Source: Alphaproteobacteria bacterium PA2 (GTDB lineage Bacteria; Pseudomonadota; Alphaproteobacteria; Caulobacterales; Caulobacteraceae). Taken from it: a stretch of 64,000 bases of DNA. The position numbers and the translations under genes are program-made. Under the pieces are notes generated by a model, which ran no database searches, had not been told where the DNA came from, and worked only from the letters and a program-made list of their open reading frames with translations. Each line of letters starts with the position of its first letter. Position 1 is the stretch's first letter. Below, one piece after another: positions 1 to 64,000 of this stretch. The DNA is taken from NCBI GenBank assembly GCA_002256425.1, contig NKIZ01000001.1:558001-622000 (forward strand), in the 5' to 3' direction.

Positions 1-612
1 GCCCCTGTCGATCGCCGACAGGGTTGTCAGGGCCACCCACAGCTTTGAAACGCTCTGCTGGGGAAAGGCCTCGTCGCCGCGGACATCGACCATCCAGTTG
101 GCCGAGATGTCGACAATCGCCAGGCCGACGGTCTCGCCGAACGCCTCGGCGAGAGAGTCGAGATCCCGCTGCAAGGCTTCCGGGCCAGGCTTCGGGGCCT
201 GAGCCGAGCTGTCCTTGACCGCCAGGAGCGTCGGCATGAGCCGGACAGGCTTTGGCGCCTTCAACTCCGCCGCTGTCTCCGGCGTGGGTAATTGTCCGGC
301 GATGGCCGTGGCGCCGGCGAGGCTCGCCATGGTGACCAGGGGCCAGCGCAGTTCGAAGGTCTTGAGGGCGCCGCCTATGGCCATGTCTATCGCCGTATCC
401 GGCAGGCCCCTCAGGCTTCGAAGCAGGCGTGCGGGAGCGGTAGCCACCCCGAGCCTGAGCCGGCCAAGGCCCTTGCTCCCGGCGACCACCAGGAGCCACC
501 CGCCATCCGCCAGTTTCCAGAACAGACCTGCAGCAGCCCGCCTTGCCTTGCGGGCGAGGCTCCTCCGCACCTTGGGCGGGGCGGGCATGGGACTCAGGGT
601 CTGACGACTCAT
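1..612 (-). CDS. Class A beta-lactamase-fold serine hydrolase (3' end beyond window)
   Basis: This gene enters from the left edge, so only its first 204 codons are present. The start is the ATG at 610-612. The N-terminus is basic (many Arg/Lys), and a hydrophobic stretch near residues 90-108 could be a membrane anchor. The last visible part contains S187-V-S-K190 in the context QQSVSKLWVALTTL, which fits the active-site SxxK helix of class A beta-lactamase-like enzymes. The later SDN and KTG motifs would lie outside the window. It may be a penicillin-recognising or peptidoglycan-related hydrolase; resistance activity cannot be inferred. It is followed upstream by the convergent-free 3' end of the CDF gene on the same strand. 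Confidence 0.72.
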   Translation of the reverse strand, partial: MSRQTLSPMPAPPKVRRSLARKARRAAAGLFWKLADGGWLLVVAGSKGLGRLRLGVATAPARLLRSLRGLPDTAIDMAIGGALKTFELRWPLVTMASLAGATAIAGQLPTPETAAELKAPKPVRLMPTLLAVKDSSAQAPKPGPEALQRDLDSLAEAFGETVGLAIVDISANWMVDVRGDEAFPQQSVSKLWVALTTLSAIDRG

Positions 613-645
613 GCCCTCCCTTGAGTCTTGATCCGGGGGCGCCCG

Positions 646-1584
646 TCAAGCGTCGCCGTTGGCCCGTACTTCAATTGTAATGTGGCTGAGCTCGGGAATG
701 CCTTCCAGGCGACGCCGATAGGCCAGGGCCGGTTCAGGCGTCTCGGCCTGCAGGACGATAATCGCAGCGTGATGCCCGGGTCCCAAACGCCAGACGTGAA
801 GGTCAATGACCTGGGCGCCATCCACGGTCAGCCTCTGCCTGATATCGTCCATCAGGGCTCGGGAGGGTGTGGCGTCCAGAAGGGCCGCGCCGGTCCGGCG
901 CAAGAGCTTCCAGGCGAAGTGGCAGACCAGGACCGCGCCAGCCATGGCGGCGACAGGATCCGCCCAGGTCAGGTCCCACGCCCGGCCTGCCGCCAGACTC
1001 AGAATGGCCAGTCCCGAGACCACCGTGTCAGCCGTCAGATGCAGATGGGCTGCAGACAGGTTGAGGTCACCATCCGTATCCGGCCCTGCGGCCGCCTTCG
1101 GCTGCAGGATGCGCACGCAGAGCAGGTTGACCAGCAGGGCGAGGGCCGCCAGCTCCAGAGCGCCCACATAGGCGATCTCCTCGGGCTGGAAGACCCGCTG
1201 GAGGCTTTCAATACCGATCATCAGGCCTGTGGTCGCCAGGACCAGGCCATTGGCGAAGCCTACCAGATACCCCACCTTGCCTGTGCCGAAGGCAAGGCGG
1301 GAGTCCCGGGCGAAGGCGCGGGAAATGCCATAGGCCACGGCGGCAGCGGCCAGGACCACGATATGGGCCGCCAGATGCAGCCCGTTGGCGATCAGCGCCA
1401 TGGAATGAAAGACCATTCCCCCGATGATCTGGACGGCCATGGTGACCACGCAGATGGCGACCACCAGCCAGGTCCGCCGCTCATTGCGGGCATGGTCAGC
1501 GCCCAGATAGGCGCGATCATTGCGGAAGGTGTCCAGGGGAGGAGTTGTCGCCAGCGGGCTTGTCACGGAGATCTCAGGGGCCAT
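646..1584 (-). CDS. CDF-family divalent metal exporter, DmeF-like
   Basis: This is a 312-residue cation diffusion facilitator, an inner-membrane proton-driven exporter of divalent metals. Around six hydrophobic segments are visible. The second carries GLHLAAH and the fifth carries HLHLTAD, the two histidine/aspartate pairs expected to form the transport site. The N-terminal ADHARNERRTW context resembles DmeF-type Co/Ni exporters. The residue usually Asp just before the first His pair (ADGxH) is Asn here (ANGLH). I chose the ATG at 1584. A TTG at 1635 would extend the frame but would run through the palindrome at 1605-1621. The gene is divergent from the COG0523 GTPase and probably shares its control region. 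Family is secure; metal preference is inferred. Confidence 0.85.
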   Translation of the reverse strand: MAPEISVTSPLATTPPLDTFRNDRAYLGADHARNERRTWLVVAICVVTMAVQIIGGMVFHSMALIANGLHLAAHIVVLAAAAVAYGISRAFARDSRLAFGTGKVGYLVGFANGLVLATTGLMIGIESLQRVFQPEEIAYVGALELAALALLVNLLCVRILQPKAAAGPDTDGDLNLSAAHLHLTADTVVSGLAILSLAAGRAWDLTWADPVAAMAGAVLVCHFAWKLLRRTGAALLDATPSRALMDDIRQRLTVDGAQVIDLHVWRLGPGHHAAIIVLQAETPEPALAYRRRLEGIPELSHITIEVRANGDA

Positions 1585-1604
1585 CAGGGGAGGGCGTCGC
1601 GGAA

Positions 1605-1621
1605 GTGTTATTGTGTAACAC
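1605..1621. promoter_or_regulatory. Zur-like operator between divergent metal genes
   Basis: The 17-base palindrome GTGTTATTGTGTAACAC has perfect 6-base arms (1605-1610 and 1616-1621) around a 5-base spacer. Its TGTTA...TAACA core resembles zinc-uptake-regulator (Zur) boxes. It lies about 20 bases before the CDF exporter start and about 60 bases before the COG0523 GTPase start. Identification as Zur rests on motif and context; binding is inferred. Confidence 0.6.
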
Positions 1622-1681
1622 TGTTGATCGGTCAAGTCTCTGACGCCGGAGACTGTTCCCTCCCGGCCCTGGACGCATTAC

Positions 1682-2758
1682 ATGGGACCCATGACCCAGA
1701 AGACACCCGTCACCGTTCTCACCGGCTATCTCGGCGCCGGAAAGACCACCTTGCTGAACCGCATCCTCTCGGAAGACCATGGCAAGCGCTACGCTGTCAT
1801 CGTCAATGAATTCGGGGAAATCGGCATCGACAATGACCTTATCGTCGGCGCCGACGAAGAGGTCTTTGAAATGAACAATGGCTGCGTCTGCTGCACGGTG
1901 CGCGGCGACCTGATCCGCGTTCTGTCGGGCCTGATGAAGCGCAAGGGCGGCTTTGACGCCATTATCGTCGAGACCACGGGACTGGCCGACCCAGGCCCGG
2001 TGGCCCAGACCTTCTTCGTTGACGATGATGTCCGCGCCAAGACCCAGCTGGACAGCGTCACCACTGTGGTCGACGCCATGTACCTGCCTCTTCGCCTAGC
2101 GGACTCCAAAGAGGCGGTGGAGCAGATCGCCTTCGCCGACCAGATCGTCCTGAACAAGACCGACCTGGTGAGCGAGGCCCAGCTTCGCGATGTGGAAGCC
2201 CGCATCCGGCGGCTCAACCCCCTGGCGCCGATCCACCGGGCCCAGAGGTCCAACGTGCCCCTGGAAATGATTCTGGGACGTGGCGGGTTTGACCTGGAGC
2301 GCATTACCGAACTCCAGCCGGAATTCCTGAACCCCGCCCACGGCGAAGCGGGCCATGTCCACGACGAAAACTGCGACCACGACCATGATCACCACGATCA
2401 TGACCACCATGGCCACGATCATCATGACCATGACCATCATCACCACGACCACGCCGCCGAAGCCGGCATTCGCGGCATCTCCCTGGCCTTCGATAAGCCG
2501 CTGAACGCCAACCGGGTGACCGCCTGGCTGAACGGCGTGCTGCAGACCCAGGGCCCTGACATCCTGCGGGCCAAGGGCATTCTGGACGTCGCAGGCGAAG
2601 ACCGGCGGCTGGTCTTCCAGGCGGTCCACATGATTCTGGAAGGCGATTTCCAGCGGGACTGGAAGCCGGGGGAAACCCGCTCCTCCCGCATGGTGTTCAT
2701 CGGCCGCAATCTCGATGAGGCCGCCCTCAAGGCCGGGTTCGAGGCCTGCGCGGCCTGA
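1682..2758 (+). CDS. COG0523 (CobW/ZigA-type) GTPase, putative zinc metallochaperone
   Basis: This 358-residue G3E-family P-loop GTPase is thought, in zinc-limited bacteria, to deliver metal to client proteins. The Walker A motif GYLGAGKTT is at residues 15-23 and the family metal-binding CxCC motif (GCVCC) at residues 68-71. A long His/Asp-rich segment lies around residues 225-258, before the C-terminal CobW_C domain, and could buffer zinc. The start could be the ATG at 1682 or the one at 1691; both leave the GTPase domain intact. A Zur-like palindrome lies upstream and is shared with the divergent CDF exporter, which supports a zinc-starvation role rather than a cobalamin role. No cob genes are nearby. 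Confidence 0.88.
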
Positions 2759-2796
2759 TCCCGGTCCGGGACTGTTCCCGGGTGACATCCAGGCAC

Positions 2797-2830
2797 AAAA
2801 AAGCCCGCCCCGGTTTCCCGAGGCGGGCTT
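2797..2830 (-). terminator. Intrinsic terminator of exbD (possibly bidirectional)
   Basis: Arms AAGCCCGCC (2801-2809) and GGCGGGCTT (2822-2830) form a strong stem extended inward by CGG/CCG pairs. On the minus strand it is followed by a run of six Ts. It lies between the convergent ends of the GTPase and ExbD genes, so it may stop transcription from both. Confidence 0.8.
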
Positions 2831-2848
2831 GATCTTGTCTGGCTGGGC

Positions 2849-3283
2849 CTAGAGGTCTTCGTTGATCAACGCGACCTGGAAGTAGCCATTGCCCTGAAGG
2901 GTGTTCATGACTTCCATGAACTGGCCGTAGCGAACGGTCCGGTCAGCGCGGATATAGACCCGCTCCTTGGTGGGATCAGGCTTGTTCAGCTTGCGCGCCA
3001 GATCGCCGGAGAGGTTATCGATCGAGGTCTGGGCCTCACCGATATAGATCCCGCCATTGGCCTGGATGTTGATGACCGTCGGCTCCGGCGGCTTCGGCGC
3101 GTTCGGCGGCGGCGGAATGGCCGGCGGCAGATCGAGCTTGATGGAAACCGTCGCGGCCGGAATGGCCACCATGAAGATAATGAGCAGAACCAGCATAACG
3201 TCGACGAAAGGCGTGACGTTGATGTCGCTGTTCTGGCCGAGGTTGAAACGGCCGCCGCCGCCACCGCCCAGCTTCGCTCCCAT
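2849..3283 (-). CDS. exbD: ExbD/TolR-family biopolymer transport protein
   Basis: This 144-residue protein is a proton-channel subunit of the ExbB-ExbD (or TolQ-TolR) motor type. The N-terminal Gly-rich cytosolic tail is followed by SDINVTPFVDVMLVLLIIFM, the single transmembrane helix with the family's key Asp in FVDVML. A Pro-rich linker (IPPPPNAPKPPEP) and a periplasmic ExbD domain follow. I chose the ATG at 3281-3283 because GGAAGGA sits just upstream; a longer frame to 3340 lacks such support. There is no adjacent exbB or tonB. A second family member (tolR) lies at 59.9 kb in the tol operon. It probably works with an ExbB/TonB encoded elsewhere. Confidence 0.88.
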   Translation of the reverse strand: MGAKLGGGGGGRFNLGQNSDINVTPFVDVMLVLLIIFMVAIPAATVSIKLDLPPAIPPPPNAPKPPEPTVINIQANGGIYIGEAQTSIDNLSGDLARKLNKPDPTKERVYIRADRTVRYGQFMEVMNTLQGNGYFQVALINEDL

Positions 3284-3462
3284 AAGAAAATCCTTCCCTT
3301 GAGGGCGCCCGGATGTGCGCCCGTCCGTCTGTCCCGACACCCATCGCCAATCGTAAGCAGCTTGTAAAGCCCCTACTGTCAGCCTTTCTCAACAAGTGAC
3401 GAGACTCGCCCAATTCGTAGTCAGGGCGTTTTCCAACGCCTCGTCACGCTCTATGGAAGCAC

Positions 3463-4431
3463 ATGACCTATTCTTTCGACGCTTATGTGACCGCCGCCCT
3501 GTTTGACCGGTCCGGAATGGCCGCCTTCGCCCTTGGCGATGGCAGGATCGCCTTTGAAACCGGCGAGACCCAGGAGGCGCACAATGGCGTGGTCCTGTCC
3601 GCCGCCCTGCATCCCGGCGGCCTTGGCCTGCTGACAGGAGGCGATGACGGCCGGGTGGTGTGGACCAGAAAAGAGGCAGTCGAGGAGATCGCCAGGATCC
3701 CGGGGCGCTGGATCGACACTGTTGCGGCCAGCCCTGAGTCGAAACTCATCGCCTTCGGGGCCGGAAAGGAACTGCATGTCCGTGACAGCGCAGACCCGGC
3801 CTTCTCGCGGACCTTCCAGCATGAAAAATCCGTGGCCGACGTGGCCTTTGATCCCAAGGGCCGTCGCCTGGCCGTGGCCACCTATGGCGGCGCCTGGCTC
3901 TGGTATGCCAGGATCGCCGAGCAGAAGCCGCAATTGTTGAAGTGGGCGGGAAGCCATGTGGGTCTGGCCTGGAGCCCGGACGGCAAGTTCCTGATGAGCG
4001 CCATGCAGGAGAACCAGCTTCACGGCTGGCGCGTGGCCGACGACAAGAACCTCAAGATGGGCGGCTATCCAGGCAAGGTGAAGAGCATGGCCTTCCTGGC
4101 CAAGGGTCTGATGCTTGCCACCTCAGGCGCCAATGGGGTGGTGATCTGGCCCTTCGCCGGGGCCACCGGTCCCCTGGGCAAGCAGGCCGCCGAGATCGGC
4201 TATGACGAAAGCGCCATGGTCATCCGCGTGGCCGCCACCCCCAACAGCAATCGGGTCGCGGCCGGTCTGGATGACGGACGGGTCTGGGTCTGCGACCTGA
4301 CCGACCAGAAGACCCGGCCGGTGAAATCCGAGAAGGGCGACCCCATCAGCGCCCTGGCCATCAGCCCGGACGGCAAGCGGGTGGCCTGGGGCGACGAAGG
4401 CGGCGGGGCCGGCGTCTCCGAGGTAATCTAG
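3463..4431 (+). CDS. WD40-repeat beta-propeller protein
   Basis: This 322-residue protein is built of repeated units typical of WD40 propellers. They show as recurring segments such as LHPGGLGLLTGGDDGRVVW, WSPDGKFLMSAM and ISPDGKRVAWGDEGG. About six or seven blades fit the length. No signal peptide is apparent, so it is probably cytosolic. Such proteins act as interaction platforms; the partner is unknown. It is divergent from exbD, with 179 bases between, and its stop overlaps the end of the convergent nitroreductase gene by four bases. No catalytic domain is visible. Confidence 0.8.
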   Translation: MTYSFDAYVTAALFDRSGMAAFALGDGRIAFETGETQEAHNGVVLSAALHPGGLGLLTGGDDGRVVWTRKEAVEEIARIPGRWIDTVAASPESKLIAFGAGKELHVRDSADPAFSRTFQHEKSVADVAFDPKGRRLAVATYGGAWLWYARIAEQKPQLLKWAGSHVGLAWSPDGKFLMSAMQENQLHGWRVADDKNLKMGGYPGKVKSMAFLAKGLMLATSGANGVVIWPFAGATGPLGKQAAEIGYDESAMVIRVAATPNSNRVAAGLDDGRVWVCDLTDQKTRPVKSEKGDPISALAISPDGKRVAWGDEGGGAGVSEVI

Positions 4432-5090
4432 GCCCAGCCCTTCAGTTCGCCCCAGACGCTGAACGGGTCACGGGCTGAACGCCATCCGTTGATCGGCGCG
4501 GTGTCGTCGGCATAGCCCAGGGCCATGCCGGAAAACACCATGTGGTCCTCCGGCAGGCCAAGGACATCGGCCAGGGTCTTGGGATAGCGCGCCCAGTATT
4601 CCTGTGCGCAGGTCGAAAGCCCCTTCTCAACCGCCAGCAGCATGACGGTCTGCATGTACATGCCCAGGTCCGACCACTGGGGCGGTCCCAGCTTGCGGTC
4701 CAGGCAGAAGAACAGTCCCACCGGGGCGCCGAACAGTTCGCCGTTCTTCGCCAGCTGGCGCAGGCGCGCAGGTTTGTCTTCCCGGGGAATGGAGATGGAG
4801 GCGTAGAGCTCTTCGCCATTCTGGAACCGACGGGTGCGGAAGGGGTCCCAGAGGTTGGCGGGATAGACATCATATTCAGGCTCTTCGCCGAAGGGGTTTG
4901 CGGCCACCTTCGCCTTCAGATCGTCCAGCGCCGCGCCCGCCAGGCCATAAACCCGCCAGGGCTGAAGATTGCCGCCGGACGGCGCCCGGGCGGCGGCCTC
5001 CAGGATCTCCTGCACCAGGGCCTGGGGCGGTGTCTCGGCCTTGAAGGCCCGCACCGAGGTGCGACGGGCTACGGCTTGGCTGACATCCAT
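4428..5090 (-). CDS. Nitroreductase-family FMN oxidoreductase
   Basis: This 220-residue protein belongs to the nitroreductase superfamily of NAD(P)H- and FMN-dependent enzymes that reduce nitro-aromatics, quinones or other electrophiles. RRTSVRAF near the N-terminus and [10 protein letters not shown] at about residues 36-45 are the FMN-phosphate and substrate-pocket motifs. [10 protein letters not shown] and the C-terminal LALGY-like MALGYADD segment also fit. The physiological substrate is unknown. The gene is convergent with the WD40 gene and divergent from mtgA. Confidence 0.87.
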
Positions 5091-5192
5091 CTGATTCTCC
5101 CGGGTCTGTGGCGTCGCGGCTTGACGCCGCTGACGAGCCCGTTAGCACTTGTCCCCAGGGGCAGGGCAAGGCCCCACTTCAACAGGGGCCCG

Positions 5193-5897
5193 ATGCCAAA
5201 GACAAGACCCCGGGGCCGGATGGCCAAACTCCTGAGAGGCCTGCTCGGCCTGCTGGTCATTGTCGGCCTGGTTGGACCGGTTCTGGCCGTGTCGGTCTAT
5301 CGGTTCGTGCCGCCTCCGGTCACCTTCCTGATGGTCCAGAGAACGGTAGAAGGTCAGGGCTTCGCCCGTCGCTGGCGGCCCATTGACGACATGTCCAACA
5401 GCTTGCCCCGGGCGGTGATCGCCGCCGAGGACGCCAAGTTCTGCCAGCACCACGGCTTTGACTTCACAGCCATGGAAAAGGCCTTCGCACACAATGAGAA
5501 ATCCAAGCGGATCCGCGGCGGCTCGACCATCAGCCAGCAGACTGCCAAGAATGTCTTTCTCTGGCCCGAGCGCTCCTATGTCCGGAAAGGCCTGGAGGCA
5601 TATTTCACCGTCCTGATCGAACTGCTCTGGGGCAAGAAGCGGATCATGGAGGTCTATCTGAACAGTGTTGAATGGGGGCCAGGCATTTATGGCGCCGACG
5701 CCGCAGCCAGGAAGAATTTCGGCGTAGGGGCGGACAAGCTTACCCCCACCCAGGCTGCACGACTGGCGGCCATACTGCCCAGTCCCCTGAAGTGGCGCGC
5801 GGCGGCGCCTGGACCCTATGTCAGAAAGCGTTCAGGCAGGATCGGCGCAGCGGCCGGGACGGTCCGGCGCGAAGGCATGGACGACTGCGTCAACTGA
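5193..5897 (+). CDS. mtgA: Monofunctional biosynthetic peptidoglycan transglycosylase
   Basis: This 234-residue membrane-anchored GT51 enzyme polymerises lipid II into glycan strands without a transpeptidase domain. A signal-anchor helix (about residues 13-35) follows a basic N-terminus. The catalytic glutamate lies in [14 protein letters not shown] (E79), and [13 protein letters not shown], the [10 protein letters not shown] segment and [13 protein letters not shown] are the other GT51 motifs. The length matches MtgA rather than bifunctional PBPs. I use the ATG at 5193; a second ATG at 5220 would shorten the cytosolic tail by nine residues, and the open frame extending far upstream is antisense to the nitroreductase. 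Confidence 0.92.
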
Positions 5898-5902
5898 CGA
5901 GA

Positions 5903-6775
5903 CTAGGCCGCAGCCCAGGCGCGGGAGTCCAGGGCTTCTGGATCATCCATGGCCATGTCGTCCCAGTCGAGATCCGGAATTGGACGGGAGGCGGCGCCAA
6001 TCACGGCGTTCATTTCGCCGACGGATCCTACGCCCACCAGGACCGTGCTGGCTTCAGGACGGGACAGGGCAAAGCCCAGGGCGGCCTGAAGCGGGTCGGA
6101 CCGCCCCTCGGCGATCAGGCGGCGGGCGCGGTGGATTCGATTGGTCGCGGCCTTCAGATGGCTCGGCGCCCGTTCCGGCGGCAGCAGCAGAAGGCCGTTC
6201 AGGAAGATCGACCGGAGCTGGACTTCCAGGCCCATGCCGGCGATGGCGGCCAGGGTTCCGTCGATCAGCAGGCGCTGATCCAGCAAGCTGGCGGGCGCCT
6301 GGACCACATCAGGGCGAAAACGGCGGGCAAGACCCAGGGGATCGTCCGAAGCGAAGACCGAAATGCCGATCTTGCGGGTCAGACCCTGGTCCTTGAGCAT
6401 TTTGAGCCGGTCCCAGAGGGCCAGACCATGGGGGCCGAACAGTTCCGAGGCGGACGGCACCAGCAGACAGTCAGCCTGCTCGACTCCCAGTCGCCTCAGG
6501 ACGGCGCGGGCTTCGGCTTCAACCAGATCGGGACCGCGATCGGCGCGGACCGTGGAAATGGTGACGTTGAAGGGATTTGGTCGCGGCATGACCGAGCCAA
6601 TGTCCAGCTCGGCCTGGGGCGAGCGCCCGGCAAGGTCAAAGGCCTTGAGACCCGAGCGTCCGGCGATGTCCAGAATATCGCGCACTTCGGCCTGTGGCGG
6701 GCGACCGCGCACAGCCACCTGGTCCAGGGCGAACTGGCCCGAAGACAGGCCCAACTTGGTAAGCAAACCGGTCAT
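5903..6775 (-). CDS. Aldo/keto reductase-like protein with altered catalytic positions
   Basis: This 290-residue protein resembles an aldo/keto-reductase TIM barrel. It has an N-terminal LGLSSGQF strand, a long LRRLGVEQADCLLV segment, KIGISVF and a C-terminal STVLVGVGSVGEMN motif for cofactor binding. Two parts of the usual Asp-Tyr-Lys-His tetrad look changed. Where DTAxxYGxSE is expected the sequence reads DLAGRSPQAE, and where LLVHxP is expected it reads LLVPSASE. It may be a non-canonical or non-catalytic family member. It is convergent with mtgA (5 bases between) and divergent from the XdhC-like gene. Confidence 0.75.
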   Translation of the reverse strand: MTGLLTKLGLSSGQFALDQVAVRGRPPQAEVRDILDIAGRSGLKAFDLAGRSPQAELDIGSVMPRPNPFNVTISTVRADRGPDLVEAEARAVLRRLGVEQADCLLVPSASELFGPHGLALWDRLKMLKDQGLTRKIGISVFASDDPLGLARRFRPDVVQAPASLLDQRLLIDGTLAAIAGMGLEVQLRSIFLNGLLLLPPERAPSHLKAATNRIHRARRLIAEGRSDPLQAALGFALSRPEASTVLVGVGSVGEMNAVIGAASRPIPDLDWDDMAMDDPEALDSRAWAAA

Positions 6776-6881
6776 GAACTGCGGAAAACGCCCTGACGAA
6801 GGAAGATCGAAGGCTCATATTGGGACAAAGGCCTAAAGAACCGGTGTCTGAAACCCTTCCGGGGAGTTAAGGTTCGGGGTC

Positions 6882-7826
6882 ATGAGAGAGCCCCTTCCCG
6901 AATGGCCGATGTTCGGCCTGACCGACGATGTCCGCCCCGCCCTGCGCCAGGCAAGGGCCGCCAACATGCCCATGATCCTCGCCACCCTCATCCGGGTGGA
7001 CGGCGGCGGGCCCCGCCCGGTCGGCACCCAGATGGTTTTCGCCGAGGGTCTGGTTTCCGGATATTTCTCGGGGGGCTGTGTCGAGGCCGATATCGCAGAC
7101 CACGCCCACGCCTGCCTTGCTGACGGTCAGCCCAGACGCCTGGTCTATGGTCAAGGCAGCCCCTGGCCCGATATCCAGCTGCTTTGCGGCGCCGGGATCG
7201 AGATCTTCCTGGAGCGGGTCGCCCCCGATTCTCCGGCCCTGTCAGACCTGCTGAGCGCCGAAGACGAACGACGGCCGGTCAGCTGGGTGAGCGATGGGGC
7301 AAGACAGGTCTGCTTCGAGCGGGACAAGGCCGCGCCCTGGCCGGACGCTGTGCAGCGGGACTATGATCCGCCCCAGAAACTGGTGGTCTTCGGCTCTGAC
7401 CCCACCGCCCTGGCCATCGCCCAGCTGGGCGCCCAGAGCGGCCTTCAGACCACATTTGTCCGGCCCAAGGGGCCAGAGACGCCGCCGCCGATTCCGGGCC
7501 TCGCCTATCGTCGCGATGATCCGCAGTCGGCCCTCGCAGCCATCGGGACAGACGCCTGGACGGCCATCGCCGTGGCCACGCACAATCTCGAGACCGATCG
7601 GGACGCCCTGGCGGCCGCTCTGCCTTCTTCTGCGGGATATGTGGGGCTGCTGGGCGCCCGCAAGCGGTTGGCCGAAAGGCTGGCGCCGCTCCGGGCTGCG
7701 GGCGTGCCCGAGGAACAACTGACCCGGGTCAAGGCGCCCATCGGCCTGGACATCGGCGGCAAGGCGCCCTGGGAGGTCGCGGTCTCGGTCATCGGCGAGA
7801 TCATGGCCCAGAGGTACGGCCGCTAG
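6882..7826 (+). CDS. XdhC/CoxI-family molybdenum-cofactor insertion protein
   Basis: This 314-residue protein belongs to the XdhC/CoxI family, which binds and delivers molybdenum cofactor to xanthine-dehydrogenase or CO-dehydrogenase-type enzymes. The N-terminal domain shows ATLIRVDGGGPRPVGTQMV and YFSGGCVEADI. The C-terminal half is a Rossmann-type XdhC_C domain (LVVFGSDPTALAIAQLG and GYVGLLGARKR). No molybdoenzyme gene is nearby, so its client must be elsewhere. It is the only plus-strand gene between two minus-strand units and ends 13 bases before the TPR-methyltransferase stop. Confidence 0.85.
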   Translation: MREPLPEWPMFGLTDDVRPALRQARAANMPMILATLIRVDGGGPRPVGTQMVFAEGLVSGYFSGGCVEADIADHAHACLADGQPRRLVYGQGSPWPDIQLLCGAGIEIFLERVAPDSPALSDLLSAEDERRPVSWVSDGARQVCFERDKAAPWPDAVQRDYDPPQKLVVFGSDPTALAIAQLGAQSGLQTTFVRPKGPETPPPIPGLAYRRDDPQSALAAIGTDAWTAIAVATHNLETDRDALAAALPSSAGYVGLLGARKRLAERLAPLRAAGVPEEQLTRVKAPIGLDIGGKAPWEVAVSVIGEIMAQRYGR

Positions 7827-7839
7827 ACCGCTTCGGACC

Positions 7840-9024
7840 TCAGAGTTTGCGCAGCCAGAAACTGGAGCCGTAAAGGTCCATGCCTTCCAGCCTTCCCTTG
7901 CGCAGCAGGGCGTTGGCCTGACCGATCAGGTCGCGGTCGCGCATGACAAACCAGCTGGGGAACAGGATCTCGAAATTCGAGGCGCCGAACAGAAGCGCCA
8001 CGGCCAGCAGGTACTGCTCGTTCCACAGCCGATGGACGTGTCCCGAGATATAGTCCTCTGGCAGGTAGATGTCGTGAATGTGCACGATCACCCCGGGCTT
8101 CAGTCTGGGCAGGATCTCCAGGAAGAAGACCGTGACGTCCGAGCCCTGAAAGGTCCGGTGCGAGCTGTCGATGAAACAGATGTCGCCGGCTTCCAGGGAC
8201 TGGAAGATGGCTGGATCACATCGTTCCAGCGGCAGTCTGATGACCTGATCGCAGAGCTGATCGATCTCGTTGCGGGGCTGCGGATCGATGGAGGTCAGGT
8301 GGGTCTGAAGGCCGTAGGTCCTGATGGCCCGGCGGGCGTATTTGGTGGAAACGCCGGAGCCGACCTCGATCATCCTGCGGGGATTGTGACGCTTCAGCAG
8401 GCCTGTCAGGGCCATGGCGTCCAGCGGCGAGAACCAGGCGTTCAGCCAGAACGGCGTCGGCCCGTCATAGGTTCCGCCGAGGGGAATGGTGGCGAAGTCG
8501 GCCTGCAGATCGCCCAGGCTGGCGATGAGGTCCCTGTAGGTTTCCCGACCCGTGCCGATCAGGGTTGTCAGTTCGGGGTGGGCTGGTCGACCAGCGCCAT
8601 AACGGATTTCCGATGAGTAGGGATAGTCTACGATGGTGAAGTCGTGACGGGCCAGTTCGGTGCAGAAGACCTGGGTTTCCAGGGGGGGCGGCGGGCCCGC
8701 AGTCGGGCTTTGCGCGGAAGCCGCCCGGCCATAGGCGGCCTGTGCATCCTCCGGCCGACCGGCGTCACGGAGAGCCACAGCAAGATCGGCCCAGGCCCGG
8801 GGATTGGCGGGTTCGGAATCGGCGGCGGCCTGGAGGCCCGTCAGGCCCTCTTCAATCCGTCCCAGCCGAAAGGCGGCGATCGACCGAAGCCGCCGGGCCA
8901 GGGCATGGTCGGGCCTTGTCCGCAGGACCTCGCCCAGGGCGATGTCGGCGTGATTCAGCAGATTGTCCCTCAGCCATCCCGCGGCCTGGGCAATCTTCGC
9001 CTCCACAGGGTCTGGTGAGGTCAT
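7840..9024 (-). CDS. TPR-containing class I SAM-dependent methyltransferase
   Basis: This 394-residue protein has two parts. Residues 1 to about 110 are Ala-rich helical repeats of TPR character (for example DHALARRLRSIAAFRLGRIEEGL and NPRAWADLAVALRDAGRPEDAQAAYGRA). The C-terminal part is a Rossmann-type methyltransferase with the SAM-binding motif MIEVGSGVSTKYARR and an acidic FIDSSH motif, as in the Methyltransf_24 group. The substrate is unknown. It is the last gene of a minus-strand operon and starts 8 bases after the carbonic anhydrase stop. Confidence 0.8.
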   Translation of the reverse strand: MTSPDPVEAKIAQAAGWLRDNLLNHADIALGEVLRTRPDHALARRLRSIAAFRLGRIEEGLTGLQAAADSEPANPRAWADLAVALRDAGRPEDAQAAYGRAASAQSPTAGPPPPLETQVFCTELARHDFTIVDYPYSSEIRYGAGRPAHPELTTLIGTGRETYRDLIASLGDLQADFATIPLGGTYDGPTPFWLNAWFSPLDAMALTGLLKRHNPRRMIEVGSGVSTKYARRAIRTYGLQTHLTSIDPQPRNEIDQLCDQVIRLPLERCDPAIFQSLEAGDICFIDSSHRTFQGSDVTVFFLEILPRLKPGVIVHIHDIYLPEDYISGHVHRLWNEQYLLAVALLFGASNFEILFPSWFVMRDRDLIGQANALLRKGRLEGMDLYGSSFWLRKL

Positions 9025-9032
9025 GATGGGTC

Positions 9033-9647
9033 CTAGTCCAGGCGCTGCAGATCCGTTGTATTGCTCGTTGTGACGCCGAGGTCTGTCACCAGGCCATCGG
9101 CGATGGCGTAGATCCAGCCGTGGACACTGATGTCCTGTCCCCGGGCCCAGGCGTCCTGAACAAAGACGTCGGAGGCGACATTCTTGACCTGGGCGATGAC
9201 ATTGAGCTCGCAGAGCCGGTCGAGCCGGTCTGCATCGCCCTCAATGGCGTCCAGTTCATGGCGGCAACGGTTCGCGATTTCACGGATGGGGTGGAGCCAG
9301 TGGTCCACCAGACCCCTGCGCTTGCCATCCACAGCGGCGGCGACGCCACCACAGCCATAGTGGCCGACCACCATGATGTGTTTGACCTTCAGGACATCCA
9401 CGGCGAACTGCAGGACCGAGAGATAGTTGGCGTCCTGCGGCGGCGCGAGATTGGCGACATTGCGGTGAACGAACAGCTCGCCGGGATCCAGGCCGACAAT
9501 CTCGTTGGCGGGCACCCGGCTGTCGGCGCAGCCGATCCAGAGGAATTCCGGCGACTGCTGGCCAGCCAGGCGTTCGAAAAACCCCGGATCCACCGAGAGC
9601 TTGGCGGCGGCCCAGCGCCGGTTATTGGCCTTCAGGTCTTCAAGCAT
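9033..9647 (-). CDS. can: Beta-class carbonic anhydrase
   Basis: This 204-residue zinc enzyme interconverts CO2 and bicarbonate. The zinc and catalytic residues of the beta class are visible: C40-x-D42-x-R44 in GCADSR, and H96 and C99 in GHYGCGG. DISVHGWIYAIADG near the C-terminus is also typical. The start is the ATG at 9647, which overlaps the last bases of the GST gene by 8; a longer frame to 9824 is antisense-like Pro/Ser-rich sequence inside the GST gene. It is cytosolic and co-transcribed with the GST and methyltransferase genes. Confidence 0.93.
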   Translation of the reverse strand: MLEDLKANNRRWAAAKLSVDPGFFERLAGQQSPEFLWIGCADSRVPANEIVGLDPGELFVHRNVANLAPPQDANYLSVLQFAVDVLKVKHIMVVGHYGCGGVAAAVDGKRRGLVDHWLHPIREIANRCRHELDAIEGDADRLDRLCELNVIAQVKNVASDVFVQDAWARGQDISVHGWIYAIADGLVTDLGVTTSNTTDLQRLD

Positions 9648-10284
9648 GGACGGCGTCCGGCTGAAGGTCCGGGTGGGCCGCCATGAAGGCCGGGTGGCTG
9701 GCGGCGCGTTCGCCAACGGCTGCAATGGCCGGGAAGGCCTCCAGGGACACGCCGAACCGGTTGGCGGAATAGATCTGGGGAATGAGGCAGCAGTCGGCGA
9801 GGGTGGGGGTGTCGCCAAAGGCATAGCCCTTGCCGAACTCGGCGATCATCGGCTCGAGGGTCTGGAAGCCATCGATGATCCACCGCTCCGTCCATTTGGC
9901 CCGGCGGACCGGCGAGACATCCATGGCCTCAAGGGCCCGGGCGACCCGGGTATTGTTCAGGGGATGGACGTCGCAGGCAATGACCATGGCCATGGCGCGG
10001 ATGCGGGCCCGGGCCCGGGCGTCGCCGGGGAGGAGGGCGGGCTCCGGATAGGTCTCGTCGAGGTATTCCAGAATGGCCAGGCTCTGGGTCATGACATCGC
10101 CATCGCCCAGGTCCAGGGCCGGGGTAAGGCGCTGCCGATTGACCGCACGATAGGCCGGCTTGTGCTGCTCGCCTGCCAGCAGGTTCACACCCACATAGTC
10201 ATAGTCCAGGCCCTTGAGCTTCAGACCGATGCGCACGCGATAGGGGGCGGTCGCCCGCCAGGCGCTGTAGAGGGTGAAGGTCAT
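9640..10284 (-). CDS. Zeta-class glutathione S-transferase, maleylacetoacetate-isomerase-like
   Basis: This 214-residue protein has the thioredoxin-like N-terminal domain (MTFTLYSAWRATAPYRVRIG) and all-helical C-terminal domain of zeta GSTs. RLTPALDLGDGDVMTQSLAILEYLDE and the C-terminal PTLADCCLIPQIYSANRF motifs match maleylacetoacetate isomerase, the penultimate enzyme of tyrosine/homogentisate breakdown. The usual SSxxxYRVR active-site serines are replaced by Ala-Thr. It lies one base after a fumarylacetoacetate-hydrolase-family gene, which is consistent with aromatic catabolism, but hmgA is not in the window. Confidence 0.82.
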   Translation of the reverse strand: MTFTLYSAWRATAPYRVRIGLKLKGLDYDYVGVNLLAGEQHKPAYRAVNRQRLTPALDLGDGDVMTQSLAILEYLDETYPEPALLPGDARARARIRAMAMVIACDVHPLNNTRVARALEAMDVSPVRRAKWTERWIIDGFQTLEPMIAEFGKGYAFGDTPTLADCCLIPQIYSANRFGVSLEAFPAIAAVGERAASHPAFMAAHPDLQPDAVHA

Positions 10285-10285
10285 C

Positions 10286-10966
10286 TCAGGCCACCGTAAA
10301 GGTCAGGGCGCCAACGCCTTCAATCTCGCCCTCGACCCTGTCGCCCTTGACCAGGGGGCCGACCCCCTCCGGAGTGCCGGTATAGATCAGGTCGCCGGCC
10401 GCCAGGGTCCAGAGCTTCGAGGCCTCGGCCACCACTTCGGCCACGCTCCAGATCATGTTGTCGATGGTCGAAGCCTGCTTGACCTGGCCATTCACTGAAA
10501 TGGCGATCCGGCCCTGCGGTGGAGCGCCGCTCCACGGGCGGATGGCCGAAATCGGCGCCGATCCGTCAAAGGCCTTGCCGGAGTCCCAGGGATGCCCCTT
10601 GTCCTTGGCCGCATTCTGCAGGTCGCGACGGGTGAGGTCGACGCCGACGGCGTAACCCAGCACGTGGTCCAGGGCCTCAGAAGCCGCAATGTCGGCGCCG
10701 CCGGACTTCAGGGCCACTACCAGCTCAATCTCGTGATGGAGGTTCCTGGTCACAGTTGGATAGGCCGGGTCCTGACCCGGAGTCCGGATGGCGTCTGCCG
10801 GCTTGGAGAAGAAGAAGGGCGGCTCGCGGTCATCCCCGCCCATTTCGGCGCGGTGGGCGGCGTAGTTGCGTCCCACGCACAGAATGCGGCGTACGGGAAA
10901 GACGGCGTCCTGGCCCTCGACGGGCACTGTGGTCTGGGCGGGCGGCGGAAAAATGTAGCTGGTCAT
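10286..10966 (-). CDS. Fumarylacetoacetate hydrolase-family protein (FAHD1-like)
   Basis: This 226-residue protein is a short, single-domain FAH-family enzyme that cleaves or decarboxylates beta-diketo-acids. The metal-binding acidic residues appear in HHEIELVVALK (two Glu) and in GYAVGVDLTRRDLQ (Asp). CVGRNYAAHRAEMG, GKAFDGSAPIS and DLIYTGTPEGVGPL are family signatures. Its size fits the fumarylpyruvate hydrolase/FAHD1 subgroup better than the 400-residue FahA. I chose the ATG at 10966; the longer frame overlaps the divergent promoter region. It is first in the operon with the GST, carbonic anhydrase and methyltransferase genes. Confidence 0.88.
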   Translation of the reverse strand: MTSYIFPPPAQTTVPVEGQDAVFPVRRILCVGRNYAAHRAEMGGDDREPPFFFSKPADAIRTPGQDPAYPTVTRNLHHEIELVVALKSGGADIAASEALDHVLGYAVGVDLTRRDLQNAAKDKGHPWDSGKAFDGSAPISAIRPWSGAPPQGRIAISVNGQVKQASTIDNMIWSVAEVVAEASKLWTLAAGDLIYTGTPEGVGPLVKGDRVEGEIEGVGALTFTVA

Positions 10967-11064
10967 GCCTGCGCAAATACGCCCGCACCCGGCACTTGGA
11001 AAGCGGCGGATTGACAGGCGCCCCGCGCACGGCTCCAAAGCGCAGCCAAACCGGGAGACTATCG

Positions 11065-12276
11065 ATGACCTCACCCCCCGCCGGCCCGCTCAGCGACCTG
11101 AAGGTCGTGGAAATGGGCACCCTGATCGCCGGACCCTTCTGTGGGCAGATCCTGGGGGACTTCGGGGCTGATGTGGTCAAGATCGAAGATCCGGGGAAGG
11201 GCGATCCCATGCGCCAGTGGGGCCGGTCCCTGCCCAAGGGCCTGTCGCCCTGGTGGCCGGTGATCGGTCGCAACAAGCGGTCCCTGGCCCTGGACCTGCG
11301 TACCCCCGAGGGCCGTGAAGTCGCGGCGACCCTGATCGATCAGGCCGACATCCTCATCGAGAACTTCCGCCCGGGCACCATGGAAAAGTGGGGCATGGGC
11401 TATGAGGCCCTGGCGGCGCGGAACCCCGGGCTGATCATGGCCAGGGTTTCGGGTTTCGGTCAGACGGGCCCCTATGCCGAGCGCGCCGGCTATGGCCTGA
11501 TCGGCGAGGCCATGGGTGGACTCCGATATGTAACGGGGGAGCCAGACCGCCCACCGGCCCGGGCCGGCATTTCCATAGGCGACAGCCTGACCGCCATGCA
11601 TGCCGTCATGGGGATCACCATGGCCCTGCATCACCGCAGCCGCACCGGCCGGGGCCAGATGATCGATGCGGCGCTCTATGAAAGCGTGCTTTCGGTCATG
11701 GAGAACCTGGTCACCGAATATGATCTGACCGGCTATGTCCGGGAACGGGCTGGCGCCATCCTGCCGGGCATAGCCCCGTCCAACGTCTATCCTTGCCGCA
11801 ATGACGAGATGATCCTGATCGGCGGCAATGGCGATACGGTCTTTTCACGCCTGGCCGAGACCATGGGGCGGACGGACCTGTCGGCTGACCCGAAGTTTGC
11901 GACCCACGCCGCCCGGGGCGTGAACCAGACCGAGCTGGACCAGATCATCGCCGCATGGACCCGGGAATGGGACCTTGCAGAGCTTCTCGCCCTGCTCGAA
12001 GAAAAGGGCATTCCCTCGGGCCGGGTCTTCCGCGCACCCGACATGCTGACCGACCCGCAGTTCGTCGCCCGCAACGCCATTGTTGAAACCGCCCATCCGG
12101 TTTTCGGCAAGGTGAAGATGCAGAACACCTTCCCGAAGATGTCCGAGACCCCCGGCGCCGTCCGCTGGCCAGGACCAGCGCTTGGCGAGCACAGCCGCGA
12201 GGTCCTGTCCGAAGCAGGAATTTCCCAGGAGTCGATCAACTCTCTGATCGCCAAAGGCGTAACTGCCGAGCCCTAG
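11065..12276 (+). CDS. Family III CoA transferase (CaiB/BaiF type)
   Basis: This 403-residue enzyme belongs to the CaiB/BaiF family, which moves CoA between carboxylic acids or racemises acyl-CoAs. Typical segments are VVEMGTLIAGPFCGQILGDF at the N-terminus, DVVKIEDPGKGDPMR, NKRSLALDLRTPEG and ILIENFRPGTMEKWG, with ARVSGFGQTGPYAERAGY further on. The start is the ATG at 11065, with GGGAGA about 7 bases upstream; the frame continues upstream only as antisense to the FAH gene. Substrate is unknown. It is divergent from the FAH operon and ends overlapping the YdcH-like gene by four bases. Confidence 0.9.
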   Translation: MTSPPAGPLSDLKVVEMGTLIAGPFCGQILGDFGADVVKIEDPGKGDPMRQWGRSLPKGLSPWWPVIGRNKRSLALDLRTPEGREVAATLIDQADILIENFRPGTMEKWGMGYEALAARNPGLIMARVSGFGQTGPYAERAGYGLIGEAMGGLRYVTGEPDRPPARAGISIGDSLTAMHAVMGITMALHHRSRTGRGQMIDAALYESVLSVMENLVTEYDLTGYVRERAGAILPGIAPSNVYPCRNDEMILIGGNGDTVFSRLAETMGRTDLSADPKFATHAARGVNQTELDQIIAAWTREWDLAELLALLEEKGIPSGRVFRAPDMLTDPQFVARNAIVETAHPVFGKVKMQNTFPKMSETPGAVRWPGPALGEHSREVLSEAGISQESINSLIAKGVTAEP

Positions 12277-12494
12277 GCGATGATGTCCGGAGTGAGCTGA
12301 TCCTTCAGCCGCTCGATCTCGTCCTTGAGCAGCAGCTTCTTACGCTTCAGGCGACTGATCACCATCATGTCAGGGACCGGGGCTGCGGCGATGGCCTGAA
12401 CGGCGACATCGAGATCGGCGTGATCCTGCTGGGCTATGGCCAGTCTGGCCCGGATGAGGGCTTCAGCTTCTTCGTCGCCTTCATCATCGTTCAT
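12273..12494 (-). CDS. YdcH/DUF465-like small coiled-coil protein
   Basis: This 73-residue acidic-to-basic protein has a short Asp/Glu-rich head (MNDDEGDEEAEAL) and a helical core. It ends in RLKRKKLLLKDEIERLKDQL, the Lys-rich heptad-like signature of the YdcH/DUF465 family. The function of this family is unknown. A second copy lies at 13737-13910 on the other strand. The gene is convergent with the CoA transferase and 67 bases downstream of the TIGR02444-like gene. Confidence 0.8.
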   Translation of the reverse strand: MNDDEGDEEAEALIRARLAIAQQDHADLDVAVQAIAAAPVPDMMVISRLKRKKLLLKDEIERLKDQLTPDIIA

Positions 12495-12561
12495 TTGTGG
12501 AACCCAACTCCCTTGCCGACCATGATGAATCCACCCTGCCCCAAGCGCAAGGGCGCTCCTG

Positions 12562-13008
12562 TCACCGCAGGGCGGCGGCGAGGTTCGACAGGGCTGCTTC
12601 CGGGGGATTGATCCCCCAGGCGCGGCTTGCCGCGATCAGGGCGTCCAGGGCTGGGGTTCCGCCACTGGCGTTCTTCGCCAGGTCTTCCAGGGTTTCCATC
12701 AACACCCGCTCGGCCCGAAGTTCGGCAGCCTTCACATCTTCGCGCAGGCCCTCCCGCGCAGCGTCACCAATACCGGGAAAGTCTGGCTTCAGCCGTCGCC
12801 GCACGGCGCGGATCGGCTTGAGGACGGCTTCATCCCAAGTCTTTGTCAGGCCGACGGCTTCGTCCAGCACACTGTCCGGCGCGCCTTCAGCCCACACGGC
12901 CCAGAGCAGGAAGGCCGTGTTCAGGCCATGCTCGTCCTGCAGGTCCAGGCAGGCCTCGGGAACGCCAGGCAGGCTGTAGGCCTCAAGGCTCCAGTCCCAG
13001 AGTGACAT
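12562..13008 (-). CDS. TIGR02444-family protein of unknown function
   Basis: This 148-residue, mostly helical protein starts MSLWDWSLEAYSLPGVPEACL and continues LDLQDEHGLNTAFLLWAVWA. That pattern (W-x-W/F-A-x-x-x-Y-x-x-PGV-x-x-x-CL-x-LQD-x-x-G) is characteristic of the small TIGR02444/DUF2390 family. No catalytic motif or signal peptide is visible. Its ATG directly follows the ubiX stop codon (TGAATG), so the two are probably translated together. The function is unknown; linkage to ubiX may be only local. Confidence 0.75.
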   Translation of the reverse strand: MSLWDWSLEAYSLPGVPEACLDLQDEHGLNTAFLLWAVWAEGAPDSVLDEAVGLTKTWDEAVLKPIRAVRRRLKPDFPGIGDAAREGLREDVKAAELRAERVLMETLEDLAKNASGGTPALDALIAASRAWGINPPEAALSNLAAALR

Positions 13009-13608
13009 TCAGCTATCTCCGGAAATCGGGCCGACATCCTCGCCCCAGCGGCGGACCGTGGCCCAGGACAGCCCGAACAGGTCGAGGGCCCGTCCCACGG
13101 ACTGGTCAACCATTTCATCCAGGCTTGCCGGCTTTGCATAGAAGGCCGGAAGGGGTGGGGCGATGACGGCGCCCATTTCCGCCAGCTGCACCATGGTCCG
13201 CAAATGGCCCAGATGCAGGGGCGTTTCCCGGACCATCAGGACCAGATTGCGCCTTTCCTTCAGGGTCACATCGGCGGCGCGGGTCAGGAGGGACGAGGTC
13301 ACGCCCGAAGCGATTTCGCTCATGGTCCGCACGGAACAGGGCGCGATGATCATGCCCAGGGTCCTGAAGGAGCCCGAGGCGACAGCAGCGCCGACATCGC
13401 CGACCTTGTAGTTCACATCAGCGCGCGCCTGGACATCTGCAATGGTCTGGCTGGTTTCCTGCGCGATGGTCAGGCCCGCAGCCTTGGAGAGGATCAGGTG
13501 GGTCTCAACCCCCAGCTCCCGGCAGGCGTCCAGGGTGCGCAGTCCATAGGCCACGCCGCTGGCGCCGGAAATGCCAACCACGAGTCGGGGGCGGGGGGAG
13601 TCTGTCAC
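13009..13608 (-). CDS. ubiX: Flavin prenyltransferase UbiX
   Basis: This 199-residue flavoprotein makes prenylated FMN, the cofactor of the UbiD decarboxylase in ubiquinone synthesis. The FMN-binding N-terminus reads VVGISGASGVAYGLRTLDAC. SGSFRTLGMIIAPCSVRTMSEIASG and RRNLVLMVRETPLHLGHLRTM are family motifs, and the length is normal. No ubiD is seen in the window. It is translationally linked to the TIGR02444-family gene just downstream. Confidence 0.93.
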   Translation of the reverse strand: MTDSPRPRLVVGISGASGVAYGLRTLDACRELGVETHLILSKAAGLTIAQETSQTIADVQARADVNYKVGDVGAAVASGSFRTLGMIIAPCSVRTMSEIASGVTSSLLTRAADVTLKERRNLVLMVRETPLHLGHLRTMVQLAEMGAVIAPPLPAFYAKPASLDEMVDQSVGRALDLFGLSWATVRRWGEDVGPISGDS

Positions 13609-13736
13609 CGGTTTGGCCTCTGAGCCTGCAAATTGGGCGCCGGGAAAAAGATCGGCCGCGCAATCATATGTGATCTGACAGATGGCGTCAGCGGGTGTTC
13701 ACTCTCGAGGTTCGCTCACTGGAAGGATACGCCGAC

Positions 13737-13910
13737 ATGGCTGTAGATGCCCGCATTCGTGAACTTGGAACCCGCCACCAAAGCCTCGACAAGGCGATAC
13801 ACGACGAATTGTCGCGTCCCGCCGCCAATGACTTGAAGCTGAAGGACCTGAAGCGGAAGAAACTCAAGCTTAAAGAGCAGATCGAGGCCTTGCGGGCCAC
13901 CGCCCACTAG
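13737..13910 (+). CDS. YdcH/DUF465-like small protein (second copy)
   Basis: This 57-residue protein is a compact helical peptide with RIRELGTRHQSLDKAI followed by DLKLKDLKRKKLKLKEQIEAL, the Lys-rich YdcH/DUF465 signature. I chose the ATG at 13737 because GGAAGGA (13721-13727) is suitably placed; a GTG at 13695 would add 14 unlikely residues. It is divergent from ubiX and convergent with trcR. Function is unknown. Confidence 0.82.
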   Translation: MAVDARIRELGTRHQSLDKAIHDELSRPAANDLKLKDLKRKKLKLKEQIEALRATAH

Positions 13911-13952
13911 ACCTCGGATTTCGCTGCTCCGGCCGCGTCAGGCGATGAAGAC

Positions 13953-14624
13953 CTAGTCTTCGTCGCCGTCCTCGTCATCGTGATGATCGACCTGCGAGTC
14001 GACGTGATCGTCGTCATGGCTGACGACGCCGGTTTCTGATGCGGGCTCGAGGGTCGGGCCGTCAGGCTCGACAATGCCGCGCTTGGCGTCGTCCTTGGCG
14101 CGCTTGTCAGCGGCCTTGCGGACCACCGAGTCCAGCTCCATCTGGGTCGCCAGACCCAGGGTCACCGGATCCACAGGCTTGATGTTGGCCGAGTTCCAGT
14201 GCGCCCGGTTGCGGACCTGGTCGATGGTGGCCTTGGTGGTGCCCAGCAGGCGCGAAATCTGCGCGTCCGTAACTTCGGGGTGATTGCGCAGGAACCAGGC
14301 GATGGCGTCCGGGCGATCCTGACGACGGGACACCGGCGTGTAGCGCGGCGCCTTCTTCACGGGCTTCAGCAGCTCGGCATGGCGGCTCTTCTGGGCGACC
14401 ATCCGGTAGGCGTCGCTGGCCTGCGCGGCGTCAAGTTCTTCGCGGGAAAGCTGGCCATTGGCGATGGGGTCGGCGCCGCGGATGTCGCGCGCCACTTCGC
14501 CGTCGGCGATGCCCCGGACTTCCAGGGGATGCAGGCCGCAGAAATCAGCGATCTGATCGAAGGTCAGAGAGGTGTTGTCCACCAGCCAGACGGCGGTCGC
14601 CTTCGGCATCAGAATGTCGGTCAT
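13953..14624 (-). CDS. trcR: Cell cycle transcriptional regulator TrcR (DUF1013)
   Basis: This 223-residue protein belongs to the DUF1013 family, restricted to alphaproteobacteria. In Caulobacter it is known as TrcR, a factor that associates with RNA polymerase and affects cell-cycle transcription. The N-terminal LMPKATAVWLVDNTSLTFDQIADFCGLHPLEV and the central PDAIAWFLRNHPEVTDAQI / LLGTTKATIDQVRNR segments look like two helix-turn-helix-type modules. The C-terminus is very acidic and His-rich (DDDHVDSQVDHHDDEDGDED). It is preceded by a short hairpin in its leader. Confidence 0.88.
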   Translation of the reverse strand: MTDILMPKATAVWLVDNTSLTFDQIADFCGLHPLEVRGIADGEVARDIRGADPIANGQLSREELDAAQASDAYRMVAQKSRHAELLKPVKKAPRYTPVSRRQDRPDAIAWFLRNHPEVTDAQISRLLGTTKATIDQVRNRAHWNSANIKPVDPVTLGLATQMELDSVVRKAADKRAKDDAKRGIVEPDGPTLEPASETGVVSHDDDHVDSQVDHHDDEDGDED

Positions 14625-14645
14625 GACAGGTTCCTAAAATGACGG

Positions 14646-14667
14646 CGCCCGACCTTTCGGCCGGGCG
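14646..14667 (-). terminator. Hairpin between the GNAT gene and trcR
   Basis: CGCCCGACC (14646-14654) and GGCCGGGCG (14659-14667) pair around a TTTC loop with one mismatch. On the minus strand it is downstream of the GNAT stop and 22 bases upstream of trcR. It could be a weak terminator or a leader structure; only a short ATTTTA follows. Confidence 0.4.
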
Positions 14668-14730
14668 GTGCAATGCTGCGCGGGCCTGTATAGGCTGAAT
14701 TTTCCCGTAAGAAAACGGCAATCCGACTTT

Positions 14731-15258
14731 TCAGTCTGAAGGCATGGCGCCAGCCCTGACCGTGAACCTGAGAATGGGTCCGTTCCAGTTGGGCGTATTC
14801 AGGTCCAGGACTTCAACATCTTCGTGGCTATGGGCAAGCCCTCGCCAGAAGGCCAGGGCGCCGATATTGCGCCGGGCGACGGCGGCTTCCCATCGCCCGG
14901 GAAACCGGGCGAAGACAGCCTGGGCGGCTGCGGTTCCGACTCCGGCCCGGCGGTGCTTCCGCACGATGAAGAACTCGCCCATGTTCCAGTCCGCCGGCTT
15001 GCCACTGTGGGCGTGGCCATTGAGCAGGGCAAAGCCGATCAGACGCCCGTCCCGCTTCAGCAACAGGGCGGCGCGGTCAGGGTCATGCCAATAGGTGTCG
15101 AGATTGCCGGGAAGGTCATAGAGACCGTCAGCTCCGAGTTCGCCCTGCGCAGAATCGAACCAGAACTCACTGAAGTCGTGAATGTAGAGCTGGAACAGGT
15201 TGGCCACCGCCGGAAGGTCGGCGGTGGTGGCGCGGACAGCTTCAACCCACAGGCTCAC
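14731..15258 (-). CDS. GNAT-family N-acetyltransferase
   Basis: This 175-residue protein has a GNAT fold. Its acetyl-CoA-binding motif A reads FFIVRKHRRAGVGTAAAQAVFARFPG (R/Q-x-x-G-x-G/A pattern as RRAGVG), followed by WEAAVARRNIGALAFWRGLA, typical of motif B. The substrate is unknown. The ATG overlaps the RibB stop by four bases, placing it last in a four-gene, translationally coupled operon. Confidence 0.85.
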   Translation of the reverse strand: MSLWVEAVRATTADLPAVANLFQLYIHDFSEFWFDSAQGELGADGLYDLPGNLDTYWHDPDRAALLLKRDGRLIGFALLNGHAHSGKPADWNMGEFFIVRKHRRAGVGTAAAQAVFARFPGRWEAAVARRNIGALAFWRGLAHSHEDVEVLDLNTPNWNGPILRFTVRAGAMPSD

Positions 15259-16412
15259 GCCAGGTCCTGGCGCCCGACGATCTTCAGGCCATAGCCGCCA
15301 TAGCCGGGCAGGACCGTCGAGCTGTTGCTCAGCAGGACCATGTCGCGCACGCCCAGATCCAGCAGGATCTGCGCCCCGACCCCGTAGTCGCGCAGCACAT
15401 TGGCTCCGTGGTCGACATTGGCCTCTGCGCCATACCGTTCCGACAGCCAGGACGGATTGGAGTCACGGATGAAAACCGCGACGCCGGCCCCGTCAAACCC
15501 GGTGATGGCGGCAAGGGACTTCTGCACATAATCCCGACGCTCGGCGGCGCCGCCGAGCATGTCGGCGGCGAAGTCCACCCGGTGCATGCGCACCAGGGTC
15601 GGCTTGTCAGGGTCGATCCTGCCCTTGGTCAGGACCACATGCTCGGTCCGGTCCAGAATGTTGCGGTAGATCACCATCCGGAACTTGCCGCCGAAGCCGC
15701 TCTCAAAGGGGGTTTCGAGAACCCGCTCCACCTGGCGCTCCGTGCGACGGCGATAGGCGATCAGGTCGGCGATGGTGCCGATTTTCAACCCGTGAAGCTG
15801 GGCGAAGGCCACCAGGTCGGGTAGCCGGGCCATGGACCCGTCATCCTTCATGATCTCGCAGATCACGCCGGCGGGGTTGAGACCTGCGAGGCGTGAAATG
15901 TCGACGGCGGCTTCGGTATGGCCGGCCCGGACCAGAACGCCGCCATCCCTGGCGACGAGGGGGAAGACGTGGCCCGGCGAGACGATGTCGTCGGGACCCT
16001 TGGTCGGATCGACGGCGACAGCCACCGTGTGGGACCGGTCATGGGCCGAAATCCCGGTGGTGACGCCTTCCTTCGCCTCGATGGAGACGGTGAAGGCCGT
16101 TCCCATGCCTTCGCGGTTCTCAGCGGCCATGGGTGGCAGACGCAGCTGGCGGGCCCGCTCGGCGGTGATCGACAGGCAGATAAGGCCGCGGGCGAACCTG
16201 GCCATGAAGTTGATCTGGTCCGGCGTCGCGAACTGGGCGGGAATGATGACATCGCCCTCATTCTCGCGGTCCTCGGCGTCCACCAGGATGTAGGGACGGC
16301 CATTGCGGGCGTCTTCGATGATGTCTTCGATGGGCGAGATTGCGCTGGTGGTCGCATCATCGACGGCCGCCTTTGCGGCGGCGTCGGGGGTCACCAGGTA
16401 GGGACGCTTCAT
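15255..16412 (-). CDS. ribB: 3,4-dihydroxy-2-butanone-4-phosphate synthase with degenerate GTP cyclohydrolase II domain
   Basis: This 385-residue RibBA-like protein makes the four-carbon precursor of riboflavin from ribulose 5-phosphate. The N-terminal RibB domain is intact: ILVDAEDRENEGDVIIPAQF, GLICLSITAERA, ISAHDRSHTV and RAGHTEAAVDISRLAGL are all present. The C-terminal half resembles GTP cyclohydrolase II, but the zinc-binding Cys triad is missing: LVRMHRVDFAADMLGG stands where RxHSEC...LRCDCG is expected. It therefore probably has only DHBP synthase activity (RibBX-type). It overlaps both neighbours by four bases, next to an FMN reductase gene. Confidence 0.88.
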   Translation of the reverse strand: MKRPYLVTPDAAAKAAVDDATTSAISPIEDIIEDARNGRPYILVDAEDRENEGDVIIPAQFATPDQINFMARFARGLICLSITAERARQLRLPPMAAENREGMGTAFTVSIEAKEGVTTGISAHDRSHTVAVAVDPTKGPDDIVSPGHVFPLVARDGGVLVRAGHTEAAVDISRLAGLNPAGVICEIMKDDGSMARLPDLVAFAQLHGLKIGTIADLIAYRRRTERQVERVLETPFESGFGGKFRMVIYRNILDRTEHVVLTKGRIDPDKPTLVRMHRVDFAADMLGGAAERRDYVQKSLAAITGFDGAGVAVFIRDSNPSWLSERYGAEANVDHGANVLRDYGVGAQILLDLGVRDMVLLSNSSTVLPGYGGYGLKIVGRQDLA

Positions 16413-16990
16413 GGGCGCACACTCCGTTGGGCGAACTCCAGCACCTGTTCGGCGACGGTGTTCAATTGCCAGGCCTCTTTGGGGTCTTTCAGGGCGCCAT
16501 CGGCGTCGAAGGATCCGGAATTGATGTTGAGTGCTGCGCCAAACGGCGTCGGCCAGCCTCGCAGGGCATGTATGATCGATCTGACGGCGGTCAATGTCGT
16601 ACCGCCCGCCTGCGCCCCTTCAGCCGTCACTATCACCCCGACAGCGCGTCCGGTCAGATAGGGCCGATCGTCGGTCCTCAGGATCTCCAGGGTGTCCAGG
16701 GCGTTCTTCATCACCCCGGAGAGGGAGCCGTGATAGCCGGGCGTTGCGATAATCACCCCGTCGGCTTCACGGACGGCGTCGGCCAGGGCCACCTGATCGG
16801 CCGTCGGGCCGCCGGGCTGGGGATTATAGATTGGCAGGTTCGCCAGGAATGCGCCGCCAAGAAACTGCGTCCGGGCGCCTCCGGCCTCTGCCGTCCTCAG
16901 GGAAGCCAGCAAGGCCCTTTCCGTCGAAGATCCTTCGCGAACCGTCCCGCCGATTCCGACGATCAGGGGCTTTGCTGATTCAGAACTCAT
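16409..16990 (-). CDS. NADPH-dependent FMN reductase-family protein
   Basis: This 193-residue flavodoxin-like protein contains the phosphate-binding loop GIGGTVREGSSTERAL. It also has GVIIATPGYHGSLSGVMKNALD, the signature of NAD(P)H:FMN reductases (SsuE/ChrR group). These enzymes provide reduced flavin or detoxify quinones and metals. It sits between the acyl-CoA synthetase and RibB genes with four-base overlaps on both sides, which suggests a flavin-linked role for the operon. The partner is unknown. Confidence 0.88.
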   Translation of the reverse strand: MSSESAKPLIVGIGGTVREGSSTERALLASLRTAEAGGARTQFLGGAFLANLPIYNPQPGGPTADQVALADAVREADGVIIATPGYHGSLSGVMKNALDTLEILRTDDRPYLTGRAVGVIVTAEGAQAGGTTLTAVRSIIHALRGWPTPFGAALNINSGSFDADGALKDPKEAWQLNTVAEQVLEFAQRSVRP

Positions 16991-18735
16991 CCACGCGCCT
17001 CAAAAACCTTTTTCAATTCCGTCTTGAGGATCTTGCCGTTGGCGTTTCGCGGCAGGGTCTCGGGCCAGAAGCGGACCTCAACCGGAACCTTGAACGCCGC
17101 AAGGCGGGTGCGAACCCAGTCCCTAAGCTCGGCCTCGGTGGCCTGGCTATCGGGCTTCAGATGCACGACCGCCGCCGGTTCTTCACCAAGCGTCTTGTGC
17201 GGAATGCCGACCAGGGCCGCGTCCATCACCGCAGGGTGCTCGTAAAGCACGTTCTCGACCTCGACGCAGTAGATGTTTTCGCCACCGCGGATCAGCATGT
17301 CCTTGGCCCGGTCGATGATGAAGAGGAAGCCTTCCTCATCAATGCGGGCCAGGTCGCCCGTACGCAGCCAGCCGTCCTGGAAGGTCTCGGCCGTGGCCTC
17401 GGGTTTGTTCCAGTAGAGCTTCACCACCTGGGGTCCCTTGACCCAGAGCTCACCCACGGCGTCCATCGGCAGGACCGTTTTCCCGTCGGCAGGATCACGG
17501 ATCTGCATCTCGCCCACGGGCGCAGCGGGGCCCGCGCTTTCCGGACGGGCTTCATAGTCCTTGCCGGAATGACCGGTGAAGGTGGCGGTGGTCTCGGTCA
17601 TGCCCCAGCCATTTCCGGGCTGCGACGCCGGGAAGACCTCGACGATCTTGCGCACCAGTTCCGGGGCCGACGGCGCGCCGCCATAGGCCACGGCCACCAG
17701 GGAGGACAGGTCGTACTTCTCCCGGGCAGGGTGTTCGATCAGCTGCCAGGCAATGGTGGGAACCCCGCCGGTGGAGCTTACCTTTTCGCGCTCGATCAGC
17801 TGCATGGCCTGTTCCGGCTCCCAGCGACGCATGATGACGATCTTGCCGCCGGCGTTCATGGTCGGACCCATATTTGCTGACAGGCCGGTGGCGTGGAACA
17901 TGGGCACCACCAGCAGGCCGACCCTTGGTGGCAGCTTGTGGGGATCGCTTTCCGGCAGGGGCTGGCCGGCCCGCAGGAAGTTCCTGGCTGCGCTGATGCC
18001 GCCGGCCATGACGTTGGAGGTCATATTGCGATGGGTGCCCAGGGCGCCCTTGGGCCTTCCGGTGGTGCCGGAGGTGTAGAGGATTGTGGCGTCGTCCTCA
18101 GGGTCCAGCTCGACCTGCGGCAGGGGAAGGGCGGGCAACTTGTCCCAGTCATTGACCTTGCCGATCACGCCCTCCAGCAGGTGGGCCCGCTCGTGCAGGG
18201 GCGCGCCGGCGAACCTGGCCACATAGACCTTTTCCAGGGCAGGCAGGGCGTCGAGGGACTCGGTGATCCGCTCCAGGCGCTCGTCATCGACGATGGCGAT
18301 CTTGGTCCCGGAATCGGCCAGGCCGTATTCCAGTTCCGGCCCGGTCCACCAGGCGTTCAGGGGGGTGACAATGGCGCCCACCAGAATGCCCGCCCAGAAG
18401 GCCACGGGCCACTCAGGCAGATTGCGCATGATGACGGCGATACGGTCGCCCTTCTTCACCCCGTCGGCCAGCAGTTGATGGGCCAGCTTCAGGGTCGCCT
18501 TGCCATAGGCGGCGTAGGTGGCGCGGTCGTCCTCGTAGACCAGGAATTCCCGGTCGGGGAAGGTCTGGCCGTTGAGGAAGATGTCCCTCAGGGTCGGCGG
18601 CGCGTGTTTCCAGGTCCGGGTGAGGACCCCGCGGATCAGCCTTTCCTCCATCTCGAACCGGGAGCCAGGGGCCGTAAGGGCGGCGTGGGCCTGGGCGATG
18701 GTCATGACGGGCCAGGTCGGAGCGGGTTCAGTCAT
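16987..18735 (-). CDS. Acyl-CoA synthetase (class I adenylate-forming enzyme)
   Basis: This 582-residue AMP-forming ligase activates a carboxylic acid to its CoA thioester. Visible motifs are the P-loop ILYTSGTTGRPKGALGTH, the aromatic/A5 segment GNGWGMTETTA, the A7 motif GWLRTGDLARIDEEGFLFI, A8 DRAKDMLIRGGENIY, and the A10 lysine in PRNANGKILKTELK. The start is the ATG at 18735; the longer frame to 18816 crosses a possible terminator. It heads the operon with the FMN reductase, RibB and GNAT genes, and lies downstream of an acyl-CoA dehydrogenase. A fatty-acid substrate is likely but chain length is unknown. Confidence 0.92.
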   Translation of the reverse strand: MTEPAPTWPVMTIAQAHAALTAPGSRFEMEERLIRGVLTRTWKHAPPTLRDIFLNGQTFPDREFLVYEDDRATYAAYGKATLKLAHQLLADGVKKGDRIAVIMRNLPEWPVAFWAGILVGAIVTPLNAWWTGPELEYGLADSGTKIAIVDDERLERITESLDALPALEKVYVARFAGAPLHERAHLLEGVIGKVNDWDKLPALPLPQVELDPEDDATILYTSGTTGRPKGALGTHRNMTSNVMAGGISAARNFLRAGQPLPESDPHKLPPRVGLLVVPMFHATGLSANMGPTMNAGGKIVIMRRWEPEQAMQLIEREKVSSTGGVPTIAWQLIEHPAREKYDLSSLVAVAYGGAPSAPELVRKIVEVFPASQPGNGWGMTETTATFTGHSGKDYEARPESAGPAAPVGEMQIRDPADGKTVLPMDAVGELWVKGPQVVKLYWNKPEATAETFQDGWLRTGDLARIDEEGFLFIIDRAKDMLIRGGENIYCVEVENVLYEHPAVMDAALVGIPHKTLGEEPAAVVHLKPDSQATEAELRDWVRTRLAAFKVPVEVRFWPETLPRNANGKILKTELKKVFEARG

Positions 18736-18767
18736 AATGGTGAGCTCGGAAAAATCAGTTGGACCAC

Positions 18768-18799
18768 AAAAGGAAAGGACGGCCTCGCGAGAAGCCGCC
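18768..18799 (-). terminator. Possible terminator after the acyl-CoA dehydrogenase
   Basis: Read on the minus strand, GGCGGC and GCCGTCC form an imperfect stem with a one-base bulge, followed by TTTCCTTTT. A second small hairpin (CCTTCC-TTC-GGAAGG, 18817-18831) lies just before it. Both fall between the dehydrogenase stop and the synthetase start, so the two genes may be only partly co-transcribed. Confidence 0.4.
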
Positions 18800-18849
18800 C
18801 CATTAATCCTTGCCATCCTTCCTTCGGAAGGTGCGGTTGTCGAGTCGGC

Positions 18850-20178
18850 TTATGGGCCGACCTTGTCACCCCTGGATTTCGCGTACTCGGCCTTCATCTC
18901 GGCCAGTTCGTCCGCGAACTTTTCGTGGGCGGCCTCACGCAGCTTCGGGATGTGGTAGGCCGGGAAGAGGTCATTGTCGGGCCGATAATCCTTGAGGACC
19001 TGCTTGGCCAGGGTGACCTTGTGCACTTCGGTCGGACCGTCGGCTATGCCCATGACCAGTGAGCTGGTCACCATGTGCATGAAGGGCATTTCGTTGGAGA
19101 CGCCCAGGGCGCCGTGCAGGTGGGCGGCCTTGGTGGCGATGTCCCCATAGACCTTGGGCATCATCACCTTGATGGCGGCGATGTCCTTGCGGACCATGTT
19201 GTAGTCCTTGTGCTTGTCGATCAGCCAGGCTGTGCGCAGCACCAGAAGGCGGAAGCTTTCCAGGGCGATCCAGCTGTCGGCGATGTCGGCCTGGACCATC
19301 TGCAGATCAGACAGCTTGCCGTCCCGGGTATTGCGGGAGACAGCGCGCTGGCACATCAGGTCCAGGGCGTGCTTGCAGGCGCCGACCGTCCGCATGGCGT
19401 GGTGGACCCGACCGCCGCCAAGGCGGACCTGGGCGATGACGAAGGCTGCGCCACGCTCGCCCAGCAGGGCGTCATAGGGAACGCGGACGTCCTTGTATTC
19501 CACATAGCCTTCATTGCCGCCGCCGATCTCGCCGCCGCCGCCAACCGCCACATTGCGGATGATCCGCACGCCGGGGGTGTCGGTGGGCACCAGGAAGATC
19601 GAGGTGCGGCGATAGGGGTCCTTCGCATCGGGATCGGTGATGGCATAGACCACCAGCACCTTGGCCCACTTGGCGTTGGTCGAGTACCACTTCTCGCCAT
19701 TGATGACCCACTCATTGCCATCCAGCACGGCGCGGGTCTTGAAGGTCAGGGGATCGGATCCGCCGGTCGGTTCGGACATGGAGAAGGCCGAACGGATATC
19801 GCCGTTCAGCAGGGGCCAGAGGTACTGCTCCTTCTGCTTGTCGGTGCCGTAATGGGCGATGATCTCGGCGTTTCCGGTGTCCGGCGCCTGACAGCCGAAG
19901 ATGGTGGGGGCCAGGCCGTTGCGCCCAAGCTTTTCGTTCATCAGGCCCAGTTTCAGCTGGCCATAGCCCTGGCCGCCCAGTTCGGGGCCCAGATGGCAGG
20001 CCCACAGGCCCTGATCCTTGACCTTCTGCTGCAGGGGTTTGATGAACTTTTCACGGCCCAGGGGTCCGTGCGCCGCCATGCCCAGATGGCTGAGAGGTTC
20101 GACCTCGTCGCGCATGAAATCCTCAATCCAGTCCAGCTTCTTCTGGAATTCCGGATCGGTCTCAAAATCCCACGCCAT
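18850..20178 (-). CDS. Acyl-CoA dehydrogenase
   Basis: This 442-residue FAD enzyme removes two hydrogens from an acyl-CoA in beta-oxidation or related catabolism. ISMSEPTGG-like SAFSMSEPTGGSDPL, the middle-domain WVINGEKWYSTNAKWA and the C-terminal helical-domain segment HLHGALGVSNEMPFMHM are clear. At 442 residues it is longer than the usual 380-390. The start is the ATG at 20178, with GGAGGCC upstream (on the minus strand). It is divergent from an EstB-like hydrolase and upstream of an acyl-CoA synthetase. Confidence 0.92.
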   Translation of the reverse strand: MAWDFETDPEFQKKLDWIEDFMRDEVEPLSHLGMAAHGPLGREKFIKPLQQKVKDQGLWACHLGPELGGQGYGQLKLGLMNEKLGRNGLAPTIFGCQAPDTGNAEIIAHYGTDKQKEQYLWPLLNGDIRSAFSMSEPTGGSDPLTFKTRAVLDGNEWVINGEKWYSTNAKWAKVLVVYAITDPDAKDPYRRTSIFLVPTDTPGVRIIRNVAVGGGGEIGGGNEGYVEYKDVRVPYDALLGERGAAFVIAQVRLGGGRVHHAMRTVGACKHALDLMCQRAVSRNTRDGKLSDLQMVQADIADSWIALESFRLLVLRTAWLIDKHKDYNMVRKDIAAIKVMMPKVYGDIATKAAHLHGALGVSNEMPFMHMVTSSLVMGIADGPTEVHKVTLAKQVLKDYRPDNDLFPAYHIPKLREAAHEKFADELAEMKAEYAKSRGDKVGP

Positions 20179-20262
20179 GGTCTGGCCTCCCTGGAGCGCC
20201 GCTGTTTCGCGGCTTAAGTTGAAAATTAGTCTGGCCGACAATTCACCCGGCCCGTAACGTCC

Positions 20263-20282
20263 GTTTGACGGCAATATCAAAC
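20263..20282. promoter_or_regulatory. Candidate operator palindrome between divergent genes
   Basis: GTTTGA (20263-20268) and TCAAAC (20277-20282) form an inverted repeat with an 8-base spacer in the 173-base region between the acyl-CoA dehydrogenase and the serine hydrolase. It could be a regulator site for either gene. The regulator is not known, and a chance match is possible. Confidence 0.3.
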
Positions 20283-20351
20283 GCTTGTTCGAATTACGCA
20301 ACGGAAAGAAGGGGGCGACCCTTCAAATCCGGAAAAGTGAGGAAACCCGCC

Positions 20352-21575
20352 ATGTCCAAAGCTGAAACCCTCGGCTTCTCCACGGAACGCCTGAACAAGC
20401 TCGACGCCTTCCTCGCGGCCAAATACGTGGATGCCGGCAGGATTCCCTGCGCCCAGATCCAGATCCTGCGGAAAGGCGAGCTGGTTCACGAGGCCGTGCT
20501 GGGCAAGGCCGACATCGAACGGAACAAGCCCGCCACCCGCGACACCCTTTTCCGCATCTATTCCATGACCAAGCCGATCACGAGCCTGGCCTTCATGATG
20601 CTGGTGGAAGAGGGCCTGGTGGCCCTTGAGGATCCGGTGGCGCGGTTCATTCCCGAGTGGAAGACTCTGGCGGTCTACAGCGCCGGCACCGGTCCTTACA
20701 TGACCACGCCCGTCGCCCGGCCCATGCAGATGATCGACCTTCTGCGCCACACGTCCGGCCTGACCTATGGCTTCCAGTCCCGGACAAATGTGGACGCCGC
20801 CTATCGCAAGCTGAAGGTGGCCGAGATGACCGGCCCTTCGGACATGGACGGCTTCGTCAATGATCTGGCCCGCCTGCCCCTGGAGTTCTCGCCGGGGGAG
20901 GCCTGGAACTATTCGGTAGCAACCGACGTGCTGGGCGTTCTGGTCCAGCGGATTTCCGGCATGCCCTTCGAAAAATTCCTGCAGGACCGGATCTTCGGGC
21001 CCCTGGGCATGTCCGATACCGGCTTCTCCGTGCGTCCGGATCAGAAGGACCGGTTTGCGTCCTGTTACATGCCGACCCCCAGCGGCGGCCTGGATCTGCA
21101 GGATGACGCCGAGACCAGCGCCTATCACAGGACCCCGGTCTTCCACTCCGGCGGCGGTGGTCTGGTCTCGACGGCCGACGACTACATGAAATTCTGCCGG
21201 ATGCTGGCCAACCGCGGCGAACTCAACGGCCATCGCCTCGTGGCGCCCAGGACCCTGGCCCTGATGGCCTCCAACCACCTGCCGGACGGTCAGGATCTGA
21301 CCAGGCTCTCCCGGTCCCTGTTCTCGGAAGCCACCAATGCCGGGGTCGGCTTTGGCCTTGGCTTTGCGGTCACCGTTGATCCGGTGAAGGCCATGCTGCC
21401 CTCCAGCCCGGGGGAGTATTACTGGGGAGGGGCCGCCTCCACGGCCTTCTGGATTGATCCGGTCGAAGACATTGCGGTGGTCTTCATGACCCAGCTGCTG
21501 GGGTCGAGCACCTATCCCATCCGTCGCGAGCTCCGGACCCTGGTCTATTCGGCGCTGGTCGAGCCGAACCACTAG
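20352..21575 (+). CDS. Beta-lactamase-family serine hydrolase (class C / EstB-like)
   Basis: This 407-residue protein has the penicillin-binding/class C fold found in esterases such as EstB. The nucleophile motif S71-M-T-K74 lies in FRIYSMTKPITSLAFMM. WNYSVATDVLG supplies the Tyr motif, and YYWGGAASTAFWIDP near the C-terminus takes the place of KTG. There is no signal peptide, which points to a cytosolic esterase rather than a periplasmic beta-lactamase. I chose the ATG at 20352 with GTGAGGA upstream. It is followed 34 bases later by a sugar-symporter-like MFS gene. Confidence 0.9.
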   Translation: MSKAETLGFSTERLNKLDAFLAAKYVDAGRIPCAQIQILRKGELVHEAVLGKADIERNKPATRDTLFRIYSMTKPITSLAFMMLVEEGLVALEDPVARFIPEWKTLAVYSAGTGPYMTTPVARPMQMIDLLRHTSGLTYGFQSRTNVDAAYRKLKVAEMTGPSDMDGFVNDLARLPLEFSPGEAWNYSVATDVLGVLVQRISGMPFEKFLQDRIFGPLGMSDTGFSVRPDQKDRFASCYMPTPSGGLDLQDDAETSAYHRTPVFHSGGGGLVSTADDYMKFCRMLANRGELNGHRLVAPRTLALMASNHLPDGQDLTRLSRSLFSEATNAGVGFGLGFAVTVDPVKAMLPSSPGEYYWGGAASTAFWIDPVEDIAVVFMTQLLGSSTYPIRRELRTLVYSALVEPNH

Positions 21576-21609
21576 TCGAGGCGGAACCAGGACGGGGCAG
21601 GAGTAGAGT

Positions 21610-23031
21610 ATGGCATCTCAAGGCGGACGAACCGGGACGGCTCTGCCGACTCCAGGGGGACGCTTAAGCCTCCCTGCAATCCTTGCCTTTTCAGCGACTG
21701 GCCTTCCCCTGGGCGGGATAGGGATCGGGTTTGCGATTTTCCTGCAGCCCTATCTCGCCAGCCACCTCAAGATTCCCCTGATGGTCATCGCCGGAGCCTG
21801 GTTCACGGTCCGGATGCTGGACTTCGGGATCGACGTGATCCTGGGGCTGGTGATGGACAGGTTCGTCACTCCCTGGGGACGATACCGTCTCTGGTTTGTG
21901 GCCGGCCTGCCGCTTCTGATGCTTGGCATATATAAGCTGTTCATGGCCCCGCCAGGCATTGGCGCCGAATATCTCGTGACTTGGCTCTTTGTTTTCTATC
22001 TGGGCAATTCCATGGTCGTGCTGGCCCACCTTGCGTGGAGCGCGACCCTCGTCACCCAGTATGATGAGAGGTCGCGGCTTTTCGGCCTGGCGACCCCCAT
22101 CAGTATTGTCGGCTCGCTGATCGTCCTTGCGATTCCGTCACTTGCCGAACAGGTGGGGCAGTCCAACGCGCAGGCCGTGCAGATGATCGGCTGGTTCGCC
22201 ATGCTGGCCCTACCGGTCGCCGTCGCCATTGTGGTGGTCTTCGCCCCCGAACCCATAGCCCCGGAAATCAGACGCAAGCGGGCCATTCCCTGGGCGGATT
22301 ACTGGAGCATGGCGAGGAACCCTTCCTTCCTGCGCCTGCTGGTCGGTGAGGCGGCCCTTGTGCTTGGGCCGGGCTGGATGAGCGCCCTCTATGTCTTCTT
22401 CTTTACCCACGCCCTGGGCTTCACGGTGGGTCAGGGATCACTTCTTCTGGGGATCTATGTGATATCGGGCGCACTCGGCGCCCCGGCCGCGGCGGCCCTG
22501 GCCATGCGCATCAGCAAGCACCGGACCCTTTTCCTGGCGTCGGTGGCCTATTCCCTGGGCCTTTGCACGGTTCTGCTGGTGCCCAAGGCCAATTTCCTGC
22601 TCGCCATTCCGACCATGGTCTGGTGCGGCTTCATGGCCGCGGCATTCACCATGATGACCCGGGCCATGACCGCTGATTTCGGGGATGAGATCCGCCTTGA
22701 GCAGGGCCGCGAGAGGATCACCCTGATCTATGCCTTCACCGGCCTCATGGCCAAGGTCGCTTCAGCCATGGCGGGCGTGATCACCTATGCCGTTCTCTCG
22801 GTCATCGGCTTCAACCCTGCAGAGGGTGCGATCAATACCCCCGAAGCGCTCCGGGGTCTGGAGCTGGCCTTCACCCTCGGTCCGATCGTCTTCGTCATGC
22901 TTGGCGGCGCAAGCTTCCTGGGGTGGAAACTGGACGCGGAGACCCACGCACGCATCCGGTCTGACCTTGAGGCGCGGGATTCCCTGCACGCAGAAGCGCC
23001 CGTGGTCGAAAGTCTGACGGGCGATAGCTGA
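21610..23031 (+). CDS. MFS transporter, GPH/MelB-like symporter family
   Basis: This 473-residue protein has about twelve hydrophobic segments. It shows the GPH-family pattern around DFGIDVILGLVMDRFVTPWGRYRLW, which corresponds to the D-P-x-x-G-x-x-x-D-R-x-x-T-x-x-G-R-x-R-P motif between helices 2 and 3. A glycoside or another organic substrate is likely, but unknown. It follows the EstB-like hydrolase by 34 bases, so the two may act together on an imported ester. It is convergent with the MATE gene. Confidence 0.85.
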   Translation: MASQGGRTGTALPTPGGRLSLPAILAFSATGLPLGGIGIGFAIFLQPYLASHLKIPLMVIAGAWFTVRMLDFGIDVILGLVMDRFVTPWGRYRLWFVAGLPLLMLGIYKLFMAPPGIGAEYLVTWLFVFYLGNSMVVLAHLAWSATLVTQYDERSRLFGLATPISIVGSLIVLAIPSLAEQVGQSNAQAVQMIGWFAMLALPVAVAIVVVFAPEPIAPEIRRKRAIPWADYWSMARNPSFLRLLVGEAALVLGPGWMSALYVFFFTHALGFTVGQGSLLLGIYVISGALGAPAAAALAMRISKHRTLFLASVAYSLGLCTVLLVPKANFLLAIPTMVWCGFMAAAFTMMTRAMTADFGDEIRLEQGRERITLIYAFTGLMAKVASAMAGVITYAVLSVIGFNPAEGAINTPEALRGLELAFTLGPIVFVMLGGASFLGWKLDAETHARIRSDLEARDSLHAEAPVVESLTGDS

Positions 23032-23063
23032 CGACAACAGTCGGTCTGCTGCAGCGGAAGTGC

Positions 23064-24599
23064 TCAGCGGGCCGCTTCGGCCATTTCGGTTTCCTCGACG
23101 CCACCTGGGGCGCCATGTCCCGTGTCGGGGGCATCGCCCCGGGGAATGGTCTCCAGAAGTCGGCCCTTGCGCCAGGGTCCCCACTTGAACCAGGCCGCCG
23201 CCATGATCAGCGATGATATGGACCCCAGGGGGAAGCTCCACCAGATGGCGTCGGCGCCCAGCACGGGCTGCAGGGACATGGCGAAGGGAATGCGGATGAT
23301 CCAGAGCGAGATCACCATGGAGATAAGGGGAGGGAACACCGACCCGGTCGCCCGGACTATGCCTGAAAGAATGAAGCTCATGCCGAAGGGGATGAAGCCC
23401 CACAGGACGAAGGAATTGATGTGGATGGCGATCGGAATTGACGGGCTTCCCGCGGGCAGGAACATGCGCAGGACGACCGGCTCGATCGCATAGATGATCA
23501 GGATGGGCACGCCGCTCAGCAGGGCGGCATAGGTCACGCCGATCCCGGCCACCTTGTCCACACGATCCATCTTGCCTGCCCCGACGTTCTGGGCCGCCAT
23601 GGACGAGACCGCCATACCAAGGGCCATGGCCGGCATCTGCACATAGGTCCACAGTTGTATGGCCGCGCCATAGGCTGCGGCGGTCTGGGATCCGTAGCCA
23701 TTGACGAACCGGGTCATGATCACGGCGGCGCCGGAAATGACGAACATCTGCAGGCCCATGGGCAGGCCCTTGGTCACCAGGCTTTTCATGATCGCCAGGT
23801 CGGGCTTCAGCAGACCCCATTCGGACCGCTTCAGAACCAGGATGGAGTCGGTCCGGTAGAGCCAGGCGATGATCAGACCAAGGGTCAGGGTCTGGCTGAC
23901 GAGGGTCGCGGTGGCTGACCCGGCGATACCCATCTTCGGGAAGGGCCCGATGCCCATGATCAGCATGGGGTTGAGGCAGACCTCCAGGGCCACAGCAAAC
24001 AGCGAGAAATAGAAGGGTGTCTTGGAATCCCCGGCGCCCCTCTGCCCCATCTGTACGAAGGAGAAGAAGTACATGAACGGAATGGCCATGAAGATGACGC
24101 GCAGATAGATGATCGCGTCGGCCTTGGCGTCCGGCGGGGTCTGCATGGCGGTGAGTATGGCGGGCGTGAAGGTATAGCCGACAAAGCCGACCATCATCGA
24201 AATCACGGCGAAGAAGATGATGGCGGTGCCGACCACCCGCTTGGCCAGATGCCGGTCACCGGCCCCGATGGCCTGACCGATCAGAAGATTTGCCGCCATG
24301 GTGATGCCGAATACGGATCCCAGCATCAGGAAGAAGATGGTGTTGGCGTTTGTGGTCGCGGTCAGGGCTGCCGCGCCAAGGGCGTGACTGACCCACACCG
24401 CGTTTGCCGTGCCGTTCAGGGATTGAAGGACGTTGGTGCCCAGAACCGGCAGGGCGAAGGCCAGCAAGGTCGGGCCAATGGGCCCCGAGGTCAGGTCCGG
24501 CATGCCGGGACGACGACCAGGACCGCCTGGTCCACCAGCATGAGCGCCAGCAGGCGGACCCGATGGCCTGCCCGAGTCCGGACTTGTCTTTGACTTCAC
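23064..24599 (-). CDS. MATE-family multidrug/metabolite efflux transporter
   Basis: This 511-residue protein has twelve hydrophobic helices in two MatE repeats. The repeats begin near TLLAFALPVLGTNVLQSLNGTANAVWVSH and KGLPMGLQMFVISGAAVIM. It exports cationic compounds in exchange for H+ or Na+; the substrate is unknown. The N-terminal 30 residues are Gly/Pro-rich. The GTG at 24599 has GGGGAA upstream and is used here, but the ATG at 24503 is an alternative start that would remove only this extension. Confidence 0.88.
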   Translation of the reverse strand: MKSKTSPDSGRPSGPPAGAHAGGPGGPGRRPGMPDLTSGPIGPTLLAFALPVLGTNVLQSLNGTANAVWVSHALGAAALTATTNANTIFFLMLGSVFGITMAANLLIGQAIGAGDRHLAKRVVGTAIIFFAVISMMVGFVGYTFTPAILTAMQTPPDAKADAIIYLRVIFMAIPFMYFFSFVQMGQRGAGDSKTPFYFSLFAVALEVCLNPMLIMGIGPFPKMGIAGSATATLVSQTLTLGLIIAWLYRTDSILVLKRSEWGLLKPDLAIMKSLVTKGLPMGLQMFVISGAAVIMTRFVNGYGSQTAAAYGAAIQLWTYVQMPAMALGMAVSSMAAQNVGAGKMDRVDKVAGIGVTYAALLSGVPILIIYAIEPVVLRMFLPAGSPSIPIAIHINSFVLWGFIPFGMSFILSGIVRATGSVFPPLISMVISLWIIRIPFAMSLQPVLGADAIWWSFPLGSISSLIMAAAWFKWGPWRKGRLLETIPRGDAPDTGHGAPGGVEETEMAEAAR

Positions 24600-24862
24600 G
24601 CCATTCCCCAGCGGCGCCGATGCGCGCCCCTGCCGATCGCCTTCGATGAAATCCTGAAGCCGATGCTGCCGACGCGAAAATGCACGTCAGGGCAGGTCAG
24701 ATCCGACTTTAGGCAAGCCACTCCCCTGCCTCAAGGCCGTGATTTACGAAAAAGGCGTCGCCGGTCGCGCCCTCGGATATTTCAGCCATGACGATCTGCT
24801 GCTAGGAGGCAGTTAAGAAACGAGGGCGGCTCACTGCCCATCGCAAGGTTTTTGGAACCGAA
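24600..24862. other. Intergenic region upstream of rmlB
   Basis: These 263 bases lie between divergent MATE and rmlB genes and presumably hold both promoters. I see no credible ORF, strong hairpin or recognisable operator. AGGAGG (24803-24808) is followed only by a very short frame and is too far from rmlB to be its ribosome-binding site. Confidence 0.5.
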
Positions 24863-25927
24863 ATGAAACTCATTGTTACGGGCGGCGCCGGCTTCATCGG
24901 GTCCGCCGTGGTCCGCAAGGCTGTTGCTGATGGCCATCACGTGGTCAATCTGGACGTCCTGTCCTATTCGGCCAATCTCGAGAATGTCGCCGATGCCGCC
25001 GCCTCGGATCGCTATGTCTTCGAGCAGGCCGATATCTGTGACCAGGCCGCTGTCACGGCGATCTTCGAGCGCCATCAGCCCGACGCCATCATGCATCTGG
25101 CCGCCGAGAGCCATAATGACCGGGCCATTGACGGGCCTCTGGACTTTGTTCGGTCCAATGTCATGGGCACGGCCGTCCTGCTGGAAGTCGCCCGGGCCTA
25201 CTGGAGCGCCCTGCCGGCAGATCGCAAGGCGACCTTCCGCTTCCATCATGTTTCGACGGATGAGGTCTTTGGCGCCCTGGGCGAAAGCGGAGCCTTTACC
25301 GAAGAGACGCCCTACGACCCCAACTCTCCCTATTCGGCATCAAAGGCCGGCGCCGACCATCTGGTCCGGGCCTGGAATCGGACCTTTGGCCTGCCGGTAG
25401 TGGTGACCAACTGCGCCAACAATTACGGCCCCTACCAGTTCCCCGAAAAGCTGATCCCCACCGTGGTGCTGCGCGCCATGGAGGGCAAGACCATCCCGGT
25501 CTACGGGGATGGTCGTCAGGTCCGCGACTGGCTGCATGTGGACGATCACGCCGACGCCCTGCTGACCGTCCTGCAGAAGGGTCGTCTGGGCGAGACCTAC
25601 TGCATTGGCGGCGACTCGAACCTGCGCAATCTGGAGGTCATTCAGATCCTGTGCGCCCACCTGGACCGGCTGGCGCCGGCCAATGTGCCCCACGCCGAAC
25701 GGATCACCTTTGTGGCTGACCGGCCGGGCCATGACTTCCGCTATTCCATCGACGCCTCGAAGCTGAGGGACGAACTGGGCTGGGAGCCCAGCACGCCTCT
25801 GGCCGAGGGTCTGGAAGACACCGTGCGCTGGTACGTCGAGAACCGCGCCTGGTGGCAGGGCATCCGTGAGCGCGGATTCCAGTCAGAACGTCTGGGCCTG
25901 GCGGGCGGCGAATCCACCCCCGCCTAG
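24863..25927 (+). CDS. rmlB: dTDP-glucose 4,6-dehydratase
   Basis: This 354-residue extended short-chain dehydrogenase converts dTDP-glucose to the 4-keto-6-deoxy sugar, an early step toward rhamnose and other deoxysugars. The NAD motif is GGAGFIG near the N-terminus. The catalytic residues lie in STDEVFG (Asp-Glu) and YSASKAG (Tyr-x-x-x-Lys). NNYGPYQFPEKLIP and DWLHVDDHADAL are also typical. It stands alone here: rmlA, rmlC and rmlD are not neighbours. It is convergent with the APC permease gene, overlapping it by four bases. Confidence 0.93.
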   Translation: MKLIVTGGAGFIGSAVVRKAVADGHHVVNLDVLSYSANLENVADAAASDRYVFEQADICDQAAVTAIFERHQPDAIMHLAAESHNDRAIDGPLDFVRSNVMGTAVLLEVARAYWSALPADRKATFRFHHVSTDEVFGALGESGAFTEETPYDPNSPYSASKAGADHLVRAWNRTFGLPVVVTNCANNYGPYQFPEKLIPTVVLRAMEGKTIPVYGDGRQVRDWLHVDDHADALLTVLQKGRLGETYCIGGDSNLRNLEVIQILCAHLDRLAPANVPHAERITFVADRPGHDFRYSIDASKLRDELGWEPSTPLAEGLEDTVRWYVENRAWWQGIRERGFQSERLGLAGGESTPA

Positions 25928-27330
25928 CTGTCGGCCAGCCGGCTGCGGGAGCGCCCGTAGAGCAGGTAGACCACAACGCCGATCACGTTCCAGACCATGA
26001 AGAAGATGATGGTCTGGGCGGCCAGGCTGGAGAACAGATAAAGGCAGCCGGCGATCCCGGCCGGGCCGATCACCCAGACCCAGGGCGTAGAAAAGGTGCG
26101 TTCCACCGCCGGACTGGCCCGGCGCAGGACGAGAACCGCCGCAATGGTGGCGATGAAGGCGGCCAGGGTTCCGGCATTGGCCAGGGCAGCGATCTCGGAC
26201 AGGGGCATGATCCCGCCGATGACGGCCGAAATGACCCCGGTCAGCAGGGTCACCCGGGCCGGTACGCCGCGGGGGTTCACCGCCGCCAGCCAGCGCGGCA
26301 GGAGGCCGTCCCGGGCCATGGCGAAGAAGACCCGGCTCTGGCCGAACATGAAGACCATGATGACGGTCGGCATGGCCACCACGGCGGCGCCGGCGATGAT
26401 GGCGGCGGGGCCCGGCTGGCCAAGTTCCCGAAGGACGAAGGCCAGGGGCTCCGGGCTCTTGGAGAAGACATTATAGGGCGAGGCGCCAAGGGCGCAGGCG
26501 GCCACCACCATGTAGATCAGGGTGCAGAGGACCATGGAGCCGACAATGCCGATGGTCAGGTCTCGGCTGGGATTCTTGGCTTCCTCCGCAGCGGTCGAGA
26601 TGGCGTCGAAGCCGTAGAAGGCGAAGAAGATGATGGCTGCAGCGCCCATCATGCCGAACTTCTGGCCCTCCACTTCATGGGCGCCGAAGCCAAAGGGGGC
26701 GAAGGGGTGGAAATGACTGGCGTCGAAGTGGGGCAGGGTAAGGGCGACAAATCCAGCCAGGGCCACCAGCTTGACGCAGACCAGGACGAAATTGACGGTC
26801 GCGCTTTCCTTTGTGCCCACCAGGAGCATGCCGGTGACCACCAGGGAGATGAAGACGGCTGGCAGGTTGACGATCCCCCCTGCGTCCGGTCCCGCCAGCA
26901 GGGCCTTGGGTATGGCCCAGTGGGCCTGTTCGATCAGGCCGCCGGCATAGCCCGCCCAGCCCACCGACACGGCGCTGCAGACCAGGGTGTATTCGAGGAT
27001 CAGGCTCCAGCCGACAATCCAGGCCACTGCCTCTCCAAGGGTCGCATAGGAATAGGCGTAGGCGCTGCCCGACTGCGGCATGACGCTGGCCATTTCCGCA
27101 TAACAGAGGGCAGCACAGGCGCAGACCGCTCCGGCTACGGCGAAGGACAGGATCACCGCCGGCCCGGCCAGACCCGCGGCGACTCCGGTCAGGGTGTAGA
27201 TCCCCGTGCCAATGATCGCGCCGACGCCCAGGGCCACCAGGTGAGGCCAGCTCAGGGTGGCCTTCAGGCGGTGCTGTCCGTCTTCATGGACATGCGGCGC
27301 GATCGCCTTGCGGCGGGTCAGGAAACTCAT
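25924..27330 (-). CDS. APC-family amino acid permease (cationic amino acid transporter-like)
   Basis: This 468-residue protein has about twelve transmembrane helices. The first shows LGVGAIIGTGIYTLTGVAAGLAGPAV, the APC-superfamily signature for substrate backbone binding. FFAFYGFDAISTAAEEAKNPSRDL is characteristic of the CAT/YfnA subgroup. It imports amino acids, possibly cationic ones. The start is the ATG at 27330; the frame to 27390 lacks a good start context. Confidence 0.9.
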   Translation of the reverse strand: MSFLTRRKAIAPHVHEDGQHRLKATLSWPHLVALGVGAIIGTGIYTLTGVAAGLAGPAVILSFAVAGAVCACAALCYAEMASVMPQSGSAYAYSYATLGEAVAWIVGWSLILEYTLVCSAVSVGWAGYAGGLIEQAHWAIPKALLAGPDAGGIVNLPAVFISLVVTGMLLVGTKESATVNFVLVCVKLVALAGFVALTLPHFDASHFHPFAPFGFGAHEVEGQKFGMMGAAAIIFFAFYGFDAISTAAEEAKNPSRDLTIGIVGSMVLCTLIYMVVAACALGASPYNVFSKSPEPLAFVLRELGQPGPAAIIAGAAVVAMPTVIMVFMFGQSRVFFAMARDGLLPRWLAAVNPRGVPARVTLLTGVISAVIGGIMPLSEIAALANAGTLAAFIATIAAVLVLRRASPAVERTFSTPWVWVIGPAGIAGCLYLFSSLAAQTIIFFMVWNVIGVVVYLLYGRSRSRLADS

Positions 27331-27428
27331 GGCGGGGGCCCCAAAAAAATCAGTGCCGTGAGAATGGCCCGGGTTCGACGCCGCGGGCAAGGTCCGTTAG
27401 CCTGCCCCCGAACTGAAGAGGATTTGCC

Positions 27429-29168
27429 ATGCGTCCGGCCCTGCTCGCCCTGATCTGCCTGTTTGTCGCCGCTCCCGCCCTTGCAGACGACAGGGCCATC
27501 AGCCGGATCGTCGCGGAGTATGAGGCCTACAGTCTGAGGGATGATCCCTATTCCGCAGGCCAGCAGGGGGACCAGACCGCCCTCGGCCGGCTTCCCGATG
27601 TGACCCCTGCCGCAGATCGGGCCCGGGCTGTCGCCCTGGGCGCCTTCAGGGCGAAACTCGCCGCCGTTCCTGTTGCAGGCCTGTCAGATGAAGCGCGGCT
27701 GAACCGGGACTTCCTGACCTGGACACTGGATCGGCAGCTTTCCAGCCTGTCCTTTGACGAGGCCCGGATGCCGTTCAACTCCGACGGCGGCTTCCATCAG
27801 ACCCTGAACTATGTGGCCACCACCACGCCGATCCGGACCACGGCGCAGGCCAGGGCGTGGATTTCACGGCTCCGGGCCCTGCCGAAATTCTATGAAGACA
27901 ATATCGCCAATGCCCGGCGGGGCGTCGCCACGGGTTTCACCCAGCCGGAGTCCACCAATCAGCAGGTTCTGGAGCGCGCCCGGGCCCAGGCTGCGGCGAC
28001 TGTCGGGACCGATCCCCTGATGACGCCCCTCGCCCAACTTCCTGCCGGCGTTGCTGATCCCGAGGGCCTTCGTCGTGAGGCCGCAACAGTGATCACCGAT
28101 CAGGTCCGCCCCGCCCAGAGGGCCTTTGTCGCCTTCCTCGAAAAGGAATACCTGCCCGCCAGTCGCAGATCCCTGGGGATCCGTAGCGTTCCGGGCGGCG
28201 AGGCCTATTACAAGTGGCTGGTCGGGGACCACACCACGACCGACTTCACCCCCGACCAGATCCACCAGATCGGCCTGTCCGAGGTCGCCCGCATCCGCGC
28301 CGAGATGGACGGGGTCATTGCCGAAACCGGCTTCAAGGGGGATTTCCGCAGCTTCCAGGCCTATCTGCGCAGTGATCCGCGCTTCTATGCGACCTCCCGG
28401 GAAGAGCTGCTGGAGAAGGCCTCGCGGATCGCCAAGCGCATCGACAACGAGCTGCCAGCCTGGTTCGCGACCCTGCCGCGCCTGACCTATGGCGTGCGCC
28501 CGGTGCAGGCCGACATCGAGGAGACCTACACCACAGGCCGGTATTTCGGCGGCAGTCCCGAGCAGGGGGTGTCTGGCGGCTATATGGTCAATACGTCAAA
28601 GCTCGATCAGCGCCCGCTCTACGAACTTCCCGCCCTGACCCTTCACGAGGCGGTTCCGGGTCACCACCTGCAGATCGCCCTGGGTCAGGAGCTGCAGGGC
28701 GTTCCGAACTTCCGGCGCAATGCCGGTGTCACCGCCTTTACCGAAGGGTGGGGCCTCTACAGCGAGAAGCTGGGGGGCGAGATCGGCATCTACCGTGACG
28801 CCTATGAGCGCTTCGGGCGGCTCAGCTATGAAATGTGGCGGGCCTGCCGTCTGGTGGCGGACACAGGCATACACTGGAAGGGCTGGACCCTTGATCAGGC
28901 CAGGGCCTGCTTTGCCGACAACACGGCCCTCTCCCCCCTGAACATCGAGGTTGAACTGGCCCGCTATGTGTCCTGGCCCGGTCAGGCCCTGGCCTACAAG
29001 ATCGGCGAGATGAAGATTGTCGCCCTTCGGGAAAAGGCCAGGTCCGCCCTGGGCGACCGCTTCGACATCCGCCGTTTCCACGATGCCGTACTGCTGGCCG
29101 GCCCCCTGCCGCTCTCCCTGCTGGAACAGAGGGTGGACCGCTGGATCGCGGCCGAAAAGCGGCGCTAG
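27429..29168 (+). CDS. DUF885-family secreted protein, putative zinc metallopeptidase
   Basis: This 579-residue protein has a cleavable signal peptide (MRPALLALICLFVAAPALA) and is probably periplasmic. It belongs to the DUF885 family. The LHEAVPGHHLQ segment near residues 405-413 contains an HExxxHH-like zinc motif, and TEGWGLYSEKLGGEIG about 30 residues later supplies the expected downstream Glu. That suggests a peptidase, but no activity is known from the sequence itself. It is divergent from the APC permease, which could import released amino acids, and convergent with the TetR gene. Confidence 0.85.
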   Translation: MRPALLALICLFVAAPALADDRAISRIVAEYEAYSLRDDPYSAGQQGDQTALGRLPDVTPAADRARAVALGAFRAKLAAVPVAGLSDEARLNRDFLTWTLDRQLSSLSFDEARMPFNSDGGFHQTLNYVATTTPIRTTAQARAWISRLRALPKFYEDNIANARRGVATGFTQPESTNQQVLERARAQAAATVGTDPLMTPLAQLPAGVADPEGLRREAATVITDQVRPAQRAFVAFLEKEYLPASRRSLGIRSVPGGEAYYKWLVGDHTTTDFTPDQIHQIGLSEVARIRAEMDGVIAETGFKGDFRSFQAYLRSDPRFYATSREELLEKASRIAKRIDNELPAWFATLPRLTYGVRPVQADIEETYTTGRYFGGSPEQGVSGGYMVNTSKLDQRPLYELPALTLHEAVPGHHLQIALGQELQGVPNFRRNAGVTAFTEGWGLYSEKLGGEIGIYRDAYERFGRLSYEMWRACRLVADTGIHWKGWTLDQARACFADNTALSPLNIEVELARYVSWPGQALAYKIGEMKIVALREKARSALGDRFDIRRFHDAVLLAGPLPLSLLEQRVDRWIAAEKRR

Positions 29169-29812
29169 AGCCCTTCCGGCCAGAGATCCTGGACGCCGCC
29201 CTTGCGGTTCAGGGCGCGGACAGCCCGCTTGACGATCTGCAGCAGGCGGTCCCGCCGGGCGGTCTCGTCATAGGTCATGGCGCCCTTGGCCAGGCCCTCC
29301 AGCAGGAACCGACCGAGATCCCGGCTGGCCTGGAATCTGGGGTCGGCGCCGGCCTGGGCCAGGGCGTTGAACCTTTCGCCGACCTGGGCGTGATCAAAGG
29401 CCGCCTGGGCCTCTGCGAGTTGCGTCTTGAGCATGGGGTCGGTGCGGGCTGCGGCTTCCAGCTCGGAAAAGGCCACAAAAGGTGTTTCGTGCAGCAGGTT
29501 CCAATAGGCGTCGATAGCGTGCTCGGCGGCGTCCACATGGGGCGGATGGGCGGCGGCGGCTTCGAACAGCCGGGCCCGGGCGGCGTCGATATGGCCGATG
29601 ACCGCCTCCACCAGGGATTCACGGGTCGGGAAGTGATAGAGCATGGCGCCCCGGGTCAGGCCCGCTGCCTCGGCGATCATGGTGTTGTCTGTGCGGTGAT
29701 AGCCGACGGTGGCAAAAAGACTCATGGCCGCGTCCAGAATCCGGGCGCGGGTCCTCACCGCTTTCGGCGTCTCCCTGGCGTGCGGTCTGGCGTCGTCCAT
29801 GGGTTCCTGCAT
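29165..29812 (-). CDS. TetR/AcrR-family transcriptional regulator
   Basis: This 215-residue repressor-type protein has an N-terminal helix-turn-helix. The segment RTRARILDAAMSLFATVGYHRT is followed by MIAEAAGLTRGAMLYHFPTRESLVEAV. The C-terminal ligand-binding domain is helical and unassigned. The ATG at 29812 has AAAGGG upstream and is preferred to a GTG at 29827. It is divergent from the LpxH-like phosphatase gene (104 bases between), which it may regulate. Its stop overlaps the DUF885 gene end by four bases. Confidence 0.9.
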   Translation of the reverse strand: MQEPMDDARPHARETPKAVRTRARILDAAMSLFATVGYHRTDNTMIAEAAGLTRGAMLYHFPTRESLVEAVIGHIDAARARLFEAAAAHPPHVDAAEHAIDAYWNLLHETPFVAFSELEAAARTDPMLKTQLAEAQAAFDHAQVGERFNALAQAGADPRFQASRDLGRFLLEGLAKGAMTYDETARRDRLLQIVKRAVRALNRKGGVQDLWPEGL

Positions 29813-29916
29813 AGGCCCTTTGCCCACGGCGGGACAGATGATTGGCCGGTTTCACATCACTGACATGCAATCAGCCTAGCAGACGTGCGTTTCGGGTCAG
29901 CGGAGAGACCGGGAAG

Positions 29917-30741
29917 ATGGATCCTGAAGTGCGTCACTACCGTTCGATTTTCATTTCCGACATTCACCTTGGCACCAGGGGGTGTCAGGCCGAACTGTTG
30001 CTGGACTTCATCCGGCATGTGGAATGCGACACCCTCTATCTGGTGGGCGACATCATCGACGGCTGGAAGCTGAAGTCCGGCTGGTACTGGCCGCAGGCCC
30101 ACAATGATGTGGTCCAGAAGATCCTGCGCATGGCCCGCAAGGGGGTGAAGGTCATCTATGTCCCCGGCAATCATGACGAAGTCGTGCGGGACTTCATCGG
30201 CGTCCATTTCGGCGGCGTGGTCGTCGCGCGAGACGCCATTCACGAAATGGCCGATGGCCGCCGGTTCCTGGTGACCCATGGCGACGAGTTCGACGGCGTC
30301 GTCCAGCACGCCCGCTGGCTGGCCCTGGTGGGCGACTACGCCTATCGCGCCCTGCTGCTGACCAACACCCTGTTCAACCGGGTCAGGCGCCGTCTTGGCT
30401 TTGGCTACTGGTCCCTTTCGGCCTTCCTCAAGGCCAGGGTGAAGAACGCCCTGCAGTTCGTCGAGAACTACGAGTCCGCCGTAGCAGAGGAAGCCCGGCG
30501 GCGGGGCGTCGACGGCGTAATCTGCGGCCACATCCACAAGGCCGAAATGCGCGAGATCGACGGCATCACCTATATCAATGACGGCGATTGGGTGGAGAGT
30601 TGCACGGCGCTGGCGGAACACCCCGACGGGACCCTTGAACTTCTGGAATGGGCGAAGATGAGGTCCTGGTCCGTGATTGACCGCACCATTACCGACCTGG
30701 CCATTTCCGATGGCGTGACGCCTGAGGGCCTGGCCGCCTGA
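29917..30741 (+). CDS. LpxH-like calcineurin-type metallophosphatase
   Basis: This 274-residue protein has all the dimetal phosphoesterase motifs: SDIHLGTRG, VGDIIDGW, YVPGNHDE, VTHGDEFDG and ICGHIHKAEM. It is of the UDP-2,3-diacylglucosamine diphosphatase (LpxH) type, which would make it a lipid A pathway or envelope enzyme. Many alphaproteobacteria, including Caulobacter, use the unrelated LpxI for that step, so this protein may have another phosphate-ester substrate. The start is the ATG at 29917, with a purine-rich GGAGAGACCGGGAAG upstream. It lies 40 bases upstream of the TetR-glycosyltransferase fusion gene. Confidence 0.87.
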   Translation: MDPEVRHYRSIFISDIHLGTRGCQAELLLDFIRHVECDTLYLVGDIIDGWKLKSGWYWPQAHNDVVQKILRMARKGVKVIYVPGNHDEVVRDFIGVHFGGVVVARDAIHEMADGRRFLVTHGDEFDGVVQHARWLALVGDYAYRALLLTNTLFNRVRRRLGFGYWSLSAFLKARVKNALQFVENYESAVAEEARRRGVDGVICGHIHKAEMREIDGITYINDGDWVESCTALAEHPDGTLELLEWAKMRSWSVIDRTITDLAISDGVTPEGLAA

Positions 30742-30781
30742 GTCTTGACAGGGCAGATGAATTGGCGGCAGGCTTACTGTC

Positions 30782-32185
30782 ATGAAAGAGCCGACACCAA
30801 GATATGTCTCGGGACTGCGCGATCGACAGAAGGCCGAGACCCGCGATCAGATTCTCCGGGCCGTTGGCCGCAAGCTTGAAGACGGCGCGGTCGAGGACGT
30901 CACCTATTCGGAAATTGCCAGTGAGGCCGGTGTCGGCGAGCGGACGGTCTATCGGCACTTCCCGACGCGGGAAGCCCTCATGGGGGCTTTCTGGGCCTGG
31001 CTGCAGACCGAGGCCCTGGCCCCTCACAGGCCCACCAAGACCCGGGTTCGGGAAGCCGTCCGCACCCACATCGACGGCTTGCGCCCCATGCGGATCCTGC
31101 TGGCCACTGACGCCTGGGAGCCCCAGGTCAATGGCGTGGTCCGCACCCTGACCAAGGTGATCGCAGAAATGCGGGCCATGGGCCACACGGTAGAGGTGAT
31201 CAGCCCCGATCAGTTCAAGACCTTCCCCCTGCCTACCTATGCCGAGATCAAGGTGGCCGTCGGCGCCTATGAGCCGGTGCAGGAGCGGTTCAAGTCCTTC
31301 GAGCCTGAAGCCATTCACATCGCTACGGAAGGCCCGATCGGCCTGGCGGCCCGGCGGATCTGTGTGGAGTGGAAGCTGCCCTTCACCACCAGCTATCACA
31401 CGCGGTTTCCCGAATACGTCTCGGCCCGCCTGCCCCTGCCCCTGGCGGCGGGCTATGCCTATATGCGCTGGTTCCACAAGCCGTCCGGCCGTCTGATGGT
31501 CGCCACGCCGACCATGCGCGATGAGCTGGAGCAACACGGCTTCCACAACATCACAGCCTGGTCCCGGGGGGTGGATACGGTCCAGTTCCACCCAAGGCGC
31601 GAGGATGAGCCCGATGTCTATGCGGGCCTGCAGCGGCCGATCTTCCTGTCTGTGGGCCGGGTGGCGGTGGAAAAGAACATCGAGGCCTTCCTCAGTCTCG
31701 ACCTGCCCGGCACCAAGGTCGTCGTCGGCGACGGCCCGCAGAAGGAAGAGCTGGAAGAGAAGTATCCCGGCGCCGTCTTCACCGGCGCCAGGTTCGGCGA
31801 TGAGCTGGCGGCGCATTTCGCCTGCGCAGATGTCTTTGTCTTTCCGTCCCTGACCGACACCTTCGGCCTGGTGATCCTGGAAGCCATGGCTACGGGAGCG
31901 CCGGTGGCGGCCTATCCCGCGCCAGGGCCCATCGACATCATTCCCGGATCCAATGCCGGCGTGCTGGCGGCGACCGCCACCGAGGGCCTGCGCGAAGCCT
32001 GTCTGGAAGCCCTGAAGCTGGATCGCACCGTGGTGCGCCGGTTTGCTGAAGGCTTTTCCTGGCGCGCCTGCGCCGAGGATTTCGTCCGTAATCTCCAGCC
32101 CTATCCCGAGCCGCAGAAGACCCGGTTCTGGCGCAAGCTGCGACGGCTGGCCCGGGTGCGGCGCCGTCGGCCCGAGGCGGCCTAG
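30782..32185 (+). CDS. Fusion of a TetR DNA-binding domain and a GT4 glycosyltransferase
   Basis: This 467-residue frame has two unrelated parts. Residues 1 to about 100 look like the start of a TetR regulator: ETRDQILRAVGRKLEDG, TYSEIASEAGVGERTVYRHF and PTREALMGAFW. From M103 (31088) a complete GT4-type transferase begins with MRILLATDAWEPQVNGVVRT. It continues through TSYHTRFPEYV, FLSVGRVAVEKNIEAFL, VVVGDGPQKEELEEKYP and FPSLTDTFGLVILEAMATG, the last holding the nucleotide-sugar Glu motif. The joint is in frame and no good ribosome-binding site precedes M103. The TetR part lacks most of its ligand-binding domain. Substrate and acceptor are unknown; an envelope glycolipid is plausible given the LpxH-like neighbour. 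Confidence 0.82.
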   Translation: MKEPTPRYVSGLRDRQKAETRDQILRAVGRKLEDGAVEDVTYSEIASEAGVGERTVYRHFPTREALMGAFWAWLQTEALAPHRPTKTRVREAVRTHIDGLRPMRILLATDAWEPQVNGVVRTLTKVIAEMRAMGHTVEVISPDQFKTFPLPTYAEIKVAVGAYEPVQERFKSFEPEAIHIATEGPIGLAARRICVEWKLPFTTSYHTRFPEYVSARLPLPLAAGYAYMRWFHKPSGRLMVATPTMRDELEQHGFHNITAWSRGVDTVQFHPRREDEPDVYAGLQRPIFLSVGRVAVEKNIEAFLSLDLPGTKVVVGDGPQKEELEEKYPGAVFTGARFGDELAAHFACADVFVFPSLTDTFGLVILEAMATGAPVAAYPAPGPIDIIPGSNAGVLAATATEGLREACLEALKLDRTVVRRFAEGFSWRACAEDFVRNLQPYPEPQKTRFWRKLRRLARVRRRRPEAA

Positions 32186-32205
32186 TACGACCTTCCGGCA
32201 AAAGA

Positions 32206-32238
32206 AAAGCCGCCGGGGCGTGGGACCCTGGCGGCTTT
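32206..32238. terminator. Bidirectional terminator between glycosyltransferase and receptor genes
   Basis: AAAGCCGCC (32206-32214) pairs with GGCGGCTTT (32230-32238). T-rich sequence follows on both strands (TTTGTATT on plus, TTTTCTTTT on minus). It lies between the convergent glycosyltransferase and TonB-dependent receptor genes. Confidence 0.7.
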
Positions 32239-32246
32239 GTATTCAA

Positions 32247-32284
32247 GATTCCGGGAGAGGTACGGGGATGTCGTCCCCGGAATC
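32247..32284. repeat. Nested inverted repeat in convergent intergenic region
   Basis: GATTCCGGG (32247-32255) is complementary to CCCGGAATC (32276-32284). Inside it, CGGGGA and TCCCCG form an alternative inner stem. This is the second of three consecutive hairpins after the receptor gene. Confidence 0.55.
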
Positions 32285-32302
32285 CTGAGGGAATGAGAGG
32301 TT

Positions 32303-32327
32303 CGCCGGCGCCCGTGGGGCGCCGGCG
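32303..32327. terminator. GC-rich hairpin just after the TonB-dependent receptor stop
   Basis: CGCCGGCGCCC (32303-32313) and GGGCGCCGGCG (32317-32327) form a perfect 11-pair stem with a GTG loop, 6 bases downstream of the receptor stop on the minus strand. No T-tract follows directly, so it may protect the mRNA 3' end or work with the next two hairpins as a terminator. Confidence 0.55.
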
Positions 32328-32333
32328 AGGATC

Positions 32334-34745
32334 CTAGTACTTCACCCGCAGTTCAACACCGTAGGTGCGCGGCGCGTTGAAGTTGCCGTAGTCGCCGATC
32401 GTGCCGCGGTTGGCGGCCGAGATCCGGAAGATGTGCTCTTCGTTCAGCAGGTTGCGGGCCCAGACAGACAGCGAAGCCGAGGTGTCGCCATTGCCCATAT
32501 TGATGTCGGCCAGGGTCAGGTTGCCGTTGACGATGAAGCTTGAGTCCGTCTTCACAGCCACCTGCTTGACCAGCTTGCCGGTTGGCGAAACGTCGGCGAA
32601 TTCAGCCTGGAAGGCGTACTGGGCGTCGGCATAGTTGGCGTCCAGGTGAGCCTTGAAGGTCAGCTTACCAACCGGACGGGTGTAGTCCACATAGGCCGAA
32701 GCGGCCGTCGGCGGGGTGAACACCACATAGACCGGGAAGGGGGCTCCCAGCGGCACGTCCGTATTGCCGGTGAAGGGGAAGGGCGCAGCCGGGATCTTCA
32801 CGCTGGTATAGGCGTAGGAGAGGCCAGCCTTCCAGTTTTCCGAGATCACTGCGGTGATGTCGGCTTCGATGCCCTTGATCTTCGACGTGCCGGGCGAGTT
32901 GCGGGTTTCCTCGGTGTGAGCGCCCAGGGTCGGGCTGCCGGGGGTGGTGTCGACATTGTCGAAGTCGGTCTGGGTGTTGTCGCGATCCATGGCGTAGGCC
33001 GCCAGGTTCACGCGCAGGCGATGGTCCAGCAGGTCCATCTTGGCGCCGATTTCGTAGGCCTTCACTTCTTCAGCATCGAAAGCCTGGAAGGTGGACGAAC
33101 GGGCGTTGGCGCCGCCGGCGCGATAGCCGGTCGAGAACTTGGCGTAGAGGTTGATGTCGTCGCTGAAGTCATAGGCCAGGTTCACCAGGGGGTCGAACCG
33201 GCTCTTGCTGTAGTCGAACTTGAAGTTCGTAGCCTTGCCGGCCACGGCATAGAGGGTGCCGTTACGTTCGTCCTTGGTGACACGGCCGCCCACGGTCAGA
33301 TGGAGCCTCTCCATCGAAGCCGGGGTGTAGGTGCCGTTGAAGAAAGCGGCGTAGCTGATGGCTTCGGCCCGGCTGGCGCGCTGGATGAAGCGGGTGCCGT
33401 ACTGCCAGCCCTGGGTGGCGCTGGTGATGGCGCCCGTACCGAAGGAGCCATAGGCAGAGCGGATGGTGTAGGCGGTGCCGTCAGCGTTCCAGACGTTGGT
33501 GAAGGGCGTTCCAGCCGATTCCTTGACGTGTTCCTTGAAGTAATACAGGCCGGTCGCAAACTTGAAGCTGTCGCCAAGATTGCCGATGGCCTGGAACTCC
33601 TGGCTCATCTGGCGCTGATACAGGTCCGAAAGGCTGTACCGGCCGAAGTTGGAGTTGGGGGCGAAGACGTTGCGGGCTTCAATGCCCGAATTGTCAAACT
33701 GGTTGGTTCCGACGGCATGAAGGCCGGTGATCGACCGCAGTTCCAGGTCGGGAGAAACCTCGTACTTCAGGATGGCCGTCAGGCCGCCGGTCTCGTCGAG
33801 GCTGGGCTGCTGGATCGTTCCGATGTGCGAAACCGTCTGGCGGCTGGTGTTCACCTTTACCAGAGGCGAGAGCGGGTTGATCGTGCCGGCCGGCGCTGCG
33901 GCGGCGGCCGTAACCTGAGCCAGGGTGCGGACCGTCTTGCCGTAGGGGTTGTAGTTCAGCAGCTGGCTGAAGAACGGCGTGTTCTGGTCATGGGCATAGT
34001 CCACCGACACCGCTGCGCTGAATTTGTCGGTCGGCTGATAGACGGCGCTCAGGCGGATGCCCTTGCGGTTGAACTGGTTCCAGCCAGCCTGGCCGAGCAT
34101 GGGGTTCTTGGTGGTGGCGTCCTGATGCTGGACCAGGGCGTCAACCTTGAAGGACAGGTCGCCGATTTCCGCGAAGTCCTGGTGAACTTCCGCGTTGTAG
34201 GAGCCATAGTTCCCGACGCCAAGGGTCATCCGGCCACCGAAGACGCCGCTGGGGCCCTTGGTGACGATGCTGACCGCGCCGCCTTCGGTGTTACGACCGA
34301 ACAGGGTGCCTTGCGGGCCCCGCAGAACTTCGACGCGCTCCAGATCAAACAGGGCTGCATTCAGACCCTGGGGGCGGGCCATGTAGACGCCGTCAATATA
34401 GACGCCGACGCCCTGGTCGCGGGCGGTCTGGTTGGCGTCGAACGGCACAATGCCGCGAATGCCGATGACCAGAGCCGACTGGCGGGATTCAAAGGGCGCA
34501 ACGCGGAGCGAGGGGATGGCGCCGTCCTGCAGGCTGATCAGGCTGCCGGCATGGCGGTCAACCATGGCCTCAGCGCTCATGACCGAGATGGCGATCGGAG
34601 TCTTCTGCAGATTGGTCTCGGACTTGGTCGCCGTAACCACGACTTCTTCAAGGGTGGTTCCGGTATCGGCTTCTGCAGCCATGGCCGGAGTCGAAATCAC
34701 AGCAGCGAGACATGTCCACGCTACGGTCGTCATGAGATGTTTCAT
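32334..34745 (-). CDS. TonB-dependent outer membrane receptor
   Basis: This 803-residue protein takes up a substrate across the outer membrane using TonB energy. A signal peptide ends near AVISTPAMAA, and TTLEEVVVTATKSE is TonB-box-like. The plug domain (VYIDGVYMARPQGL, RVEVLRGPQGTLFGRN, GAVSIVTKGPSG) is followed by a long beta-barrel ending in an aromatic terminus, GVELRVKY. The start is one of two adjacent ATGs (34748 or 34745); GAGG spacing favours the second. The ligand is unknown. Its position beside pstS-like and phn genes and a Pho-box-like array upstream suggest a phosphorus-containing compound, but this is inference. Confidence 0.92.
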   Translation of the reverse strand: MKHLMTTVAWTCLAAVISTPAMAAEADTGTTLEEVVVTATKSETNLQKTPIAISVMSAEAMVDRHAGSLISLQDGAIPSLRVAPFESRQSALVIGIRGIVPFDANQTARDQGVGVYIDGVYMARPQGLNAALFDLERVEVLRGPQGTLFGRNTEGGAVSIVTKGPSGVFGGRMTLGVGNYGSYNAEVHQDFAEIGDLSFKVDALVQHQDATTKNPMLGQAGWNQFNRKGIRLSAVYQPTDKFSAAVSVDYAHDQNTPFFSQLLNYNPYGKTVRTLAQVTAAAAAPAGTINPLSPLVKVNTSRQTVSHIGTIQQPSLDETGGLTAILKYEVSPDLELRSITGLHAVGTNQFDNSGIEARNVFAPNSNFGRYSLSDLYQRQMSQEFQAIGNLGDSFKFATGLYYFKEHVKESAGTPFTNVWNADGTAYTIRSAYGSFGTGAITSATQGWQYGTRFIQRASRAEAISYAAFFNGTYTPASMERLHLTVGGRVTKDERNGTLYAVAGKATNFKFDYSKSRFDPLVNLAYDFSDDINLYAKFSTGYRAGGANARSSTFQAFDAEEVKAYEIGAKMDLLDHRLRVNLAAYAMDRDNTQTDFDNVDTTPGSPTLGAHTEETRNSPGTSKIKGIEADITAVISENWKAGLSYAYTSVKIPAAPFPFTGNTDVPLGAPFPVYVVFTPPTAASAYVDYTRPVGKLTFKAHLDANYADAQYAFQAEFADVSPTGKLVKQVAVKTDSSFIVNGNLTLADINMGNGDTSASLSVWARNLLNEEHIFRISAANRGTIGDYGNFNAPRTYGVELRVKY

Positions 34746-34877
34746 CATCAGCCTCTTTTTCCCACCACCCCGGTTCATGCTTGAAGGGGTGGCCCGCCAG
34801 CGGCGCTGATGGCTCCCGCGACATCGAGATACCCAGCACCATTGCCCCGGGTCTTAAGGAGCGGGCGTGACGGTTGG

Positions 34878-34906
34878 GTCTCAGAGATGTGACAGATTTG
34901 TTGCGC
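34878..34906 (-). promoter_or_regulatory. Pho-box-like array upstream of the TonB-dependent receptor
   Basis: On the minus strand three 7-base units lie 11 bases apart: GCGCAAC, CTGTCAC and CTGAGAC. The middle unit is identical to one unit of the strong Pho box at 36211-36239; the outer two are degenerate. It is about 130-160 bases before the receptor start. PhoB control is possible but weaker than for the pstS-like gene. Confidence 0.4.
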
Positions 34907-34987
34907 GCCCGGTTGTGGCTCAATGGCCACAGTGGGGGCGGCGCGCGGAAACACAGTCCGGAACTGCGATTGCCTGGCCACTTCCTG

Positions 34988-35020
34988 AAAACGCCGCGGA
35001 GCCTTGCGGGTCCGCGGCGT
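34988..35020 (-). terminator. Intrinsic terminator of the pstS-like gene
   Basis: ACGCCGCGGA (34991-35000) pairs perfectly with TCCGCGGCGT (35011-35020). On the minus strand the stem is followed by TTTTCAGG, a short T-tract. It lies 35 bases after the pstS-like stop and separates that gene from the receptor gene. Confidence 0.72.
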
Positions 35021-35054
35021 GAAATTCAGCCGGAGTAAGGTCGCTTCGCAGAAA

Positions 35055-36107
35055 TCAACTGGCGGGCTTGGCCATTGCCGCGAGCTTGTCTGCGGCCGCC
35101 TTCTGGGCTTCATGCTGCGCCGGCGGAAGGGGAATCAGGCCCCGGCTCTGCAGATAGCCGCCTCGACCGGACGCCGGGTCCGAAACGAACTCCTTCACGA
35201 ATTCCCGCAGGCCCGGGGTCACCCCGATATTGGCCTTCTTCACATAGATGTAGAGACTGCGCGACAGAGGGTAAGACCCATCCGAAATCGTCGAGATCGT
35301 CGGCTTCACGCCATTGACCGTGGCGCCTTTAACCTTGTCCATGTTCTCTTCGAGGAACGAATAGCCAAAAACGCCGAGGGCGCCCGGGGTCTTGGTCAGG
35401 GTCTGAACAATGGCGTTGTCGTTTTCACCGGCGTCAACCCAGCCATCCCTGCGAAGGGGATCCACCAGTTGTTTGAACTTTGCCTCGTCGGCCTTGTGAA
35501 TGGCCTCTGCCGCGGGGAACTTGCGGGCTCCCGCCTCAATCGCCAGTTCCACGAACGCGTCGCGGGTGCCGGAAGATGGCGGCGGGCCATAAACCAGAAT
35601 CTTGCTGTCAGGCAGTCCGGCGCCAACCTCATTCCAGCGGGTATAGGGATTGGGTACGAACTTGCCATAGCGGAGCACCTTGCCGGCCAGGCCGAGATAA
35701 AGGGACTCGGGCTTCATCGGATAGTCCGGCCCGGACTTGCTGACAGCAACGACTATGCCGTCGTAGCCGATCTTGATCTCGACAATTTCCTTGATGCCCT
35801 TGGCGGCGCAGGCTTCGAATTCCGACTTCTTCATGGGCCGGGACGCGTTTGCGATATCGGGAAAGCCCTCTCCGGATCCGGCGCAGAACAGCTTCAATCC
35901 GCCCCCGGTGCCCAGGCTCTCGACCTTCGGGGTCTTTGATCCCGTCTTCTTGGCGAAGTTTTCGGCGACCCGGGTAGAAAAGGGAAACACGGTCGACGAT
36001 CCGGAGGCCCAGACATAGTCACGGGCTGCGAAGGCTGGTGTGCCAAGAGCGCAAAGTGAGGCCGCCAAAGCAAAGCCGGTGATGAGGTATGAGCGACGAT
36101 GTGACAC
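35055..36107 (-). CDS. PstS-like phosphate-binding protein
   Basis: This 350-residue protein has a Sec signal peptide (LITGFALAASLCALGTPAFA) and is predicted to be periplasmic. It has the PstS phosphate-binding fold: ASGSSTVFPFSTRVAENFA at the N-terminus, SLGTGGGLKLFCAGSGEGFPDIANASRPM and PSSGTRDAFVELA, which supply phosphate contacts. It resembles PstS variants found without an adjacent pstCAB. It may act with a transporter elsewhere, or as a scavenging or secreted binding protein. A three-unit Pho box lies about 105 bases upstream, so expression under phosphate starvation is likely. Confidence 0.9.
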   Translation of the reverse strand: MSHRRSYLITGFALAASLCALGTPAFAARDYVWASGSSTVFPFSTRVAENFAKKTGSKTPKVESLGTGGGLKLFCAGSGEGFPDIANASRPMKKSEFEACAAKGIKEIVEIKIGYDGIVVAVSKSGPDYPMKPESLYLGLAGKVLRYGKFVPNPYTRWNEVGAGLPDSKILVYGPPPSSGTRDAFVELAIEAGARKFPAAEAIHKADEAKFKQLVDPLRRDGWVDAGENDNAIVQTLTKTPGALGVFGYSFLEENMDKVKGATVNGVKPTISTISDGSYPLSRSLYIYVKKANIGVTPGLREFVKEFVSDPASGRGGYLQSRGLIPLPPAQHEAQKAAADKLAAMAKPAS

Positions 36108-36210
36108 GAATTTTCTCCAATAGTCCTGGGTACTAGCCCTGTTCAGCCCTGCATGGCCTGGGCGGCTCCGATTTCCGCCCGGTCTGCGGGTGCAGAATTA
36201 CCGGGGGCGT

Positions 36211-36239
36211 ATGACAGTTCCCTTGCAGTTTTGTGACAG
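36211..36239 (-). promoter_or_regulatory. Pho box (three direct repeats) upstream of the pstS-like gene
   Basis: On the minus strand CTGTCAC, CTGCAAG and CTGTCAT are spaced exactly 11 bases apart (36233-36239, 36222-36228, 36211-36217). This matches the CTGTCAT-N4 direct-repeat consensus for PhoB. It lies in the 150-base gap between phnE and the pstS-like gene, about 105 bases before the latter's start. Confidence 0.82.
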
Positions 36240-36257
36240 GGTTCCCGGTGGGCGCGG

Positions 36258-37064
36258 TCAAAGCAGCCGAGAGCGGATGGTCTGGCTCAGCAGGTCAATA
36301 CCGGTCACAGCGACCACGATGACGATCGAGATAGCTGCGGTGAGCTGGTAGTTGAAGCTGTTCATGCTGTCGAACAGGATCTGGCCGATCCCGCCGGCCC
36401 CGATCAGGCCCAGCACCGTGGCGCTGCGGCTGTTGGATTCGAAGCGGTAGAGGGCATAGGACGTCCATAGCGGCGCCACCTGCGGAATGACCCCCCAGAC
36501 CACCTCCTGCAGCTTGGAGGCACCCGTCGCGCGAACACCTTCGACCGGGCCGCGGTCAATGGATTCAACGGCTTCTGCGAACAGCTTGGCCAGAACACCG
36601 CCCGTATTGATCGACAGGGCCAGCACGCCGGCGAAGGGACCAAGGCCGACAGCCACCAGGAAGGCGGTGCCAATGACCAGGTCCGGCACCGACCGCACCA
36701 GGTCCATCAGTCGGCGAACCGGCAGCTGGATGAAGGACGGGGCGACATTGCGGGCGCCCAGAAGTCCCATGGGAACAGCAATGATGATGGCCAGGGTGGT
36801 GCCCCAGAGCGCCATCTGGATGGTCAGCCACATCTTGGCGACCAGATCCTTCCAGTCGGAAAAATCAGGGTGCAGGAAGCCTGATCCAAACTGCCGCATG
36901 TTCTCGGACTTGGAGAGAAGCAGCGGGAACTTGCTGATTTCCGCCGGACCGAAGGCGATGATGAGCAGGATGATGATGCCGCCCCACAGGGCGATGTCGA
37001 AGACCTGCTGGCCGAGCGGCCGGCGAGGGGGAGTCAGAAGTGAGGCTTCGGGCGACGGGCTCAT
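36258..37064 (-). CDS. phnE: Phosphonate/phosphite ABC transporter permease
   Basis: This 268-residue inner-membrane protein is a PhnE-type ABC permease with about six helices. The coupling-loop motif for the ATPase appears as FAEAVESIDRGPVEGVRATGASKLQEVVWGVIPQ (EAA-like, with EG-x-x-ATGAS). The C-terminal LIGAGGIGQILFDSMNSFNY is characteristic of PhnE. It forms the channel with PhnC and PhnD upstream; only one permease gene is present. It starts 6 bases after the phnD stop. Confidence 0.92.
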   Translation of the reverse strand: MSPSPEASLLTPPRRPLGQQVFDIALWGGIIILLIIAFGPAEISKFPLLLSKSENMRQFGSGFLHPDFSDWKDLVAKMWLTIQMALWGTTLAIIIAVPMGLLGARNVAPSFIQLPVRRLMDLVRSVPDLVIGTAFLVAVGLGPFAGVLALSINTGGVLAKLFAEAVESIDRGPVEGVRATGASKLQEVVWGVIPQVAPLWTSYALYRFESNSRSATVLGLIGAGGIGQILFDSMNSFNYQLTAAISIVIVVAVTGIDLLSQTIRSRLL

Positions 37065-37070
37065 GGCGTC

Positions 37071-38132
37071 CTACTGGGCGTCCAGGGCCTGGCCGGTCTT
37101 GGCCTGCAGTGCGGCCTGCTCGGCCTTGACGCTGTCCAGGGCCTTCTGGGCCGTAGCGATCTTGGCGGCGTCCTTGGATCGCATAGCTTCCTGGAGATTT
37201 TCTCCGGCTTCCATTTCCCGGACGGGCAGCAGGTGATTGTTGTCAGCAGGCTTGAACCCGCCGATGGAGATCTTGGCCAGCAGGGCCCGCTGACGCTCGG
37301 CCTCGGGGCCCTCGCCCTGGGCGTAGGTCAGGAAGAACTGGCGGAGCTTTTCCTTTACCGCCGGGTCGAGATCGCTGCGCCAGATGATCGGATCTTCCGG
37401 AAGTCGGGGCGAGGTCCAGATCACCCGGACCTTGTCCACCACAGTGGGCTGTCCCTTGGCGGCCAGTTCCTTGTCCCGCTCGCGGTTCAGACGCATGGAG
37501 GTGGAGTTGCCCGTGGCGACATCCAGCACCCCGTTGGCCACGCCCAGCAGGTTCGAGTTGTGATTGGCCGACTTTACCGTCTTGAAGCAGTCATTGATGT
37601 CGATGTTGTGCGGCGAGAACAGATAGGTCTTGGGCGCCAGGGTGCCGGATGTCGACTTGGCGTCGCCTACCCCGAAATTCAGGGTCCTGTCGCACTTCAG
37701 TATGTCTTCAAGGGTGGTCTTGCTCTTGGCGGGCACAATGATGACCGAGGTGTAGCCATCGTCTCCGGACGGGTCGAAGGTCCGGGCGAAGACCTCGCCG
37801 CCGGCCCGGCGGACAGCTTCCAGGCCCGAGAAATTGGTGAACCAGCCGAAGTGGGTCTGCTTGAAACGCAGGGCCTCAACCAGGGCCGTATAGTTGGCGC
37901 CGAAGAAGGGCACGATCTTGAGGCCGGTGGACTTCTCCATGTCGGCGATGATCGGCTTCCAGAAGGCTTCCAGACTGGACGCGCTCTCTGGCGCCACAAT
38001 GGAGAATTTCAGTACGCCTGATGCGCCATTGTCGGCGGTTTCAGCGGGCTTGCCGCACCCGGAAAGGGTAAAGGCGCCAAAGCCGATGGCTGACGCCAGA
38101 AAACTGCGGCGGGCGATTTGGACGGTGGTCAT
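37071..38132 (-). CDS. phnD: Phosphonate/phosphate-type ABC transporter substrate-binding lipoprotein
   Basis: This 353-residue binding protein begins with IARRSFLASAIGFGAFTLSGCG, a Tat-like double arginine followed by a lipobox (LSGC), so it is probably a membrane-anchored lipoprotein. The PhnD-type domain shows GANYTALVEALRFKQTHFGWF, SVIIVPAKSKTTLEDIL and FGVGDAKSTSGTLAPKTYLF. The C-terminus is an Ala/Gln-rich helical tail. It delivers phosphonate, phosphite or a related oxyanion to PhnE-PhnC; the exact ligand is unknown. Its ATG overlaps the phnC stop by four bases. Confidence 0.92.
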   Translation of the reverse strand: MTTVQIARRSFLASAIGFGAFTLSGCGKPAETADNGASGVLKFSIVAPESASSLEAFWKPIIADMEKSTGLKIVPFFGANYTALVEALRFKQTHFGWFTNFSGLEAVRRAGGEVFARTFDPSGDDGYTSVIIVPAKSKTTLEDILKCDRTLNFGVGDAKSTSGTLAPKTYLFSPHNIDINDCFKTVKSANHNSNLLGVANGVLDVATGNSTSMRLNRERDKELAAKGQPTVVDKVRVIWTSPRLPEDPIIWRSDLDPAVKEKLRQFFLTYAQGEGPEAERQRALLAKISIGGFKPADNNHLLPVREMEAGENLQEAMRSKDAAKIATAQKALDSVKAEQAALQAKTGQALDAQ

Positions 38133-38923
38133 TTGGGCGCTCCTTCCCAGAAGACGTCTTCGAATTCGGGGCCGTAGATTTCAATGAGCTGTTTCTGCTC
38201 AAGACCCGACGCAGGACCATCATAGACGATCTTGCCGGCCTTCAGGGCAATGACGCGGTCACAATACCTCAGGGCGTAATCCACCTGGTGAAGTGTGACG
38301 ACCACGGTGAGGCCATCTGTCCTGTTCAGGTCCCGCAGGATTTCCATCACCTTGCGGGCCGAGACGGGATCAAGGGAGGCGACGGGCTCGTCTGCCAGAA
38401 TGATCTTGGCTTTCTGGACCAGGGCGCGGGCGATGGCGCCGCGCTGCTGCTGGCCGCCGGACAGGGTGTTCGCCCGCTGGGCGGCGTATTCAGCAACGCC
38501 CACACGTCCAAGGGCGGCCATGGCCGCCGTCTTGGTCTCTTGCGGCCACTGACCGAGAAGGCCCTGCAGGAAGGGAATGCGGCCAAGCGAGCCCAGGGCC
38601 ACATTGGAGAACAGGCTGAGGCGCCCGACCAGATTGAACTGCTGGAAGATGAAGCCGATGCGGATCCGCGCCTCGCGAACCCTGTTCGAGACCTTGCCCT
38701 CAGACTGGACTGTCAGGCCGAAGGCCTCGATCACGCCCTGTCCGCCGTCGATGGTCTGCAATCCGGAGATTGACCGCAAAAGGGTCGACTTTCCTGAACC
38801 GGACGGTCCGATCAGGGCGATCATTTCGCCCTTGGATACATCAAGAGAGACGCCGTCCAGCGCCTTGCGCGCACCGAACGTCTTGGACGCGTTACGAACG
38901 GACAGAACCGCAGGATCGGACAT
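38129..38923 (-). CDS. phnC: Phosphonate ABC transporter ATP-binding protein
   Basis: This 264-residue ABC ATPase powers the PhnCDE importer. Walker A is GPSGSGKST, the Q-loop lies in IGFIFQQFNLVGRLS, the signature is LSGGQQQRGAIARAL, Walker B is IILADEPVASLDP, and the H-loop is in VVVTLHQVDYA. These match PhnC. I chose the ATG at 38923; a GTG at 39007 gives an unlikely 28-residue extension. It is first of the phnCDE operon. No C-P lyase or phosphite dehydrogenase gene is in the window. Confidence 0.93.
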   Translation of the reverse strand: MSDPAVLSVRNASKTFGARKALDGVSLDVSKGEMIALIGPSGSGKSTLLRSISGLQTIDGGQGVIEAFGLTVQSEGKVSNRVREARIRIGFIFQQFNLVGRLSLFSNVALGSLGRIPFLQGLLGQWPQETKTAAMAALGRVGVAEYAAQRANTLSGGQQQRGAIARALVQKAKIILADEPVASLDPVSARKVMEILRDLNRTDGLTVVVTLHQVDYALRYCDRVIALKAGKIVYDGPASGLEQKQLIEIYGPEFEDVFWEGAPK

Positions 38924-39193
38924 GAAAGGCGCTGGTTCCCCAGAGTTTTCGCGCGCTAAGGGCTGTGCCGGAAACGAACGGACATCCTTGCAGGGGCTAC
39001 ATGACACAGGCGGCGGGCGGCGGTCCAGCCTGCACGGGGCCCGTAGTTAGGACTTCAGTAATTATGCCTGCAATTAAAACACTTTACATGGGGGGGCTTT
39101 ACCCTTAATTCGCACCGCTCCGGCGGACCCGATGTCCTCAAAAGCGCTGCTAACGCCGGATTGGGTTCAACAATCCGTTGGGGGTTGCGTGAG
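38924..39193. other. Divergent intergenic region between phnC and the decarboxylase
   Basis: These 270 bases hold the promoters of phnC (minus) and the decarboxylase (plus). On the minus strand CTGCAAG (38987-38993) repeats a unit of the strong Pho box, with GTGTCAT (39001-39007) upstream of it, but the unit spacing is 14 rather than 11 bases, so this is only a degenerate Pho-box candidate. The stretch 39060-39110 is AT-rich and could include the decarboxylase promoter. No credible gene is seen. Confidence 0.4.
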
Positions 39194-40447
39194 GTGCACA
39201 AGTACCATACGCCCCTGGACCTGGTCCGTGAGCGTTCACCGGAACGTCCTGTCGCACTCGTGCGACCGGACGCGGTGGCGGTAGCGGCGCGCTGGTTCCA
39301 GGACAAGTTTCAAGGCGACGTTTTCTACGCAGTTAAGGCGAACCCTTCGCCATGGGTCATCGAGACCCTGGTCGCCAACGGCGTAACGTCCTTCGATGTG
39401 GCCTCGATCCCCGAGATCGAGCTTGTGCGTCGGCATGCGCCGGGAACGCGCATGGCCTTCATGCACCCGGTCAAAAGCCGGGCGGCGATCACCCAGGCCT
39501 ACTTCGACTTTGGGGTCAGGACCTTTGCTCTGGATACCCACGAAGAGCTGGCCAAGATTGTCGAAGCCACCGGCGGCGCCAAGGACCTGAACCTGATGGT
39601 TCGGCTGGCCGTTGCAGCTGAAGGCGCAGCCTATTCCCTGTCGGGCAAGTTCGGCATCGAGGTTCACCAGGCGCCCGCCCTGCTTCTGGCCGCCCGTCGG
39701 GCGACCCAGGAACTGATGGGCGTGTCCTTCCATGTGGGCAGCCAGTGCATGCGTCCCACAGCCTATCAGGCCGCCATGACCCAGGCCTCCCGGGCCCTGG
39801 TCCGCGCCGGCGTGTTTGCGGACGTTGTCGATGTGGGCGGCGGCTTCCCGTCGGTTTATCCCGGCATGGTGCCGCCCGCCCTCGAAGACTATGTCGACTC
39901 TATCCAGCGCGGCTTTTCGGAAATGATGGTCCACGAGACCACCGAACTCTGGTGTGAGCCGGGGCGCGCCCTCGTGGCCGAGTCATCGTCCCTGCTGTGC
40001 AAGGTCGACCTGCGCAAGGGCGACGCCCTCTATCTCAATGATGGCTCTTATGGCTCGCTGTTCGACGCGGCCCATTCCAAGTGGCCCTTCCCGGTAAAGC
40101 TGCTGCGTCGCGAAGGCGGCGAGGCCGTCGAGGTCGAGGGCGGGCTGAAGCCCTTCCGCTTCTATGGCCCGACCTGCGACTCCATCGACCACATGCCAGG
40201 GCCCTTCTGGCTGCCGGAAGATGTCCGTGAGGGCGACTATGTCGAGATCGGCATGATCGGCGCCTATGGCGTCGCCATGAACACCCGGTTCAACGGCTAT
40301 GGCGACAATGAAACCGTTCAGGTGGACGACGCGCCCATGGGCTCGATGTTCGGACTTGCCCGCCGGTCGATCCCCGTGCCTCGCCAGGACAGCCAGAATG
40401 TCGTCAAGCTGTCACGGGCTCGCGGCAAGAAGCGCCGCCGGAGATAG
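39194..40447 (+). CDS. PLP-dependent ornithine/lysine-type decarboxylase (fold type III)
   Basis: This 417-residue enzyme decarboxylates a basic amino acid, most likely ornithine, to make putrescine for polyamine synthesis. K48 in VFYAVKANP is the PLP lysine. The Gly-rich VDVGGGFPSVYPG and EPGRALVAES motifs bind PLP phosphate, and GPTCDSID supplies the catalytic Cys-Asp. The protein ends in a basic tail (GKKRRRR). I use the GTG at 39194, giving MHKYHTPLDL; a TTG at 39161 is an alternative. An intrinsic terminator follows, then a DHS-like polyamine synthase gene. Confidence 0.9.
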   Translation: MHKYHTPLDLVRERSPERPVALVRPDAVAVAARWFQDKFQGDVFYAVKANPSPWVIETLVANGVTSFDVASIPEIELVRRHAPGTRMAFMHPVKSRAAITQAYFDFGVRTFALDTHEELAKIVEATGGAKDLNLMVRLAVAAEGAAYSLSGKFGIEVHQAPALLLAARRATQELMGVSFHVGSQCMRPTAYQAAMTQASRALVRAGVFADVVDVGGGFPSVYPGMVPPALEDYVDSIQRGFSEMMVHETTELWCEPGRALVAESSSLLCKVDLRKGDALYLNDGSYGSLFDAAHSKWPFPVKLLRREGGEAVEVEGGLKPFRFYGPTCDSIDHMPGPFWLPEDVREGDYVEIGMIGAYGVAMNTRFNGYGDNETVQVDDAPMGSMFGLARRSIPVPRQDSQNVVKLSRARGKKRRRR

Positions 40448-40467
40448 CTCCAGGCTCAAGAGTTCAG

Positions 40468-40502
40468 GCGCGGCCGGTCGCTCCGTCCCGGTCGCGCTTT
40501 TT
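40468..40502 (+). terminator. Intrinsic terminator after the decarboxylase
   Basis: GCGCGGCCGG (40468-40477) pairs with CCGGTCGCGC (40488-40497) with one G-T wobble, followed by TTTTT (40498-40502). It lies between the decarboxylase and the DHS-like gene, so read-through or a separate promoter is needed for the second gene. Confidence 0.82.
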
Positions 40503-40546
40503 CTATGGGACGGGCGCTCAAGCTCTTGGAACAGGAATTAAAGAGA

Positions 40547-41605
40547 ATGAACGCTGACGTTTCGGCGACCAACCGCAAGGCGGAACTGCTGGCCAATACG
40601 GTCGAGCATGTCGCCATCGACCAGTACGACGCCCGGCCGATCATCGACGCCATGCGCAAGATGAGCTTCACCAGCCGCGACACGGCCCGCGCGGCCGATA
40701 TCTGGTCCATGTCCCTGGAAGACCCGACCTGCTCCACCTGGCTGACCCTTGCGGGCTCCACCAGCGCCGGCGGCTGCATGCACATTTACCGCGACATGGT
40801 GAAGTACGGCATGATCGACACCATCGTCGCCACCGGCGCCTCGATCGTCGACATGGATTTCTTCGAGGCCCTCGGCTTCAAGCACTATCAGGCCCAGTCC
40901 AATGTCGACGACCGCGACCTGCGCGATCTCTACATCGACCGGATCTACGACACCTATATCGACGAGGAAGAACTCCAGAACTGCGACGGCACCATCTACG
41001 CCCTCTGCGAAATGCTGGAGCCGCGTCCGTATTCCAGCCGTGAATTCATCTGGGAAATGGGCAAGTGGCTGGCCGCCGGCAATGCCAAGAAGCCAGGCTC
41101 CCTGGTCCAGACCGCCTATGAAGAAGGCGTGCCGATCTTCTGCCCGGCCTTTGTGGACTCCTCGGCCGGCTTTGGCCTGGTCAAGCACCAGGTCGAGCGG
41201 ATGAAGGCGGGCAAGCCCTACCTGACCATCGACGCCGTGGCTGACTTCCGCGAACTGACCGACATCAAGCTGGCGGCCGGCACAACGGGTCTGTTCATGG
41301 TCGGCGGCGGGGTTCCCAAGAACTTCGCCCAGGACACGGTGGTCTGCGCCGAAATCCTCGGCCACGAAGCAGAAATGCACAAATACGCCGTGCAGATCAC
41401 GGTGGCCGATGTCCGCGACGGCGCCTGCTCGTCCTCGACCCTCAAGGAGGCCTGCTCCTGGGGCAAGGTCGACGTAACCTGGGAGCAGATGGTCTTCGCC
41501 GAAGCCACTACGGTGGTGCCGTTGATCGCGTCTGACGCCTGGCACCGGGGCGCCTGGAAGTCCCGCACCAAGCCCCGCTGGGCCAAGCTGTTCGCCAAGG
41601 CCTAG
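40547..41605 (+). CDS. Deoxyhypusine-synthase-like polyamine synthase (putative homospermidine synthase)
   Basis: This 352-residue protein belongs to the deoxyhypusine synthase fold, which transfers an aminobutyl group using NAD. The catalytic lysine is conserved as K307 in KEACSWGKVDV. STSAGGCMHIYRDMVKYGMID and TTGLFMVGGGVPKNF are the NAD-binding segments. Bacteria lack eIF5A, and bacterial members of this family have been linked to homospermidine formation (SpeY-type). The gene lies just after an ornithine-type decarboxylase that would supply putrescine, which fits this role. The ATG at 40547 has AGGA upstream; a longer frame starts inside the preceding terminator. Confidence 0.85.
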   Translation: MNADVSATNRKAELLANTVEHVAIDQYDARPIIDAMRKMSFTSRDTARAADIWSMSLEDPTCSTWLTLAGSTSAGGCMHIYRDMVKYGMIDTIVATGASIVDMDFFEALGFKHYQAQSNVDDRDLRDLYIDRIYDTYIDEEELQNCDGTIYALCEMLEPRPYSSREFIWEMGKWLAAGNAKKPGSLVQTAYEEGVPIFCPAFVDSSAGFGLVKHQVERMKAGKPYLTIDAVADFRELTDIKLAAGTTGLFMVGGGVPKNFAQDTVVCAEILGHEAEMHKYAVQITVADVRDGACSSSTLKEACSWGKVDVTWEQMVFAEATTVVPLIASDAWHRGAWKSRTKPRWAKLFAKA

Positions 41606-41614
41606 GAATCAGGA

Positions 41615-41646
41615 CGCCCCTTCTCTTTGGAGAAGGGGCGTTTTTT
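41615..41646 (+). terminator. Intrinsic terminator after the DHS-like gene
   Basis: CGCCCCTTCTC (41615-41625) and GAGAAGGGGCG (41630-41640) form a perfect 11-pair stem with a TTTG loop, followed by TTTTTT. It ends the polyamine gene pair. Confidence 0.92.
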
Positions 41647-41672
41647 GTGTTCGTGTCCCGCCGTCCAGGCTC

Positions 41673-42161
41673 CTAGAAGAGCTTGATGTGAACCCTGGAC
41701 CTGGGGCTTTCCACATCCACCTGGGCGTCAGAAATGGCCGTCAGCACCCGGCCGATGGTCAGGACCAGATAGGCTGGATTGACCCGGAAGGGCCGGGGCA
41801 GGAAGACCACGATCCCCATGGCCAGCAGCAGCAGGGGCGAGAGAAGGATCAGCACAAGGGTCATCGGGAACCACAGGCGGACCTCCCGGGGCTCGAAGGG
41901 CCTGGCTGGAATGATCCGCCAGCGCAGGCGCTCAGCCCGCTGCCGCATGGCTTCATACTGCCCGGCGGGCGGTCGCGTGACCTTGCCGCGCTCCGGATCT
42001 TCAGGCACCTGCAGGGTCATGGCCGGGGGGAGACCTTCCACGGGCTCCGTCCAGTGGCCGACCCTCGCCGGCAGCCGGTTGTTTCCTTCATCGACATGGG
42101 GACATTCTAGCCGGGAACCGGCTTCGATCACCCGGCTTTCGTGGGCGGGATGTACGCGCAC
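41673..42161 (-). CDS. Small membrane protein of unknown function
   Basis: This gene encodes about 162 residues if the GTG at 42161 is used. That start is supported by a strong AGGGGGGA about 8 bases upstream. An ATG at 42209 would give a longer form reaching into the divergent promoter. The N-terminal two thirds are hydrophilic (for example PVEGLPPAMTLQVPEDPER). One strong hydrophobic helix (FPMTLVLILLSPLLLLAMGI) follows, then a short tail ending DAQVDVESPRSRVHIKLF. I do not recognise the family. It is convergent with the DHS-like gene and divergent from the PAP2 phosphatase. Confidence 0.6.
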   Translation of the reverse strand: MRVHPAHESRVIEAGSRLECPHVDEGNNRLPARVGHWTEPVEGLPPAMTLQVPEDPERGKVTRPPAGQYEAMRQRAERLRWRIIPARPFEPREVRLWFPMTLVLILLSPLLLLAMGIVVFLPRPFRVNPAYLVLTIGRVLTAISDAQVDVESPRSRVHIKLF

Positions 42162-42237
42162 AGCAAAAAATCCCCCCTGACCGTTTCCAAGGCGTCCGCC
42201 GCTGGGCATGATGGCGGCCTCAGGGGGAGCAAGAAAC

Positions 42238-43053
42238 ATGAACAAGGTTCGAGCAGGCGTGTTTGCTGGCGTCATTGCGGTGCTGGCTGGCGGCGCCATA
42301 GCAGAAGTGGCGACAAAGCCCGCGACCCCGGCCATGACCCTGGGCGCTTCAAGCGGTTATCTCGGCAAGGCGGCGCCGGACACCTACAGGATCCTGCCGC
42401 CCGCCCCGACCCCTGGAACCATTCGTTGGGAGTCCGATCGCGCCACCTTCCTGGCGACCCGTCGCCTTAAGGATTCCCCGCGCTGGGCCATGGCGGTGAA
42501 GGATGTGGATCTTGGTGGCGTGGTCAGGGGCATGAGCTGTGCGGTCGGGGTTGAGCTGACCCCAACCAACGCGCCGCGGCTCAGCGCCATGGTGGCCAGG
42601 TTGGGCCCGGATGTGGCCTGGGCGACCAACAATCCAAAGGACATCTACAAACGGCCCCGTCCCTATCTCACAGACCCTGGCCCGACCTGTGTCGAACAGT
42701 CCCAGGCCCTCTCGGCCAGCCCGGACTATCCTTCCGGGCACGTGACCTATGGCTGGACAATCGGCCTGATCCTGGCCGAGCTGGCGCCGGATCGGGCCAC
42801 GGACATTCTGGTCCGCGCCCGGGCCTTCGGCGAGAGCCGACTGGTCTGCGGGGTCCACACCATGAGCGCCGTCGAGTCGGGCAGGTCCAATGCCTCGATC
42901 CTGGTGGCGGGGCTGCACGGCTCCGAGGCCTTCCGAAAGGACCTGGAGGCCGCCCGGGCCGAAGTGGCCAAGGCCCGCCAGGCCGGGCCGGCGCCGGATC
43001 CCGCCGCCTGCGCAGCCGAGGCCGAACTGGCCAAGGCCTCGCCGTACAACTAG
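42238..43053 (+). CDS. PAP2-family acid phosphatase (PhoN-like)
   Basis: This 271-residue protein has a signal peptide (VRAGVFAGVIAVLAGGAIA) and is likely periplasmic. The three PAP2 motifs are present in order: KDIYKRPRPYL (K-x6-RP), DYPSGHVTYGW (PSGH) and SRLVCGVHTMSAVESGR (SR-x5-H). These match class A non-specific acid phosphatases. It releases phosphate from organic esters. The start is the ATG at 42238, with GGGGGAG upstream. It lies 23 bases before the GH3 gene and may be co-transcribed with it. Confidence 0.9.
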   Translation: MNKVRAGVFAGVIAVLAGGAIAEVATKPATPAMTLGASSGYLGKAAPDTYRILPPAPTPGTIRWESDRATFLATRRLKDSPRWAMAVKDVDLGGVVRGMSCAVGVELTPTNAPRLSAMVARLGPDVAWATNNPKDIYKRPRPYLTDPGPTCVEQSQALSASPDYPSGHVTYGWTIGLILAELAPDRATDILVRARAFGESRLVCGVHTMSAVESGRSNASILVAGLHGSEAFRKDLEAARAEVAKARQAGPAPDPAACAAEAELAKASPYN

Positions 43054-43076
43054 ACCCCGCTGCAGGATTAAAGATC

Positions 43077-45233
43077 ATGACCCCGGCCTGGATGGATACG
43101 GCCCTGTCGCCGGATGCGCGTGCAAGCCTGCTGACCGCCCAGCTGACCCTCGATGAGATGATCAGCCTGGTGCACGGGCCCATGCCGGCCCTGTGCAACC
43201 CGCCGCCGGAAGACGCCGCCATGGGGGCCGGCTATATCCCGGGTGTTCCGCGCCTGGGCATTCCGCCGCTCAACGAGACCGACGCCAGTCTGGGGATTGC
43301 CAATCCCCGGCGGGTGCGGACCGGAGATGGCGCCACTGGACTCCCGTCCGGTCTGGCCCTGGCCTCGGGATGGGACACGGACCTGGCTTACGAAGCCGGC
43401 GCCATGGTCGGGTCCGAAGCCCGGGACAAGGGGTTCAACGTCCTGCTTGGCGGCGGCGCCAACCTGACCCGGGAACCCCGTTGCGGCCGCAATTTCGAGT
43501 ACCTGGGGGAAGATCCCCTGCTGGCCGGCAAGCTTGCAGGGGCGGCCATCAAGGGCGCCCAGTCCAACCAGATTGTCTGCACCCTCAAGCACTTTGCGCT
43601 CAATGACCAGGAAACCTGTCGCCACGTGGTCGACGCGCGGATCGATGAAGGCGCCCTGCGGGAGAGCGACCTGCTGGCCTTCCAGATCGCCATCGAGGAC
43701 GGTGATCCCGGCTCGGTCATGTGCGCCTACAACAAGGTCAATGGCGAGTGGGCGGGCGAAAACGAATTCCTGCTGACCCAGGTCCTGAAGAAGGACTGGG
43801 GCTATCGCGGCTGGGTCATGAGCGACTGGGGCGCCGTGCACTCCACGGCCAAGGCGGTCCTGGCCGGCATGGACCAGGAGAGCGGCGAGCAACTGGACAA
43901 GCAGGTCTATTTTGGCGCGCCCTTGAAAGAAGCTGTCGAACAGGGCGAGGTTCCCTTCGAGCGCCTGACCGACATGGTCCACCGCATCCTGCGCAGCCTG
44001 TTCCAGCACGGGGTCTTTGATGCACCCAGTGAGCGCCGGGAAACCGATTATGTCGCCAATGGCGAGGTGGCCTTGCGGGCGGCCGAGTCCGGCATTGTCC
44101 TGCTGAAGAACCAGGGCGGCGTCCTGCCCCTGTCGCGGAAGGCCCGGCGGATCGCCGTGATCGGCGGCCATGCCGACCGGGGCGTGCTGTCAGGGGGCGG
44201 CTCATCCCAGGTCATAGCTGTTGGCGAGCCTGGCCTGGAGCTGGAAGTCGGCGGACTGGCGGCCAGCTTCGTGAAGGTGACCTATCATCCTTCATCGCCC
44301 CTGCAGGCCATGAGGGCCGAGGCCCCCCAGACCGAGGTCGTCTATGATGACGGCGCCGACCCCGCCAAAGCGGCGGATCTTGCGCGGGACTGCGACGTCG
44401 CGGTCATCTTCGCGACCCAGTGGGCGACCGAAGCGGAAGATCTGCCAGGTCTGAGCCTGCCTGACGATCAGGATGGGCTGATCGCTGCGGTCGCCGCCAC
44501 CAATTCCAGGACGGTGGTGGTGCTCGAGACGGGAACCCCGGTGGTCATGCCCTGGCTCGCCCAGGTCGCAGGGGTGCTTGAGGCCTGGTATTCTGGAACC
44601 CGGGGCGGCGAGGCGATCGCCCGCGTCCTGTTCGGCGAGGTGAATCCTTCGGGCCGCCTGCCCATGAGTTTTCCGGGGAGCGTCGAGGAACTGGTCCGTC
44701 CGGAGATTCCCGGTCAGATTTTCGGCCCGCCTGTGGAAGGCAAGACCCTGCCGACCTCCCGCCCGGACGTGCAGCAGCACAAGGGCCGTATCGCCGTCGA
44801 ACACCCCGAGGGCGCCGATGTCGGTTATCGCTGGTACGACCGGCAGGGCTCCAAACCCCTGTTTCCCTTCGGCTTTGGTCTGTCCTATTCGGAATTCGCC
44901 TACGGCGCCCTCAGCCTTGTGGGTGGCGAGACCATCGCCGCCAGCTTCGAGGTGACCAATTCCGGCCAGCGCGCCGGCATTGAAACCGCTCAGGTCTATG
45001 CCCGCATAGCCGGTGGCCAGAGGCTGATTGGCTGGGCCAGGGCGCCCCTAAAGGCGGGAGAGAGCCGCCGTGTCACGGTGACTGCCGATCCTAGATTGCT
45101 GGCCAGTTATGACACCAGCCTGCCGGGATGGAGGATTGCTGACGGGCCGGTTGAGGTGACGGTCGGTCCGGACGCCGGGACCGTCGCCCTTGCAGGGACG
45201 GTGGCTTTGACCGCCCGTGTGCTCGCCCCCTAA
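43077..45233 (+). CDS. Glycoside hydrolase family 3 (beta-glucosidase type)
   Basis: This 718-residue protein has the GH3 layout of an N-terminal TIM barrel, a central alpha/beta sandwich and a C-terminal fibronectin-like domain. The catalytic nucleophile lies in GWVMSDWGAVHS near residue 250. NEYLGEDPLLA-like EYLGEDPLLAGKLAG, KHFALNDQET and MCAYNKVNGEWA bind sugar. YRWYDRQGSKPLFPFGFGLSY begins the C-terminal module. It has no signal peptide, so it is probably cytosolic and acts on imported oligosaccharides or glycosides. Confidence 0.9.
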   Translation: MTPAWMDTALSPDARASLLTAQLTLDEMISLVHGPMPALCNPPPEDAAMGAGYIPGVPRLGIPPLNETDASLGIANPRRVRTGDGATGLPSGLALASGWDTDLAYEAGAMVGSEARDKGFNVLLGGGANLTREPRCGRNFEYLGEDPLLAGKLAGAAIKGAQSNQIVCTLKHFALNDQETCRHVVDARIDEGALRESDLLAFQIAIEDGDPGSVMCAYNKVNGEWAGENEFLLTQVLKKDWGYRGWVMSDWGAVHSTAKAVLAGMDQESGEQLDKQVYFGAPLKEAVEQGEVPFERLTDMVHRILRSLFQHGVFDAPSERRETDYVANGEVALRAAESGIVLLKNQGGVLPLSRKARRIAVIGGHADRGVLSGGGSSQVIAVGEPGLELEVGGLAASFVKVTYHPSSPLQAMRAEAPQTEVVYDDGADPAKAADLARDCDVAVIFATQWATEAEDLPGLSLPDDQDGLIAAVAATNSRTVVVLETGTPVVMPWLAQVAGVLEAWYSGTRGGEAIARVLFGEVNPSGRLPMSFPGSVEELVRPEIPGQIFGPPVEGKTLPTSRPDVQQHKGRIAVEHPEGADVGYRWYDRQGSKPLFPFGFGLSYSEFAYGALSLVGGETIAASFEVTNSGQRAGIETAQVYARIAGGQRLIGWARAPLKAGESRRVTVTADPRLLASYDTSLPGWRIADGPVEVTVGPDAGTVALAGTVALTARVLAP

Positions 45234-45245
45234 CCTGGCCGCTTT

Positions 45246-46358
45246 CTATCCAGCCAGGGAGGAAGGGGCCAGGGTGGCTTCGAAATCCTGGAGGATATCG
45301 ACCACCTCTTCCATGGGAGCCACGAACTCGAAGGCGCCTTCGAAGCGGTACTTCCAGAAGCTGGATATGTGGGAGATCGACCCGATCCTTTCGCCCAGGA
45401 CCATGAACATGGCGGGCGCCTTCAGCAGGAAATCCCTGAAGGCCATGGGCTTTCCGTTCTGGGTCAGGTCGCGATAGGCAGCCTGATAGACTTCCAGTGT
45501 TTCATTCACCTGGTGTCGACACCTGCGGATTTCCCTGGCGATGCGGAGTTTCGCGTCGCGGACATAGGCCGCCTCCGCCCCTTCGCGCCGGCCGGTCGCC
45601 TGAAGCTTTGGCAGCTCCTTGATCATGGTGGCCAACCGGGGATCGATGTCTGAAAGCGCCCACTGGTAGTAGAGGAAGCCCTTCCAGCTGAACATGCCGT
45701 CGCGATAGGCCTCCTCGCTCAGTCGCAGGACCATGCGCAAGGGCTCCAGACGTTCATCGATCTGGGTCGACAACAGAAGGGCCGCCAGTTTTTCCGAACG
45801 CATTTCGCTGCCCTTCGGAAAGGCCATCTCGATCACCGGCATGATCTGCGCCCCGACGAACATCTGCATCCGCCCGAGGTCTGCGTCTGAGATGGAGAAG
45901 TAGAGGGGCGCGACATCAAAGCCGCGCCGGCTAAGATGCTCCCTCAGCAGGAAGGGATCCAGGGATGGCAGTTCGTCCAGGGCCTGGAAAACATTCAGAT
46001 CGTTCTGAATTCTCCCGTCCTCCCCGGCCAGTTCCTGAACCATGGTGGTCCAGCCCCTTTGTCCGATGAAGAAGGACTGTCCACCGATATCCAGGTCAGA
46101 GCGCTCGAAGGGAATGATGACCTTGGTCGCCACATAACGGGGGTCATCAAAGACAAACTGTTCGTTCGGCCGGACCCGGTGTTTGAGGATGAGGGCCTCG
46201 TTCAGCACCTGGTTGCGAAAGAAGGGGGCGGCCAGATAGGCGTCTTCATGCCTGTGCAGGCGCGCGACGGCCAGGAGGTTCAGCACGCGGCTGGTTGATG
46301 CGGTCTTGTGCAAGGCCGCTAGGTTTCTGACCGAACGGTCTGTCTGGCCTTCGGTCAA
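45246..46358 (-). CDS. Uncharacterised 370-residue protein (tandem paralogue A)
   Basis: I do not recognise this family. The protein is soluble-looking, with no signal peptide or membrane helix. It is strongly similar over its whole length to the next gene upstream. Shared segments include KTASTSRVLNLLAV, VATKVIIPFERSDL, GQRGWT-MVQELAGED, SLDPFLLREHL, GSE-RSEK and FSWKGFLYY, and the C-terminal NGKPMAFRDFLLKAP and MVLGERIGSISHIS. The N-terminal half has a beta-like pattern and the C-terminal half is helical. It ends 12 bases from the convergent GH3 gene. A duplication clearly produced the pair; function is unknown. Confidence 0.8.
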   Translation of the reverse strand: MTEGQTDRSVRNLAALHKTASTSRVLNLLAVARLHRHEDAYLAAPFFRNQVLNEALILKHRVRPNEQFVFDDPRYVATKVIIPFERSDLDIGGQSFFIGQRGWTTMVQELAGEDGRIQNDLNVFQALDELPSLDPFLLREHLSRRGFDVAPLYFSISDADLGRMQMFVGAQIMPVIEMAFPKGSEMRSEKLAALLLSTQIDERLEPLRMVLRLSEEAYRDGMFSWKGFLYYQWALSDIDPRLATMIKELPKLQATGRREGAEAAYVRDAKLRIAREIRRCRHQVNETLEVYQAAYRDLTQNGKPMAFRDFLLKAPAMFMVLGERIGSISHISSFWKYRFEGAFEFVAPMEEVVDILQDFEATLAPSSLAG

Positions 46359-46479
46359 GGTCGGGCGCCTCCAGGTTCACCAACATGGACGATCCGGTGG
46401 CCAATGCCTGCCATCCATACTGGCTGAATCTAGATCTGAAAGGTGAACGAAGGCCATTCACCGCAGGGCGACCGTCAGT

Positions 46480-47592
46480 CTATTGGCCAATATTGTCGAA
46501 GCTTGCGAGGTTGGCTTCGAAATCGGCAAGGATGTCGACCACTTCCTCAATAGGCGCAGCCAGATCGCGCGGGTCACGGAAGCGATAGCGCCAGAAGCTG
46601 GCAATGTGGGAAATCGACCCGATCCTTTCGCCCAGGATCATGAACATGGTCGGCGCCTTCAGCAGGAAGTCGCGGAAGGCCATGGGCTTGCCGTTCTGGG
46701 TCAGGTCCTTGTAGGCGTCGTCATAGACCTGCAGGGCCTCGGCGACTTCCTTGCGCCTCTGCTGGATGGCCTTGAGCAGCCTTGCCCTCGATTCCTCGAT
46801 GAAGATCATCAGCTCGCGGTCCTTGTGACCAGCGGGCCGCAGCATGGGGAGTTCCTTGAGCACGGTCGCCAGCTTCGGCGCCATGTCGGCCAGGGCCCAC
46901 TTGTAATAGAGGAAGCCCTTCCAGCTGAAGATGCCTTCCCGATAGGTGTCGGCGTCCAGGCGCATGACGATGCGCAGGGGCTCAAGGCGCTCGTCGATCT
47001 TGTTGGACAGGAGGACGGTGGCCATTTTCTCCGAGCGGGCCTCCGAGCCCTTGGGGAAGGCCATATCGATCAGCTGATAGATCTGGGCCCCGACAAAGGC
47101 CTGCATCCGCTCCATGTCCGCCTCGGATATGGCGAAATAGACGGCGGAGATCGGGAAGCCCCGGCGGTTCAGGTGCTCGCGAAGGAGGAAGGGATCCAGA
47201 GACGGAATCTCGTCCAGGGCCTCCAGCACGGACACATCGTGATGGATCTTTTCATCTTCCCCGGCCAGTTCCTGAACCATGCTGGTCCAGCCACGCTGGC
47301 CGACAAAGAATGAGCGCCCGCCCATGCGCAGGTCGGACCGCTCAAAGGGGATGATGACCTTGGTGGCCACGTGCCTCTGGTCATTGAAGACGAACCGCTC
47401 ATCGGCCCGGAGCCTGTGCTTGAGGATCAGGCTTTCGTTGAGGATGGGGTTCTTGAAGAAGGGCTGGGTCAGATATTCAGGGTCAGAGCGATGCTCCGCG
47501 CCGACGGCCAGAAGGTTGAGCACACGGCTCGTTGACGCCGTCTTCTGCAGGGCCCCCAGATTCCGGACAGAACGATCTGAGCTCGCAGCCAT
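46480..47592 (-). CDS. Uncharacterised 370-residue protein (tandem paralogue B)
   Basis: This protein has the same length as its downstream neighbour and more than half the residues appear identical by eye, including all the blocks listed for that gene. Differences are concentrated in the middle (around residues 245-280) and near the ends. The start is the ATG at 47592 (MAASSDRSVRNLGAL). There is no signal peptide. The two genes are 121 bases apart and may be transcribed together. Function unknown. Confidence 0.8.
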   Translation of the reverse strand: MAASSDRSVRNLGALQKTASTSRVLNLLAVGAEHRSDPEYLTQPFFKNPILNESLILKHRLRADERFVFNDQRHVATKVIIPFERSDLRMGGRSFFVGQRGWTSMVQELAGEDEKIHHDVSVLEALDEIPSLDPFLLREHLNRRGFPISAVYFAISEADMERMQAFVGAQIYQLIDMAFPKGSEARSEKMATVLLSNKIDERLEPLRIVMRLDADTYREGIFSWKGFLYYKWALADMAPKLATVLKELPMLRPAGHKDRELMIFIEESRARLLKAIQQRRKEVAEALQVYDDAYKDLTQNGKPMAFRDFLLKAPTMFMILGERIGSISHIASFWRYRFRDPRDLAAPIEEVVDILADFEANLASFDNIGQ

Positions 47593-47881
47593 ATCGACCT
47601 ATACCTCTTCTGTGCCTGACCCTTCGGTCAGGTTTCGCAAAATGCGAACGAACGCTCTGGGAACAGCCGGACAATGGCTCGCCGGAAATTGTGTGACAAG
47701 GCGCCGCAGTTGCCCAACCGCGATGCCCGCCGATACGCGCGTTCGGGAGTCTGATTCAAGGGTCTGAAAACAGGGTTAAGCGCGGACTTTGGAATTTGCC
47801 GATCACGTTTGCCGGCGCCCGCTCTGATTGCGAGTCCTTTCCCACGGGTTGCTAGCCGTTTCCGAGAATCCACTTCGTTAC
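47593..47881. other. Intergenic region upstream of the paralogue pair
   Basis: These 289 bases precede the paralogue pair and follow the TauE/SafE gene end, both on the minus strand. CCTGACC (47615-47621) and GGTCAGG (47626-47632) form a 7-pair hairpin 23 bases upstream of the paralogue B start. No credible ORF or clear promoter was identified. Confidence 0.45.
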
Positions 47882-48571
47882 CTAGAGGACGGGGCGGCAC
47901 AGGGCCCCGGCCACATCCGGCCAGACCAGGGTCGAGACCGATACGGCGATCAGGGCCAGACCTGCAGCCCACTGGAGGGCTGGCCGTCGGTCGGTCTTTC
48001 CCAGCCAGGCGACGCCCAGGGACGAGGCGGTGAGCAAGGGTGAAACCCCCAGACCGAATCCCAGCATGACCAGACCACCCCTGAGGGCGTCCCCGGCCAG
48101 CATGGCGTACATCAGGGCGGCATAGACCATGCCGCAGGGCAGGAGGCCCCAGACCAGTCCTGCCATGAGCGCCGCAAGGCCATGACCCCGGCGCTTCTGC
48201 GTCCACGCCCAGCTGCTGAGTGGTGTGAACGCCCGAGCCAGGATCGCCGGCGACGGCAGGATCCCGGTCAGGGACACGGCGGTCCAGATCAGCACCAGGG
48301 CGCCGAACCTTTGCAGGACAGCATAGGCGGCGTACTGATCGAAGAGTCCATAGAGGGCTGATCCGAAACCGCCGACCACGGCGCCCGCTGTTACATAGGC
48401 GACAAGCTTGCCGGTCTGGGCCGCCATCAGGGCCCGGGCGCGGTCGGGCAGGCTGGACGTCCTGCCAAGGGACAGGGACAAGGCCCCCCCCACGCCGCCA
48501 CACATGACGACACAGTGAAGGGAACTCACAAGTCCGAGGATAAGACCGCCCAGCAGGGTCAGGGACGACAA
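47882..48571 (-). CDS. TauE/SafE-type (DsbD_2-like) integral membrane protein
   Basis: This 229-residue membrane protein has about six helices. It contains paired Cys motifs, [15 protein letters not shown] in the first helix and [16 protein letters not shown] in the middle, typical of the 'sulfite exporter TauE/SafE' (DsbD_2) group. Some members are associated with cytochrome oxidase biogenesis or copper, but no cbb3 genes are nearby here. The start is the ATG at 48571. A longer minus-strand frame over the same region is in the wrong phase. Confidence 0.82.
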
Positions 48572-48631
48572 GGCAAGCTCCCGGGGGAAGGAAACGCCCT
48601 GGCAGCATGGCGATGACAGGCCCGTCAGGCT

Positions 48632-48645
48632 TTGCGTCAGGTCAA
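48632..48645. promoter_or_regulatory. Weak FNR/FixK-like site
   Basis: TTGCGTCAGGTCAA matches TTGAC-N4-GTCAA at 8 of 10 positions. It lies 61 bases before the TauE/SafE gene and 63 bases before the divergent thioesterase gene. The context (an oxidase-associated membrane family) makes oxygen control conceivable, but a chance match is possible. Confidence 0.22.
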
Positions 48646-48707
48646 AATGTCACCCGGGTCTCTGGGGACTTGCCAAGTTTCAAGCGGAAGTTCATCACCC
48701 TGCCGCC

Positions 48708-49175
48708 ATGTCCGATGATCTTACAGAAGGCCAGACGGCCGTCATTCCCGACGGATACGTCATCAACCTGTGGCAGCGCGGGTTTGGCCGGACCGTGGGA
48801 CCGTTTTATTCCAAGCGGGATTCGAACAATGACGAGGTCATGGCCTTCCGGGTCGAAGAGCACCATGCCAACGGCATGAACAACTGCCATGGCGGCATGC
48901 TGATGAGCTTTGCCGACATGGCCTGGGGCCGGGTCATTTCGAACAAGAAGGAGATCGGCTGGGTTACAGTCCGGTTGCTGACCGATTTCCTGTCAGGCGC
49001 CCACATGGGCGACTGGGTGGAAGGCGACAGCGAGATCATTTCCGAACACGACGACATTTTCACTGTCCGGGGCCGAATTTGGTGTGGCGATCGCACCCTC
49101 ATGACCGGCACGGGCGTTTACAAGGGCATTCGTTCGATCCAGCGCAAGCCGGGCGAACGCGAGCCGAAAGGATAG
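48708..49175 (+). CDS. PaaI-family hotdog thioesterase
   Basis: This 155-residue hotdog-fold protein probably hydrolyses an acyl-CoA thioester. The segment [20 protein letters not shown] holds the HGG-x-x-x-x-x-D active-site pattern, and [21 protein letters not shown] is the typical following strand. The substrate is unknown. It lies only 3 bases before the alpha/beta hydrolase gene and is presumably co-transcribed with it. Confidence 0.88.
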
Positions 49176-49178
49176 CTT

Positions 49179-50234
49179 ATGGCACTCGATCCCGCGATCA
49201 AGGAAGGCGCGCCTGTCGGATATGACGACCGCCCCATCCACTCCGAACCCGGCGCCCTGCCGCCAGAGGTCCAGGCCCCCTTGGCGCCGTTTCAGGGCAA
49301 TGAGCCCGACGCGCCCAAGTGGTTCACGGACGCCATAGCCCAGGAGCCCGAGCGGTCCTTCGTGACCTCGCTTGGCACCCAGATCGAGGTTCTGACCTGG
49401 GGCGAGATCGGCAAGCCTGGCCTGCTGCTGGCCCATGGAAATTCCGCCCACGCCGACTGGTGGAGCTTCATCGCCCCCTATCTGGCCCAGGACTACCGGG
49501 TCGCCTCCATGTCCCTGGCCGGCATGGGCGCCTCGGACTGGCGCGAAAACTATGCCTTCCAGGATTTCGCCGAGGACGCCGAGGCTGTCGCCCAGGCCGC
49601 GGGCCTTTATGAGGGCGGGGGAAAGCCGATCTATATCGGCCACTCCTTCGGCGGTTCCCAGGTGTTCTTCGCCGCCGCCCGGCATCCTGATCGCATGAGC
49701 GCCGCCATCCTGGTCGACACCGGCTTTGGCGGACCGCCGCCGGACTCCGAAGAGGGCAAGCGGATGGCCGAACGGGTCCGCAACATTCCCACCGCCGACC
49801 GCGCCCAGAAGGTCTATCCGACCCTGCAGGCGGCCCTGGCCCGGTTCCGGTTCATGCCGCCCCAGGCCGCGGGAAACCTGTTCGTCGCCGATTTCATCGC
49901 CCGCCGTTCGCTCAAGAAGGCGCCTATGGAAGACGGCTCCGGCGAGGGCTGGACCTGGCGGTTTGACCCCAACATGTGGAACAAGCTGGACCGCTCCCTG
50001 ATGAGCGGTCTGATGGACGGCGCGCCGCCCCAGGTGACCATTCCCCTGGCCCACATCTTCGGGGACCGTTCCGTGGTCATGTCCCGGCGGGCTTCCAGCC
50101 AGGCTTCGCCCCTGCCGGATCACACCCTGGAAATCGCCATCCCCGATTCGGCCCACCATGTGATGGTCGATCAGCCCCTGGCCCTGGTGGCCGCTTTGCG
50201 CGGGCTTTTGTCCTCCTGGCCGCCCAGGTCTTAA
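49179..50234 (+). CDS. Alpha/beta hydrolase
   Basis: This 351-residue protein has an alpha/beta-hydrolase core after about 70 N-terminal residues. The nucleophile elbow is GHSFGGSQ (Ser near residue 156), the oxyanion region is LLAHGNSAHADWW, and the C-terminal His lies in PDSAHHVMVDQP. The substrate is not known. It is directly downstream of the thioesterase gene, so the two may handle a common ester or acyl-CoA. Confidence 0.88.
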   Translation: MALDPAIKEGAPVGYDDRPIHSEPGALPPEVQAPLAPFQGNEPDAPKWFTDAIAQEPERSFVTSLGTQIEVLTWGEIGKPGLLLAHGNSAHADWWSFIAPYLAQDYRVASMSLAGMGASDWRENYAFQDFAEDAEAVAQAAGLYEGGGKPIYIGHSFGGSQVFFAAARHPDRMSAAILVDTGFGGPPPDSEEGKRMAERVRNIPTADRAQKVYPTLQAALARFRFMPPQAAGNLFVADFIARRSLKKAPMEDGSGEGWTWRFDPNMWNKLDRSLMSGLMDGAPPQVTIPLAHIFGDRSVVMSRRASSQASPLPDHTLEIAIPDSAHHVMVDQPLALVAALRGLLSSWPPRS

Positions 50235-50303
50235 GCCCTACTTGAGACCTTGCGGCGGAACGTGTAACCCCCAACCAACGACTTGCCTTCGAGAGACAGC
50301 GAC

Positions 50304-50534
50304 ATGGCTTCCGAATATCACCGCGGCGAAATGGACATCCAGGAACAGGAAGCCACCTTCGTCATGTTCAACAGCCTCACCAAGTGGGGTTCGCTGGCGA
50401 TCACGTCCCTGCTGGTCTGGCTGGTTCTCTGGTTCTGCACCCCCACCGGCTTCCTGGGCGCAACCGTCACGGCCTTCATCGTCGCCGTGATCGGTGTCGT
50501 GGTCCTGAAGGAAAAGCCGGACGCTGACCACTAG
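50304..50534 (+). CDS. aa3-type cytochrome c oxidase subunit IV
   Basis: This 76-residue protein has a short polar N-terminus (HRGEMDIQEQEATFVMFN) and two close hydrophobic helices. It is the small bacterial aa3 oxidase subunit IV (CoxIV family) of the inner membrane. The start is the ATG at 50304, with GAGAGA upstream. It precedes pntAA by 76 bases, and the other cox genes are not in the window. Its role in the oxidase is accessory. Confidence 0.85.
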   Translation: MASEYHRGEMDIQEQEATFVMFNSLTKWGSLAITSLLVWLVLWFCTPTGFLGATVTAFIVAVIGVVVLKEKPDADH

Positions 50535-50610
50535 GTCGCCCACCGGTCTATGGACAGGATTCCCGGCCCTCACTAAGGTCTGAAGACCAACTGGGCTGGG
50601 GAATCTGGGA

Positions 50611-51744
50611 ATGACCGTTATCGCCGTCACCAAGGAACGCCGGGCGGGCGAGACCCGCGTGGCGGCCACGCCTGAGACGGTCAAGAAGCTAATCGCCGCC
50701 GGATTTTCCGTTACGGTCGAGGCGGGCGCCGGGATCGCCGCCGCCTATCCGGACGCCGACTATGTCGCCGCCGGCGCAACCCTGGCCAAGACCGCCAAGG
50801 CCGCGGTCGAGAAGGCCGACATCCTCTACAAGGTGCGGGCGCCGGAAGACGCCGAGATCGCCGCCCTCAAGTCGGGCGCCATTGTCGCGGCCCTGCTCAA
50901 TCCCCATCAGGACAAGGCGGTTGTCGCCGCCCTTGCGGCCAGGGGCGCCAGCGCCTTCGCTATGGAATTCATCCCCCGCATCACCCGCGCCCAGGTCATG
51001 GACGCCCTGTCCTCCCAGGCCAATCTTGCCGGCTATCGGGCGGTGATCGAGGGGGCGGAGGCCTATGGTCGCGCCCTGCCGATGATGATGACCGCCGCCG
51101 GCACCATTGCTGCGGCCAAGGTCTTTGTCATGGGGGTCGGCGTCGCCGGTCTGCAGGCCATCGCCACGGCCCGCCGCCTGGGCGCTGTCGTCACCGCCAC
51201 CGACGTGCGACCCGCCACCAAGGAGCAGGTGGAAAGCCTCGGCGCGAAGTTCCTGGCCGTCGAGGACGAGGAATTCAAGAACGCCCAGACCGCCGGCGGC
51301 TACGCCAAGGAGATGAGCGCCGAGTATCAGGCCAAGCAGGCTGAACTGGTCTCCAGCCACATCGCCAAGCAGGACATCGTCATCACCACCGCCCTGATCC
51401 CGGGCCGCGCCGCGCCCCGTCTGGTCAACGCCGCCCAGGTGGCCTCCATGCGCGCCGGTTCGGTGCTGGTGGACCTGGCGGTCGAGCAGGGCGGCAATGT
51501 GGAAGGGGTCAAGCCCGGCGAGGTCCTGGTCACCGCCAATGGCGTCAAGATCCTGGGCATTCCCAACCTGCCGGGCCGGATCGCCACCGATGCTTCGGCC
51601 CTCTATGCCCGCAATCTTCTGGCCTTCTCGACCCTCCTGCTCGACAAGGAGGGCAAGCTGGCGCCCGACTATGAGGACGAAATCCTCAAGGCGGCCCTGG
51701 TCACCCAGGGCGGCAAGGTCGTCCACCCAGCGCTCAGCGCCTGA
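50611..51744 (+). CDS. pntAA: NAD(P) transhydrogenase subunit alpha, part 1 (NAD-binding domain)
   Basis: This 377-residue soluble domain I binds NAD(H) in the proton-translocating transhydrogenase. It begins MTVIAVTKERRAGETRVAATP. It contains FIPRITRAQVMDALSSQANLAGYRAV, the Rossmann motif VMGVGVAGLQAIATA, and the mobile-loop segment AQTAGGYAKEMS. Domain I is a separate polypeptide here, as in many alphaproteobacteria. pntAB follows after 17 bases and pntB overlaps pntAB. Confidence 0.95.
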   Translation: MTVIAVTKERRAGETRVAATPETVKKLIAAGFSVTVEAGAGIAAAYPDADYVAAGATLAKTAKAAVEKADILYKVRAPEDAEIAALKSGAIVAALLNPHQDKAVVAALAARGASAFAMEFIPRITRAQVMDALSSQANLAGYRAVIEGAEAYGRALPMMMTAAGTIAAAKVFVMGVGVAGLQAIATARRLGAVVTATDVRPATKEQVESLGAKFLAVEDEEFKNAQTAGGYAKEMSAEYQAKQAELVSSHIAKQDIVITTALIPGRAAPRLVNAAQVASMRAGSVLVDLAVEQGGNVEGVKPGEVLVTANGVKILGIPNLPGRIATDASALYARNLLAFSTLLLDKEGKLAPDYEDEILKAALVTQGGKVVHPALSA

Positions 51745-51761
51745 TCCCAGCGGAGGAAATC

Positions 51762-52085
51762 ATGGAAGCCGTCGACCCCACTGTCTTCCGCCTGGCGATC
51801 TTCGTCCTGGCGATCTTTGTCGGATATTACGTGGTGTGGAGCGTGACGCCGGCCCTGCACACCCCGCTCATGGCCGTGACCAACGCGATTTCGTCGGTGA
51901 TCATAGTCGGCGCCCTGCTGGCCGCCGCCGCCCACAGCCCTGACGGCGCCCTGACCGGCTCCATCCTGATTTCCAAGGGGGCCGGCGCTGTCGCTGCGGC
52001 CTTCGCCGCCGTCAACATCTTCGGCGGCTTTCTGGTCACCCAGCGCATGCTGGCCATGTACAAGAAGAAGGACAAAGCGAAGTGA
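51762..52085 (+). CDS. pntAB: NAD(P) transhydrogenase subunit alpha, part 2 (membrane domain)
   Basis: This 107-residue protein carries the first helices of membrane domain II. Hydrophobic segments include VFRLAIFVLAIFVGYYVVW and the conserved LHTPLMAVTNAISSVIIVGALL. The C-terminus (TQRMLAMYKKKDKAK) is cytosolic and basic. AGGAGGAAATC-like GGAGGAAATC precedes the ATG. It overlaps the pntB start by four bases, which indicates translational coupling. Confidence 0.95.
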   Translation: MEAVDPTVFRLAIFVLAIFVGYYVVWSVTPALHTPLMAVTNAISSVIIVGALLAAAAHSPDGALTGSILISKGAGAVAAAFAAVNIFGGFLVTQRMLAMYKKKDKAK

Positions 52086-53503
52086 ACGCCAACCTCGCGG
52101 CCATCCTCTATCTCGTCTCCGGCGTCCTGTTCATCCTGGCGCTTCGGGGCCTGTCCTCGCCGACCACCAGCCAGGCGGGCAACCGCAATGGCATGATCGG
52201 CATGGCGATCGCGGTCAGCGTGACCCTGATCACCCTGTTCAGCCAGGGCAAGCTTGATCCCCTGACCCTGGGCCTGATCGGCGGCGGGGTGGCCATTGGC
52301 GGCGGCGTCGGCGCCCTGATCGCCCGGCGGGTGGCCATGACCTCCATGCCCCAGCTGGTGGCGGCCTTTCACAGCCTGGTGGGCATGGCGGCCTGTCTGG
52401 TGGCCGTGGCGGCCATCCATACCCCGGCGGCTTATGGCATTCTGGACACTGCAACCGGCCAGGTGCACCTGAACTCCCTGGTGGAGCTGAGCCTGGGTCT
52501 GGCCATCGGCGCCGTGACCTTCACCGGCTCGGTCATCGCGTTTGCCAAGCTCAACGGAAACATGAGCGGCGCGCCCATCCTGCTGCCCGCCCGCCACCTG
52601 CTGAACATCCTGATCGGTCTGGCCATTGTCGCCATGATCGTCGTCCTTGTGATGAGCGGCGGCTCGGCCCTGTGGGCCTTCTGGGCGATCTTCGCCCTCA
52701 GCCTGCTGGTGGGTATCACCCTGATCATTCCCATCGGCGGCGCGGACATGCCGGTGGTGGTGTCCATGCTCAACAGCTATTCCGGCTGGGCGGCGGCGGC
52801 CCTGGGTTTCACCCTGGAAAACGTCACCCTGATCATCACCGGCGCCCTGGTTGGCTCGTCGGGCGCCATCCTCAGCTACATCATGTGCAAGGCCATGAAC
52901 CGCAGCTTTGTCTCGGTCATTCTGGGCGGCTTCGGCGCAGACGACGCAGCGGCCGCCTCGGGCGGCAAGGTCGAGACCCGGCCGGTCAAGCAGGGCTCGG
53001 CTGACGACGCGGCCTTCATCATGAAGAACGCCAGCAAGGTCATCATTGTCCCGGGCTATGGCATGGCGGTCAGCCAGGCCCAGCATGCCCTGCGGGAAAT
53101 GGGCGACAAGCTGAAGGAAGAGGGCGTCGAGGTGAAGTACGCCATTCACCCGGTGGCTGGCCGCATGCCTGGCCACATGAACGTCCTGCTGGCCGAGGCC
53201 AATGTGCCCTATGACGAGGTCTTCGAGCTGGAGGACATCAACGCCGAATTCCCGACAGCCGACGTGGCCTTCGTCATCGGCGCCAATGACGTCACCAATC
53301 CGGCCGCCAAGACCGACCCGACCAGCGCCATTTACGGCATGCCGATCCTCGACGTGGAAAAGGCCCGCACCGTCCTCTTCGTCAAGCGCGGCATGAGCTC
53401 TGGCTATGCCGGGGTCGAGAACGAGCTCTTCTTCCGCGACAACACCATGATGCTGTTCGGCGACGCCAAGAAGATGGTCGAGGGCATTCTCAAGGGCCTT
53501 TGA
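52082..53503 (+). CDS. pntB: NAD(P) transhydrogenase subunit beta
   Basis: This 473-residue subunit contains the remaining membrane helices and the NADP(H)-binding domain III. The membrane part runs to about residue 265. The C-terminal domain has VIIVPGYGMAVSQAQHALREM, the NADP motif, HPVAGRMPGHMNVLLAEANV and GANDVTNPAAKTDPTS. Together with PntAA and PntAB it uses the proton gradient to reduce NADP with NADH, supplying NADPH. Confidence 0.96.
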   Translation: MNANLAAILYLVSGVLFILALRGLSSPTTSQAGNRNGMIGMAIAVSVTLITLFSQGKLDPLTLGLIGGGVAIGGGVGALIARRVAMTSMPQLVAAFHSLVGMAACLVAVAAIHTPAAYGILDTATGQVHLNSLVELSLGLAIGAVTFTGSVIAFAKLNGNMSGAPILLPARHLLNILIGLAIVAMIVVLVMSGGSALWAFWAIFALSLLVGITLIIPIGGADMPVVVSMLNSYSGWAAAALGFTLENVTLIITGALVGSSGAILSYIMCKAMNRSFVSVILGGFGADDAAAASGGKVETRPVKQGSADDAAFIMKNASKVIIVPGYGMAVSQAQHALREMGDKLKEEGVEVKYAIHPVAGRMPGHMNVLLAEANVPYDEVFELEDINAEFPTADVAFVIGANDVTNPAAKTDPTSAIYGMPILDVEKARTVLFVKRGMSSGYAGVENELFFRDNTMMLFGDAKKMVEGILKGL

Positions 53504-53565
53504 CCCCCACTTGCAGGGCTGAAGGTCCGGGCGCATGCTCCCCCCAATAAACGGGAGGGACGACC

Positions 53566-54057
53566 ATGCGTTATCGCCTTGGCGGGCTCGCGCTCGCCGT
53601 GAGTTTCCTGCTTTCCAGTTGTTCTCAGTCTGAAGCTCCAGCCCCTGCCGGCCCGGCCGCCCTGGCCCTGCCGGTCACTGAAGATGGCCATGGGGTGCTG
53701 ACCGCCCAGTCGGTCACCATAAAGGGCAAGGGCGATGCGCCGGTGGCGGCCGTCGCCATGACCCCCAACTGGTGGGTCGGCAGCGGCACCTTCAAGATCT
53801 CGTGGTTCGCCGGCCAGAGCCAGACCAAGCGGTTCTTCGTCATCAGCAATGCGACGGCGGACGCGCCCGCCTTCCTGAAACACCCTGAAGAGGGTGTGCG
53901 GGAGGTCAAGGTCAGCTTTGACGGCGCGGCCCTGACCTCCATCCACCCTACGGCCACAAAGGCGGAGTTTCCGATTCCTGCCGGCGCCAAGGCGGTGACC
54001 CAGGTTCAGGTGACCTATGGCCCGGAAGGCGCCCCGGAAACCGTCACCTGGAAATGA
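53566..54057 (+). CDS. Predicted lipoprotein of unknown function
   Basis: This 163-residue protein has a lipoprotein signal peptide, GGLALAVSFLLSSCS, with the lipobox LSSC. After a short Pro/Ala-rich linker, a beta-rich domain follows (for example NWWVGSGTFKISWFAGQ and TQVQVTYGPEGAPETVTW). I do not recognise the family. It is in the same direction as pntB (62 bases downstream) and may or may not share its transcript. Confidence 0.68.
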   Translation: MRYRLGGLALAVSFLLSSCSQSEAPAPAGPAALALPVTEDGHGVLTAQSVTIKGKGDAPVAAVAMTPNWWVGSGTFKISWFAGQSQTKRFFVISNATADAPAFLKHPEEGVREVKVSFDGAALTSIHPTATKAEFPIPAGAKAVTQVQVTYGPEGAPETVTWK

Positions 54058-54137
54058 TCGGGGCCTGACCCTTGCGGTCGCCTTGCCCTTTCAGTCCCGG
54101 GCTCTGTAAATCGGGGCCTTGGGAGCCGGAGGGGCGC

Positions 54138-55004
54138 ATGGCGAGTCGGGCGGGGTTTCACGCCTTTCGGGGCGAGCATGTGGATATCGGCGGCAGACGG
54201 CTGCGGGTGGTCCGCGCTGGCGCGCCCACCGATGCGCCGATGATCGTTCTCGAATGCGGCGCCTTTGGCTGCGCTGCCGACTGGGCTGTGGTCCAGGACC
54301 GCCTTGCCGCCCAGGGCCTGGCCAGTCTGGCCTATGACCGGGCGGGCCTGGGCTATTCCGATCCCGGACCCACACCCAGGGACGGCCGCGCCATAGCCGA
54401 GGATCTTGAGGCCCTGCTTCAGAGACTGGACATCAGGGGACCCCTGCTGATGGTCGGTCACTCCATGGCCGGGATCCTGCTGCGGGTATTTGTCGGACGT
54501 AATGCAGAGCAGGTCTGCGGCCTGGTGCTGGTGGACGCCGTGACTTCGGAGGCTGTGGAGCATCCCGCCGCGGCCCGCGCCATTGCCGGGTTTCAGGGCG
54601 CCCTGGGTCTGGTGGGTCGATGGTCGGGCCTGGGCTTCATGCGGCCGGTCTCCTGGGTGATCGGCGACAAGATCGGGCTGGATGGCGAGGCGTCCCGGGA
54701 AAAGCGGCGCATATACGGTCTGGCCTCCCACGCGAAATGGTCGGCGGAGGAAGTGGCCAACTGGTCGGCGACCTCGATCCAGGGACGGGACATCGGCGAG
54801 TATGACCCTGATCTGCCCGTTGCTGTGGTGACAGCCGGGGCCGTGCCCCTTTCACCTGGTCTGAAGGACATGCAGTCAGCACCCGCCCGGGCCTCCAGCA
54901 AGGGATATGAAGCGCACGTGGTCGGGGCGGGGCACGCCAACCTTCTGGGCCGGAAGTTCGCCGATCCGATCATTGACGGCGTCAGGCACGTCCTGGGCGT
55001 CTAG
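54138..55004 (+). CDS. Alpha/beta hydrolase
   Basis: This 288-residue alpha/beta hydrolase has the nucleophile elbow GHSMAGILL. YDRAGLGYSDPGPTPRDG precedes it, and the catalytic His probably lies in VVGAGHANLLG. It resembles small esterase/lactonase-type members; the substrate is unknown. The start is the ATG at 54138, with GGAGGGG upstream. Its end overlaps the convergent tilS gene by four bases. Confidence 0.87.
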   Translation: MASRAGFHAFRGEHVDIGGRRLRVVRAGAPTDAPMIVLECGAFGCAADWAVVQDRLAAQGLASLAYDRAGLGYSDPGPTPRDGRAIAEDLEALLQRLDIRGPLLMVGHSMAGILLRVFVGRNAEQVCGLVLVDAVTSEAVEHPAAARAIAGFQGALGLVGRWSGLGFMRPVSWVIGDKIGLDGEASREKRRIYGLASHAKWSAEEVANWSATSIQGRDIGEYDPDLPVAVVTAGAVPLSPGLKDMQSAPARASSKGYEAHVVGAGHANLLGRKFADPIIDGVRHVLGV

Positions 55005-56224
55005 GACCGAACAGGCTCCCGGTCGACCAGCCCGGCGGCCGCCTGAAAGCGCCTGAGCACCAGCGACGCCACCAGGGTCCCGGGCGGCGGCAGATCGCCC
55101 CCGAACCATGGCAGGCCACCCCGCGCCGCGGGATGGACCGTGGCGAGACCGGCGCGCACCGCTGGCGACAGGCTGGACATATGTCCGGCCAGGGCGCTGA
55201 CGGTCATGTCGGCAGGGGCCGCAATCTCGAACCGCCCGTCCCAGACGCCACTTTGACCGGCCTGCAGATGCAGGTCAGGCGAGCCTGACCTGGAAACCTC
55301 CCCGGCGGGGCGGATCCAGCGGATCACATCCTCATCGGCCAGGACCTGGCAACCTGACAGGGTCATGGTGACGTCATCCGGGCCTCGCAGGGCCTGGGCG
55401 AGGCGCGCAAGCCGGTCCCGGCGCGGCAGGCGCTCGCCGCCGCCGGCGCAGACGCAGGCCAGACCTGTCAGGGCGACCGCAGCGTCGAAGGGGGCAGCCC
55501 GAAGGGCCCCGCGCGACATGACCAGGCCGCAGTCCTCCTGCAGGCTCAGGGCAAGATCGCGGGGCATATCTGACCGGACCCGGGAAGCTGGCGCTTCCCC
55601 TGACGGTGAACCCTGTCGCGCCCGGCTGCGGGCGAAACGGGTGTCCTCATTGGCGGGATCGTCGATCCAGGGGGCGTTCTGATCTTTCAGCCAGGCCCGC
55701 AGGTCGCTGCGGCTGACCCCCAGCAGGGGGCGCAGGAGGAAGACGCCCCGACCGTCCGGCCAGACCGGCGAAGGCGACCATGATCTGGCGTCCGGCGTGG
55801 TCGAGCCATCCTGTCGCATGGCGGCGGACTCAGCCAGATCGCTGGCCGTGTGACCCATAAGGATGACAGAGGCCCCGGCCTGTCGGGCGGCCTCCGCCAG
55901 CAGCCTGTGCCGGGCAAGGCGGGCGGCGGCGGGGAGGCCAGTGGATGGCTTGGGACCGGTCCAGGCGAGGGCCTGGAAGTCAGCTCCCAGCCGCCCGGCA
56001 AGATCCCGACAGGTTTCAGTCCAACCGCGGCTCGCCGGATTGAGGCCATGATCGACAGTCAGGCACAGCAGGGGCCGCCCGTGCGCCCTTGCCCAGGTGC
56101 TGGCTGTCAGGGCCAGGGCCACGGAATCTCCGCCGCCTGAGAGGGCGAGCGCCAGGGGTTGTTTGCAGCGGGGCGCCAGACGTCGATCGAGGACCCGGTG
56201 GACCTCCTCGGTCAGGCCGGACAT
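55001..56224 (-). CDS. tilS: tRNA(Ile)-lysidine synthetase
   Basis: This 407-residue enzyme converts C34 of the CAU anticodon of a tRNA-Ile to lysidine, using ATP, so that AUA is read as Ile. The PP-loop SGGGDSVALAL and VDHGLNPAS are in the N-terminal domain, with LMGHTASDLAE (HTxxD) and RPLLGVSRSDLRAWL further on. It overlaps the upstream cpoB by 13 bases. ftsH, which follows tilS in many alphaproteobacteria, is not next to it here. Confidence 0.92.
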   Translation of the reverse strand: MSGLTEEVHRVLDRRLAPRCKQPLALALSGGGDSVALALTASTWARAHGRPLLCLTVDHGLNPASRGWTETCRDLAGRLGADFQALAWTGPKPSTGLPAAARLARHRLLAEAARQAGASVILMGHTASDLAESAAMRQDGSTTPDARSWSPSPVWPDGRGVFLLRPLLGVSRSDLRAWLKDQNAPWIDDPANEDTRFARSRARQGSPSGEAPASRVRSDMPRDLALSLQEDCGLVMSRGALRAAPFDAAVALTGLACVCAGGGERLPRRDRLARLAQALRGPDDVTMTLSGCQVLADEDVIRWIRPAGEVSRSGSPDLHLQAGQSGVWDGRFEIAAPADMTVSALAGHMSSLSPAVRAGLATVHPAARGGLPWFGGDLPPPGTLVASLVLRRFQAAAGLVDREPVRS

Positions 56225-57030
56225 TTCGCCAGGACACGGGTCGCCGTGGCGCGGGACTGCACCGCAGGCGCTGCCTTGGGATAGCGCCGGGCGAACTCGT
56301 CCAGGGTCTGGCAGGCGTCTGACGGCTTGCGCATCCGGACCAGGGCCCGGGACAGCTCGACCACGGCGTCAGGCGCCCAGCTGGTCTGCGGCCATTCCCG
56401 GATGGCGCCGATGAAGGCCGTGGCGGCTTCCGGATTGGCGGCCCGGGCGGCATAGGCCTTGCCCAGCCAGTAGCGGGCTTCGGGCCCCTTGGGGCCGTCG
56501 CCATAACGGGTGATGAAGTCCTGCAGGGCTGGCTCTGCAGAGGCGTAATCGCCTCCCAGGGCCAATTGCCGGGCTTGATTGAAGGCCTCGGTCGGCGAGA
56601 CTGAAGCCGGGGCCGGAACCGGCGTCGCTGCGGCTGCTGCTGCGGCCTGTTCGAGGGTCTGGACCCGTTCCGCCAGGAGACGGTTCGTCGCCTTCTGGGC
56701 GTCGAGGTCCTTGCGGGCCTGGGTCAGGTTGAAGGTCGCTGTCTCCATCTGGCCATTTAGCCGGGTCAGGGTCTGTTCCATGTCGCTGAGGCGGCGGGAA
56801 AGTTCCTGCAGCAGGTAGTCGGTCTCGGCCGGCTGCACGACCACCGGCTTCCCCGAATCCCGCCCCTGGAAGACGATGGCCCGCAACTCACGGACCACCT
56901 GCTCCATCCTGTCCAGGCGCTTGGCGTCCCGGGCGTCCAGGGGATCAATAGGCGTCTGAGCCCCGGCCTGGCCGGAGGCGACCAGGGTCAGGCTGAGGGC
57001 CAGGGCCGATGCGGTGCGAAGCCAGGCCAT
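56212..57030 (-). CDS. cpoB: Cell division coordinator CpoB (Tol-Pal associated, YbgF)
   Basis: This 272-residue periplasmic protein coordinates outer membrane constriction with septal peptidoglycan synthesis. It has a signal peptide (TASALALSLTLVASGQAGA), an N-terminal coiled coil (about residues 30-125, with DYLLQELSRRLSDMEQTLTRL and MEQVVRELR), and a Pro/Ala linker. C-terminal TPR repeats (AFNQARQLALGGDYASAEP, APDAVVELSRALVRMRK) follow. It lies 9 bases after pal and overlaps tilS by 13 bases. Confidence 0.92.
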   Translation of the reverse strand: MAWLRTASALALSLTLVASGQAGAQTPIDPLDARDAKRLDRMEQVVRELRAIVFQGRDSGKPVVVQPAETDYLLQELSRRLSDMEQTLTRLNGQMETATFNLTQARKDLDAQKATNRLLAERVQTLEQAAAAAAATPVPAPASVSPTEAFNQARQLALGGDYASAEPALQDFITRYGDGPKGPEARYWLGKAYAARAANPEAATAFIGAIREWPQTSWAPDAVVELSRALVRMRKPSDACQTLDEFARRYPKAAPAVQSRATATRVLAKCPA

Positions 57031-57039
57031 GGCTGGCGC

Positions 57040-57600
57040 CTATCGCTGGCCGCCGGTCAGGGCGGTGTGGGCGTTGCGGTTCCGCTGATAGGCCGCTTCA
57101 TCCGTACCCGGGTCGATGGGCCTTTCCTTGCCATAGGACACTGTCGAGATCCGGCTGGGGGCGACGCCCTGGGAAACCAGGAAGTCCCGGACGGAATTGG
57201 CGCGCCGGGAGCCCAGGGCCAGATTGTATTCCCGGGTGCCGCGCTCATCGGCATTGCCTTCGACACGGATCTGGACGGCGGGATAGCGGACCAGCCAGGC
57301 TGCCTGGGCCTTGAGGGTCGCCACGGCGTCCGGGCGGACGTCGTATTGGTCCACGTCAAAATAGACCAGATCGCCGGCCTTGATCACGAAGTCCTGGGTC
57401 GAGCCGGCCATGGGTCCCTGATCGACAGGCTGGCGCGGCGGCGGCGGCTGATAGGCCGGCTGGGTCGGGCGCTGATAGGGGGCGTCGGCAGGGGCCGGGG
57501 TCGGCAATTGCGGCTTGGGCCGGGAGGCGCAGGCAGCCATGGACAGGGCCGCTACTGCGACCAGTGACAGCCGAAGGGCGGTTCTGGCTTCGAAGATCAT
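57040..57600 (-). CDS. pal: Peptidoglycan-associated lipoprotein Pal
   Basis: This 186-residue outer-membrane lipoprotein anchors the outer membrane to peptidoglycan. The lipobox is MAACAS after a signal peptide. A Pro-rich linker is followed by an OmpA-like domain with YFDVDQYDVRPDA and NADERGTREYNLALGSRRAN, the diaminopimelate-binding motif. The start is the ATG at 57600; a longer frame to 57615 has a weaker context. It sits between tolB and cpoB. Confidence 0.96.
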   Translation of the reverse strand: MIFEARTALRLSLVAVAALSMAACASRPKPQLPTPAPADAPYQRPTQPAYQPPPPRQPVDQGPMAGSTQDFVIKAGDLVYFDVDQYDVRPDAVATLKAQAAWLVRYPAVQIRVEGNADERGTREYNLALGSRRANSVRDFLVSQGVAPSRISTVSYGKERPIDPGTDEAAYQRNRNAHTALTGGQR

Positions 57601-57708
57601 TCCGGGTGTCTCCATGAGCTTTGGGTCGATGGCGCCGACATGCGACGCATTGGGCGGCAGTCTATCTGTAATCGCGGGGCTGGCGAGGTCGATTTCATGG
57701 CCCGGCCC

Positions 57709-59013
57709 CTAGTTCAGCAGAGGGGACCAGGCAGGGTCTGACCCCGACCCCGGATAGGGGGCGGGGCGCAGGATCCGCCCCGTCACATCGACGGTCCAGA
57801 GCCTGGGCGGGCCGCCAGGGGTTTCCCGGCTGAACATCAGGACCCGGCCATTGGGCGCCCAGGTGGGGCTGTCGTCCAGATAGCTGGTGGTCAGCAGACG
57901 TTCGTCAGAACCGTCGGGGCGCATGACGCCGATATGGAAGGTGTTGCCCGTCTGCTTGGTGAAGGCGATGAAGTCTCCGGCAGGGCTCCAGACCGGCGAG
58001 GTATAGCGCCCTGAGCCGAAGGAGATCCGCGAGGCGCCTGAGCCGTCATTGTTCATCACATAGAGCTGGGGCGCGCCACCCCGGTCAGAGTTGAACACCA
58101 CCCGCCCGCCGTCCGGAGAGAACGAAGGAGATGTATCGATGGACGGATCAGAGGTCAGACGTCGGGCCTGTCGGCTCTTCAGGTCCATCACATAGATGTC
58201 GGAATTGCCCGACCGCTCCACGGCGAAGGCCACCTTGCCCCCATCCGGGGAAAACCGCGGCGCAAACACCATGCCCGGAAACTCGCCCAGGCTCTCCCGG
58301 CGGGCGGTTTCCAGGTTGAACAGGTAGATGGACGACCCTTCAGGCCGCAGGGACATGAAGGTGATTTCCTGGCTGTTGGACGAGAAGCGCGGCGACATGA
58401 CAATGGCCTTGCCGTCGGTCAGATAGCTGGGATTGGCGCCGTCCTGGTCCATGATGGCCAGGGTCTTGGTCCGGTTGAGACGACCGCCGCTCTCGGAAAC
58501 AAATACCACCCGGGTGTCGAAATAGCCCTTCTCGCCGGTCAGGCGCTCATAGACTGCGTCGGAAATCTTGTGGGCGATCCGTCGCCAGTTTTCCGGGGTC
58601 GAGGTGAACTGCAGGCCCAGCAGCTGCTGCTCGGAAAACACGTCCCAGAGGCGGAAGTCCACCCTCAGGCGCCCGCCCTCAACCGTGACCTGGCCATTGA
58701 CCAGGGCCTGGGCGTTGATGGTCTTCCAGAGGGGGAATTGCGGCTGGATGGCCACATCCAGATTCTGTTCGGTGAAGCTCCGGGGGTCGAGGGGCGCGAA
58801 CAGCCCCGAACGCTCGAGATTGCTGGAGATGACCTGGGAGATTTCCGCCCCGCGGTCGCCCCCGAAGGCCGGAATGGCCACAGGCAGGGGTTTGACATCG
58901 CCCTTGTTGACGTCGACCTCGATCTCGGCGCGGGCAGGGGTGGCCAGGCCCAGGCCGCCAAGGGCCATGCAGGGCGCCAGACAGAGGGCCAGCATCAGGC
59001 TCATCAGTCGCAT
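57709..59013 (-). CDS. tolB: Tol-Pal system periplasmic protein TolB
   Basis: This 434-residue periplasmic protein links TolA and Pal. A signal peptide ([19 protein letters not shown]) precedes an N-terminal alpha/beta domain. A six-bladed propeller follows, with repeats such as [40 protein letters not shown] and [13 protein letters not shown]. The length is normal. It starts 16 bases after the tolA stop; pal follows after 108 bases. Confidence 0.96.
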
Positions 59014-59029
59014 GACAGGATCTCCAGGG

Positions 59030-59905
59030 TCATGAACAGGCCTCCCGGGCGTTGAAATTCACCGCCACACGCTGTCCGAACAGATCGCGGGGAAGAGTCG
59101 AAAATGGGGCGGCCTGATGTATGGCGCGAATCGCCCGCTCCGCCGCGGCCTGAATCACCGGATTTGAAGAGTTCTCCAGGCCCCCGGCGTCCACGGTCCC
59201 CAGGATCTGACCGCCAAAGCCCAGGGTGAAGGTCGCCCGGATCCTGACGTCCTTGCCCCCTTCCACATCGCAATTGGGGTTCCACCGACGTTGCAGCTCA
59301 TCAGCCAGCCCGGCCAGGGCGCTGGCTGACAGGCCCTTGGCGGCGCCTGCCGCTTCCCGGGCCTGGAGGGCGGTTTCCGGCCGGGCCGGACCCTTGGGCG
59401 CCGACGAGGTCTTCCCGGCCTTGGCCACGGAGGCCGCCAGGGCGTCGAGGTTCAGGGATTTGGCGGGGGGCTTGGCCGCCGCCACCGGGGCGGGCCGGGA
59501 TGGAGGCGCGGGCTTGGCAGCAGCAGGTTTGGGCGTCACGGCGGCCGGGGTCGGGCTTGGCTTGGGCGTCGGGGCGGGCCTGGCGACCGGTTTCGGAACC
59601 GGGGCGGGGGTTGGAACCGGAGCTGGCGCGGGCCTGGGCGCAGGTTGCGGCGGCGGCGGCGCTGCGGCGGGTTCAGGCGGCGCCTCAGGGACTGGAGCTT
59701 CCGTCTGGGCCGTCTGGGGCTCGGGCGAGGCTTCCGCCGGGCGGACGTCGGGGATATCGGCGGTGGTCACAAGGGTGACGGGAACGGCGGAACCAGGCGG
59801 TAGGTCCCGCGCCCAGGGCTTGAGGAAGACCAGGGCTGCGCCAAGGAGCAGGTGCAGCAGAACTGAACCCGCCATGGCCGGTGAAAGACCTGTCCTGGCG
59901 GCCAT
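59030..59905 (-). CDS. tolA: Tol-Pal inner-membrane/periplasmic linker TolA
   Basis: This 291-residue protein spans the periplasm and links the TolQR motor with TolB/Pal. One N-terminal membrane helix ([18 protein letters not shown]) is followed by a long Pro/Ala/Lys-rich region (repeats of PAPVP, PTPKPSP). The C-terminal TonB/TolA-type domain contains [18 protein letters not shown] and [11 protein letters not shown]. The Pro-rich middle is shorter and less helical than in E. coli TolA, as usual in alphaproteobacteria. Confidence 0.9.
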
Positions 59906-59909
59906 GAGC

Positions 59910-60416
59910 CTAGGGCTCCTGCACCGGCGGCGCGCCGAGCAGGGGTTCGGTCCTGGCGCCGGAGGAGGGCCCGCCTGTGTCGGTGATCAGATTGATGGAC
60001 TTGAAGCCCGAGGTGGAGAGCGCCGCCATGACCTGCGCCACAATGGCGTACGAAGCCTTGCCGTCAGCCCGGACATAGACCGGCTTGGCGCCATCGCTCA
60101 TGGCCTTCAGTCGGGGCGACAGGGTGGCGAAGGCCACGGCCTGGTCCTGCAGGTAGATCGAGCCGTCCGCGCGGATCGAGACGGTCACCGGCTCGGACTG
60201 GTCCTGAATGGCGGCGGCTTCGGTCTTGGGCAGTTCCACCGGCACGCCGGCGGTCAGCAGGGGCGCCGAAATCATGAAGACGATCAGCAGGACCAGCATG
60301 ACGTCCACCAGGGGCGTCACATTGATTTCCGAAAGGGTTCCCCGGCGGCTGCGACCGTGTCTGCGCCGGCGACCGCCGCCTGCAGCGGCGAAGGCGTCAT
60401 GGGCCGAGAGCGCCAT
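59910..60416 (-). CDS. tolR: Tol-Pal motor subunit TolR
   Basis: This 168-residue protein is the ExbD/TolR-type subunit of the Tol motor. A basic N-terminus with Arg clusters (RRRRHGRSRRG) precedes SEINVTPLVDVMLVLLIVF, the membrane helix with the proton-pathway Asp. The periplasmic domain follows. Its start codon shares one base with the tolQ stop (TGATG). It works with TolQ to energise TolA. Confidence 0.95.
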   Translation of the reverse strand: MALSAHDAFAAAGGGRRRRHGRSRRGTLSEINVTPLVDVMLVLLIVFMISAPLLTAGVPVELPKTEAAAIQDQSEPVTVSIRADGSIYLQDQAVAFATLSPRLKAMSDGAKPVYVRADGKASYAIVAQVMAALSTSGFKSINLITDTGGPSSGARTEPLLGAPPVQEP

Positions 60417-61117
60417 CAGATCCGCTCCGCCAGCCGCCGCTGGATGGCGGTGGACAGGTCGTCGGCGAAGCTCTCCAGCCGGGCCGTATAACGCGACACG
60501 CTGTTGGAGAAGGAGTTGAAGGCGATATAGGCCGGAATGGCGGCGGCAAGGCCGATAGCCGTGGCGAACAGGGCCTCGGCGATGCTGGGGGCGACCACCG
60601 CCAGGTTGGTGTTCTTCTGGATGGCGATGGCCTGGAAGCTGTGCATGATCCCCCAGACCGTGCCGAACAGGCCGACAAAGGGCGAGGCGGTGGCGACAAT
60701 GGCCAGGGCGCTGAGGCCGGATTCAATCCGCACCGCTTCACGGGCCACAGTGGTGTCCAGCACCCGGTCGATCCGCTGGATCAGGAAGGCCACCTGACCG
60801 TCATTGAGCTGACCCCGGTTGCGGGTGTCGCGCCACTCCCGCAGGGCGCCCTGCAGCATGCGCGGCAGGGGGTGTGAAGGGTTGTCTCCCGCCTCGGCCG
60901 CCACCTCTTCAAGACTGCGGCCCGAGGCCACGTCCTGTTCGAAGTCGAAGGCCTGGCGGTTCAGGGCGGCAAACCGGAAGGACTTGTCCAGAATGATGGT
61001 CCACGACCAGAGGGAGGCCAGGGCCAGACCCGTCAGGACCCCCTTCACCACCCAGTCGGCGCGGAGGAAGAGGGCGAAGAAGGAGAAGCTTTCCGGGGTG
61101 AGGGCGGCGGGTTCCAT
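60416..61117 (-). CDS. tolQ: Tol-Pal motor subunit TolQ
   Basis: This 233-residue inner-membrane protein is the MotA/TolQ/ExbB-type proton-channel subunit. It has three helices; the first is around ADWVVKGVLTGLALASLWSW. The conserved segments SALAIVATASPFVGLFGTVWGIMHSF and IAEALFATAIGLAAAIPAYIAFN form the second and third. It is the first gene of the tolQRAB-pal-cpoB-tilS operon; its upstream region holds two inverted repeats. Confidence 0.96.
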   Translation of the reverse strand: MEPAALTPESFSFFALFLRADWVVKGVLTGLALASLWSWTIILDKSFRFAALNRQAFDFEQDVASGRSLEEVAAEAGDNPSHPLPRMLQGALREWRDTRNRGQLNDGQVAFLIQRIDRVLDTTVAREAVRIESGLSALAIVATASPFVGLFGTVWGIMHSFQAIAIQKNTNLAVVAPSIAEALFATAIGLAAAIPAYIAFNSFSNSVSRYTARLESFADDLSTAIQRRLAERI

Positions 61118-61205
61118 GGGCTCTCCGGGGGACGTCAGGCTCTAGACTGGATCAGGTCGGTGGCGAAGTTGCGGCGAACCCATGATCCTTGCCATGATTT
61201 GCCCT

Positions 61206-61255
61206 GGAGCCTTATCCCTCGAGACGGAATCGTTTCGAGGGGCAAATAAGGCTCC
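61206..61255. repeat. Long inverted repeat upstream of tolQ
   Basis: GGAGCCTTAT (61206-61215) is complementary to ATAAGGCTCC (61246-61255). Inside it CCCTCGA and TCGAGGG plus ACG/CGT make a second paired section around GAAT. The whole 50-base element could fold into one long hairpin. It lies 89 bases before the tolQ start. It resembles a dispersed intergenic repeat; whether it is part of the tol promoter is unknown. Confidence 0.7.
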
Positions 61256-61266
61256 AATTCAAAAAG

Positions 61267-61319
61267 CTAGAGCATGTTTCGATCCGATAACCGGGTCCAC
61301 TTATCGGGACATGCTCTAG
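61267..61319. repeat. Inverted repeat overlapping the ybgC stop (alphaproteobacterial AGAGCATG-type repeat)
   Basis: CTAGAGCATGT (61267-61277) and ACATGCTCTAG (61309-61319) are perfect inverted arms. CCGATAA (61284-61290) and TTATCGG (61301-61307) pair inside them. AGAGCATG palindromes of this kind are common intergenic repeats in alphaproteobacteria. The ybgC stop codon (61316-61318) is inside the right arm. It may act as a transcription terminator or mRNA-stabilising hairpin for ybgC. Confidence 0.78.
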
Positions 61320-61765
61320 TCGATCAATGGTGCGAGGGCCGCAATCAGTTCCGGCGCCGGCTTGCGGGGTCGACCGCTCATGTCGATGCAGGCGGCCTCC
61401 ACCTGGGCCGAGCACAGGAGGTCCTCGCCGCGGAAGATGTTCTGGTTGAAGTAGAGCCTAGGCCCCTTGGCCCGGTCGATGGAGGTGCGGACCAGAAGGG
61501 CGTCGTCGATCCGGGCGGGCCTGCGGAATTCCAGGGACATCTTCACCACGGTGAAGGCCGCTGACTGCTCCAGCAGGGCGGAATGGCCGACCCCGACCAC
61601 CCGCAGGAAGTCGCTGCGGCCCCGCTCGAAATAGCGCAGGTAATTGCCGTGATAGACCACCCCGGTGAAGTCGGTGTCCTCGTAATAGATGCGCACCGGC
61701 AGGACGTGTTCGCGCCCTTCCATCCAGCCCGCCGTCGGCGCCGTGTCCCGGGGTGTCTCAGCCAT
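61316..61765 (-). CDS. ybgC: Tol-Pal-associated acyl-CoA thioesterase YbgC
   Basis: This 149-residue hotdog-fold thioesterase has the catalytic Asp in YYEDTDFTGVVYHGNYLRYF. It hydrolyses short or medium acyl-CoAs and is genetically linked to tol genes in most proteobacteria. Here it lies one base after ruvB (same strand) and is separated from tolQ by 198 bases containing two large inverted repeats. Its stop codon is inside one of them. Confidence 0.94.
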   Translation of the reverse strand: MAETPRDTAPTAGWMEGREHVLPVRIYYEDTDFTGVVYHGNYLRYFERGRSDFLRVVGVGHSALLEQSAAFTVVKMSLEFRRPARIDDALLVRTSIDRAKGPRLYFNQNIFRGEDLLCSAQVEAACIDMSGRPRKPAPELIAALAPLID

Positions 61766-61766
61766 G

Positions 61767-62804
61767 TCAGGTCTCGTCGAACAGGCCGCCCTGGCCGCCA
61801 GCTGGCATCTGGGGCGGCGGGGTCAGGCCGATATGGGTATAGGCCTTGGCGCAGGCCATGCGGCCCCGGGGCGTGCGCTGGATGAAGCCCTGTTGCAGGA
61901 GGAAGGGCTCGATCACGTCCTCCACCGCGTCCCGGGCCTCGGCGATGGCGTAGGCCAGGGTTTCGACCCCGGCCGGGCCGCCGCCATAGTTCTCGATCAG
62001 GGCGCGGAGATAGCGACGGTCCAGGGCGTCGAGGCCTGCGGGGTCCACGTCCAGCCGGGCCAGGGCCTGGGCGGCGGCGGCCTGGCCGATGACGGTGACC
62101 CCGTCGGCGGCGGCGAAGTCCCGCACCCGGCGCAGCAGGCGGCCGGCCACCCGGGGCGTGCCCCGGGCCCGGGTGGCGATCTCGGCGGCGCCGTCGGGGG
62201 CAAGGTTCAGGCCCAGCTTGCCTGCCGCATGGTTCAGCACCTGGCTGAGTTCGGCGTGGGTGTAGAATTCCAGGCGCAGGGGAATGCCGAACCGGTCGCG
62301 GAGAGGCGTGGCCAGCAGGCCCGCCCGGGTGGTCGCCGCCACCAGGGTGAAGGGCGCCAGATCAATGCGGATCGACCGGGCCGAGGGGCCCTCGCCGATG
62401 ATCAGGTCCAGGACATGGTCCTCCATGGCCGGATAGAGGATCTCCTCCACATTGGCGGCCAGACGGTGGATCTCGTCGATGAAGAGGACGTCCCGGGGTT
62501 CCAGATTGGTGAGGATGGCCGCAAGGTCCCCGGCCTTGGCCAGGACCGGCCCCGAGGTGGCACGGAAATTGACCCCCAGCTCCCGGGCGATGATCTGGGC
62601 CAGGGTGGTCTTGCCCAGACCCGGAGGCCCGAACAGCAGGACGTGATCCAGGGCCTCGCCCCGGGCCTTGGCGGCGTCGATGAAGACCGAGAGATTGCCC
62701 TTGGCCTGGGCCTGACCGACGAATTCCGCCAGGGTCTGGGGCCGCAGGGCGCGGTCGGAAGGGTCCAGGGGCGCAGGCTCGCCGGAGATCAGCCGCTCGC
62801 TCAA
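61767..62804 (-). CDS. ruvB: Holliday junction branch-migration helicase RuvB
   Basis: This 345-residue AAA+ ATPase drives branch migration of Holliday junctions with RuvA. Walker A is [12 protein letters not shown], Walker B is [10 protein letters not shown], sensor/arginine-finger regions include [17 protein letters not shown], and the C-terminal winged helix has FIQRTPRGR. The length is normal. The start overlaps the ruvA stop by four bases. Confidence 0.97.
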
Positions 62805-63412
62805 CGGCCCAGCTCCTGCAGGCCGGCCTTGATCAGGGCCTGGACGGAGGCCTCATCGCCAAGGCGCAGAGCGGCCTGCTCCACTACCCGGCGGGCATTG
62901 ATCTCGGCGACCCCAAGGCTCAGCAGGGCGGCCACAGCTTCACCCACGGCCGAGGGCGGAGGCGGGGCGGAGGCGGCCTGGGCGTGGAAGGCGGCCACAG
63001 GGCCGTCGCTGATCGGCTTGCCCTTCAGTTCGGTGACAATCCGCTGGGCGAGCTTGGGACCCACCCCGCTGGCCCGGCCGACCGAGGCCTTGTCGTCACG
63101 GGCCACGGCGGCGGCCAGATCCGGCGGCGGCAGGACATCGAGAACGCTCAAGGCCGCCTTGGGCCCGACCCCCTGGATGGACTGCAGCAGGACAAAGGCC
63201 CGGCGCTCGTCCCGGCCGAGGAAGCCGTAAAGCTTCATGCCCGTGCTCTCGGCCCACTGGGTCTCTACGTGCAGGACGGTTTCTTCCCCCAGGGCCGGCA
63301 GGTGGCCCAGGGTGCGCCCGCCGCAGCGGACCACATAGCCCACCCCGCCCACATCGATCAGGGCCTCTTCCTCGCCAACCTCGGCCACCAGACCCCGCAA
63401 CCGCCCGATCAT
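62801..63412 (-). CDS. ruvA: Holliday junction DNA-binding protein RuvA
   Basis: This 203-residue protein forms the tetramer that holds the Holliday junction for RuvB. The N-terminal OB domain begins [20 protein letters not shown]. The helix-hairpin-helix segments are [18 protein letters not shown] and [19 protein letters not shown]. The C-terminal domain III ([19 protein letters not shown]) contacts RuvB. It overlaps both ruvC and ruvB by four bases. Confidence 0.96.
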
Positions 63413-63915
63413 GCGGCCGACCTTTCGGTGAGGTGCCGGGCCTTGCGGGCATGGGCGTGGGCGATGGCGACCGCCAGGGCGTCGGCGGCGTCCGCCGTGG
63501 TCGGCCCGGCTGTAGGCAGTATGCGGGCGATCATGAAGGCCACCTGGTCCTTGTCGGCGCCGCCGGTGCCCACCACGGCCTTCTTGACCACCTTGGCGGC
63601 GTATTCGGCCACGGGCAGGCCAGCCAGGGCAGGCACCACCAGGGCCATGGCCCGGGCGTGTCCGAGCTTCAGGGCCGAGGCGGCGTTATTGTTCATGAAG
63701 GTCTCTTCCACCGCCGCCTCATGGGGGGCGTGAAGTTCGACCACCTGGGTAATGCCCTCAAACAGCAGGCGCAGGCGCTCGGCGAAGGGCAGGCTGTCCT
63801 TCGGGTTGATCACCCCGTGGGCCACATGGGACAGGCGCGCGCCGTCCACCGTAATGACACCCCAGCCGGTGTGCCTCAGACCCGGGTCCAGGCCCAATAT
63901 GCGGATCGCAGCCAT
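63409..63915 (-). CDS. ruvC: Crossover junction endodeoxyribonuclease RuvC
   Basis: This 168-residue nuclease resolves Holliday junctions. Its acidic active site is visible: Asp in [14 protein letters not shown], Glu in [12 protein letters not shown], and two Asp in [16 protein letters not shown]. It is first of the ruvCAB operon. The 85 bases upstream to the window edge contain no other complete gene. Confidence 0.96.
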
Positions 63916-64000
63916 AGGCCCCCGTTTGAGTCGCGCGTTCAGCTTATGTTCTTACCGCGCCGCAGTTGAGGGGGGAAGGGTTAAGGCGGGGTGAAGGCCA

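Follow-up and report, generated by a model that had tools for sequence, protein, structure and literature searches.

Does the open reading frame at positions 30782–32185 of the DNA analysed here (the window, 64,000 nucleotides of the genome of Alphaproteobacteria bacterium PA2) encode a genuine fusion of a TetR-type DNA-binding domain to a glycosyltransferase, and what would an enzyme do with such a domain?

A TetR-type DNA-binding domain joined in frame to a glycosyltransferase

The reading frame on the forward strand is free of stop codons throughout and its product is 467 amino acids long. Pfam TetR_N was detected at residues 35–69 (35.8 bits against a cut-off of 24), followed by Glyco_transf_4 at residues 116–266 and Glyco_trans_1_4 at residues 286–411, both above the curated cut-offs. 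The open frame and this order of domains bore out the first-pass annotation of this DNA, which had described a TetR DNA-binding domain fused in frame to a GT4 transferase and lacking most of the TetR ligand domain. The parts of the gene are as follows.

30782..32185, + strand: fused gene (TetR-type DNA-binding domain, linker and putative Agt-type GT4 glycosyltransferase), 467 aa; open frame, Pfam and 89 of 100 genomes of the genus
30815..31012, + strand: TetR-type DNA-binding domain, residues 12–77; Pfam TetR_N, AlphaFold2 and PDB matches
30929..30961, + strand: recognition-helix region, residues 50–60 (GVGERTVYRHF); near-invariant in 57 fused proteins, dN/dS 0.08
31013..31087, + strand: linker, residues 78–102, of varying length among genomes; pLDDT, dN/dS and in-frame length differences
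31088..32182, + strand: GT4 glycosyltransferase, residues 103–467; Pfam, fold match and motifs compared with PMC8231724
32108..32164, + strand: strongly basic C-terminal helix, residues 443–461; sequence and AlphaFold2, possible membrane role

AlphaFold2 predicted the helices of the DNA-binding domain (residues 12–33, 42–49, 53–59 and 63–77) and the enzyme part with confidence; pLDDT was below 50 at linker residues 78–98, which are predicted to be disordered. Fold searches with the whole protein returned, among the matches listed, the enzyme part only, and the DNA-binding domain was therefore folded and searched by itself. The Foldseek matches listed for the isolated domain were mostly titled TetR-family regulators, some of them DNA complexes, with E-values no lower than 0.015, which is unsurprising for so short a domain. 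The fused protein has the N-terminal helix-turn-helix of the TetR family. A C-terminal TetR ligand-binding and dimerisation domain was absent according to both Pfam and AlphaFold2, the linker and the GT4 enzyme being found instead, and because this domain is missing we do not class the fused protein as a TetR regulator.

Conservation of the fusion in Phenylobacterium and a sister genus

Such a gene might be a young in-frame deletion chimera or an assembly artefact limited to this genome, an explanation favoured by the start of Caulobacter orthologues at the equivalent of Met103. We sampled 100 Phenylobacterium genomes and classed each match by length, frame and contig position. The same fusion in several genomes, proposed earlier as a check, was found in one open frame in 89 of the 100 (84 as a near-full-length single match and 5 as two pieces of one frame, split because their linkers are long) and in all three genomes of the sister genus g15. 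In the remaining Phenylobacterium genomes the helix-turn-helix lay at contig breaks (4), only the C-terminal part was matched (2) or there was no match (5); an unfused version of the enzyme was not seen among the 100. The presence of the fusion across a whole genus and its sister genus, in many independent assemblies, rules out a one-off event and leaves this explanation practically no probability. An assembly error at the joint, which the first-pass annotation had named as a possible refutation, is likewise excluded, since the host genome is a single complete contig (3.47 Mb) and the same joint recurs in many assemblies.

The protein was matched in 297 of 298 Caulobacterales genomes from 48 genera. 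Outside Phenylobacterium and g15 the alignments in this order, among the matches listed, mostly begin near residue 100, and the enzyme is likewise unfused in a class-wide sample. In most Caulobacter the start codon of the unfused orthologue overlaps the stop codon of the upstream phosphoesterase. The enzyme is, on these sequence comparisons, a core gene that is otherwise unfused in Caulobacterales. A tree of the enzyme part was compatible, at weak support (71/58), with the fusion having arisen once. The suggested comparison of the N-terminal 102 residues with orthologues had a divided outcome: relatives in Caulobacterales do start at the equivalent of Met103, but the fusion is not unique to this genome. 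The idea of a deletion between two adjacent genes is partly supported. It agrees with the starts of the orthologues and would hold only for an ancient event, the linker having diverged widely since; the separate tetR gene that it implies was absent between phosphoesterase and transferase in orthologous loci lacking the fusion.

Selection was compared between regions by simple pairwise averages of dN/dS over related sequences, which serve this comparison and are not a formal site test. The values were 0.08 for the recognition helix (residues 50–60), the most constrained segment of the fused protein, 0.29 for the DNA-binding domain (13–75), 0.67 for the linker (76–102) and 0.165 for the enzyme. 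Residues E53, R54, V56, Y57, R58, P61 and T62 were invariant across 57 fused proteins, and the linker showed in-frame length differences between genomes.

The putative Agt-type enzyme and its upstream phosphoesterase

Directly upstream of the fused gene lies a second gene, preceded by a conserved block.

29917..30741, + strand: PlcP-like metallophosphoesterase; Pfam and locus comparison, pairing in PMC4796936 and PMC9239053
29851..29879, + strand: promoter-region block TTCAC...GACATGCAATCAGCCTA before plcP, conserved in Phenylobacterium and Caulobacter

This neighbour had been called LpxH-like. That identity was rejected, as the protein fell far under the curated LpxH cut-off (54 of 190 bits), and a PlcP-type phosphoesterase fits better. 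A metallophosphoesterase related to that of the window, the reference being the window's own protein and no characterised PlcP, was found upstream in 95 of 120 loci, and plcP and agt genes commonly adjoin in lipid-remodelling bacteria (PMC4796936, PMC9239053). By resemblance the block before plcP is a possible PhoB site; the PhoB regulon of C. crescentus includes a phospholipase C, which we do not equate with this plcP-like gene (PMC11208175). A full-length TetR-family gene (29165–29827, − strand) is divergent from the adjoining plcP-like gene, and the operator of the fused gene is absent at its start.

The enzyme half carries H206, GRVAVEKN at residues 292–299 and FPSLTDTFG, including D359, at residues 354–362. 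It thus contains GRVAxEKN, FPSxTDTFG and the catalytic His together with an unusual catalytic Asp instead of Glu, all in common with Agt of A. tumefaciens and GTcp of Pelagibacter HTCC7211 (reference PMC8231724). The GT-B fold of GT4 enzymes is also present, the closest solved fold being MshA (3c4q, Z 30.6 over 332 residues, rmsd 3.0). Agt and GTcp likewise have their usual place behind a PlcP-like phosphoesterase; unlike them, the fused enzyme bears an N-terminal TetR-type domain and its own promoter and operator block. The best reading of the enzyme half is a putative Agt-type diacylglycerol glycosyltransferase, which would transfer sugar from UDP-sugar to diacylglycerol. The earlier guess of an envelope glycolipid role is supported and sharpened by this plcP–agt context. 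The basic C-terminal helix was conserved in fused and unfused enzymes and is possibly in contact with the membrane.

An operator-like palindrome on the start codon

Comparison of the regions upstream of the fused genes revealed two elements.

30745..30750, + strand: −35-like element TTGACA (−37 relative to the start codon); upstream alignment, predicted transcript start
30766..30782, no strand assigned: palindromic, operator-like CGGCAG-GCTTA-CTGTCA, whose last base is the A of the start codon; upstream comparison

In each of the 60 distinct upstream regions of fused genes we found the palindrome TGRCAG-N5-CTGYCA, terminating at the A of the ATG and deviating slightly in some; these regions share ancestry and are not independent. 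The start codon was selected with a palindrome filter, which every fused locus passed. The window's own copy is imperfect, with four of six arm positions pairing, and was missed by a test for perfect palindromes. TTGAC was present in 58 of the 60 regions (at −37 in 49, at −36 or −38 in 9); window-wide, only 1 of 1051 ATGs had TTGAC at −37, that of the fused gene itself. With at most one mismatch the full pattern gave 31 matches in 30 of 40 genomes, against a single match for the control read backward. The palindrome is not present upstream of unfused orthologues, and the block is retained at those fused loci in which plcP was not detected upstream. At the level of sequence the components of autogenous repression are all present: an enzyme, a DNA-binding domain fused to it and, at the promoter of the gene, an operator-like site. 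A large regulon was ruled out, exact operators numbering 0–2 per genome among the matches listed. The palindrome with one mismatch occurred at 7 sites in genome G000, against 4 for the backward control, close to chance. Second operators in G034, G019 and G014 were set aside as chance-like, being located beyond recJ, or inside or distant from coding starts.

The start of the gene is marked by the conserved block TTGAC...TGRCAG-N5-CTGYCATG rather than by a Shine–Dalgarno sequence. The TTGACA at −37 leads us to infer that the transcript has little or no leader; in C. crescentus, leaderless mRNAs are frequent (375, PMC4117421). An E. coli-type promoter scan upstream of the fused gene found nothing, and no recognisable −10. 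The reported lack of a ribosome-binding site before Met103 holds, but Met1 is likewise without a clear Shine–Dalgarno sequence. Met103 (31088–31090) was the ancestral start, and 56 of 57 fused proteins retain it. Because it is still nearly invariant, a separate short form of the enzyme may be made alongside the fusion.

Palindromes at stand-alone TetR genes and upstream of an L,D-transpeptidase gene

The two full-pattern matches in G000 were the fused gene and a stand-alone TetR of 198 aa with the helix GVGERTVYRYF. The closest stand-alone TetR in the fused gene's own genome, whose helix is likewise GVGERTVYRYF, has TGGCAGT-N3-ACTGCCA at its start and TTGACA at −37. Perfect palindromes of different sequence end at the gene's own start at loci L161, L163 and L164, and three of seven stand-alone TetR relatives had no perfect palindrome at the start; by chance, a perfect palindrome ended at 69 of 1050 ATGs. 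At four stand-alone TetR loci (L161, L163, L164 and L002) the arms of the start-codon palindromes differ as the recognition helices differ.

In three genomes (G002, G012 and G013) the sole other exact operator among the matches listed lay upstream of a gene for an L,D-transpeptidase (Pfam YkuD). These loci, L170 (G002:C54), L169 (G012:C120) and L171 (G013:C107), belong to one Phenylobacterium sub-clade. Nine L,D-transpeptidase orthologues of at least 76% identity had 12–13 of the 13 operator positions upstream; in one of the nine the right arm was degenerate. The distance to the gene was about 120–150 bp in eight of the nine, the ninth locus being truncated. The operator was not found upstream of less similar L,D-transpeptidases (<76% identity), and a pattern scan near the L,D-transpeptidase loci found no TetR-type helix. 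Since the loci are related, this operator is a lead and not a proof.

Proposed autoregulation and its alternatives

Since a matching DNA site coincides with the start of its gene, the enzyme probably regulates its own synthesis. The first-pass annotation had offered a DNA-bound or autoregulated enzyme as one possibility, and we favour it, given a fusion conserved in two genera, a recognition helix under purifying selection and a palindrome over the start. The fused protein would then be, with fair probability, a DNA-binding, self-repressing glycolipid synthase loosely similar to PutA. GTcp is dimeric in solution and has its motifs in common with the fused enzyme (PMC8231724 for the motifs); the enzyme half, probably a homodimer of the same kind, would replace the missing TetR dimerisation and ligand domain. 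The dimer would present two DNA-binding domains to TGRCAG-N5-CTGYCA over its own promoter and start codon, and binding to this palindrome would repress the gene, so that the enzyme would limit its own synthesis. The likely inducer would be the engagement of membrane, diacylglycerol or UDP-sugar by the enzyme half, upon which the protein would leave the DNA during glycolipid synthesis. The sequence comparisons support the conserved fusion, selection on the recognition helix, the operator and −35 block and the enzyme motifs. Dimerisation, DNA binding and repression are what we infer for the fused protein; its release by membrane or substrate, the sensing step, is conjecture. Affinity for DNA may be low because the classical TetR dimerisation domain is missing. 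That the synthase senses its own membrane work, with the lipid state setting transcription of the enzyme and of the sub-clade L,D-transpeptidase and so coupling glycolipid supply to cell-wall cross-linking, is an extension we regard as speculative and rather unlikely.

Plain negative autoregulation, in which activity or membrane binding of the enzyme leaves DNA binding unaffected, is a serious contender that still falls short of being probable. The DNA evidence for it is the same as for a sensing synthase, and the long, variable and predicted disordered linker argues against tight allosteric coupling, but it leaves unexplained why the enzyme, and not a separate TetR, bears the domain. The absence of the TetR C-terminal domain and the imperfect operator copy in the window would agree with a vestigial or repurposed DNA-binding domain that serves stability, dimerisation or membrane contact and regulates nothing. 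This we consider improbable, since no segment is more constrained than the recognition helix, the operator is conserved at every fused locus and a paralogue has both helix and operator in common. A palindrome acting in RNA, as a short start-codon hairpin that controls translation of transcripts reading through from plcP, is more improbable still: the inverted repeat does reach into the start codon, but the sub-clade palindrome lies 120–150 bp upstream of the L,D-transpeptidase gene and not at its start, some stand-alone TetR relatives pair different palindromes with different recognition helices, and TTGAC at −37 suggests transcription from the ATG, which would leave out the left arm.

The self-repressing synthase proposed here has partial precedents. 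Trifunctional PutA, an enzyme, uses its N-terminal DNA-binding domain to repress its own regulon (PMC5293562); like the fused protein, it joins such a domain to a metabolic enzyme, with autogenous repression, here proposed. PutA has a ribbon-helix-helix domain and a redox enzyme where the fused protein has a TetR domain and a glycosyltransferase, and its switch is established whereas that of the fused protein is conjectured only. TetR-family regulators resemble the fused gene in the DNA-binding fold and in a palindrome over their own promoter and start, and one paralogue has the same site, but they carry a C-terminal ligand and dimerisation domain where the fused protein has the enzyme. GmaR of Listeria is both a glycosyltransferase and an anti-repressor (PMC3150276), and so also controls transcription, as we propose for the fused protein, but it works by protein–protein contact with the repressor MogR and not through a DNA-binding domain of its own.

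Our literature searches found no relevant report of a TetR–glycosyltransferase fusion, and a TetR-type DNA-binding domain on a membrane-lipid glycosyltransferase is an architecture for which no report was found in the literature searched. If the protein is self-repressing, lipid metabolism would have a PutA-like enzyme-regulator of its own, in which an enzyme has been substituted for the ligand domain of a regulator. With its operator defined in sequence, the system lends itself to a direct test of whether the synthase allows bacteria to read membrane glycolipid synthesis.
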